Virus record (IMG/VR): IMGVR_UViG_3300023180_000261
Location: 1 to 30,801 of that record
Origin: a virus
DNA: 30,801 nucleotides
Strand: one strand, 5' to 3'
Numbering within the stretch: the first letter of the stretch is position 1; every line of letters begins with the position of its first letter. Position numbers and translations under genes: made by a program. This document shows positions 1 to 30,801 of this stretch, piece after piece. The notes below the pieces were generated by a model, which saw only the letters and a list, made by a program, of their open reading frames with translations, was not told where the DNA came from and did not search any database.

Positions 1-183
1 CTCGTCCAAAAGACGAATGGTGTGGCGAGCATTAGCCCCCACACCGTCCTGTCTCTTCTTATGTTTATCAATCTCTTCAAGAACCTTTAATGGAATAACG
101 ACATCGTTTCTTCCAAAGTTTTTAAAAGCTGTTGGGTCAGAAAGATAAACATTTGTGTCTAAAACATAAGTTTTTTTAGCCAT
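1..183 (-). CDS. phoH: PhoH-like protein, N-terminal PIN domain (partial)
   Basis: The first 61 codons are present; the rest lies left of the window. The translation begins MAKKTYVLDTNVYL, the hydrophobic-Asp-Thr-Asn start of a PIN nuclease domain (Asp9), followed by VVIPLKVLEEIDKHK and an ANARHTIRLLDE stretch. This order matches the PIN half of PIN-PhoH proteins, in which a PIN domain precedes a PhoH P-loop ATPase; phoH-like genes are common in marine phages. The ATPase half cannot be seen, so a stand-alone PIN protein is possible. The ATG overlaps the last codons of the upstream clpP-like gene by 8 nt, indicating translational coupling. Confidence 0.8.
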   Translation of the reverse strand, partial: MAKKTYVLDTNVYLSDPTAFKNFGRNDVVIPLKVLEEIDKHKKRQDGVGANARHTIRLLDE

Positions 184-841
184 TTTCTACAATCTCATCG
201 ACAAGACCAAGCTCTACACACTTTTCAGCATCAAACCACTTGTCTCTTTTAAGTATCTCTGTAATCTGTCTTGTTGACATACTTGTCTTTGACTTGTAAA
301 TTTTCTTTATCTTGGCCATAAGCATGTCAAGGTTTTCCATCTCATCCTTGAAATCCTCAAACTTGCCCCACATAGAAGAGGAAAGCTGGTGGATAAGCAT
401 GTGCGAGTTCTCGTAGATGTACCTCTTGTCGCCGACGACGCTAATCAAAGTTGCCGCTGAGGCGGCTGAGCCGTCAATGTAAGTGTGGACTGGTGTCTTA
501 CAGTTTAAAATTACATCTACAGTTGAGAAGCCTGCGAAAACAGAACCGCCATAAGAGCTGATGTGCAACTTAATTGGGGGCGGCTCTGACTCGTATCTAA
601 CTTTAAAAACTTGTAAGTCCTTGTCTATAGCTCTAATTGCCTTGTTTAGCAGTTTGGCGTTCTTCTCACTAACCTCGCCATAAAACATAATTGTATTGTC
701 CGTGACATCAATACAATCCATGGCTGGAGGTGGTCCATCAGGGCCACCCATTAGAATAATTGGTGCAATTCCACCATCATCGTGAGATTCTTCTTCAATT
801 TTCTCTTTGGTTTTATCATCACACCAGTAATACCTTGTCAT
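176..841 (-). CDS. clpP: ClpP-like serine protease (peptidase S14)
   Basis: A 221-residue ClpP-fold protease. The catalytic triad is readable: Ser128 in GSAASAATL, His151 in HMLIHQ and Asp200 in KRDKWFDAEKCVELGLVD, the positions occupied in bacterial ClpP. The substrate-strand motif ISSYGGSVFAG (residues 94-104) is also typical. The first 45 residues are an acidic, Gly/Pro-rich extension not found in host ClpP. Phage ClpP homologues either act with host ATPases or serve as head-maturation proteases; no portal or capsid gene is adjacent, so I do not choose. The start follows an AAGGA-type ribosome site, and the 3' end overlaps the phoH-like start. Confidence 0.9.
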   Translation of the reverse strand: MTRYYWCDDKTKEKIEEESHDDGGIAPIILMGGPDGPPPAMDCIDVTDNTIMFYGEVSEKNAKLLNKAIRAIDKDLQVFKVRYESEPPPIKLHISSYGGSVFAGFSTVDVILNCKTPVHTYIDGSAASAATLISVVGDKRYIYENSHMLIHQLSSSMWGKFEDFKDEMENLDMLMAKIKKIYKSKTSMSTRQITEILKRDKWFDAEKCVELGLVDEIVENG

Positions 842-859
842 TTTGTTTCCTTTTTATAA

Positions 860-1078
860 TTAGTTTATTTGTTCCTGAATGTTGCCACCGTTTAGTGGAT
901 AAAGTATTTCATACACTCCAATAATCCGGTAGCCAGCTTGCTTGCTGTTAAGCTCATCTAACTTGTCGTATGCAAACTTCATTGCATCTGTGTATGTATC
1001 AAGATCGACATCGCAGCTATAATGATTGCTGACCTTTTCGTTCTTAAAGTGGAACTTGTAGAATCTTCTTTCTTTCAT
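860..1078 (-). CDS. Hypothetical small protein (72 aa)
   Basis: I do not recognise this protein. It is 72 residues, mixed alpha/beta in appearance, with a basic aromatic N-terminus (MKERRFYKFHF), a predicted helix around DAMKFAYDKLDELNSK and a hydrophobic strand GYRIIGVYEIL. There is no signal peptide or membrane segment. The start is preceded by a clear GGAG site (TTTAGGAGAACAAA). It sits between purA and clpP on the same strand with gaps of 9 and 18 nt, so it is probably co-transcribed with them. Confidence 0.7.
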   Translation of the reverse strand: MKERRFYKFHFKNEKVSNHYSCDVDLDTYTDAMKFAYDKLDELNSKQAGYRIIGVYEILYPLNGGNIQEQIN

Positions 1079-1087
1079 TTTGTTCTC

Positions 1088-2098
1088 CTAAATTTTGTGA
1101 GGGTTATCTGAAAAATAAAATTGTAAATCTTTCACTGCATCAGATAAGAATTCCTCAATTCTCCCTGTAAAATCCTCTTCGGTAGAGTAGTATTCATAGT
1201 AATCTGACTTACCATCATTGTTCTTCAAGCTCCAATGGTCCACTTGCCGTAAAATGTCAATCTTATTAAAAACAATTTTATTTACTGCGTTTAACTGGAC
1301 TGACCTTTTCAAGAAAGGCAAGTCAATCCAATTACACTGTCGCACTCTACCAGTTGTTGCTCCAAACTCCTGTCCCGCCTCCTGAATGTGCTGGAACACC
1401 TTGTTGTGTGGCGGCTGGAACTTCTTAGCGCCAACATAAGTCTCGTATGCCTTTGCTACTCCCCACACATCACGAATCGCATAGTGTGGGATTGCGTTTA
1501 GAAGCACTGAGGATGTCAGACAGTGGCTTGAAGTCACAAAAGGGTAGTCTCCCCAATCTATGTCCAACCCAAAGCCTTGAGCGCCCTCACAGAGGATTTT
1601 TACCTCACCGTGATTCCAGAACTCATCATGTAGGTCAATTAGGTAGGGCTTAAGCTCTTGAAAGTCTTTAGCGAGCTTTCCCGAACGGGAATACTTGTCT
1701 CTGTAGGCAGGGCCATTGCCACGCTTTGTGGTGCCAATCTTCTTGTCCTTGCCGTCTTCTTTCTTGTGGTCATCCGTGATTACATGACAGTTTTTAGCCA
1801 CATAAATAAGTCCCTTAGTATTGATTCCACCTGCCTCAAGCTCATCCAACTCTCGGAAAAACTGAGCAGGGTCAAGAACACAACCGTTCCCAATAATACT
1901 TTTAATCCCAAAGAAAACGCCCGCTGGAATGTGGTGAGTAATAAACTTCCTACCTTCATGAAAAATAGTGTGCCCAGCATTGCAACCGCCATTGAACCGT
2001 AAGACATGTGTATAATCTCCCGTTTTACAAAGATGGTGAGTGACTTTTCCCTTGCCCTCGTCACCATACTGAAGGCCGACAACTACATCAGCTATCAT
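1088..2098 (-). CDS. purA: Adenylosuccinate synthetase, short GTP-type (PurA)
   Basis: Adenylosuccinate synthetase joins IMP and aspartate using GTP, the first step from IMP to AMP. Visible motifs: LQYGDEGKGK with catalytic Asp13, NGGCNAGHTI with His43, IGTTKRGNGPAY (121-132), EGAQG, DYPFVTSSHC, the ATTGRVRQCNWID loop and NKID (278-281), a guanine-specificity motif. At 336 residues it is about 90 shorter than the usual bacterial enzyme and close to the archaeal/phage short form. That form includes PurZ, which makes 2-aminoadenine precursors, but PurZ replaces the catalytic Asp, which is kept here. AMP synthesis is therefore the best call. GGAGAAGGC precedes the ATG, which overlaps the upstream gene by 11 nt. 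Confidence 0.93.
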   Translation of the reverse strand: MIADVVVGLQYGDEGKGKVTHHLCKTGDYTHVLRFNGGCNAGHTIFHEGRKFITHHIPAGVFFGIKSIIGNGCVLDPAQFFRELDELEAGGINTKGLIYVAKNCHVITDDHKKEDGKDKKIGTTKRGNGPAYRDKYSRSGKLAKDFQELKPYLIDLHDEFWNHGEVKILCEGAQGFGLDIDWGDYPFVTSSHCLTSSVLLNAIPHYAIRDVWGVAKAYETYVGAKKFQPPHNKVFQHIQEAGQEFGATTGRVRQCNWIDLPFLKRSVQLNAVNKIVFNKIDILRQVDHWSLKNNDGKSDYYEYYSTEEDFTGRIEEFLSDAVKDLQFYFSDNPHKI

Positions 2099-2318
2099 TT
2101 GCCTTCTCCTTCCGCTTTTTACGGGGCTTCTTTTCCTCTGGTCGCGACTCGACCACCGTGGACCTAGTTTTTACTACAAAGCCCTTAACTTGTCTCTTAA
2201 CCTTTACTTGTAAATTTTCTTCTGAGGAGAGTTGATTTCTCTTATTATCCGCTTCCTCAAAAGTGTTGAATCGACCTACTATCTTCCAAGGTCGTCCAAA
2301 TAATGCATTCGCCTCCAT
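2088..2318 (-). CDS. Small basic protein (76 aa)
   Basis: Unrecognised 76-residue protein. The N-terminal half (GRPWKIVGRFNTFEEADNKR) reads like a small beta-alpha unit; the C-terminal third is strongly basic with a KKPRKKRKEK cluster, suggesting nucleic-acid contact or disorder. The start has a strong site, AGGAGGTGCT before ATG. The 3' end overlaps the purA start, so the two are probably translated together. Confidence 0.7.
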   Translation of the reverse strand: MEANALFGRPWKIVGRFNTFEEADNKRNQLSSEENLQVKVKRQVKGFVVKTRSTVVESRPEEKKPRKKRKEKANDS

Positions 2319-2326
2319 AGCACCTC

Positions 2327-2638
2327 CTATTTCTTTGGCTTAACGAAGTATGTCTGAACATAATAACCGCTTATTTTAAACAGTTCACCAGTTTTTACAC
2401 ACTGCATGATGTGTGGTTTATAAGTATACACATTTCTTGTCTTGCTGTCAACTCTTTTCTCTACTTTCTCTATTGTTTGCCCTAAATAAACATAAAGAGA
2501 TTCCTTATAAATTTTATTTTTTTCTTGTCTACGAGAAACAGAAGCTAGTTGTAAACTACTCCCATCTACTATTACTTCCTTTTTAGTAGTTGGCTTTATA
2601 ATGTAAAACTCACCTACTACCAGCTCTGAAATCTTCAT
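2327..2638 (-). CDS. Hypothetical protein (103 aa), SH3-like N-terminus
   Basis: Unrecognised. It begins MKISELVVGEFYIIKP, resembling the first strands of small SH3/KOW-like barrels, and continues with alternating strands (SLYVYLGQTIEKVEKRVD, GELFKISGYYVQTYFVKP). It is rich in Lys and Tyr, with no signal peptide or membrane segment. No strong ribosome site precedes the ATG (CAATCTTCTT), so translation may depend on coupling to the gene ending 13 nt upstream. Confidence 0.65.
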   Translation of the reverse strand: MKISELVVGEFYIIKPTTKKEVIVDGSSLQLASVSRRQEKNKIYKESLYVYLGQTIEKVEKRVDSKTRNVYTYKPHIMQCVKTGELFKISGYYVQTYFVKPKK

Positions 2639-2650
2639 AAGAAGATTGTA

Positions 2651-3586
2651 TCAGTCTTTAGTGATTTTGTAAACCTTGTTACTTGGTCTTAGTCTTAAGT
2701 TAGATGGTCCACGAACAGAAAGTCTAAAGGGAACATAGGCTTCTTGATTAGCCCCTCTATCATACTGAGTAACCAACTGAGACATTTGATTGTCTGTAAA
2801 GTCCGCAGATATTCTTACACCAGTTGGTGGCGATTGAGTGTTTGGAAAAGCACTATCACCCCCACTACTTTCTTCATCAGGTGAGAATAGGAAATAATAT
2901 TGCCCAAGTCCCGTACTATTGGTTGAATCACCAGGAAAGTTTGTCCCTTTATCAGTATCTAAGTTATTGTTTGGAATTCCAGTCTCTACTATACTCCAAC
3001 CACCGTTAGCATTGCTCTCAGCAACACCACTTGTTCCAATAAAGTCTCTAAAATTTCCATTTTGAGTAGAACTAGTATCGCCTTTAACACCAACAGATGC
3101 ATTAGAATTAGCAATATCGTTAGTAATTTCATCATATCTAAATTCAATTCTATTTGTGGTTTCAAAAAGAATGATTTGAAATTTTAAGTTTGGTGTAGCA
3201 TCATTATAAAATGCATTACATTCGTAATCAATAACGAAGCTTCTATTTGGCGATGTTCCTTGTAATTCATAGCGGATCTTATTGCCAGTTAAGCTAAGAT
3301 CGTCCCACCAGGGACATAAAAGAACTCTAGTGTCAGCATCAATTAAGTTATTACCAAAATCTGGATTTGTAGCAACACCTAGACCGATCATTCCATTACT
3401 AGTGGCATCGAATGAAGTGTAGTCTGTATTATTAAAATTAAAAGTAAAACCAATACTTATTAACCCAGTCCGACCTTCATCATCAGATCCAATAATCGCT
3501 GCCGTGGTTGGACTAGATAATGCTACTCTACCGGTATCAGTTGTTTTTCTATAAAGATAATATGCATCTAATGCTGCTGTTGCCAT
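2651..3586 (-). CDS. Putative virion protein, NIDO-like beta-sandwich
   Basis: A 311-residue protein rich in Asn, Ser, Thr and Gly and built from short beta segments. Residues 40-70 (ISIGFTFNFNNTDYTSFDAT, then SNGMIGLG) and VLLCPWWDDLSL with NLKFQIILFETTNRIEFRY resemble the beta-sandwich seen in NIDO-like adhesion and phage tail-associated proteins. The C-terminal part carries TGVRISADFTDNQ and a basic tail. There is no enzyme motif. It is the last large gene of the late block, consistent with a tail, fibre or head-decoration protein. GGAGTAGGAATTATAG precedes the start. The structural role is inferred. Confidence 0.65.
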   Translation of the reverse strand: MATAALDAYYLYRKTTDTGRVALSSPTTAAIIGSDDEGRTGLISIGFTFNFNNTDYTSFDATSNGMIGLGVATNPDFGNNLIDADTRVLLCPWWDDLSLTGNKIRYELQGTSPNRSFVIDYECNAFYNDATPNLKFQIILFETTNRIEFRYDEITNDIANSNASVGVKGDTSSTQNGNFRDFIGTSGVAESNANGGWSIVETGIPNNNLDTDKGTNFPGDSTNSTGLGQYYFLFSPDEESSGGDSAFPNTQSPPTGVRISADFTDNQMSQLVTQYDRGANQEAYVPFRLSVRGPSNLRLRPSNKVYKITKD

Positions 3587-3595
3587 CTATAATTC

Positions 3596-3892
3596 CTACT
3601 CCTTATAACTAGACCTTTTTTTCAAAAAACCCCATGTCTTTATGTCTACGCCAAGGAATCTGCTGGCTGAACTGTTAGTGTTAAAATGTTGTTTTGTGAA
3701 GTCAATTAGACTTGTTTTAATCATGTCTGGTAGAACCATCCACATTTTAAAACCATAAGGCTCACCGTTCAGGGCTTTAGCTCCTATCTCTAGTTTTAAA
3801 TGGACTAGTTCTTCGACAGTAAGATTGGCAATTAGAGCTTCAACATCTTTGCTAATTCTTTTCTGCTCTCTAAGGCTTTTTAAAATACTCAT
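3596..3892 (-). CDS. Small protein with Fis/HTH-like C-terminus (98 aa)
   Basis: A mostly helical 98-residue protein. The N-terminal half (LREQKRISKDVEALIANLTV then EELVHLKLEIGAKALNG) is a helical pair. The end, SSASRFLGVDIKTWGFLKK, has the spacing of the Fis-type helix-turn-helix, in which AARxLGIxxxTL is typical. Similar proteins occur among virion-region genes of T4-like marine phages, where their role is unclear. The start overlaps the upstream acidic gene by 23 nt, indicating coupling. DNA binding is an inference from the HTH-like tail only. Confidence 0.65.
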   Translation of the reverse strand: MSILKSLREQKRISKDVEALIANLTVEELVHLKLEIGAKALNGEPYGFKMWMVLPDMIKTSLIDFTKQHFNTNSSASRFLGVDIKTWGFLKKRSSYKE

Positions 3893-4832
3893 GGTTTGGA
3901 GCTAGCTTTCTTAGAACCTTGAGAACACTGATACCTTCTTCTAGAGTGGCACCCTGCTCGCCCGCAGAAAAGCGGGCCGTGTTTGCCTTAACCTTCTCGT
4001 ACTCTGGGGAAGTGGGCTCTTCTAAATTCACATTCTCTTCCTGATCGAACTGGTCAAAGTACATCTTGAGGTTGGCCACTAAGAAGTCGGCATAGTCCTC
4101 TTTATCCCTCTTCAGTGAAAGCATGGCATAGCCATCAGCAATTTGTTTTTGGACCTTGGGAAAAGTTCTTTGAGCCATCTCCATGCCAGTGTCATCCAAA
4201 CCGGGAAGCTGAACGAACTCTTTCTCACCACTAACAGCCTTTGCTACATCATCGGCTCCTTCTGGTGCAGGCTCTTCTGGCTCTGGTTCTTCAATGTCAA
4301 TAAACTTATCTTCATCACCACCGACTTCAACTTCAATGTCTTCTTCCTCTTGCTCAACGACGACATCTTCAGCTAAAGGCTGTTCAACTGGCTCTTCTAC
4401 TTCTACCTCGTCAGCAGCTACTTCTGGATTGTCAGGCATTACAACTTCTTCTCTTTCTTGATCACCCATTCTTCTTTCTTCATTTGAACCAGTGGTAAGA
4501 TCGACTCTAACTAAAGTATTAATAGCATTCTGAATAACATGGGCTCTAAAAGACTTTTTCTGCTCAGGACTAGAAGTTAATTGCTCATAGCCTTGCTTGA
4601 TAATTGGGACTACTAGCTTGAGAGTAGTAGCCAATACGTTGATGCCTGTGGATCTATTAGGGGTATCGGTGTTGACATCTGTTGCTTCTGTTAGTAGAAT
4701 GTTCTTAATAATAGATCTAAGCTTGTTTTTATTTAAGGCTTGCTTAAATTGTTCTTCCAATCTTTCTTTCTTCTTTTTAATAATGCCTGCTCTAATAAAA
4801 GCTCTTAGTTTTTGTTCTTGTAGTTTTTCCAT
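3870..4832 (-). CDS. Acidic candidate internal or scaffold-like virion protein
   Basis: A 320-residue protein with three zones. Residues 1-50 are basic and helical (MEKLQEQKLRAFIRAG, then NKLRSIIKNILLTEA), a capsid-targeting-type N-terminus containing an LTEA site of the kind cut by T4-like prohead proteases. Residues 125-205 are extremely acidic and Pro/Val-rich. Residues 205-320 are helical. The mix resembles scaffold or internal head proteins. It starts a late transcription unit: CTATTTA lies 4 nt before the ATG and no Shine-Dalgarno is visible. Function is inferred from composition and context. Confidence 0.75.
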   Translation of the reverse strand: MEKLQEQKLRAFIRAGIIKKKKERLEEQFKQALNKNKLRSIIKNILLTEATDVNTDTPNRSTGINVLATTLKLVVPIIKQGYEQLTSSPEQKKSFRAHVIQNAINTLVRVDLTTGSNEERRMGDQEREEVVMPDNPEVAADEVEVEEPVEQPLAEDVVVEQEEEDIEVEVGGDEDKFIDIEEPEPEEPAPEGADDVAKAVSGEKEFVQLPGLDDTGMEMAQRTFPKVQKQIADGYAMLSLKRDKEDYADFLVANLKMYFDQFDQEENVNLEEPTSPEYEKVKANTARFSAGEQGATLEEGISVLKVLRKLAPNHEYFKKP

Positions 4833-4836
4833 AGTA

Positions 4837-4843
4837 TAAATAG
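4837..4843 (-). promoter_or_regulatory. Late promoter motif CTATTTA
   Basis: The minus strand reads GGGGCTATTTATACTATG, with CTATTTA exactly 4 nt before the start of the acidic 320-residue protein. The same heptamer with the same spacing recurs at four other gene starts. No Shine-Dalgarno is present between motif and start. Confidence 0.7.
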
Positions 4844-4850
4844 CCCCTAC

Positions 4851-7796
4851 TTAGTCTTCCTCTCGAATTAGAGAAAACTTGTTTTTATTTCCACCAGCGT
4901 ATCCTTGCACATTGCCGCCTGCCATCGAGGACATTTCTACAATCTGGTACTCTTCAATCTCTTCGCCCTCAGCCATAGCTCTTGCTTTAAATCCTTCTAC
5001 CTGACCTAATCTTTTGTTAGCTGCTTTTCTACTTTTATAACAACCATAGGTTCTAAGCTTACCTTCTTTAGTTTTCTTATTTTTAGAAACAACACAGTAT
5101 TCTTTCTTACCTCTAGTCTTTCTAACTTTCTCAGTAAGTAAAACTACATCTAATGCTTTATCAATAGTCTCCATTATAAACATAACAGATTCGTTTATTT
5201 CTTTTAAGTTCCCACCAAGCAATTTAAAAATACTTTTTGCTTCATCACTTGAAAACTCTTCAGGCATAAAGGCTTCAAAGGTTTCAAAATTATCTTCACT
5301 TATCGCTCTTCTCATTTCAGTGGCTGAAAATTTAACTCCAGGCTCAACTTCAATCTTCTCTGCTTTTAAGGGCTCAAAAGTAAGATTTTTACCTTTTTTA
5401 TCATTTAGATAGTTTACAGCATTTTTAATAAAATTAATGTGTGTGTCTTCTGACGACACTGCCACAATTCTTGAGTTTGGATCTAGCTCATTTTCCATTC
5501 TAAGACCAATTCTTAAAAATGGACTTGTTGAACTTATTGTAGAACCATCTTTCTTTTTTCTATTTGTCTCAAAACGGTCAAAATAGTCAAGTTCTACTTC
5601 GTTGCTAATTCCGTACTTTTCAATGTACTTTTCCCAAACTTGTTTTGCTTGTTCGGCACTAATTTCTAAATCACCGGCAGCTCTTTTTGTTGGACCGCTT
5701 GTAATGTGAATAACAGCATTTGGGTATTCTTTTGCCGCTTGAAGTAGCAATGAAAGGTGTCCCTTGTGTGGCGGCTTAAAGCCCCCTGGAATAAAGACGT
5801 GAGTTTGTGAATCTTGAAGGTCCAGCAACTCATCATCAATGTCTACTTGCTCTCTAACCACTGACCGATTTGCTTTTGTAAATTTGGAGCGATCAACTAA
5901 CTTGATTAGATTCCCCTCGTCAGAGAGAACGTATCCTTCTCCAACCTCTTCATCCCCAAGAGACTGACTAAATGGTAGGCCACCTTCAGTATCAATTTTT
6001 GCAATAATGTCGTCTTTAATCTCCATGGTTTTTGAAACAATGTCCCAAATAGTATCAAAGGTTGCTTTATTGTCTGTAATGTAACTTGTTACTTTTTCTT
6101 TCTTTTGTGAAGAGATTTTATCTTTACTATTTAACCATTCAACAAAATCACTACCTAAGTTTTCTAAGCCGGTATCAACTTTGCCATTCAAGTAGGCATA
6201 AAATAGGTTTGGCAAATCGGAAATGGCTAACTTGCGTAGTTTGTCAGAGTTGAAAAATTCATCAATTGCTTGAGAGTTTGTAGAGACCATCTGCTTGACT
6301 TGAGCAACCTCTGCATCATCAACCCCGACTGGCTTCTCGATAAATGTCTTTCCGAAAAAAAGAATGTCTGGGTTTGGGGTCATACCTTCAAAATCTAATG
6401 GCCGATTCTCAAGGGTTTCGACATCCTTCTTTAGGTGTAAGACAATGCCAACATCCGAATCCGCAATCTTTTTACCTATTTCCGAATCAGTATCGACTTT
6501 ATACTTAACCATGTTTGGCTTGAAAGTGTATTTGCCATCTTCAATTTCGGGCCTATCAAAATAAAGAACCTCCCCAAAGAAGTATCCCCTGTGGTCAGGG
6601 TCAACCGACTTCTCTGCCAGCCTAAATGCCTTTTGCATCATGGGGGTAATCTGTGAATATCTCTTTTCAAATACTTCCTCTGGAGTCATCCCCAACTTTT
6701 TGGCTGCCCGCGCAGCACGAGCGCGATACATGCCTTCCATTTCCTGTTCTGACTCGACCTTGCCTTTGTAAGACTTAACGCCAAACCCACTTTTATCAGT
6801 AAAAATGAATTTGCCATCTGCATCACGACCAAAAATAACTGCTGGCGAGCCATCCCACTTTAATGAAGTTTCTGGCCGCCTTTCGGGGTCATTCATTCTC
6901 TCAAGTGCGTTTAATGCTCGTAATGCGCCTTTACTACCTTCGAAGAAGATAAGGTCTTCTGCGTGTTGGATGCGAGGCTCGATTTTTTTTGCTTCACTCA
7001 AAGTTTCATCGCGGTGCGGGAACTCAAAATCTGCCTTTTCGCGGATTGCGTCATAAACATCATCAGGGTATTTTTCTTTATCGGAAATAATTTTAAAAAT
7101 TGTGTGAATGCTGTCAAAATCTTCAGGTTTGTACCCTGGCCCTAAAACCTTGTCTACGACCTCCTGTGGGTCGTTTACTCTTTCCCCCGTCTCTCTATCC
7201 TTTAATCCGAAAAAAGGGCTCCACGCCAATCCTCGTTGGGTTGCGATGGCATTAATGAGAAGCTGCCTGTCACGCCCCTTGTATTGCCCCTCTGGCTCAC
7301 CCTTGAGTGCCCAAAGCATAAAATCTGGATTGCCGAACATCAAGTCTGTTTGAGCAAAGCCATTTGCTTCATCGCCGCGAATTGGAGTCTTAAAGTGTAC
7401 TGACGATCCAGTCTTCGCAATCCACTGGCGTAACTTTTGCTTTGCATCTTTTGCGCTTGAGTTTGCTAAATCGAGTTCTGGGTGGTTCTTTTCTAACCAT
7501 AGTTTTAATTTTTCAACCAACTCTTCTTTTGTAACTTTATTTTTATCAATGGCGATGTCCAAATCACCAGAAGTTTCTTTCTTGCCAGTTGTGCCTAACT
7601 TAAAGTCAACAAGATCGATTCCCAAAATGCCTTCTAGCCACTCAAGGGTGGGGTCAACATCTTCGCGCTTAATCCGAATCGTCGCAGCCCCGCCTTCGGG
7701 AGCTTTAAAAACATTACCACCTTCATTTAAAGACCGGACTTGCTCTTGAATCACCTCTTTAATCAACAACTTTAATGTTTTTATGTCAATCTTCAT
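4851..7796 (-). CDS. Multidomain protein with three nucleotidyltransferase-like domains (981 aa)
   Basis: Domains in order. Residues 1-25 form a capsid-targeting-type helix (MKIDIKTLKLLIKEVIQEQ). About 35-260 is a pol-beta-like nucleotidyltransferase region with SGDLDIAID (76-84) and a third Asp in AQTDLMF (151). About 275-500 contains a ligase/RNA-ligase-like core: LKWDGSPAV with candidate adenylated Lys313, RGYFFGEVLYF (403-413) and MVKYKV (429-434). It resembles a family found in cyanophages (DUF6267-like). About 665-860 is an NMNAT/cytidylyltransferase-like fold with PPHKGH (675-680) and FSATEMRR (823-830). The basic tail carries GKLRTYGCYKSRKAANKRL. The ATG overlaps the upstream stop (ATGA). 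A packaged enzyme acting on RNA, nucleotides or NAD is an inference. Confidence 0.85.
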   Translation of the reverse strand: MKIDIKTLKLLIKEVIQEQVRSLNEGGNVFKAPEGGAATIRIKREDVDPTLEWLEGILGIDLVDFKLGTTGKKETSGDLDIAIDKNKVTKEELVEKLKLWLEKNHPELDLANSSAKDAKQKLRQWIAKTGSSVHFKTPIRGDEANGFAQTDLMFGNPDFMLWALKGEPEGQYKGRDRQLLINAIATQRGLAWSPFFGLKDRETGERVNDPQEVVDKVLGPGYKPEDFDSIHTIFKIISDKEKYPDDVYDAIREKADFEFPHRDETLSEAKKIEPRIQHAEDLIFFEGSKGALRALNALERMNDPERRPETSLKWDGSPAVIFGRDADGKFIFTDKSGFGVKSYKGKVESEQEMEGMYRARAARAAKKLGMTPEEVFEKRYSQITPMMQKAFRLAEKSVDPDHRGYFFGEVLYFDRPEIEDGKYTFKPNMVKYKVDTDSEIGKKIADSDVGIVLHLKKDVETLENRPLDFEGMTPNPDILFFGKTFIEKPVGVDDAEVAQVKQMVSTNSQAIDEFFNSDKLRKLAISDLPNLFYAYLNGKVDTGLENLGSDFVEWLNSKDKISSQKKEKVTSYITDNKATFDTIWDIVSKTMEIKDDIIAKIDTEGGLPFSQSLGDEEVGEGYVLSDEGNLIKLVDRSKFTKANRSVVREQVDIDDELLDLQDSQTHVFIPGGFKPPHKGHLSLLLQAAKEYPNAVIHITSGPTKRAAGDLEISAEQAKQVWEKYIEKYGISNEVELDYFDRFETNRKKKDGSTISSTSPFLRIGLRMENELDPNSRIVAVSSEDTHINFIKNAVNYLNDKKGKNLTFEPLKAEKIEVEPGVKFSATEMRRAISEDNFETFEAFMPEEFSSDEAKSIFKLLGGNLKEINESVMFIMETIDKALDVVLLTEKVRKTRGKKEYCVVSKNKKTKEGKLRTYGCYKSRKAANKRLGQVEGFKARAMAEGEEIEEYQIVEMSSMAGGNVQGYAGGNKNKFSLIREED

Positions 7797-9436
7797 TTAA
7801 TTCTTTCCATTAATTTTGTTTGAATTTTTGAATACTTATTTCTTCTTATTCTAGCATAAAAGTCAATGTTTTCATTAAGAACGTTTGTTTTACCTTCTGC
7901 CATTAAATTGTATTTTGTTGCAATCTCATCAAACCAACGGGCTAAATCACTTCCTGATTCGATTGTATAATTTTGAGAAATCCATTTTTTTACAATATCT
8001 TGTGGAAGTATACTAGAAAGATACTTTATTGTTTCATCATCAAGTGTTTGTTTTTCTTTTAATTTTGCGATAAATTTTTCATCTTTGGCTAATGCGTCTG
8101 TTCCACCTTTTGTTCCGTATGTAGCAATGTGAATCGCGTTTGAAACTGCACCACCTGTGCAGCCTTTTGTTATTGGCATTTGATCACATTTTGCAGGACC
8201 TGCTGGAGTTGGACCGGGCTTCTTTTCCTTCTTCTCTGGATCGGGTAATTTTTGAGGCAGCGCTTTCAAACCATAAACTAATTGTAATGATTCATATGCT
8301 GGACCAACATTCATTTTTTTAGCAGCATTTAACATTATATTTGATTTCGTCAACGTACCAACAATGCATTTTTCATATTTCTTAGAAAGGGCATCTGCTT
8401 TAAACTTTGCTCTTTTTGATTTATCTTTTTCGTTTGGCGGTGGAAGTTCAATTCTATCATTCTTAAGGTCATCCCTGGCTAGAGCAGCGCCTAGCGCAAT
8501 TAACATCACACCGTCTATTCCTTTCCAAGCGCCGTCTGGAGACTGTTTAAATTTTCTAAGACCGGGAACTAGTCCAAACTTTTCCCTACCAGCACCTCGA
8601 CCTAAAGATAAATACCATGGAAGTTCCCCAGCTATATCATAAATGTAGCCTCCCCCTTTGCCATTACAAATTACCTCATCACCACAAAGGGAGCCTTTAC
8701 CACTACAATATACATCCAATTCAGCTATTGCATAGTTGATGTCTTCATTGGCTTTATCAATTCTTTCTTTAGTTTCACCTTCAATATCACTTGCGCCGAA
8801 TATTGAATTAAGACCATAACCAATTGCTGCGCCTGCTCCTGCTCCCAATAGAATATATCCTGCTACCGAAGATGCTCCAGCAGCGCCAACAGCCGTTTGT
8901 CCACCGGTAGTAGCCAAAGCAGCGGTAGCTGATCCAATTGGCGCTCCCGAAGGGAGTAGACTTATTCCTAATCTTGTTGCAATAAATCTAGCTATGCTTG
9001 GATTTGACATAATTCTGGTCAATACTGCTCTACCGGGTCCACGGCGAGCTAGAGTCATGACTGTTTCCTGAGCTATTCTTTTACTTAAGGCAATCCCTCT
9101 TGGACCTAAGTTACGAAAAAATGATAAAACTCTTGCCGATCGGCTAGCCTTGGTTCCTCCCTCTAAAGCTTTTGCTAACTCAGCCCCTTCAGGACCAGCC
9201 TTTTTTATAACAGCCATTAAAATGTTTCTTGCTTGCTTCATCCCATAGAGACTTACAATTGTATTGGTGGCTCCGCTAAGAAAACCGTCATCATCTTCTT
9301 TTGCTGCTGCTGGGGCAGGTTTAGATTCGCCCCTATCGGCTCTACGGTTCCTAGCTCTTCTTATGCTAGGAGGTACATCCTGCTCCATGAGAAGAGAGTT
9401 TAATCGTTTTAGCCTTTGTTCTTGAAGTTTGTTCAT
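7793..9436 (-). CDS. Candidate internal virion protein with Gly/Ala-rich membrane-like segment
   Basis: A 547-residue protein. Its start, MNKLQEQRLKRLNSLLMEQD, is a basic helix like those of neighbouring candidate capsid cargo. A disordered Arg/Ala linker follows, then helices, then a long Gly/Ala-rich hydrophobic stretch (about 150-212) that could enter a membrane. The middle holds several Cys residues (DVYCSGKGSLCGDEVICNGK). The end is Lys/Arg-rich (DFYARIRRNKYSKIQTKLME). It sits between the metallopeptidase/peptidoglycan-binding gene and the three-domain nucleotidyltransferase gene, with a 4-nt gap and a 4-nt overlap. A DNA-ejection role is possible but unproven. The ribosome site is weak. 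Confidence 0.72.
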   Translation of the reverse strand: MNKLQEQRLKRLNSLLMEQDVPPSIRRARNRRADRGESKPAPAAAKEDDDGFLSGATNTIVSLYGMKQARNILMAVIKKAGPEGAELAKALEGGTKASRSARVLSFFRNLGPRGIALSKRIAQETVMTLARRGPGRAVLTRIMSNPSIARFIATRLGISLLPSGAPIGSATAALATTGGQTAVGAAGASSVAGYILLGAGAGAAIGYGLNSIFGASDIEGETKERIDKANEDINYAIAELDVYCSGKGSLCGDEVICNGKGGGYIYDIAGELPWYLSLGRGAGREKFGLVPGLRKFKQSPDGAWKGIDGVMLIALGAALARDDLKNDRIELPPPNEKDKSKRAKFKADALSKKYEKCIVGTLTKSNIMLNAAKKMNVGPAYESLQLVYGLKALPQKLPDPEKKEKKPGPTPAGPAKCDQMPITKGCTGGAVSNAIHIATYGTKGGTDALAKDEKFIAKLKEKQTLDDETIKYLSSILPQDIVKKWISQNYTIESGSDLARWFDEIATKYNLMAEGKTNVLNENIDFYARIRRNKYSKIQTKLMERIK

Positions 9437-9440
9437 AATA

Positions 9441-11120
9441 TCACTTCTTAAATGTTTTAACTAATTTCTTAAATGACTGATCTTGTTTTTCACTTTTGTA
9501 ATCATTTAGCTCTTCGGTAAAAGATTTTAAATCAAATTTAACACTTTCACGAAGTGTTGTTTTTTCTATGTTGCGCAAACGTTGATCTAGTTGGGCAACG
9601 TAATTTGCATCCCCTAGTTTGTTTGGTGCATCCATAAGTGGACTAAAGTATTTATTTGCCAACTCTTTTGCTCTAGCAGTAACTTTATTTTGAGAGTATT
9701 CTTTACCATCATCAGTTAATAAATTGCTTCTCTCTAATTTCATTGTTTTCATAATTAAAGATCTTAGTTGGGTCCTTAATCCCCTTAGCGTGATGTTTAA
9801 TGTTCTAATATTTTTTTCATTTTCAGGAGTTAATTTTTTTTCTTTTTTTAATTCTAAAATTTTATTCATTATTTTTTCGTTGTAACCGTCAACAATTGGA
9901 GCTATAGCCTTATCTACAATTCCACCAATTGGCATTCCCGGCTGGCGTCCAAGCCCTCTATCGGGAGTTGGTCCTGATGGGCTTGGTCCTGGTATTGGAG
10001 TTGGTGCTGGCGCTGATTTTGCTTTTTGTAACAAACCAAGTAGCTTTCTACAGTTTCTACTGTCTCGCGCTACAAATCTATTCCTACCTACAACTTTTTT
10101 ACCAAGCGCTTTGACAAGATTATTGTAGGTGTCCCTTCCAAAAATTCCATCAACACCATCAGGTGCTCTTCTAGTTGGCTTAAGCTTGTAACCAAGTTCA
10201 TTTAGTTTCTTTTGAATTTGAGTGGTAATTTTTCTTGAACATCGTTTGCTTCTACGTTTGCCTTTACCTGCTGGAGTTGGAGATGGTGTTGGTGCTGGAG
10301 TTGGAGATGGTGTTGGTGCTGGAGTTGGTTCTGCTTTTGGCGTTTTCATGCGGTTATTAACAATTCTGTTAATTAGATTTTTCAGGTTTTGGCTAGCTGC
10401 TGACAGCATTACCGCAGCCATAAGTGGTGTTCCTGCCTGAACATTAACCGCTCCAATTGCTTGCGTAAAGCCGGGTCCTGCTTCAATTCTGGGTAACAAT
10501 TGACTAATTTCAAGAGCATTTTTATCTGCCATGTCCGTTTGTCTAGGCGCATCTTTCAAAGTTGTTAAATTTTTAACCTTTTGAGCTATCTGGTTCACCA
10601 ACTCTCTTTCAGATTGTTCTTGTAAAAGATTAATCTCTTCATTGATAAGTTTTTTAACCACAGTTCTTAACTTATTAATTTTATTTTCAGACATTCTATT
10701 TGCTCCTGGTTTTTTATAATTATCTTCAAAGTCCCTAAAGTTCATTATATTGCCCATTGTGTAAGCTTCATGCTCCATTCCTCGCATGTGCTTGTCGTCT
10801 TGAGCGTAGCCTAATTTGTTTGCGCCGTGATCTAAATCGCCACGACAATTTTGAACATGGTGAATTAGCTCATGTGAAATAGATCTTAGAATGTCTTTAA
10901 GATGTCTTCCCGTTACATAGATGGTAATTTTCATCTCATCGGGATTGTAGTGGGCTGTTGATCCTAAAGGATTTTTAGCGTTTTCTTCATCATCTAAAAA
11001 GTCAATTTCAACTGGCTTGTCAAAGTCTAAATTTTTAGATGAGTAATCCGTAAAATTATCGATAAGTTCCATGTTGGAACTATAAATCCCATCTCTGGAC
11101 TTATCATTTATTCTAATCAT
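9441..11120 (-). CDS. HExxH metallopeptidase-like domain fused to peptidoglycan-binding virion protein
   Basis: Residues 1-140 form a zinc-peptidase-like domain: HELIHHVQN gives His83-Glu84-x-x-His87, and a downstream EHEAY (116-120) could give the third ligand. At Met143 a new basic helix begins (MSENKINKLRTVVKKLINEE), a capsid-targeting-type peptide. An Ala-rich region and a TPAPTPSP repeat linker (about 264-284) follow, then a peptidoglycan-binding domain (about 297-340: IQKKLNELGYKL, DGIFGRDTYNNLVKAL). A second Pro-rich linker and a helical tail complete it. CTATTTA lies 4 nt before the first ATG. An AGGAG site 8 nt before Met143 suggests a second start, giving a 417-residue form without the protease. 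Confidence 0.82.
   Translation of the reverse strand: MIRINDKSRDGIYSSNMELIDNFTDYSSKNLDFDKPVEIDFLDDEENAKNPLGSTAHYNPDEMKITIYVTGRHLKDILRSISHELIHHVQNCRGDLDHGANKLGYAQDDKHMRGMEHEAYTMGNIMNFRDFEDNYKKPGANRMSENKINKLRTVVKKLINEEINLLQEQSERELVNQIAQKVKNLTTLKDAPRQTDMADKNALEISQLLPRIEAGPGFTQAIGAVNVQAGTPLMAAVMLSAASQNLKNLINRIVNNRMKTPKAEPTPAPTPSPTPAPTPSPTPAGKGKRRSKRCSRKITTQIQKKLNELGYKLKPTRRAPDGVDGIFGRDTYNNLVKALGKKVVGRNRFVARDSRNCRKLLGLLQKAKSAPAPTPIPGPSPSGPTPDRGLGRQPGMPIGGIVDKAIAPIVDGYNEKIMNKILELKKEKKLTPENEKNIRTLNITLRGLRTQLRSLIMKTMKLERSNLLTDDGKEYSQNKVTARAKELANKYFSPLMDAPNKLGDANYVAQLDQRLRNIEKTTLRESVKFDLKSFTEELNDYKSEKQDQSFKKLVKTFKK
10692..10707 (-). promoter_or_regulatory. Internal ribosome site and start for a shorter cargo form
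   Basis: Inside the 559-codon gene, the minus strand reads CAGGAGCAAATAGAATGTC. AGGAG stands 8 nt before an in-frame ATG (10692-10694), whose product begins with a capsid-targeting-type helix. The upstream first start of this gene has no such site. Confidence 0.55.
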
Positions 11121-11124
11121 GAAG

Positions 11125-11131
11125 TAAATAG
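11125..11131 (-). promoter_or_regulatory. Late promoter motif CTATTTA
   Basis: The minus strand reads ACTATTTACTTCATGATTAG, with CTATTTA 4 nt before the start of the metallopeptidase/peptidoglycan-binding gene. It falls just after the 210-residue gene's stop region and would open a new late unit running to about position 4851. Confidence 0.7.
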
Positions 11132-11132
11132 T

Positions 11133-11765
11133 TTATTCTTCAGACATAAAACTACTAATACCGGGGATTTTTTTCAAGGTATCTGTAAAGCTAATTTTGC
11201 AAATAGCAGTTGATAATTGTTGAAAAGCGCCGTCGTCTTTTAAATCTTCTAATGCTACACGACTTAAAAAGACGCCACTTTTTAGTCCTAAATCAGTTAA
11301 TCCACCAAGAACTGCACCAATACCTTCACCGCTAACTTCTTTAGCTTTATTGCCAATAGCATAGGAAATTTCTTCACTAATTTCTTCAGTTACAACTTCT
11401 ATTAAAGATTTTATTAAATTAGTAGCTACTAAATCACAAAATCTGCTTTTATCAGAGAAAACTAGTTTAATATCTTTTAAATCAATGTTGCCTAAGCCTC
11501 TAACACTTGCTTTATAAAGCATGGTTTCTTTTACATCAGGATCTTTTGCAACATCAAAAACCTCTTCTAAAATAGCATCAACAAGGGCTGTCTGGATGCT
11601 TGTCGCGATAGCTTTGGTAAAGCCGTCGCCTTTGCCCGTGAACATGTTCATAAGCCCAGAGCCAAAATCTCCCAAGAAGCCTTCTTGCAACTCTTGCAAA
11701 GTTGCTTCTTTTGCGCAACCAACACATTTGTTTTTTGACTTTTTAACTTCTACAATAATAGCCAT
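11133..11765 (-). CDS. Candidate internal virion protein (210 aa)
   Basis: Unrecognised 210-residue helical protein. The N-terminus holds a CxxC (NKCVGCAKE) followed by TLQELQEGFLGDFGSG, with LQE sites of the type used by T4-like prohead proteases. The rest alternates amphipathic helices and Gly-rich turns (TEEISEEISYAIGNKAKE, GAVLGGLTDLGLKSGVFL). It ends in acidic residues. GGAGAAAGATAA precedes the ATG. It is the last gene of the 15580 to 11133 late unit, directly after the nucleotidyltransferase gene. A virion role is inferred from context. Confidence 0.65.
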   Translation of the reverse strand: MAIIVEVKKSKNKCVGCAKEATLQELQEGFLGDFGSGLMNMFTGKGDGFTKAIATSIQTALVDAILEEVFDVAKDPDVKETMLYKASVRGLGNIDLKDIKLVFSDKSRFCDLVATNLIKSLIEVVTEEISEEISYAIGNKAKEVSGEGIGAVLGGLTDLGLKSGVFLSRVALEDLKDDGAFQQLSTAICKISFTDTLKKIPGISSFMSEE

Positions 11766-12797
11766 TTATCTTTCTCCGGTGTTTTTCTTTTGACCTTTCT
11801 TAGATCTTGTTTTTAGGTTCTTACAAAACCGCTCCATGGTGAAGCCTTTTGGGTTGGCACACTTTTTAGCCCTTTTTCTTCTTTCTGAAGCAGACCACTT
11901 TTCATAAATAGTCTCGCTCTCTTCTAAACCACCGGGAGCGCCGGGTGGTGCTGAAAGGTAGTTTGGCTTTGGTTGATGGATGTAGGGTTTCATCTTTTTA
12001 TTCTTTTTGCGAGGCATAAATGATTTACCCCCGCCTTTTAATCCTAACAGAATTGGAACATTAATTTTATTAATTTTAATTGATTGTCTTTGGTACTTTT
12101 CCATTTCATCTAAGGATAGTGATCGATCAATTGAATCATTAATTTCATTTAGCAGGGCTTCTAAAAAGCCGTTGTTTCTCAACTCTTTGAAAACTAAATT
12201 CTCAGTTGAGAACTCACCGCCCTTCTCTAAACCAGCCTTTCTCATGTTCATAATCTTGTCTTTGAATTTTTCAAGTCTTTCAACTTTGTCGTAGAGATCT
12301 TCTGTGTTTATGATAAGCTTGGCTTTATCAATCAACTCCTCGGCTTTTCTACGAATTAAGCTTTTATCTACATCAACTTGAGTTGGAGTTGGTTTAGTAA
12401 TCCACTCGCCATTTTTAACACTGTAAACCGCTGTAGAATAGTGTGGTTCGCTTGCATCTTGTGGATACAACTCTACCTCCCTATCTTTGATTTTAATGTC
12501 GTGACGGTCATTGTAGAGGGCTTTCTTGGCTCGTAACATCTTCTTTACGAGGTCAACATTATCATCGATGTCTTTGTAGTCTAAAACAATGTGAAGATCG
12601 ATGTCTGATTTTGGACCGTAGTGAAAATTTGCCATACTACCTGTAAAAGTTACATCTTCAACAGACTCCTCTGGGATATCGAGATATTCAGCAAAGTGAA
12701 TAGCGATCTCTATTAGCTTACGACGAACTTCGGGATCTAGCTTCATGCCGTCCCAAAGCTCGGGGTTTAAAGTTTTGCCGACAGTAATTTCAATCAT
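11766..12797 (-). CDS. Pol-beta/MNT-type nucleotidyltransferase
   Basis: A 343-residue protein with the classic minimal nucleotidyltransferase signature: FTGSMANFHYGPKSDIDLHI (51-70). Gly53-Ser54 and the Asp66/Asp68 pair bind metal and nucleotide; the third carboxylate is probably in DREVELYP. A helical region follows, then a strongly basic tail (KKNKKMKPYIHQPK; GFTMERFCKNLKTRSKKG). Such domains add nucleotides to RNA, proteins or small molecules; the substrate cannot be told here. The TAATG junction with the upstream SGNH/transglycosylase gene means one-base overlap and tight coupling. Together with the 981-residue protein, this late block carries four nucleotidyltransferase-like domains. 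Confidence 0.82.
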   Translation of the reverse strand: MIEITVGKTLNPELWDGMKLDPEVRRKLIEIAIHFAEYLDIPEESVEDVTFTGSMANFHYGPKSDIDLHIVLDYKDIDDNVDLVKKMLRAKKALYNDRHDIKIKDREVELYPQDASEPHYSTAVYSVKNGEWITKPTPTQVDVDKSLIRRKAEELIDKAKLIINTEDLYDKVERLEKFKDKIMNMRKAGLEKGGEFSTENLVFKELRNNGFLEALLNEINDSIDRSLSLDEMEKYQRQSIKINKINVPILLGLKGGGKSFMPRKKNKKMKPYIHQPKPNYLSAPPGAPGGLEESETIYEKWSASERRKRAKKCANPKGFTMERFCKNLKTRSKKGQKKNTGER

Positions 12798-14578
12798 TAA
12801 CTTATTGCCCTTTGCCCGATGTGAGAGCCATATTCATCCATCGCTCTCTTTCTAAATCTTGCATAAGTTCGTTCCCACTTATTTAAAAAGTCTTTTGGTC
12901 TCATAATTTGATCATTAAAAGTTTGTTTAGATAATAAATAAGAAATACTGCCTATCTTTCTTGGTTTTAAACCTCTTTGTTTGCGAGCAGGATTTAATTC
13001 TCTAGCCATCTGTTTTCTATTTTTACCTTCAATACTTATTGTTTTCCCAGTATCTGGATCCGTTAGTTGTTTACCAGCAGAGTAAGGATATGCTGAATAC
13101 CAGTTGTTTATAGAGTTTTCATAATATTGTCTACTTGTATATCGCCCACCTCTATCAGCCGCTCTTTTTACACTTGCGGCTCCAGAGGGACCTTGTTGCC
13201 ACAACAAATAAATAAAATATTGTTTGTCAGATGGAATGTTTCTAAAATCTTTAATTTCTGGAAAAAGATTTTTTAGGCGATCTTTCATAAGCCTCATAAA
13301 AACTCGTGCTGATTGTTCTGGATTGAATTGATCTCCGCGCTTCCAGTTTAATCCATATTTAGCCCATGTTTTTTTAAATTGTCTACCAAATTGATACAAT
13401 CCTTTATATGAGCCTTTTTTTAAATTAGATAATGGATTTAAACCGCTTTCAATTCTAGCCATTGTTAAAGCTGCTACTGGATCAAATCCTTCTTCTTCAG
13501 CGACTTTTACAATTATTTTTGCAACATCTTGCTTGCTTAGCTTGGCGACCTCTTCTTGATTAACAGGTGTTACTGGACCACCAGTACTTATGTCTTTTTG
13601 AGTTTGATCTGCTCCAAGAGCACCCATTGTTTCTGGTCCAACACAACCATCAGTTCTGATTTTAGACATTTTTTGGAAGGCTATAATGTTGTAAAGGGTT
13701 CTTAAATCAAATGTTCCGTAAGCTTCCTCGTCTTTGGTCGGTGGGTTCAAGCCCAGATCAGCTAATCTATCTTGAATTTCTTTTACTTCATCGCCCTTAG
13801 AGCCGATGGTAAAGTAGCCCATCCCTTGACAAGCAGATGCTCTGGACTTAGCATAGCGAGCCAACTGAACTAAATCTAGTCCTCTTAATTTGCTTGTAGC
13901 AAGTCTTTTACCTGAAAAATCTTTAATGACGGCAGAAATAGGAGCTTGAGTGTTTGCCCTGCCAGTTATTTGAGAGGCTATGGCTTCAGCAAAGTTTTGA
14001 GCGTCAGAGCCCTTTAAATGAATTCCATCACCAGTGTTGATGTCATCATCTAAAAATCCAGCAGTGTGTGGGTTGACAGCTTTTACGCCCATGCTATTTG
14101 CAGTTGTTATAATAGCATCAGCCATTTCTCTTCTTCTAGCTTTGAGGGATTCAGAGTGGGAATCTCTACCAAAGACTCTTTTCACCATGGCAGGATCACC
14201 AGTTCTTGCTGGAGGGGCAGCACCGATTACAATCTCTACACCTTCACCGAACTTTCTTCTAATCAATTCAATTAAATTTGCTGTTGCAGTTTCAGAAAAA
14301 GCTGCGTTTGGATTGTTGCCGCCTGTAAAAACAGCAACTAAACTAACTGGTCTATCTGGGCTAATCGTTGAAAGTCTTTGGATTGTTTTATTTGTGTTCT
14401 CACCAGTTTTGAAGTTTCTAATAACTTCGTAACCGTTTCCTTTTAGAATGTTTTCTAGGGCTCTGCCACTGTAAGCGGTCTGACTATCACCAACAATGAT
14501 GGCTAGCTTGTCTTGGCTCTGTTCTGATAGCATCCTGAACCATTTAAATGTTAGATTTTCACCTTTCTTATCCCACAT
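12797..14578 (-). CDS. Virion SGNH hydrolase / peptidoglycan-binding / lytic transglycosylase
   Basis: A 593-residue protein with three domains. Residues 24-205 form an SGNH/GDSL hydrolase: IIVGDSQTA (Ser32), FTGGNN (block III) and GDGIHL (Asp184, His187). About 253-320 is a peptidoglycan-binding domain (GSKGDEVKEIQDRLADLGL; TDGCVGPETMGAL). About 352-500 is an SLT lysozyme-like domain with catalytic Glu377 in ARIESGLNP and YKGLYQFG. The N-terminus (FKWFRMLSEQS) resembles a capsid-targeting peptide. Such a protein could deacylate and cut peptidoglycan during DNA entry or release. It overlaps both neighbours by one base (TAATG) in the late unit starting at 15580. Confidence 0.88.
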   Translation of the reverse strand: MWDKKGENLTFKWFRMLSEQSQDKLAIIVGDSQTAYSGRALENILKGNGYEVIRNFKTGENTNKTIQRLSTISPDRPVSLVAVFTGGNNPNAAFSETATANLIELIRRKFGEGVEIVIGAAPPARTGDPAMVKRVFGRDSHSESLKARRREMADAIITTANSMGVKAVNPHTAGFLDDDINTGDGIHLKGSDAQNFAEAIASQITGRANTQAPISAVIKDFSGKRLATSKLRGLDLVQLARYAKSRASACQGMGYFTIGSKGDEVKEIQDRLADLGLNPPTKDEEAYGTFDLRTLYNIIAFQKMSKIRTDGCVGPETMGALGADQTQKDISTGGPVTPVNQEEVAKLSKQDVAKIIVKVAEEEGFDPVAALTMARIESGLNPLSNLKKGSYKGLYQFGRQFKKTWAKYGLNWKRGDQFNPEQSARVFMRLMKDRLKNLFPEIKDFRNIPSDKQYFIYLLWQQGPSGAASVKRAADRGGRYTSRQYYENSINNWYSAYPYSAGKQLTDPDTGKTISIEGKNRKQMARELNPARKQRGLKPRKIGSISYLLSKQTFNDQIMRPKDFLNKWERTYARFRKRAMDEYGSHIGQRAIS

Positions 14579-14829
14579 TACCTGTTCTTCCTTACTATCT
14601 TAATTAGCATGTTGTAAATCTCACGAACAAACTCTTCTAGTCTATCAACGGAGTTTTGAGTGGTGTGAAGATCAGCTTCAATCCTTTTCATTGGGTCTTT
14701 TGCTTTGGATCTTTTCTTTGTTGGTCTTCGTAAAGAGACAATACGAGGAACATCAATTCCCGTTGTGGTGAATTCATTTAGTAGCTCCTCGCGGATAATC
14801 TCTTTTACTTTTGACTCAGTTATTTTCAT
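14578..14829 (-). CDS. Small candidate capsid cargo protein (83 aa)
   Basis: An 83-residue protein. It starts with MKITESKVKEIIREELLNE, a basic amphipathic helix ending in a Leu-x-Glu type site that matches the start of the next gene upstream (MKITKAELRKIIEEQ). The middle is basic (LRRPTKKRSKAKDPMKR) and the C-terminus is a heptad-like coiled coil (LHTTQNSVDRLEEFVREIY). It overlaps neighbours by 1 and 4 nt. A capsid-targeted or head-internal role is inferred; there is no enzyme motif. Confidence 0.72.
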   Translation of the reverse strand: MKITESKVKEIIREELLNEFTTTGIDVPRIVSLRRPTKKRSKAKDPMKRIEADLHTTQNSVDRLEEFVREIYNMLIKIVRKNR

Positions 14830-15215
14830 TCGTCTACCACATAAATTGCGGCGATGTCTTTTTCTTGACCGCCTGTTCTATATTCATACTCTAAATAGTG
14901 TTTAACTGCTCCGAGATAGTCGGCTGCTTTTGTGATCTTGGATTGAACCCAAGCTTCTAGCTCGTCATCGTCTCCAATGTTATCCATGATCTCTTGAGCA
15001 TACTTGCCCGCTCTATAAAGCTGTGACTTGGCCATTCTACCTTCATCATCAGGATGGTCAAGCTGTCTAGCTGGAGCTTGATCGCCGCCGACTGGCTCTG
15101 GCATCATAGTATCCATGTTAACTCGCTTCATTTGACGAGGCTGAGTTGGCGGTGGTAGCATAGCAGCACACTGCTCTTCAATTATTTTTCTAAGTTCTGC
15201 TTTTGTGATTTTCAT
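14826..15215 (-). CDS. Small candidate capsid cargo protein (129 aa)
   Basis: A 129-residue protein beginning MKITKAELRKIIEEQ, a capsid-targeting-type helix. A Pro/Met-rich disordered linker follows, then a helical domain (QLYRAGKYAQEIMDNI; DELEAWVQSKITKAADYLGA) of a type I recall from large marine phages, with no assigned function. It overlaps its neighbours by 4 nt on each side (ATGA junctions), in a tightly coupled late cassette of three small genes. The helical domain is probably a small structural or adaptor module. Confidence 0.75.
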   Translation of the reverse strand: MKITKAELRKIIEEQCAAMLPPPTQPRQMKRVNMDTMMPEPVGGDQAPARQLDHPDDEGRMAKSQLYRAGKYAQEIMDNIGDDDELEAWVQSKITKAADYLGAVKHYLEYEYRTGGQEKDIAAIYVVDE

Positions 15216-15580
15216 TTCTTTTTCCTTAACCTCTCGGTCTTTTTCTTTGAAGCTTCCTTTCGCTTTTTAGCATACTCAAAAGCCGTCTTGAGTCTCTTTT
15301 TAGTGTCTGGGTTTTTAGCATTGTTGTATGCTGCTCTGACCCTTTGGTGTATTAAATTAATTATCTGTGATTGTCTCTTGTGTGACTTAGATTTAAAACT
15401 TTTTTTAGATAAAGTCTTTCTAATGTCCGCTGCTGTACGAAATTTTACTGAAACTGTGTCGGTTGGATCTTCATCTGTGTAAAGACGACGACCTGAGCCT
15501 TTTGGCTTTTTACCTGTTCCTACTTTTGGATCTTTAGCTTCTTCTAGAAATTGAGCCCAAAGTTCTAAGATTTCGTCCAT
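15212..15580 (-). CDS. Basic candidate capsid cargo protein (122 aa)
   Basis: A 122-residue very basic protein. The start, MDEILELWAQFLEEAKDP, resembles the T4 capsid-targeting peptide pattern (aromatic, x, x, Phe-Leu-x-Glu-Ala). The remainder (GKKPKGSGRRLYTDEDPTDT; KSFKSKSHKRQSQIINLIHQ) is Lys/Arg-rich and ends in a charged helix, suggesting DNA or RNA binding inside the head. It is the first gene of a late unit: CTATTTA stands 4 nt before the ATG and no Shine-Dalgarno is present. Related sequences occur in many marine phages, to my recollection without known function. Confidence 0.77.
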   Translation of the reverse strand: MDEILELWAQFLEEAKDPKVGTGKKPKGSGRRLYTDEDPTDTVSVKFRTAADIRKTLSKKSFKSKSHKRQSQIINLIHQRVRAAYNNAKNPDTKKRLKTAFEYAKKRKEASKKKTERLRKKK

Positions 15581-15584
15581 AAAG

Positions 15585-15591
15585 TAAATAG
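15585..15591 (-). promoter_or_regulatory. Late promoter motif CTATTTA
   Basis: The minus strand reads GAGCTATTTACTTTATGGAC, with CTATTTA 4 nt before the start of the basic 122-residue gene, immediately downstream of the Nudix gene. It would drive the six-gene unit down to about 11133. Confidence 0.7.
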
Positions 15592-15593
15592 CT

Positions 15594-16019
15594 CTAGAGC
15601 ATTGAAAGAGCCTTTTTGATTAAATGATCTGAATTATCTGGCTTATCGTAGTCTGATAACTCGTCCATAGCCACCCATTCGTAGCCATCATGCTCTTTAT
15701 AGACCTTCTGGGCATCAACATTGCCTTCAAAATTGTTACAGGCAAAGACATGTACTTCTCTTTTGTCTGGCGAGACGACTTTCTGTAAGAAAACTAGATC
15801 TTCAGGTAGAACTTTGATGCCAGTTTCCTCAGCAGTCTCTCTAATAGCTGCCTCTTCAGGTGTTTCGCCTTTTTCTGCTCCTCCACCTGGAAATCCCCAC
15901 AATCCACCATAAGGTACACTGTCTTTTCTTTTTAAAAGTAAAACTTTTCCATTATCAAGGCAGACTACAATAGAAGAAAATTGCCTTGTTCTGGCGGATT
16001 TAATTTCAACAATCAACAC
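15594..16019 (-). CDS. Nudix hydrolase
   Basis: A 141-residue Nudix hydrolase. The full Nudix box lies at residues 46-68: GGAEKGETPEEAAIRETAEE followed by TGI, with the metal-binding Glu residues 61, 64 and 65. Such enzymes cleave nucleoside diphosphates linked to another group (oxidised dNTPs, NAD-type cofactors, ADP-ribose, RNA caps). The substrate cannot be read. The presence of NMNAT-like and nucleotidyltransferase domains nearby makes a nucleotide- or NAD-linked substrate attractive, but that is inference. The start is a GTG overlapping the upstream TAG, with GGAGAAGCCTA ahead of it. Confidence 0.9.
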   Translation of the reverse strand: MLIVEIKSARTRQFSSIVVCLDNGKVLLLKRKDSVPYGGLWGFPGGGAEKGETPEEAAIRETAEETGIKVLPEDLVFLQKVVSPDKREVHVFACNNFEGNVDAQKVYKEHDGYEWVAMDELSDYDKPDNSDHLIKKALSML

Positions 16020-16228
16020 TAGGCTTCTCCATCGGTCGCTACGGTCATCAGTGACTGGAATCTGAGCTTATCATAAACCTCAGCAAACATTTGACGGTAT
16101 TCTGGATTAGAAATGTTAGATTTTTCAAATTCATCGAGTAGAAACCATAAAGAAGCATTTTCGTCTTCAAGTCTTTTGTTTTCTTTCTCTAATTCTAGAA
16201 TTTTATTTTTCATTTCACTGTAATCCAT
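16019..16228 (-). CDS. Small coiled-coil protein (69 aa)
   Basis: A 69-residue protein, mostly one long heptad-patterned helix (MKNKILELEKENKRLEDENA then SLWFLLDEFEK), with a short helical tail. No membrane segment or enzyme motif is seen. A good site (GGAGATAATTAACA) precedes the ATG. It overlaps the trypsin-like gene by 14 nt and touches the Nudix start. Probably a dimer-forming adaptor; I do not recognise a family. Confidence 0.7.
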   Translation of the reverse strand: MDYSEMKNKILELEKENKRLEDENASLWFLLDEFEKSNISNPEYRQMFAEVYDKLRFQSLMTVATDGEA

Positions 16229-16919
16229 TGTTAATTATCTCCTTGATTGCCTTAAGTGGAGAGCAAACCACTAAATGTTTAAAATCTGTTGTTGTCGCGC
16301 TAATAACACCAATTACTTCACCTCTTTTATTTAAAACTGGCGATCCTGACGACCCACCAATGGCTGGAATACTGAATATAGATCTTCCGTAAGCATCTCC
16401 GCTATAAATCCCAGCAAAAAGTGGTACCATGTCTTCACCAAAGATACCAATTGGTGATGCTATGTTATATGCTGGATCACCGAGCTTTGGAGGGTTGTTT
16501 GATATGCGATAAGCTGGTAGATCAACTCTTGTAGTCCGTAAAAGACATAAATCGCTTTCCTTATCAAGCGAAACAATTTCAAAATTATGTTTTTTGTTTT
16601 TAAGAGTGATTCCATAGAACTGAATATCTGCTCTAAAGCCTGGAAGCTGTGTTAATCTACCAAAATTGATCTCGCAAACATGCCCAGAGGTCAAAAGATA
16701 AGAATATTTTTCTTTATGAGCGACAATAAATGATGAAGCAGACGATCCATACTTCTTTGTTATACAATGTTTTGGATCTTTTGGGTTACAAGCTGTAATT
16801 TCAATTATTTTTTCGACTTTTAAAAAGGTTCCTTTAAAAAATGGGGAACTTCGGTTGTAAGTTGGACTTGAACAACTATTTAAAATCAGTAAAGTCGCTA
16901 TCAAAAAAATAAATCTCAT
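16215..16919 (-). CDS. Trypsin-like serine protease, predicted lipoprotein
   Basis: The best start is the ATG at 16919, since it begins MRFIFLIATLLILNSCSS, a lipoprotein signal with Cys16. An upstream ATG at 16958 would add 13 residues that spoil the signal and overlap the divergent gene. The mature part is a chymotrypsin-fold protease: His80 in LLTSGHVCE, Asp123 in KESDLCLLR and Ser191 in GGSSGSPVLN. It resembles DegP/trypsin-type peptidases without a PDZ domain. A membrane-anchored protease exported by an infected Gram-negative cell could act in envelope remodelling or superinfection exclusion (inference). Its 3' end overlaps the coiled-coil gene. Confidence 0.82.
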   Translation of the reverse strand: MRFIFLIATLLILNSCSSPTYNRSSPFFKGTFLKVEKIIEITACNPKDPKHCITKKYGSSASSFIVAHKEKYSYLLTSGHVCEINFGRLTQLPGFRADIQFYGITLKNKKHNFEIVSLDKESDLCLLRTTRVDLPAYRISNNPPKLGDPAYNIASPIGIFGEDMVPLFAGIYSGDAYGRSIFSIPAIGGSSGSPVLNKRGEVIGVISATTTDFKHLVVCSPLKAIKEIINNGLQ

Positions 16920-16945
16920 ATAGTAACTACTTTGGAGGATAAGGT

Positions 16946-17143
16946 TTGTACAAAACATTAGTATTTTTAGGTTTTATTTTTATAGCCGCACCAATTAGTC
17001 TATCAACATCAGTTCATAATGTAAATAAAAAACAACAAGAACAAAATTTTAAAAGCAAGTTTGAAAAAGCATACGAACTAAAGACTTATGATCAATTTGA
17101 AAGAGATTTTTTCGAAAAATTTGAAAAAGTTTCTAAAAAGTGA
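16946..17143 (+). CDS. Small exported protein (65 aa), TTG start
   Basis: A 65-residue protein with an N-terminal signal (MYKTLVFLGFIFIAAPISLS) and a short, highly charged mature part (QNFKSKFEKAYELKTYDQFE, ending FEKFEKVSKK). The start is TTG, chosen because GGAGG lies 7 nt upstream. It is divergent from the trypsin-like gene with a gap of only 26 nt. The mature part is reminiscent of the exported 80-residue protein at 17452. No known family; a periplasmic peptide is likely. Confidence 0.65.
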   Translation: MYKTLVFLGFIFIAAPISLSTSVHNVNKKQQEQNFKSKFEKAYELKTYDQFERDFFEKFEKVSKK

Positions 17144-17149
17144 TATACT
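17121..17149 (+). promoter_or_regulatory. Sigma70-type promoter TTGAAA-N17-TATACT
   Basis: A -35 box TTGAAA (17121-17126) and a -10 box TATACT (17144-17149) are separated by exactly 17 nt. The predicted transcript start is about 17156, at or just after the GTG of the next frame. Either that mRNA is leaderless or translation begins further in. Confidence 0.65.
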
Positions 17150-17154
17150 AAGGT

Positions 17155-17451
17155 GTGGAAATATATCAATTTGTTAAAATCTATAGCATCACCAAGTGTT
17201 GTTATGGCAGAATAATAGAAATAATGCGAGATCTGAGTGACTACAACGAAAAAGTCATCGAAGATCTCGCAGAATTCGTTTTAGTTCTTAGTGAAACCAT
17301 GATTTTTATTGAAGATCTGATGGAATCAGTTGATAGTAAAACTGAAGTAATAACAGATAGTGTAATTTTGAAGGAATTTCATAGTCTGTTGAAGACCGCC
17401 GCAGAATTAGAAGTTAAATTAGAAAATTATGTTCCAATTTATTTAAATTAA
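17155..17451 (+). CDS. Hypothetical helical protein (98 or 75 aa)
   Basis: Unrecognised. From the GTG at 17155 the product is 98 residues; from ATG 17224 (MRDLSDYNEKVIEDLAEF) it is 75. The GTG stands 5 nt after a strong -10 box, so it would be used only from a leaderless mRNA; neither start has a convincing Shine-Dalgarno. The protein is acidic and helical (EDLAEFVLVLSETMIFIEDL; LLKTAAELEVKLENY). Its stop abuts, head to head, the stop of the exported 80-residue gene. The later start is safer if leaderless initiation does not occur. Confidence 0.55.
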   Translation: MEIYQFVKIYSITKCCYGRIIEIMRDLSDYNEKVIEDLAEFVLVLSETMIFIEDLMESVDSKTEVITDSVILKEFHSLLKTAAELEVKLENYVPIYLN

Positions 17452-17694
17452 TCACTTTAGATAGCTTTCTTTAGCTGTTAAAAGTAATTCTCTATAAAAA
17501 GACTTCTTTAGCTTTAATAATTTTTCAAATTTTGCTCTAGTTCTAGACTCCATCCAGATTGTAGATGGCTTTTTTATGTTTCCGTCGATCAACTGGTCAC
17601 TAAAATCGTAAAATTTTGAACTAGTCTTCTTTGATTTAGCAAAAATTGGTCCTGATATCAACAAGATTAGTAAAAATGGCAATAATTTTTTCAT
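17452..17694 (-). CDS. Small exported protein (80 aa)
   Basis: An 80-residue protein with a textbook signal peptide (MKKLLPFLLILLISGPIFA, cleavage after Ala19) and a basic mature region (SKFYDFSDQLIDGNIKKPST; RAKFEKLLKLKKSFYRELL). GGAGG stands about 6 nt before the ATG. It lies convergent with the plus-strand helical gene, stop to stop. The family is unknown. It forms part of a run of exported products (16215-17694, 18441-19088). Confidence 0.7.
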   Translation of the reverse strand: MKKLLPFLLILLISGPIFAKSKKTSSKFYDFSDQLIDGNIKKPSTIWMESRTRAKFEKLLKLKKSFYRELLLTAKESYLK

Positions 17695-17717
17695 TTTGCT
17701 CCTCCAACAATAACTAG

Positions 17718-17746
17718 TTAAATTAATTTTTGATTCATGCTACCAT
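17718..17746 (+). promoter_or_regulatory. Possible extended -10 promoter for zinc-protein gene
   Basis: TGCTACCAT (17738-17746) is an extended -10 box, and a weak TTAAAT (17718-17723) lies 17 nt upstream of the TACCAT hexamer. The hexamer ends 6 nt before the ATG at 17753, again placing the transcript start on the start codon. No Shine-Dalgarno is present. Confidence 0.4.
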
Positions 17747-17752
17747 TAAACT

Positions 17753-18094
17753 ATGAGTAATAACTTAAAAAGAAAAATTAAAAGAAAGAAATACTTAGAA
17801 GAAAGAAAGATCTCTGAAAAAGAGCTAGCTTCAAAGATGAAAAACATCTTTTTACCTGATCAATGCTCTAATTGTGAAAAGCCTTTTGATAAAAAGAGCA
17901 GAGAGATGGCTATGACTTGGAAGGTTGTTGCTAGAGAGGAGCGAAAACACCTAATTTGCCCCACCTGTTGGGACCTTATAGAAAGAATTGATCCCCTACG
18001 CGAAGAGCGAGAGCGGAAGCTTCGCCTGCGTCAAGCTCAATTACATACTGAGCAGGGCCAGGAGACTCAATCGAATCCTCAGAATGAGGCTTAG
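17753..18094 (+). CDS. Zinc-ribbon-like phage protein (113 aa)
   Basis: A 113-residue protein with a basic helical N-terminus (MSNNLKRKIKRKKYLEERK) and two Cys pairs, CSNC (38-41) and CPTC (69-72), spaced like a zinc ribbon. A WKVVAREERKHLICPTCW stretch resembles a small family I recall from T4-like marine phages. The last 39 residues (IDPLREERERKLRLRQAQ onwards) are encoded by DNA that also encodes, antisense, the end of the DUF192 protein. It probably binds zinc and perhaps nucleic acid or RNA polymerase; the role is unknown. No ribosome site is visible before the ATG. Confidence 0.75.
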   Translation: MSNNLKRKIKRKKYLEERKISEKELASKMKNIFLPDQCSNCEKPFDKKSREMAMTWKVVAREERKHLICPTCWDLIERIDPLREERERKLRLRQAQLHTEQGQETQSNPQNEA

Positions 18095-18362
18095 CATTCA
18101 AATGGATGCCTATAATCTCGCCATTTTCATCTAAAAACACAATATCAAGTGGAATATAAGTGTTTTTCATCCAAAATGATCGCATCTCAGGTTTGTTGTA
18201 GATAAAAAGACCGGCTGTGTTGGGTCCTAGTGGCTCTTCACGGTACATCAAGCCCTTAGCTTGCTCTACTGGGGTTGTAAATGGAATAAAATTCATGTTC
18301 CTACCACGAAATTTTAAGCTAGATGCTTCTAAAATTTGCCATTTTTTCCATGTATAGAGCAT
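17976..18362 (-). CDS. DUF192 family protein
   Basis: A 128-residue DUF192 protein. The family signature is plain: VEQAKGLMYREEPLGPNTAG, MRSFWMKNTYIPLDIVFLDE, then VIELDAGEASALALRVGDQF near the end. DUF192 proteins are small beta-barrels of unsettled function, usually periplasmic in bacteria; here no signal peptide is present. The last 39 codons overlap the zinc-ribbon gene in antisense by 119 nt, and both readings look conserved. The start is preceded by CTACTTAGTAT, a one-base variant of the late motif with the same 4-nt spacing. Confidence 0.9.
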   Translation of the reverse strand: MLYTWKKWQILEASSLKFRGRNMNFIPFTTPVEQAKGLMYREEPLGPNTAGLFIYNKPEMRSFWMKNTYIPLDIVFLDENGEIIGIHLNAKPHSEDSIESPGPAQYVIELDAGEASALALRVGDQFFL

Positions 18363-18366
18363 ATAC

Positions 18367-18373
18367 TAAGTAG
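18367..18373 (-). promoter_or_regulatory. Variant late promoter motif CTACTTA
   Basis: The minus strand reads CTACTTAGTATATGCTC, with CTACTTA 4 nt before the DUF192 start. It differs by one base from CTATTTA and keeps the exact spacing seen at five other genes. Confidence 0.45.
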
Positions 18374-18389
18374 TTTGAGAGAGAAAAGC

Positions 18390-18418
18390 TTGACTTAGAA
18401 AGCTATCCTTGTTATACT
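18390..18418 (+). promoter_or_regulatory. Sigma70-type promoter TTGACT-N17-TATACT
   Basis: TTGACT (18390-18395) and TATACT (18413-18418) are 17 nt apart, a near-consensus host-type promoter. It precedes GGAGG and the ATG of the exported HEFSS protein, giving a leader of about 16 nt. Confidence 0.75.
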
Positions 18419-18440
18419 GTCAACAGCTTTGGAGGAGACT

Positions 18441-19088
18441 ATGAAGAAGATAGCTATTTTATTTTTCATCTCTTGTTTATCGAGTAATGCATATGCATTT
18501 TCCGTTATAAATAACGGCTCAGTAACAAATTATGTTAAATGCGATAAAGCAAAACAAAAATATTTAAATAAAGCGATACCTAGTATCGGACTTTTTGCTA
18601 AATCTTATAAAAAAGGAACACTGGATAAGTATCTTACTCAAATTAGAGTGTGTAGTGTAATAACTTTAGATGGCATGGATTGGGTGTCCGGTACATACGA
18701 CACAGATAAAAAAATTATTTATCTTAAAACTGCTGGGCGTACAGACATCGAATATATTTTACACCATGAATTCTCTAGTATTGTCTTAAATAATAACAGA
18801 AATATTAATCAAAAACGAGCCCTTTTTCGAAAATTTATTAAATTTAATGATGGCGACTACAGAGGCGTAGGAAGATCCCACCAATCTAACTGGATGGAAG
18901 AAAACCCAGCTTATCAAAAGCGAGGTTTTATAGTTCCTTATGCTCAAACTAATTTCGAAAATGATTTTAACATGATAGTCAGTTACTTAAAAACAAGTTA
19001 CTTAAATTATTCAACAAAAAAGGCTAGAAAGTTTAAAAGATTGAATTATAAATTTAAAGCAGTAGAGCAATTTTATAAAAATCTTTGA
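18441..19088 (+). CDS. Exported metallopeptidase-like protein with HEFSS motif
   Basis: The start is ATG 18441, because GGAGG (18431-18435) is correctly spaced and the product then begins with a signal peptide, MKKIAILFFISCLSSNAYA, cleaved near residue 19. The mature protein is about 197 residues. YILHHEFSSIVL (residues 105-116) looks like a zinc-peptidase HExxH helix, but the second His is Ser (HEFSS), so metal binding may be altered or use other ligands. The C-terminus is basic. It is driven by a strong sigma70-type promoter and ends 16 nt inside the convergent cargo gene. A periplasmic role in the infected cell is inferred. Confidence 0.72.
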   Translation: MKKIAILFFISCLSSNAYAFSVINNGSVTNYVKCDKAKQKYLNKAIPSIGLFAKSYKKGTLDKYLTQIRVCSVITLDGMDWVSGTYDTDKKIIYLKTAGRTDIEYILHHEFSSIVLNNNRNINQKRALFRKFIKFNDGDYRGVGRSHQSNWMEENPAYQKRGFIVPYAQTNFENDFNMIVSYLKTSYLNYSTKKARKFKRLNYKFKAVEQFYKNL

Positions 19089-19837
19089 AATTTATTCTTT
19101 ATAGACTCATTAGTAAGCTTAACATTCACTCGCTTTTCTTTCTTTTTAGGATTTTTTAGATCAAGTTCGGGGTCTCTTTTTAAAGTTGTTGCTTGTGGTA
19201 CCTCAATTGGTTTTACACCATCATCTTCTTTACCAGGAGGTGTGGCTGTTGGCAGCGGTGGCTCTGCCTGGGAACTTATCTGCTGTGCAATTTGAGTTGC
19301 TGTTACATCAACCACATCTTTTTTATTTTCCAATGTTTGGGCTAGCATGTTTACCATTTGATCATTAGAAAATGGAGACTTCTTTGAAAGAGCAGCTAAA
19401 GACGCCCTAAGAAGATCGGGCTGTCTTAAAAATTTAGCAGAATGCTCACAGCCAGAGGCTTTAGATTTTCTACCAATACACTGAAAACCGGGCAAAACGG
19501 CTGCTAAGGCTGTTGCTGTCTTAGGACCGGGGAGTCCATCGACCTTTAGAGGTTTAAGGTCGTTGCCCATAGCGCCTAGTCGGTTTAACTCTTGTTGAAC
19601 TTTCATTAAAAGAGGATCTCTACGTTTACCTTTAATCATAGTTGGCTTGTCAGTGATAGTTTCAGTTTCACCTTTTGCCATCTTGGTGTAAGCTGCTTTT
19701 TCGTTATCTGGGAGGCTGTTAAATTCATCAGCAGTCATGCCAATTGACTCAAGTTCGTCTGGTGTTAACTGCTCGTTTAAAACTGCTTGTAATTCTTCTT
19801 GAATTATTTTTCTAAGCGCTTCTTTCTTAAATTTCAT
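19073..19837 (-). CDS. Candidate capsid cargo protein with peptidoglycan-binding-like domain
   Basis: I place the start at ATG 19837: the product then begins MKFKKEALRKIIQEELQAVL, matching other cargo N-termini here, and GGAG is about 10 nt upstream. ATG 19843 would add two residues. The 254-residue protein continues with an acidic linker and a peptidoglycan-binding-type repeat (LLMKVQQELNRLG; KVDGLPGPKTATALAAVLPG), a helical region and a Pro/Lys-rich tail. It is probably packaged in the head or tail and binds murein. A late CTATTTA motif lies 29 nt upstream of the start. Confidence 0.72.
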   Translation of the reverse strand: MKFKKEALRKIIQEELQAVLNEQLTPDELESIGMTADEFNSLPDNEKAAYTKMAKGETETITDKPTMIKGKRRDPLLMKVQQELNRLGAMGNDLKPLKVDGLPGPKTATALAAVLPGFQCIGRKSKASGCEHSAKFLRQPDLLRASLAALSKKSPFSNDQMVNMLAQTLENKKDVVDVTATQIAQQISSQAEPPLPTATPPGKEDDGVKPIEVPQATTLKRDPELDLKNPKKKEKRVNVKLTNESIKNKFQRFL

Positions 19838-19866
19838 TGACATTAACTCCGCAAATGTGGTAAAAT
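19837..19866 (+). promoter_or_regulatory. Sigma70-type promoter TTGACA-N18-TAAAAT
   Basis: A perfect -35 TTGACA (19837-19842) and TAAAAT (19861-19866) are 18 nt apart, driving the four-helix membrane protein gene rightwards with a leader of about 20 nt. The -10 box shares its last base with the opposite-strand late motif. Confidence 0.65.
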
Positions 19867-19872
19867 AAATAG
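19866..19872 (-). promoter_or_regulatory. Late promoter motif CTATTTA (divergent)
   Basis: CTATTTA on the minus strand (TTAGCTATTTATTTTACC) lies 28 nt from the cargo gene start at 19837. Unlike the 4-nt cases it leaves room for a leader with GGAG. It overlaps the -10 region of the rightward sigma70-type promoter. Confidence 0.55.
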
Positions 19873-19893
19873 CTAATAAAAAAAGTTTAATCC

Positions 19894-20247
19894 ATGTCTA
19901 AAACAACCCTAATTTTACTCGGCTCTCTTATGCTCTTACTAGGTCAAGTCTTCGCTTGGTTCCTAAACAACTCTCAATTTGTTTGGGACTGGTGGAAAGA
20001 TAAGCCGCTAGTGACTTCGCTAATTTTTGCCTTTCCAGTTTCACTGTCATTTTGGTGGGGTTCTAAATGGTCTTATGCTGGATTAGAATCTGCTTGGGGA
20101 TCAAGATTGCTTGGATTTGGACTTTCTTATGTAAGTTTTCCTATTCTAACTTGGGTATTCTTAGGCGAATCTGCTTTTACACCTAAGAATATTGTAAGTT
20201 CTCTTCTTGCTTTTGTGCTTGTTGGTATTCAAATTTTCTGGAAATAA
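19894..20247 (+). CDS. Four-helix membrane protein (117 aa)
   Basis: A 117-residue integral membrane protein with about four hydrophobic helices: TLILLGSLMLLLGQVFAWFL, LVTSLIFAFPVSLSFWW, LLGFGLSYVSFPILTWVFLG and IVSSLLAFVLVGIQIF. Loops are short and Trp-rich. Its size and topology would fit a holin-like or transporter-like protein; no family motif settles it. The ATG lacks a clear Shine-Dalgarno (AAAAAAAGTTTAATCC). It is followed after 37 nt by a small membrane/coiled-coil gene, and such pairs occur in lysis cassettes, but that is only suggestive. Confidence 0.7.
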   Translation: MSKTTLILLGSLMLLLGQVFAWFLNNSQFVWDWWKDKPLVTSLIFAFPVSLSFWWGSKWSYAGLESAWGSRLLGFGLSYVSFPILTWVFLGESAFTPKNIVSSLLAFVLVGIQIFWK

Positions 20248-20251
20248 AAAA

Positions 20252-20258
20252 CTATTTA
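20252..20258 (+). promoter_or_regulatory. Late promoter motif CTATTTA (plus strand)
   Basis: AAACTATTTATCCTATAAAC lies between the two plus-strand membrane genes. It is the one clean plus-strand copy ahead of a plus-strand gene, which fixes the motif's direction. The next start (GTG 20285) is 26 nt downstream with its own GGAGG. Confidence 0.55.
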
Positions 20259-20284
20259 TCCTATAAACCACGGAGGGTGAATGG

Positions 20285-20581
20285 GTGGAAGCATTAAATG
20301 GATTAGTTGAATACGGCATACTTGGTATGTGGACTCTTTCTCTACTATTGTCAAACCACACGATGAGAAAGAACTTTCAGGGTCGCTACGATGACCTAAA
20401 TAAGAATGTAGTTGAGACTCTAAAGAAAAACTACGAAATGTTACAGCGAAATCGCGAAGACCATAAAGAAATTATGGAAAAGCTCGATGAGGGTCTTGAG
20501 GCAATGAAGCAGAAATACCTTGAGGAAAAGCTCAGAGCACAATACGAGCAAAAAGAAAATTGCAAAAATACAAAAGGTTAA
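20285..20581 (+). CDS. Membrane-anchored coiled-coil protein (98 aa), GTG start
   Basis: A 98-residue protein with one N-terminal membrane helix (LVEYGILGMWTLSLLLSN) followed by a long charged coiled coil (RYDDLNKNVVETLKKNYEML; EIMEKLDEGLEAMKQKYLEE). The start is GTG 20285, with GGAGG 8 nt upstream; an ATG at 20281 is out of frame. The topology is like inner-membrane spanin subunits or small membrane anchors. It adjoins the four-helix membrane protein and is convergent with the metallopeptidase gene (stops adjacent). A lysis role is possible but not shown. Confidence 0.7.
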   Translation: MEALNGLVEYGILGMWTLSLLLSNHTMRKNFQGRYDDLNKNVVETLKKNYEMLQRNREDHKEIMEKLDEGLEAMKQKYLEEKLRAQYEQKENCKNTKG

Positions 20582-21211
20582 TTACTCCCTAATCAAAATA
20601 TCTAAAACCTGTCTTTCATGAGGGCGAAGGTCCATTCGCTTGATTCTTTCGAACTCCTCCTTTAAGGTCATTTCAACCAAATTGTCATAAGGATACATCC
20701 AGTAGTAAGCTGAGGAACTAAATTGACGCTTATAGAAGCCCCAGTTTGGCTCCTGTGTCTCTGTCCACCATCTAACGGCCATGCTTACGGCATAAGCCCT
20801 AAACTCCAACTCAGCCCGCCCTGGGGCCGGCAAAGGCAATAGGAATAGCGCACATAGCCAAGCTGGGGGCCAGACCAAACCGAGCGGAGCGAGAATCGCG
20901 AAAATTTGCGGAAACAAGTAGCCAAACTTGTATAGTAAACCCCACCTTTTAGCATCTTTCATGTGAACCCATTCATGAGCTAAGATTACGCAAGCGCTTA
21001 ATGGGTCATCCTCCTTATAGGGTAGGGAGGGGACATAGACCTTGTTCCCTATAACAGTAATGTAGCGGCTCATAAAAGCCTTGTTAAAAAATAAGACCTT
21101 AGATAGGGCTTTCATAAGCAGCGATTTGCGTTTATCAACTAATTCAAAGTCGGGGAATTCCTTTTTTATCTCTAATTCTAGGTTCTTGCGTAATAGGGCG
21201 TAATCCATCAT
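20582..21211 (-). CDS. Membrane-associated HExxH metallopeptidase-like protein
   Basis: A 209-residue protein with a zinc-peptidase motif ILAHEWVHMKD: His79, Glu80, His83, with Glu134 or Glu136 in GRAELEFRAYA as likely third ligand. Residues 92-128 are hydrophobic and Pro-rich (LFPQIFAILAPLGLVW; LCALFLLPLPAP), a probable membrane hairpin between the zinc motif and the Glu. The C-terminus is charged. CTATTTA lies 4 nt before the first of two ATGs, and the ATGATG start overlaps the stop of a 28-codon upstream gene. It may process envelope or virion proteins; the substrate is unknown. Confidence 0.8.
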   Translation of the reverse strand: MMDYALLRKNLELEIKKEFPDFELVDKRKSLLMKALSKVLFFNKAFMSRYITVIGNKVYVPSLPYKEDDPLSACVILAHEWVHMKDAKRWGLLYKFGYLFPQIFAILAPLGLVWPPAWLCALFLLPLPAPGRAELEFRAYAVSMAVRWWTETQEPNWGFYKRQFSSSAYYWMYPYDNLVEMTLKEEFERIKRMDLRPHERQVLDILIRE

Positions 21212-21294
21212 GCTGTAAATAGGTGTTTAAGCCTGGAAAATTCGTATTCTATGGCAGACATAATATTTGCGAGTTTTATTTCATATTCATTCAT
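21208..21294 (-). CDS. Small leader-like protein (28 aa)
   Basis: A 28-codon frame with GGAGG 9 nt before its ATG. The product is MNEYEIKLANIMSAIEYEF followed by SRLKHLFTA, an amphipathic helix. Its TGA overlaps the ATG of the metallopeptidase gene, so coupling is likely. The late CTATTTA for that next gene lies inside its codons, which would let late transcription bypass it. No homologue is known to me. Confidence 0.5.
   Translation of the reverse strand: MNEYEIKLANIMSAIEYEFSRLKHLFTA
21216..21222 (-). promoter_or_regulatory. Late promoter motif CTATTTA
   Basis: The minus strand reads ACACCTATTTACAGCATGATG up to the metallopeptidase start, with 4 nt between motif and first ATG. It is embedded in the end of the 28-codon frame. 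Confidence 0.65.
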
Positions 21295-21341
21295 TAATGA
21301 TTACCTCCAGGTACGGGGCAATTAGCAATTGATAAACTTAG

Positions 21342-21370
21342 TTGACTTTGGACATAAAAGTTGTTATAAT
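21342..21370 (+). promoter_or_regulatory. Sigma70-type promoter TTGACT-N17-TATAAT, leaderless
   Basis: TTGACT (21342-21347) and a perfect TATAAT (21365-21370) are 17 nt apart. The ATG of the next gene begins 7 nt after the -10 box, which is where transcription should start, so the message would be leaderless. Confidence 0.8.
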
Positions 21371-21376
21371 GGCCTT

Positions 21377-21544
21377 ATGAAATACGTTCTAAAATTTATT
21401 CTTCTTTTGGTTGGGTTATTTATAATTTATGACATCGTTGTATTTGGTATAATGGATAACAAACAACCAAACGGAGAGATCATTGAATGCCAATATAAAG
21501 ACCCCTGTCCAGAAGGTGCTTTGATTAAAATTTTTAGTGATTAA
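21377..21544 (+). CDS. Small membrane protein (55 aa)
   Basis: A 55-residue protein starting at ATG 21377: MKYVLKFILLLVGLFIIYD, one membrane helix, then a short loop with two Cys (GEIIECQYKDPCPEG). A longer frame from 21329 exists, but it begins upstream of the promoter's predicted transcript start, so the shorter form is preferred. There is no Shine-Dalgarno, and initiation appears leaderless. It overlaps the convergent L,D-transpeptidase gene by 4 nt. The role is unknown; single-pass phage proteins of this size are often lysis- or exclusion-related. Confidence 0.65.
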   Translation: MKYVLKFILLLVGLFIIYDIVVFGIMDNKQPNGEIIECQYKDPCPEGALIKIFSD

Positions 21545-22239
21545 ATTTGAATCCTAGCTGCTTCACCAAAATCTTCTGGCAATGGGGCATATACGGAATA
21601 AAGATTCATATGTGATCCATACTTTTTGGTATAAGCCATATAATCTGATTTAAAGTCTAAGATCTGATTGGTTAAATCAATACAACCACTACTTCCCCAT
21701 ACTTTACCACCATGGATAGTAAATCCGCTTCTTTTACCAACATCTGCGTTATTTGGCTCTAACCAAACTCGCCATTGCCCCCAAGAAGATTTACCACCGC
21801 GCCAATTGGTAAATCTTTTAGCTGCATCTACATACTTAGACACTTTAGTGATACCTCGATTAATCATGTTACCAAATTTATTTTTCCAATACCATGGCAT
21901 ATCTTGAGGATCGTGAGTGAAATATAAACCAGGGGGTAAAGGGCCTTTATAAGGCATATTTTTTAATGCAGCAGCAATTCCATAAGGAATATAATCATCA
22001 ACATTTTCAGGCTTTGGATCAAGAGCAGGCAGTTTTGATCTACCTGATGTTGCAGTCCATGATTTGACAATCTTTCCCTTTGGAAGAGTATTATCTTCTG
22101 GTGTTTTTGAGGCACTGGAAATGTCTGTTTCTACCCAGTGTAGTTTTTTACTTGGAAAGTGAAAAAGAAGGTACGCGGGTTTATTTGAAATAGAACTTTC
22201 TTTAAGATAAGCTCGCCATTCGTTTAGTAGTTTCTGCAT
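21541..22239 (-). CDS. L,D-transpeptidase-like (YkuD/DUF2778-type) protein with capsid-targeting N-terminus
   Basis: A 232-residue protein. The catalytic region FTIHGGKVWGSSGCIDL (173-189) gives His176 and nucleophile Cys186 in the HxxG...SxGC(I/R) arrangement of L,D-transpeptidases and DUF2778 murein enzymes. These cut or form peptide cross-links in peptidoglycan. The first 15 residues, MQKLLNEWRAYLKES, match the aromatic-x-x-x-Leu-x-Glu pattern of T4-type capsid-targeting peptides. It may therefore be carried in the virion rather than exported, as no signal peptide is seen. CTATTTA lies 4 nt before the ATG; there is no Shine-Dalgarno. Confidence 0.85.
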   Translation of the reverse strand: MQKLLNEWRAYLKESSISNKPAYLLFHFPSKKLHWVETDISSASKTPEDNTLPKGKIVKSWTATSGRSKLPALDPKPENVDDYIPYGIAAALKNMPYKGPLPPGLYFTHDPQDMPWYWKNKFGNMINRGITKVSKYVDAAKRFTNWRGGKSSWGQWRVWLEPNNADVGKRSGFTIHGGKVWGSSGCIDLTNQILDFKSDYMAYTKKYGSHMNLYSVYAPLPEDFGEAARIQI

Positions 22240-22243
22240 GTAG

Positions 22244-22250
22244 TAAATAG
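22244..22250 (-). promoter_or_regulatory. Late promoter motif CTATTTA
   Basis: The minus strand reads ACCCCTATTTACTACATGC, with CTATTTA 4 nt before the L,D-transpeptidase start and at the edge of the 0.9-kb non-coding region. Confidence 0.7.
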
Positions 22251-22666
22251 GGGTTAAAATCTCAAAAAATTACGGGCCAATTTTTTAGCCTACCCACTTT
22301 TTAAACAATAAAGCCGTCTTAGGGGTAGTAAGGGGTAGTAGGGGAACACAACCATTGGCCTAAGTCTAGGGTATTAGGGGATAACAGCCTGTTTAGGGGT
22401 AGTAGGGGATCACCACTAGTATCCTAAGTCTAGGGAATCACTTAGACAACGAACGCCAACTCTGTAAAAATTATAGCCGTATCGTGCGTGCCCCTGCCCC
22501 GCTTTTCCCAATGATTCCGCTTACTTAGACTTACTTTTCGGTAGTAACGGGTGACAGGGGGAGGGGGGAGTCCCTGTAATCATTAAGCTTTTGGGCTTGT
22601 AACAATAAAAGCCTGTGATTTCAAATGCTTGTTTAAACGCGTAGAATGGCGTTTTTATTCAACTTT

Positions 22667-22809
22667 CTCTAGGCGGAGATAAAGCTTTTATTGTCAATAG
22701 GTTAGCCATGGCCGTTAGAGAGCTTAGAAAGGGGGGTAACACCTGAAGATCATTAGGTTAAAAAGGCTAAACGTGACACTGCTTTACAGTTGCTCTAGGC
22801 GGAGATAAA
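22667..22809 (+). repeat. Direct repeat CTCTAGGCGGAGATAAA, two copies
   Basis: Identical 17-mers lie at 22667-22683 and 22793-22809. Each contains CTC-TAGGCG-GAG, a small hairpin (TCTC/GAGA in the first copy), and is followed by a CTTT tract. Confidence 0.8.
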
Positions 22810-22940
22810 ACTTTCTTAGGGATATCGGGGGGTTAGGGTTGGTTAGGGAACTGAGGGGTTTAGCTGGTTTGGTTAGGGGACTAAGGGAACGCCGTTAGAA
22901 GGCTTAAAAAGGGGGTTAACAGGTTGAAATTATTAGGTTA
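22711..22940 (+). repeat. Imperfect 50-bp duplication
   Basis: Copies at 22711-22760 and 22891-22940 both begin GCCGTTAGA, share a run of 5-6 G before GTTAAC/GGTAAC, and end ATTAGGTTA. Substitutions are scattered, suggesting an old duplication under some constraint. Confidence 0.75.
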
Positions 22941-23168
22941 TGATGGGGGACTAAGTGCAACACCGGTAACAGCTTATAATCACTAAGGTTTCTAGCCTTA
23001 GCGGGTTTGTTGCCCTTTCTCTTAGAGTCCTCATGAGCCTCCTAACCTATTGAACTTATAAGGGAATCTAGGGCTTGTATTGGGTGTTACTATTTTTCCT
23101 TAGTGATCTCGGCTAGTTAGGAGGGCTTGGGGGGTGGTAGTTAGGTACCGTAGTGCTTTCAAAAGTAC

Positions 23169-23195
23169 AAAAAAAAGCCCAGCAGATCCGCTGGG
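23169..23195 (-). terminator. Rho-independent terminator, leftward
   Basis: On the minus strand CCCAGC-GGATCT-GCTGGG is followed by C and eight T. It would end the leftward transcript of the tiny-gene block before the repeat region. A second arm further upstream (AGCCCAG near 23208-23215) can pair with the same CTGGGCT, giving an alternative fold. Confidence 0.8.
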
Positions 23196-23239
23196 TTAGA
23201 GCAGACCTACTGGGCTGGTGGGTAAGTGCCTGTGTTCAT

Positions 23240-23455
23240 TTAACTTTTGGTTATTCTATGTAAGTCCTTATAATGATTAACATAATGGGTAGGCTTGTAT
23301 CTTAGCGGAATCTGGATTGATTCCACCTTGTTTAGCTTAACCCCTTGTAATCGCAGGATTATTTCTCGCGCCACTCCGTCTTCTGAAATGGTAATGAATC
23401 CGGTACGTTTAATGATTTCTATTTTAAGTCTCCGAAATAACTGGCTTATTGCTGT
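23240..23455 (-). pseudogene. Small gene-like frame lacking a normal start codon
   Basis: A 71-codon open frame reads like a real protein (RTGFITISEDGVAREIILRL; VKLNKVESIQIPLRYKP). It has no ATG, GTG or TTG near its beginning. An AGAGG site lies 7 nt before an in-frame ACA (23455), where neighbouring genes have ATG. A second site, CGGAG, stands 7 nt before an in-frame ATA (23422). Either the start codon has been lost, an AUA start is used, or the base call is wrong. A GTG 46 codons from the end would give only a fragment. It precedes the terminator. Confidence 0.45.
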
Positions 23456-23490
23456 GGGCTAACCTCTTGTAATCTAAGGGTTAATGCGAG

Positions 23491-23712
23491 CTATCCTCGG
23501 GGCCACTCGCGCATCATAATCCTAATGATAACAAGGGCTTCCTCGGCTCGCGGGTGATTGCTGTTGTTAACCATGAGGTTACGCTTGAGCCAGCTCAAGT
23601 TGCTGAATTTGTTCAGCAATCGCCGCATGTTCGGGAGGTCCATTTCCAGAAGGATTTCCTGCAGTTCCGCCCTGCGTGCCTCGTCTGCCATCTCTTTGAA
23701 ATTCTTAGTCAT
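23491..23712 (-). CDS. Small helical protein (73 aa)
   Basis: A 73-residue helical, charged protein (ADEARRAELQEILLEMDLPN; EEALVIIRIMMREWPRG). No motif is recognised. GGGAGGACGCAA precedes the ATG, which overlaps the upstream gene's end by 8 nt. Base composition is more GC-rich than in the late genes, as in the rest of this block. Confidence 0.65.
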   Translation of the reverse strand: MTKNFKEMADEARRAELQEILLEMDLPNMRRLLNKFSNLSWLKRNLMVNNSNHPRAEEALVIIRIMMREWPRG

Positions 23713-23902
23713 TTGCGTCCTCCCAACTTTCCTTTACGTTATGCAGAGTTAGCTTGATGTTGCCAAGCTGGAAAACCCCAATCTTTTTGAGGCCTTCGAA
23801 GAAATCATAAGACGACTCACTACGTCTCGCAAGTAGGTACAATGATTCATCATTGTTGACCCATAGCGAAATCTCGCGTGATTCCCATTGATTATCTGTC
23901 AT
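23705..23902 (-). CDS. Small hypothetical protein (65 aa)
   Basis: A 65-residue acidic protein (MTDNQWESREISLWVNNDES) with strands and one helix, no recognised family. An AAGAGGTTAATAG site precedes the ATG, and the AATAATAACAAGAGG stretch upstream belongs to the repeated leader motif of this block. It overlaps the next gene by 8 nt, suggesting coupled translation. Confidence 0.65.
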   Translation of the reverse strand: MTDNQWESREISLWVNNDESLYLLARRSESSYDFFEGLKKIGVFQLGNIKLTLHNVKESWEDAND

Positions 23903-23925
23903 CTATTAACCTCTTGTTATTATTG

Positions 23926-24186
23926 TTATTTCCGCAAGTGCTTGTCGTGGCTATCCAAGTCCTTGTTCTTCAAGAACTTTTTGCCGTCCTTCGCAAAGTC
24001 CCAAACGTTTGAAACTTCGCGCAGTTGCGGCAAGAGCAATTCGTCAATGATTTCATCGTCTTCAAGCTCTTTAAGCTGCTGCCTAACGTTCCTGCGTAAC
24101 CGCCTGTTAGCATTAGCTTTATCGCTTTTGTCCGATGGGGCGGTAGTGATTGAAATGATTGGAGTTTTCTTTTTTGACCTCGCCAA
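23926..24186 (-). CDS. Small charged protein (86 aa), TTG start
   Basis: An 86-residue protein with a basic start (MARSKKKTPIISITTAPSDK), an Arg-rich helix (ANRRLRRNVRQQLKELEDDE) and a Lys-rich end. The start is TTG, supported by GGGAGG 7 nt upstream inside the repeated leader motif. No family is recognised. It may bind nucleic acid, judged only by charge. Confidence 0.65.
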   Translation of the reverse strand: MARSKKKTPIISITTAPSDKSDKANANRRLRRNVRQQLKELEDDEIIDELLLPQLREVSNVWDFAKDGKKFLKNKDLDSHDKHLRK

Positions 24187-24220
24187 AGTCTAACCTCCCG
24201 TTATTGTTAGCGATTCTATC

Positions 24221-24541
24221 CTATTCGATGCCCTTGATAGTGGGCAGCAAATCGAAGCGATCATACTCAAGATCCCTGAACGATTTCACGGGCTTGCGTG
24301 CTGCGGTAAAGCAGCGACCGGCTTTGACGTAAGCGAGCAATTCGCTGTCAGAAAGCTCCATAAAATCGGAGGGTTCGTCACGATCCGGCTGCTGCACGGC
24401 GAACGTCTCGTCTGGATCGCCCAAGCCCAACAGGTCGTTTTCATTGATGATTTTGTTCAACAGCTTGCGAATTGCGAAAACGTCAAACTTTGTCACCCAC
24501 ATTGTCCTATCGTTAAACTCTTGAAAAACAACAACTTTCAT
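24221..24541 (-). CDS. Hypothetical protein (106 aa)
   Basis: A 106-residue protein, acidic in its middle (LGLGDPDETFAVQQPDRDEP) with a helix ESDSELLAYVKAG-type segment and a basic patch (TAARKPVKSFRDLEYDRF). Unrecognised. GGGAGA lies about 10 nt before the ATG, a looser spacing than at its neighbours. A tRNA-like element occupies the gap between it and the upstream gene. Confidence 0.65.
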   Translation of the reverse strand: MKVVVFQEFNDRTMWVTKFDVFAIRKLLNKIINENDLLGLGDPDETFAVQQPDRDEPSDFMELSDSELLAYVKAGRCFTAARKPVKSFRDLEYDRFDLLPTIKGIE

Positions 24542-24619
24542 AGATTCTTTTTCTCCCTAACAAGTGCTGACCTATTGCGGTGTCAGCAACTCATTGAATT
24601 TATTGAATTGTTTGTGGAA

Positions 24620-24688
24620 CTGTGGAAAGGAATTGAACCTCTCAGTTTCCAAGGCAGCCAACCTTTCGAAACTATTACCATTTCACAG
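24620..24688 (-). ncRNA. tRNA-like element with T-arm (no D-arm)
   Basis: On the minus strand: CTGTG closing stem with CACAG, a long central hairpin (AGTTTC/GAAACT with inner AAGG/CCTT and loop TTGGCTG), then a T-arm AGAGG-TTCAATT-CCTTT containing the B-box-like GGTTCAATTCC. No normal D-arm forms. Just upstream, ACCGGG/CCCGGT (24707-24726) makes another strong hairpin. It lies between genes of the leftward block. A functional tRNA is unlikely; a processing signal or decayed tRNA is possible. Confidence 0.45.
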
Positions 24689-24769
24689 ATTCGGACAGTG
24701 GTATTGACACCGGGTTGTCCAGCCCGGTCTGCTGTGCTATAACCTCCCAAGATTATTAGCAAAGTTTGG

Positions 24770-24964
24770 CTATCCAGGCAGACTGCTAACTGCTTGATAT
24801 TTCACGCTTCCATCGTTATCGTCATAAAGCGCAACGATTTCGCCTGAGTCGATTAGCGTGATAAGTGCCTGAAATAACTCATTTTCTTCGAATCCCTGCG
24901 TCTGCTGCCAATCGCTGTAAGCGAGCGCAATCATTGAAATTTTCTCGTTATCGCTGATGTTCAC
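24770..24964 (-). CDS. Small acidic protein (64 aa), GTG start
   Basis: A 64-residue acidic helical protein (MNISDNEKISMIALAYSDWQ; LFQALITLIDSGEIVALYDD). The GTG start is supported by AAGAGGTTACA just upstream; this site overlaps the stop of the preceding 50-codon gene. No family recognised. Confidence 0.6.
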   Translation of the reverse strand: MNISDNEKISMIALAYSDWQQTQGFEENELFQALITLIDSGEIVALYDDNDGSVKYQAVSSLPG

Positions 24965-24973
24965 TGTAACCTC

Positions 24974-25126
24974 TTAATCTTGTTGAACTTTCTTGCGGCA
25001 AGCTAGCTTGCTGTTTTTCTTACGTTTATCGCCGTGATGCCCTTTTCCCTTGTGGAAACAAAGGCTTAGAGCGTAGGGGTTTCTGTGCTTGTGTAACCTC
25101 TTGTTTTTCTTACGTTTCTTTGCCAT
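24974..25126 (-). CDS. Very basic small protein (50 aa)
   Basis: A 50-residue protein of mostly Lys, Arg and His (MAKKRKKNKRLHKHRNPYAL; CFHKGKGHHGDKRKKNSK), a likely RNA- or DNA-binding peptide. GGAGGGTTAGGGTTCG precedes the ATG, and its GGTTCGATGGC runs through the start like a partial T-arm. The stop overlaps the ribosome site of the next gene. Composition resembles small phage RNA-binding proteins, but no family can be named. Confidence 0.6.
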   Translation of the reverse strand: MAKKRKKNKRLHKHRNPYALSLCFHKGKGHHGDKRKKNSKLACRKKVQQD

Positions 25127-25149
25127 CGAACCCTAACCCTCCGAGTTAA

Positions 25150-25248
25150 TTAGTCATCCAGCGGATCCAAGACTTCCCAAATGAATTCAAGGACATAACA
25201 GGCGACACCGAACAGAACCGGAATCGCGAAAACGCTAATGATTTCCAT
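25150..25248 (-). CDS. Tiny membrane protein (32 aa)
   Basis: A 32-residue single-pass peptide, MEIISVFAIPVLFGVACYVL then EFIWEVLDPLDD. The ATG shares bases with the upstream stop (TAATG), so it depends on coupling with the 69-residue gene. It resembles the 31-residue peptide at 25690 (shared E-I-x-x-I-P start of the hydrophobic core). Confidence 0.55.
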   Translation of the reverse strand: MEIISVFAIPVLFGVACYVLEFIWEVLDPLDD

Positions 25249-25457
25249 TACTTGTCCTCAGTCTGCTTCTTCAGAAACCAGACCACTTTCTTCAATGATT
25301 TGAACTGCTTAGGCGTCAGTGGGATTCCCGATTCAATTCGCTCATCTAGCGACTTGACGAAATCCGGTTGAAAATCAGGCACTTGCGGGATAAGCTCCTT
25401 TGCCTGTGAAATCCAACGCTTATGAGCGTCCAAGTATTTCATACCCTTATGTTCCAT
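25248..25457 (-). CDS. Small hypothetical protein (69 aa)
   Basis: A 69-residue helical basic protein (MEHKGMKYLDAHKRWISQAK; TPKQFKSLKKVVWFLKKQ). No family recognised. CAGGAGGTTAAGTC precedes the ATG and forms the 3' arm of a repeated hairpin (25463-25484). Its stop is fused to the start of the tiny membrane peptide. Confidence 0.65.
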   Translation of the reverse strand: MEHKGMKYLDAHKRWISQAKELIPQVPDFQPDFVKSLDERIESGIPLTPKQFKSLKKVVWFLKKQTEDK

Positions 25458-25462
25458 GACTT

Positions 25463-25484
25463 AACCTCCTGAAATGATTGAGTT
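25463..25484 (-). promoter_or_regulatory. Shine-Dalgarno hairpin, copy 1
   Basis: Minus strand: AACTC-AATCATTTCA-GGAGGTT, a small stem (AACTC with GAG(G)TT) whose 3' arm is the ribosome site of the 69-residue gene. Confidence 0.6.
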
Positions 25485-25662
25485 ATTTGAGAATCTTTTC
25501 CATAATCCAGACCGAATCGGAACCTTGCAGAATAACAAGGTTTTTCAGGCATCGTTCGGCATCCGAACGCAAGCTGAAAACATCAATGATTTCCAAGTCT
25601 TTGCCAGGGAGCTTCCGCCCCGTGCGCCTAACCACAAGATAAACCTTATGAAAATCGAGCAT
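25483..25662 (-). CDS. Small hypothetical protein (59 aa)
   Basis: A 59-residue protein just under usual length cut-offs: MLDFHKVYLVVRRTGRKLPG, DLEIIDVFSLRSDAERCLKN, ending WIMEKILK. A beta-hairpin followed by a helix is likely. The start lies 7 nt after GGAGG in a repeated hairpin. It is similar in layout to the 59-residue product at 26910 (KVYLVVRRTGRKL against RVILWRSGKRPL), suggesting distant paralogues. The opposite-strand frame here is a shadow. Confidence 0.68.
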   Translation of the reverse strand: MLDFHKVYLVVRRTGRKLPGKDLEIIDVFSLRSDAERCLKNLVILQGSDSVWIMEKILK

Positions 25663-25667
25663 GACTT

Positions 25668-25689
25668 AACCTCCTGAAATGATTGACTT
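25668..25689 (-). promoter_or_regulatory. Shine-Dalgarno hairpin, copy 2
   Basis: Minus strand: AGTC-AATCATTTCA-GGAGGTT before TAAGTCATG. The loop is identical to copies 1 and 3 and the ribosome site lies in the 3' arm. Confidence 0.6.
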
Positions 25690-25785
25690 TTAACCGAACA
25701 CCGAAACAACAAAACCGGCAAGTGTGCAACATGCCGGAATCACTACGAAAATCTCCAACCCTGGGAACTGGTGAATCTTCTTCAT
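25690..25785 (-). CDS. Tiny membrane protein (31 aa)
   Basis: A 31-residue peptide, MKKIHQFPGLEIFVVIPACC then TLAGFVVSVFG, with one membrane helix and paired Cys. The ribosome site is weak (TAGGTAAGCAAAAC). It shares an EI-hydrophobic-IP pattern with the 32-residue peptide at 25150. Confidence 0.5.
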   Translation of the reverse strand: MKKIHQFPGLEIFVVIPACCTLAGFVVSVFG

Positions 25786-25821
25786 GTTTTGCTTACCTAT
25801 TGTTTGAGTAAAATCGAGGAC

Positions 25822-26007
25822 TTACCAGTTTGACTGAAAGTCCTTGCAGATCGCACGGTTAAACCGTCGAATGGCTTTGTTGCTACGTCGCTGAAAAGAC
25901 TTGCGAATTCCAGGGTTTAGAAGCCGGGAATCGCAATCTCGCATGTACTTGAGATCATTGGTGATCTTATGGGCCTGAGCCATTGTGCTCATCTGGCGCT
26001 TTGTCAT
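25822..26007 (-). CDS. Small basic protein (61 aa)
   Basis: The start is set at ATG 26007, since GGAGG lies 8 nt upstream; an upstream ATG at 26043 has no ribosome site. The 61-residue product is basic and helical (MTKRQMSTMAQAHKITNDLK; FQRRSNKAIRRFNRAICKDF). Nucleic-acid binding is plausible from charge alone. The repeated hairpin (copy 3) precedes it. Confidence 0.65.
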   Translation of the reverse strand: MTKRQMSTMAQAHKITNDLKYMRDCDSRLLNPGIRKSFQRRSNKAIRRFNRAICKDFQSNW

Positions 26008-26013
26008 TGCGCT

Positions 26014-26035
26014 AACCTCCTGAAATGATTGAGTT
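26014..26035 (-). promoter_or_regulatory. Shine-Dalgarno hairpin, copy 3
   Basis: Minus strand: AACTC-AATCATTTCA-GGAGGTT, identical to copy 1 over 22 nt, before TAGCGCAATG. Confidence 0.6.
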
Positions 26036-26429
26036 ATCGCCAATACTTAAGCGGGAATCGTGCAACCCCTTGAAACTCTGTTGTTTTCTCGTCTTTCGTT
26101 AGAGGGCACTCAGTTTCCAAATACCACACCCAATTCCGTTGGAAAATCGCGGGGTTGCCCTTTGCCCATCCGTAAAGCAGCGCATTGATTCGGCTTTTCG
26201 TCGTTACCGTTTCGAAGCCGCCGCTTTTCACAGTGATTTTATTGGCTTGCGCGTCAATCTGACAAATCTCGGTATTCCAAAGGAAAACGCTAACTTTGCC
26301 GTTGCCGTCGCTAACTACGCGATCTCGCTTGGTTAGCTTGCGATTGAACGCCTTGCCCTCCAAACCCTCCAGAATCATTGCAGAAATCCTGTTATCAATA
26401 ACCCGTGAATGATAAATCCGCATACCCAT
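26034..26429 (-). CDS. Hypothetical protein (131 aa)
   Basis: A 131-residue basic protein of alternating strands (RIYHSRVIDNRISAMILEGL; DGNGKVSVFLWNTEICQID), with Trp/Tyr-rich segments (WAKGNPAIFQRNWVWYLETE). It has no known motif. AGAGGTTTCG precedes the ATG. Its stop lies at the edge of hairpin copy 3. Confidence 0.65.
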   Translation of the reverse strand: MGMRIYHSRVIDNRISAMILEGLEGKAFNRKLTKRDRVVSDGNGKVSVFLWNTEICQIDAQANKITVKSGGFETVTTKSRINALLYGWAKGNPAIFQRNWVWYLETECPLTKDEKTTEFQGVARFPLKYWR

Positions 26430-26475
26430 CGAAACCTCTTGTTTTTGTTGTGTTTTTTGTCTGATTGCTTGTCGG

Positions 26476-26679
26476 CTAACCCAGCGAAATCACTGAGTTT
26501 TTCCAGTAACCAGCGTTCTTCAGACGATTCGTCAATCGTTTCGCCTCTTTAAAGCAGTAGTCCACAAGCATCTGATTTCGCAGTTCTTTTGGCTGGCAGG
26601 CTTCCAAGTAAGCCATTTCACTGAGCTTTTGTGCCTGCTGGGCAACCTCGCGGTATGTAAGGGTTTTTCGGTAGTTCAT
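26476..26679 (-). CDS. Small hypothetical protein (67 aa)
   Basis: A 67-residue helical protein (MNYRKTLTYREVAQQAQKLS; EAKRLTNRLKNAGYWKNSV). Its MNYR start is shared with the 59-residue protein at 26910. AAGGAATAAGC precedes the ATG. No family recognised. Confidence 0.62.
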   Translation of the reverse strand: MNYRKTLTYREVAQQAQKLSEMAYLEACQPKELRNQMLVDYCFKEAKRLTNRLKNAGYWKNSVISLG

Positions 26680-26731
26680 GCTTATTCCTTGAAAAGAGTA
26701 GTGATTTTAATGGGTTGCAATGATCCTCGGC

Positions 26732-26889
26732 GGATCCTTGTTTCGGGTCATTATTCCGAACTCCCCGATTCTATTGAAGAATCTGATTATCAATTTAACA
26801 TCTAACCCCCCGTTATCGGAGGATCTTTGTTTCGGGTCACTATTGGTCCGAACTCCCCGATTCTATTGAAGAATCTGTTTATCAATTTA
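26732..26889 (-). repeat. Tandem 66-69 bp repeat with hairpin and micro-ORFs
   Basis: Copies at 26732-26797 and 26821-26889 differ at a few bases. Each contains GATTC-TATTGAA-GAATC (a 5-bp stem) and, on the minus strand, GGGGAG followed by a start codon and the peptide TRNKDPP: ATG at 26751 (14 codons) and GTG at 26840 (12 codons). A TAACCCCCCGTTATCG segment recurs beside each copy. Confidence 0.75.
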
Positions 26890-26909
26890 TTAAATGGTTA
26901 GGGCGCTGC

Positions 26910-27089
26910 CTAACCCCCCGTTATCGCAGGGTTGCGCCCCAGACGCAACACCTTGATTTCCTTCAGCTTTACGCCACTGTGGCGTGCAGCGAATTCCTTA
27001 CGGAAATCATAGGCTTGCACGCGACTCGGAAGCGTAGTGAGGCGCAGCGGACGCTTGCCGGAACGCCATAGAATCACTCGGTAATTCAT
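26910..27089 (-). CDS. Small basic protein (59 aa)
   Basis: A 59-residue protein, MNYRVILWRSGKRPLRLTTL, AYDFRKEFAARHSGVKLKEI, ending PAITGG. It is beta then helix, and basic. GAGGTCAGAA precedes the ATG. Its last codons (ATA ACG GGG GGT TAG) are part of the TAACCCCCCGTTAT word repeated at 26803, so the tail is shared with a micro-ORF there. A tRNA-like element follows upstream. Confidence 0.66.
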   Translation of the reverse strand: MNYRVILWRSGKRPLRLTTLPSRVQAYDFRKEFAARHSGVKLKEIKVLRLGRNPAITGG

Positions 27090-27118
27090 TTCTGACCTCG
27101 CTTTCTGATTGTTTTTAG

Positions 27119-27167
27119 GTAGTTAGGCGGGAATCGAACCCGCCCAAATGGCAACCATGCTAACTAC
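27119..27167 (-). ncRNA. Minimal tRNA-like element (acceptor stem plus T-arm)
   Basis: On the minus strand an 8-bp perfect stem GTAGTTAG/CTAACTAC encloses a small hairpin ATGG-TTG-CCAT and a perfect T-arm GGCGGG-TTCGATT-CCCGCC with the B-box GGTTCGATTCC. D-arm and anticodon arm are absent, so it cannot decode. It lies between the 332-residue gene's stop and the next gene. It could be a processing signal for RNase P/Z or a decayed tRNA. Confidence 0.6.
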
Positions 27168-27185
27168 TTGAAAAGATTGAACTAA

Positions 27186-28181
27186 TTAGAGCTGCGTGAC
27201 GATGTTCGCCATTTCCTCACTGATTCCGCTAAGGTCGGCCATAGCAGCCAACTTAGCGTCTTCCTTAGCCTTTCGGCTGTCCGACGACTTTGCCTTCGAT
27301 TCCGCAGGCTTAGCCGGCTTGGCAGCGGTCAGCTTGTCCAACTTGCTGGAAAGCTTGACGATTTCGTTGGACTGAAAATCCACCTTATCTTTCAGCAGGT
27401 TGCAAAGCTGCCGAGTGCGGATAATCTCATTCTGCATTTTCGTAAGCATTTCAAGGACTTCCGACTGATCGTTGGAAGTCTCACCAGCAGGCAAAGCCTT
27501 AACGATTTCGGCCACTTGCGTGGCAACAATCGCGGCTACCTCGTCAGCCGAAACCCCCTTGGATTTCGCGGACTTGCGAGGAGCCTTGACCTTCTCAGTC
27601 TTTTCAGCAGGCTCGCGGACAACCTTGAACCCCTCGGAATCCTTCGCCTTTTCCAGCGTCGAACCCTCAGCAGTTTCGGGAGCTTCCACGATCATCCAAA
27701 AAGGCGAAGGCTTTCCACGGGTTAGACGGATCAGCTTGCCATCATCCGACACTCGGAACTTCTTGATTTTACTGGACTTCTTGGCCACTCGCTTACCTCC
27801 TGATTTCGCGACCTTATCGGACGCCTTGTCGAAATCGTCAGAATCATTGACGAAATGAACGATGCGCTCTGCAATCGCCTGCTTGTCCTCGCAAACCTTG
27901 TAAATCATTCCGCTTTTCACGACCAGACCCTTGCCAGCCGCCAAGTCGGCGGAATCCTTGGCACAATCAAGCAGCTTGTTGCGCCCCTTGTAACCAAGCG
28001 GAATCGCAAGGGAAGTGAAAGCCTTTTTGCGTGCGATGCCCATCGGCGCGAGCCCACGCTCGGAAGTAGCCGAAATCACACCGGAAACCAGCGGCAGATG
28101 CTTCTTGGAGAGCGTAACCTTGTGCTTTCCCTCAGAAAACTCGACAGACGACGGAAAAACCTTGACTGAAACCTTACCCAT
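27186..28181 (-). CDS. Lys/Ala-rich protein with coiled coil (331 aa)
   Basis: The second ATG (28181) is preferred, as AGAGGTT stands at better spacing than for ATG 28184. The N-terminal 140 residues form a mixed domain (VFPSSVEFSEGKHKVTLSKK; AFTSLAIPLGYKGRNKLLDC). The middle is Lys/Ala/Pro-rich and probably disordered (EKVKAPRKSAKSKGVSADE). Residues about 240-290 form a coiled coil (LTKMQNEIIRTRQLCNLLKD). The end is again Lys/Ala-rich. It is the largest product of the tiny-gene block and is GC-richer than late genes. It may bind nucleic acid; I do not recognise a family. Confidence 0.75.
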   Translation of the reverse strand: MGKVSVKVFPSSVEFSEGKHKVTLSKKHLPLVSGVISATSERGLAPMGIARKKAFTSLAIPLGYKGRNKLLDCAKDSADLAAGKGLVVKSGMIYKVCEDKQAIAERIVHFVNDSDDFDKASDKVAKSGGKRVAKKSSKIKKFRVSDDGKLIRLTRGKPSPFWMIVEAPETAEGSTLEKAKDSEGFKVVREPAEKTEKVKAPRKSAKSKGVSADEVAAIVATQVAEIVKALPAGETSNDQSEVLEMLTKMQNEIIRTRQLCNLLKDKVDFQSNEIVKLSSKLDKLTAAKPAKPAESKAKSSDSRKAKEDAKLAAMADLSGISEEMANIVTQL

Positions 28182-28251
28182 CATAACCTCTCAAAATTAT
28201 TGGACTTTTTGTCCAGTGAAACGATGAAGGAACTTTCTTCAACGATGTTGG

Positions 28252-28311
28252 CTGGTTATCAGGGAATCGAACCCTAACCCAGCCGGAGCTAGGCAGACCA
28301 TCTGTAACCAG
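28252..28311 (-). ncRNA. tRNA-like element with T-arm
   Basis: On the minus strand CTGGTTA and TAACCAG form a 7-bp stem around AGGG-TTCGATT-CCCT (B-box GGTTCGATTCC), a hairpin CCTAGC-TCCG-GCTGGG and AGA-TGG-TCT. An anticodon arm is missing. An alternative long hairpin (GGCTGG/CCAGCC) competes with the closing stem. It lies upstream of the 331-residue gene in its leader region. Confidence 0.5.
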
Positions 28312-28405
28312 TTGTAATCACAAGGCTTTTTTCCCAAGTCCGTCGCGCTACACCTTTGGAATCGACCTTATCACAATGATTCCAAACCCTTACGCGGGAA
28401 CTCAT

Positions 28406-28579
28406 CTTGTCTTGTTGTAAAATCGGGTAGTTGCGCTCCACCGCAACCCCGTGAAAAGACAAGGGGACTAAAATGTCAAAGAAACCGGGCACTTGGCGCT
28501 CAGGTCGCTGGCCAGGGCCAAGGACGGGCACACCGTCGCGAGGCACCCCCTAATAGTGCAGGACCCGTGCCAGCCTGAG
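28406..28579. ncRNA. Structured GC-rich element, candidate RNA
   Basis: Two nested structures lie in an otherwise AT-rich stretch. CTTGTCTT (28406) pairs with AAGACAAG (28456-28463) around the hairpin GTTGCG-CTCCA-C-CGCAAC (28430-28447). Then CTCAGG (28499) plus CTGGC (28508) pair with GCCAG plus CCTGAG (28569-28579), enclosing GACGG/CCGTC and GCAC/GTGC hairpins. The strand is uncertain. A 26-codon plus-strand frame (ATG 28474, after AAGGGGA) lies between them. No known RNA family is recognised. Confidence 0.4.
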
Positions 28580-28598
28580 GCCAGAGCCGGAAAGAAAG

Positions 28599-28976
28599 TT
28601 GTAAGTCTATGAGATTATTCAGAAAAAAAACTTTGTAAAGAATTGTGAAGATGGAACTTGCTGATTTTATTGATTAAATTTTGTTGAATAAAGTTAGGTA
28701 GTTACAAGAGGCGGCATTTTGGGGCAGCAGCGAAGGTGGCAAGGTTTGCACAGTTTCAGCGCCAAGGTCAAAATGGTGAATGATTTTAGCAAGTTCTGCT
28801 ATGACAGAGGTGTCGCATACTGCGCAATGTGTTCTTAGTTTTATGTGCTTGTAATTATTACACTTTTTTTAAGCTCCTGGCTGGTTGATAGTTGTCAAGT
28901 AAATACCAAAAGTGTCTACCTTGTAACCTATTGAAATCATTAAAGAAAAAAAATCTGTGAAGATTTGTGAAGATCG
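28599..28976 (+). repeat. 56-bp direct duplication with TTGTGAAGAT boxes
   Basis: 28599-28654 and 28921-28976 align: both start TTGTAA, contain AGAAAAAAAA, and end with tandem 10-mers (TTTGTAAAGA then TTGTGAAGAT in the first; CTGTGAAGAT then TTGTGAAGAT in the second). The second copy ends 7 nt before a sigma54-type promoter. Confidence 0.75.
28719..28838 (+). CDS. Possible small plus-strand gene (39 aa), TTG start
   Basis: A 39-codon frame, MGQQRRWQGLHSFSAKVKMV then NDFSKFCYDRGVAYCAMCS, with AGAGG 7 nt before a TTG codon. It would be the only plus-strand gene in this region and lacks a clear promoter. Four Cys/Tyr-rich end residues give no motif. It could be chance. Confidence 0.3.
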   Translation: MGQQRRWQGLHSFSAKVKMVNDFSKFCYDRGVAYCAMCS

Positions 28977-28983
28977 CCCAAGT

Positions 28984-28999
28984 TGGCACGCTATTTGCA
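28984..28999 (+). promoter_or_regulatory. Perfect sigma54-type promoter
   Basis: CAAGTTGGCACGCTATTTGC (28979-28998) followed by ATAA matches the full RpoN consensus: GG at -24 (28985-28986), GC at -12 (28997-28998), 10 nt between. The transcript would start near 29010 and run rightwards into the hairpin array. Tandem TTGTGAAGAT boxes lie just upstream. Confidence 0.65.
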
Positions 29000-29077
29000 T
29001 AAGGCGAAAGTGCAATGATTTCAATTACTTGCCGCGCTGTTGACACTTATTCAGTTCGTCCTACCTTGTATCTGTAA

Positions 29078-29319
29078 CCGGGCGAAATCATTTACCCGGC
29101 AACTAGACAACTGTTAAGTTGTAAGTCCCCGGAATCGTTCGGCTTTTGTAATCGGTGTAACCTACTGATTTGATTAGGCTTTTAAGTCCCCGGAATCGTT
29201 CAGCTTTTGTCCGGGGCGCAACCGACTGATTTGATTAGGCTTTTAAAGCACCTGTAATCATTCAGTTTTTGTAGCTTCTTGAAATCATTGAGTTTTCCTA
29301 ACTCTCTGAAATTATTGAG
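29078..29319 (-). repeat. Tandem array of about eight small hairpins
   Basis: On the minus strand, units at 29304, 29275, 29252, 29222, 29190, 29161, 29129 and 29078 (left ends) share a loop core near AAYNATTNC and a short stem that changes together on both arms: CTC/GAG, CTG/CAG, CCG/CGG, CCTA/TAGG, CCGGG/CCCGG. They resemble the Shine-Dalgarno hairpins of the tiny genes but have no following start codons. Confidence 0.65.
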
Positions 29320-29504
29320 AAGACAAAATCGTATTCTTGATTATACCAATAATAAAATAATTTGTCTTCATAGTCGAAAAACTGAAGACAAAACCAACTT
29401 TCCACACTTTCGACACAATAGGCATAACCCTTCCCCCCAGCAAAGTTGTCTTCTAACACAACCAAGTCACCGACTTTCGGCTTGATTTGTGGGCTCATAA
29501 ACAT
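29298..29504 (-). CDS. Small SH3/KOW-like protein (68 aa), paralogue 1
   Basis: A 68-residue acidic, aromatic protein. KPKVGDLVVLEDNFAGGKGY opens a small SH3/KOW-type barrel, followed by VESVESWFCLQFFDYEDKLF. It is the first (leftmost) of five related genes. GGGAGATTTAG precedes the ATG, which overlaps the upstream paralogue by 38 nt. The stop codon lies inside the first unit of the hairpin array. Confidence 0.68.
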   Translation of the reverse strand: MFMSPQIKPKVGDLVVLEDNFAGGKGYAYCVESVESWFCLQFFDYEDKLFYYWYNQEYDFVFSIISES

Positions 29505-29670
29505 CTAAATCTCCCTCGAACACCATTCTTATTTTTCCAGTAGTCAAAATCCTGACTCGGAAAATGCCCAAGGTGCCGTCGTGGGAAACCTTTTCAATAC
29601 AACAAACATCATCTTTCCACAAATCAGTTCGAGACGCCCCAACATACCTAACCAAATCACCTACTTCCAT
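29467..29670 (-). CDS. Small SH3/KOW-like protein (67 aa), paralogue 2
   Basis: A 67-residue protein, MEVGDLVRYVGASRTDLWKD, CCIEKVSHDGTLGIFRVRIL, then a VFEGDLDVYEP ending: the strand order of a small SH3/KOW barrel. ATG 29670 is chosen over an adjacent upstream TTG. The site is GGGGGTCTTG, in a sequence (GGGTAGTAGGGGG) also seen in the repeat region. Confidence 0.7.
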   Translation of the reverse strand: MEVGDLVRYVGASRTDLWKDDVCCIEKVSHDGTLGIFRVRILTTGKIRMVFEGDLDVYEPTNQAESR

Positions 29671-29682
29671 CAAGACCCCCTA

Positions 29683-29919
29683 CTACCCTACTACTGGGGT
29701 GGTACTCCACTGGTGGATAACCTCTGGTACTTGTTCATCTTTAATAACTCGGTAGCGTGATTTGTAATCGTAAAGAGTTGAACCGAATCCTTTACCTGTG
29801 GTGCTATAAACCACTGTAAACTTTGGGTCTTTGTCTTGGTCAAAACCTGTAACGATTCCAATAACTTTGCCCAAGTTAATAACTGGTGCCTTAGAGACAA
29901 TGTTATCACCTACTTTCAC
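29683..29919 (-). CDS. Small SH3/KOW-like protein (78 aa), GTG start, paralogue 3
   Basis: A 78-residue protein, MKVGDNIVSKAPVINLGKVI then GIVTGFDQDKDPKFTVVYST, with the VGD opening and Gly-x-Val second strand of its neighbours. The GTG start shares bases with the upstream TGA (GTGA), with AAGGAG 5 nt ahead. Translation is probably coupled through the whole cluster. Confidence 0.7.
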   Translation of the reverse strand: MKVGDNIVSKAPVINLGKVIGIVTGFDQDKDPKFTVVYSTTGKGFGSTLYDYKSRYRVIKDEQVPEVIHQWSTTPVVG

Positions 29920-30137
29920 TTTAACTCCTTCAAAATGTCGCCTCTTGCCACACCTCTTAATCCAGACTTAAATTCTTCAACGAGATAAGTACCTTGTTCC
30001 ATGTAGATTTGTTTATAGTCTAAACCGACCGCTTGGGTTATTTGCTCTTCGTTTAACTGACCAACAATAAAGCCTTTTCTTTCTTCGACTTCGGCACTAA
30101 CCTCGTAATAAACCAAGTCCCCAACTTCCCAAGTCAT
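29916..30137 (-). CDS. Small SH3/KOW-like protein (73 aa), paralogue 4
   Basis: A 73-residue protein, MTWEVGDLVYYEVSAEVEER, KGFIVGQLNEEQITQAVGLD, ending LRGVARGDILKELK. The barrel-like opening matches the others, with a longer helical insert. The ATG overlaps the TGA of the 52-residue gene (ATGA). Confidence 0.7.
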   Translation of the reverse strand: MTWEVGDLVYYEVSAEVEERKGFIVGQLNEEQITQAVGLDYKQIYMEQGTYLVEEFKSGLRGVARGDILKELK

Positions 30138-30292
30138 TTAACTAACTCCAGTTCATCTAAATCGGCATACCAACTTTCCCCGCTTCCAAGGTGCATAACA
30201 ACTGAAGATGGAATGTGAACTCTCATACAAAATTCAACAATAACCCCAATTTCGCCAGTTGATTTTACTTTTACAAGGTCGCCAACTTTCAT
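30134..30292 (-). CDS. Small SH3/KOW-like protein (52 aa), paralogue 5
   Basis: A 52-residue protein, MKVGDLVKVKSTGEIGVIVE, RVHIPSSVVMHLGSGESWYA, DLDELELVK: the most compact member, close to a complete KOW/SH3 unit. GGCGGGATGAA precedes the ATG. Its TGA overlaps the next start. It is too short for many gene-calling thresholds. Confidence 0.7.
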   Translation of the reverse strand: MKVGDLVKVKSTGEIGVIVEFCMRVHIPSSVVMHLGSGESWYADLDELELVK

Positions 30293-30304
30293 TTCATCCC
30301 GCCT

Positions 30305-30673
30305 TCACCAGCAAATACCGGGACTTGGAATGTAGAGTTGGTCTTCTTCATAATAACCCATAACCTCGCGATCTTCTGGGTCTTCTCCAATCCTAATAAA
30401 CCTAACAAAATCTTCGCCACCTTCATTATCATTTACGGCATCTTCAAAAAACTTTGTAATCTTTCTGACTTCTTCAAAGTCTTCATACCATTTGATGCTA
30501 TTAAGATTAACAACAATGTCGCCTTCATTGTAAAAGCCAAACCGGATGCCCTCTTTGTAAGTTTCATTATACTTAACCAAATCGCGGACTTTCTCGCTTG
30601 CTGCCATAACTGCCAGAAACTTATCAACTAATGGTGGACCAATAGCAAAAACCACTTCACTTCTGTAGCCCAT
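30305..30673 (-). CDS. MGYRS-type phage protein (122 aa)
   Basis: The start is ATG 30673: TTTCAGGAGGTAAGAAA precedes it, and the product then begins MGYRSEVVFAIGPPLVDKFL, a start I recall from a family of phage and bacterial small proteins of unknown function. An upstream frame to 30799 adds 42 residues without a ribosome site. The 122-residue protein continues GFYNEGDIVVNLNSIKWYED and FVRFIRIGEDPEDREVMGYY, an acidic alpha/beta fold. It lies upstream of the SH3-like cluster, 12 nt from the next gene, and carries a variant of the repeated leader hairpin. Confidence 0.75.
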   Translation of the reverse strand: MGYRSEVVFAIGPPLVDKFLAVMAASEKVRDLVKYNETYKEGIRFGFYNEGDIVVNLNSIKWYEDFEEVRKITKFFEDAVNDNEGGEDFVRFIRIGEDPEDREVMGYYEEDQLYIPSPGICW

Positions 30674-30679
30674 TTTCTT

Positions 30680-30700
30680 ACCTCCTGAAACCTTTGAGTT
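30680..30700 (-). promoter_or_regulatory. Shine-Dalgarno hairpin, variant copy
   Basis: Minus strand: AACTC-AAAGGTTTCA-GGAGGT before AAGAAAATG. The stem and ribosome site match copies 1-3, while three loop bases differ. Confidence 0.5.
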
Positions 30701-30801
30701 TTCTTTCCTCACACCAAAACTGGATGGCGGGGTTGATAATCGCTGAACAACAAACCCGTTTATGCTGACCGGGATTTTCTTTTGGGTCTTCTTGGTCAAT
30801 A

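Follow-up and report, generated by a model that had tools for sequence, protein, structure and literature searches.

The window analysed here, 30,801 bases long, is an entire IMG/VR virus record and probably a piece of a larger phage genome. It encodes a 981-aa protein combining DUF6267 with a cytidylyltransferase, and with this protein nine related contigs were found at 38-100% identity. The nearest named phages are the Kyanoviridae cyanomyoviruses, with about 26% identity to the same protein. We dropped the label 'T4-like' for the window phage, as the available sequence of its relatives is without a T4-type clamp loader. A DNA search with the block of small genes in the window against named phages gave no match. 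Part of this block is also found in the contigs G003 (85 kb), G006 (141 kb) and G005 (33 kb), each of which terminates within it. As G005 nearly duplicates G006, the number of independent contexts for the block is three, namely the window, G003 and G006. The small-gene block is a fast-changing region of a large uncultivated phage.

A leader shared by genes of the small-gene block

Nine genes on the minus strand, with starts between 23902 and 30673, have in common the leader AAACTCAAYNATTTCARGAGGTTA, which ends in a Shine-Dalgarno sequence. The leader is about 24 nt long and has a conserved A/U-rich stretch (AAACTCAAYNATTTCA) 5' of the Shine-Dalgarno GAGGTTA. An alignment of 16 leaders, those of the window together with seven from G003 and G006, has the consensus AAACTCAATAATTTCAAGAGGTTA. 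Genes E, G, H and N have gaps of 23-27 nt between the upstream stop and the start codon, nearly all of which is leader. An earlier sequence-only reading of this DNA had described near-identical leaders at 25463, 25668, 26014 and 30680 and looser ones at 23902, 24186, 24964, 26429 and 28181. These are present, the one at 30680 being of the looser sort, and the Shine-Dalgarno sequence is placed in them as described. It had also seen in them one sequence that marks most genes of the block. Many block genes are indeed marked, and beyond their Shine-Dalgarno sequence (z 4-10), but about half of the small genes carry the leader and about half are without it.

The features are listed below with the search that detected them. 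To keep the search free of circularity, only leaders of relatives (six, belonging to G003 and G006) went into the relatives-only profile, and both strands of the window were scanned with it. The array-derived model was made from 55 copies in unrelated viral contigs, none of them from the window, and the core that was searched for was softened.

30678..30701, minus strand: leader of the gene at 30673; relatives-only profile, 19.1 bits
29097..29321, minus strand: non-coding array of looser motif copies with spacings of 27, 27, 26, 36, 25, 36 and 47 nt; relatives-only profile
28924..28947, minus strand: non-coding copy that contains the widespread 18-mer AATGATTTCAATAGGTTA without mismatch; top match of the array-derived model
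28184..28207, minus strand: leader of gene A (ATG at 28181); relatives-only profile and array-derived model
26477..26500, minus strand: motif copy AAACTCAGTGATTTCGCTGGGTTA, overlapping the 3' end of gene C; array-derived model
26432..26455, minus strand: leader of gene D (26429, Kyano_Gp96 family); relatives-only profile; the orthologous leader lies at 1669-1692 of contig L037
26013..26036, minus strand: leader of gene E (26007); relatives-only profile and array-derived model
25667..25690, minus strand: leader of gene G (25662), AAAGTCAATCATTTCAGGAGGTTA; relatives-only profile and repeat search; matches the copy at 25457 right up to the ATG
25462..25485, minus strand: leader of gene H (25457), TAACTCAATCATTTCAGGAGGTTA; relatives-only profile, 26.0 bits, and array-derived model
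24974..25126, minus strand: gene J, a small basic protein; conserved anchor of a shuffled junction
24967..24990, minus strand: leader of gene K (24964, GTG start); relatives-only profile; kept with the upstream gene J in G003 and G006
24191..24214, minus strand: leader of gene M (24186, TTG start); relatives-only profile, 17.7 bits
23907..23930, minus strand: leader of gene N (23902); relatives-only profile
22917..22940, minus strand: non-coding copy 3' of the gene block; repeat search and array-derived model

The leader is specific to one block and one strand. With the relatives-only profile, 14 window matches lie above the 95% point of the shuffled-sequence maximum, every one of them on the minus strand and within 24.1-30.7 kb. 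Of these matches, nine are at gene starts, including the leader of the 28181 gene, which was counted by hand; two are non-coding and three lie in coding sequence (at 25117, 24120 and 29741). Outside the block 25 window genes were checked, and none is preceded by the leader. The relatives carry it at orthologous gene starts. For gene A the orthologous leader (266-289 of L037) retains the motif and not its flanks.

Extra copies of the motif are found in non-coding DNA at 29.3-28.9 kb and at 23.5-22.9 kb, which shows that the element is not solely a start-site mark. The gene-less copies at 28.9-29.3 kb and the copies in coding sequence are not explained by a role in translation. Unsupervised refinement of the motif drifted, ending with about 100 degenerate sites, and was excluded as evidence for the copy number.

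Sequence conservation and RNA structure

For a test that is independent of the Shine-Dalgarno sequence, the leaders were anchored at GAGG and only the 16 nt upstream were scored, leaving one out at a time. These 16 nt gave z=10.5 for ten window leaders, z=6.2 when a single member of the identical trio was retained and z=4.1 after the four strongest leaders were dropped. The upstream 16 nt are therefore conserved in their own right, and Shine-Dalgarno conservation alone is insufficient to explain the leader.

The sequence-only reading had built the Shine-Dalgarno sequence into the stem of a repeated hairpin and proposed to look for covariation in this stem. Neither folding nor alignment bears the hairpin out. 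The CTC/GAG stem consists of three pairs with energies of -0.6 to -0.9 kcal/mol, which is slightly worse than dinucleotide shuffles (z +0.3 to +0.8), and on folding the 25662 leader it does not form. Pairing is found in 75.0% of the cells of the 16-leader alignment compared to 73.5% when shuffled, a level that 132 of 500 shuffles reach, and no pair is supported by covariation. The middle stem pair is broken in 7 of the 16 leaders. A structured operator was rejected on these folding energies and pair counts. The leader is a conserved sequence, and a hairpin structure is not supported. A search of Rfam gave no known RNA family at the gathering score, and its low-score matches were put down to chance or T-arm similarity. 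In the translational operator of the sequence-only reading, which combined sequence with structure, the shared sequence holds but the structured part falls away for lack of stability and covariation. That reading had named the absence of covariation together with the absence of any excess over Shine-Dalgarno conservation as speaking against it; the covariation is absent, but the excess is there.

Changing gene neighbours and a wider motif

At one junction, gene neighbours have changed at the leader. The window and G003 have identical copies of gene J (25126-24974) together with the leader downstream of it (AAGTTCAACAAGATTAAGAGGTTACAG), and the G006 copy is nearly the same, but the gene that comes after them differs, being K in the window, N in G003 and a third gene in G006. 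Gene N is conserved from its ATG onward in the window, G003 and G006, and its leader fits the consensus each time but is not the same in any two of them. Over the 30 nt that end at the ATG itself, the leaders of G and H (25662 and 25457) share 97% identity, and the genes behind them are unrelated. J's own leader partly stays with J in the window and G003, so that junctions arise on either side. From the few junctions in three genomes, the comparison suggests that the leader may lie at the seams of gene swapping.

The leader is a close match to a widespread intergenic motif, AAAnYCAATGATTTCAATRGGTTA, and a literature search for the letters of this motif found no account of it. In GTDB genomes at least 118 sites match the 18-mer AATGATTTCAAKAGGTTA exactly; they are mostly non-coding, and simple counting gives an expectation of about 15. 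Among 80 inspected GTDB loci the 18-mer follows directly after a tRNA 3' end in about 10, and in two of these about 10 loci an integrase is directly downstream. A detectable relative of one such integrase is found at only 3 of the 118 GTDB loci listed. The annotated attP of Rhizobium phage 16-3 contains a motif copy with an inverted partner, a match that is weak when taken alone (E=4).

In viruses the motif also forms tandem arrays. The pattern ATGATTTCANNNNGTTA, followed after a gap of 4-34 by ATGATTTCA, is found in 40 viral stretches compared to 0 for the reversed pattern, although some of the 40 are near-copies of each other and the independent cases are fewer. Copies in these arrays have an extra conserved left flank, AAAnYCA, which is like the AAACTCA of the leader. 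Some of the contigs with arrays are large myoviruses. The arrays often sit between divergent genes with promoter-like sequence close by, and their spacings are without clear phasing. In other phages there is essentially one array per contig, away from gene starts, which suggests a DNA-binding function for the motif there.

With the array-derived model, 12 matches in the window exceed the 95% maximum for shuffled sequence, none of them below position 22,940. Four leaders are among them, as are the copies in non-coding DNA at 28947, 29295 and 22940. Scored by this model on their left flanks only, outside the Shine-Dalgarno sequence and the core, nine leaders reach p<5e-5. These two scores place the leaders within the wider motif. 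In 201 distinct copies of the widespread motif, flank pairing at L-2/R3 is 0.507 compared to 0.457 (z 2.6, other pairs near zero). A hairpin was rejected here too, this pairing being marginal, and since the flanks barely covary the widespread motif is also a sequence motif.

Possible roles of the leader and comparison with known systems

The reading we favour, and to which we give about an even chance of being right, is that the leader is a start-associated ribosome-binding cassette, derived from the widespread motif, which serves as a recombination seam. We infer the recruitment of ribosomes, and its strength, from the position of the leader, whose RNA would act through the Shine-Dalgarno sequence and an A/U-rich upstream enhancer. 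The changed junctions imply gene swapping at the leaders. Near-identical leader DNA may be the seam where phage recombination, by a presumed route, swaps, inserts and deletes small genes, and each incoming gene would still get a working ribosome-binding site from the leader. The leader would have descended from the widespread motif and multiplied in this lineage, with its 3' half now doubling as the Shine-Dalgarno sequence. It is possible, if doubtful, that the motif itself is an undescribed recognition or recombination motif of many unrelated phages and bacterial mobile DNA, which was multiplied here in front of most block genes, its 3' half doubling as the Shine-Dalgarno sequence, as a gene-cassette seam system. 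If the motif is read by a protein or a recombinase, identifying that factor would account for arrays and leaders alike. The leader ties direct signs of changing gene neighbours to a motif that is far over-represented in viral and bacterial intergenic DNA.

The main rival to the cassette is a site at which a phage or host protein binds double-stranded DNA, present as operator arrays at promoters and as scattered oriented copies in short intergenic gaps, like the L5-type stoperators; the position of the leader would then be secondary. Such a site explains the arrays and non-coding copies better than the cassette does, given the tandem arrays of unrelated contigs between divergently transcribed genes and beside promoter-like sequences, the non-coding arrays in the window and the strong orientation bias in the block. 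An operator does not, however, need to be fused to a Shine-Dalgarno sequence at the correct distance from the start codon, as the motif is in nine genes; also, no repressor or regulator was identified in the block and the arrays are not clearly phased, and we find this explanation rather unlikely. The tRNA-adjacent 18-mers, two of them with an integrase directly downstream, the copy in the 16-3 attP and the change of gene junctions at the leader could instead point to an attachment or arm-type site of a tyrosine recombinase, with the block as a cassette array rearranged by a recombinase in trans. We consider this very unlikely, because relatives of one such integrase are so rare at the listed GTDB loci, the 16-3 match is weak by itself, the J junction changes after the motif and not inside it, and no integrase was found in the window or its relatives, records which are fragments (the control genomes were detected).

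Conservation beyond the Shine-Dalgarno sequence at the start codons of functionally unrelated genes would also fit a translational operator, that is, an unstructured RNA site over the Shine-Dalgarno sequence bound by a phage repressor, like the sites of T4 RegA. Such an operator seems quite unlikely in view of the missing hairpin and covariation, the copies in non-coding DNA and the arrays of other phages away from start codons. A search for RegA (PF01818) that detected T4 and S-WAM1 had no match in the roughly 460 kb available for the virus and its relatives, an absence which proves little because the records are fragments that are also without a T4-type clamp loader. RegB was not found in the virus and its relatives either, by a search without a positive control. 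We thus have no evidence for the shared RNA-binding regulator of the sequence-only reading, which it had suggested might be one of the basic small proteins of the block; above the cut-off, none of the small block proteins could be assigned to a known family of RNA- or DNA-binding proteins. Finally, the motif ends in GAGGT, which is complementary to the 3' end of 16S rRNA, and one might see in it an ordinary strong Shine-Dalgarno sequence in an A/T-rich context. This is highly improbable given the conserved upstream 16 nt (z 4-10 after controls), the lack of such leaders before the 25 other genes of the record and the matches of an independent motif model to the same leaders.

The sites of T4 RegA and RegB lie in the translation initiation regions of many genes and are unstructured, with GGAG in some; RegA sites include the AUG and are without a clear shared sequence, and RegB prefers GGAGRAYARAA (PMC3014915). 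Our leaders are likewise unstructured and found at many translation initiation regions, but they share a sequence, which RegA sites do not clearly do, and neither protein was found in the fragments of the virus and its relatives. Stoperators are sites where a bound repressor stops transcription. Those of L5 and other Cluster A phages are present in many asymmetric copies in intergenic gaps, in one orientation relative to transcription (PMC9283540). The leader motif is also scattered, oriented and intergenic, but it keeps a fixed position with respect to the start codon, merged with the Shine-Dalgarno sequence, and no repressor was found here.

Repeated cassettes called PeSL (promoter early stem-loops) are reportedly known in T4-type phages from work of Arbiol (2010) and Comeau (2014). 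PeSL are described as repeated intergenic elements of a hypervariable small-gene region that form seams of gene shuffling (PMC4503421). Within our three genomes the leader is also found at shuffled gene junctions. PeSL consist of a promoter and a stem-loop, whereas the leaders have neither of these and do have a Shine-Dalgarno sequence. Sigma-70-like sites in the window do not coincide with the leaders, although the sigma-70 model may not be the promoter type of this phage. A promoter cassette was rejected, there being no sigma-70-like promoter at the leaders.

To our knowledge, start-associated repeats have been described in phages of just a few actinobacteriophage clusters, and no function is known for them. 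The start-associated sequences (SAS) of Cluster K mycobacteriophages contain a Shine-Dalgarno sequence and lie directly 5' of the starts of non-structural genes in one orientation; they are conserved beyond rRNA pairing, sometimes have the upstream stop within the repeat and are of unknown function (PMC3203893). Similar motifs are found in Cluster EF Microbacterium phages (PMC7302621). The leader, too, is a short asymmetric repeat with a Shine-Dalgarno sequence directly 5' of start codons, in one orientation in a non-structural region (its profile matches being all on the minus strand at 24.1-30.7 kb), conserved beyond rRNA pairing and sometimes with the upstream stop codon in the repeat. By this analogy the leader probably works like SAS, its closest kind, without being a member of the SAS family, and would be an independent case of a start-associated repeat in a different kind of phage. 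A subset of SAS is preceded by 17-bp inverted repeats (ESAS), and a repeat search found no such arms beside the leaders. SAS is the 13 bp GGGATAGGAGCCC, whereas the leader is 24 nt long and A/T-rich, lies in an unrelated phage group, is also found in non-coding arrays and is akin to a motif widespread outside this phage; SAS is almost absent from host genomes.

tRNA-like elements and the widespread motif

Elements with an acceptor stem and a T-arm are found in the window and in the related stretch L037.

Window 27167-27116, minus strand: tRNA-like element
Window 28310-28248, minus strand: tRNA-like element
Window 24690-24615: looser tRNA-like element
L037, about 38-90: tRNA-like element

In an objective search two tRNA-like elements pass, against 0.017 expected from shuffled block sequence, and ARAGORN accepts no cloverleaf for the elements of the window or L037. 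They are possibly degenerate or miniature tRNAs.

The 24-nt motif AAAnYCAATGATTTCAATRGGTTA is strongly over-represented in phages and bacteria without mutual relation. It is found in promoter-near tandem arrays, behind the 3' ends of tRNAs and inside repeat elements.

Viral contigs L183-L221, L012 and L019: motif sites
GTDB loci L058-L175: motif sites
Window 28924-28947: motif site

Tiny frames and possible unusual starts

Window 26889-26750, minus strand, and L037 1320-1390: tiny open frames, duplicated in tandem
Window 23422-23240, minus strand: small gene conserved in the related contigs G003 and G006
Window 27815-27787, minus strand: AAATCAGGAGGTAAGCGAGTG, within block gene A, conserved in G003

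The tandem frames have about 12-14 codons, contain NKDPP and are accompanied by the leader-like AATAGAATCGGGGAGTTCGG; G003 also has a mini-frame resembling them. The small gene carries ATA at the position of ATG in G003 and G006, with the rest of the frame open and no alternative usual start codon close by, which suggests either a non-standard start or one lost recently. AAATCAGGAGGTAAGCGAGTG combines a Shine-Dalgarno sequence with an in-frame GTG, a possible internal start that would yield a shorter product of gene A.

Contig ends and a possible purine gene

The related contigs G003, G005 and G006 all end within this small-gene block, as expected if its repeats disturbed the assembly, and the gene content of the block at their ends may be under-recorded.

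Window 1088-2098, minus strand: adenylosuccinate synthetase-like gene (PF00709, E=5e-84)

This gene could have a role in purine biosynthesis or be linked to modified DNA.
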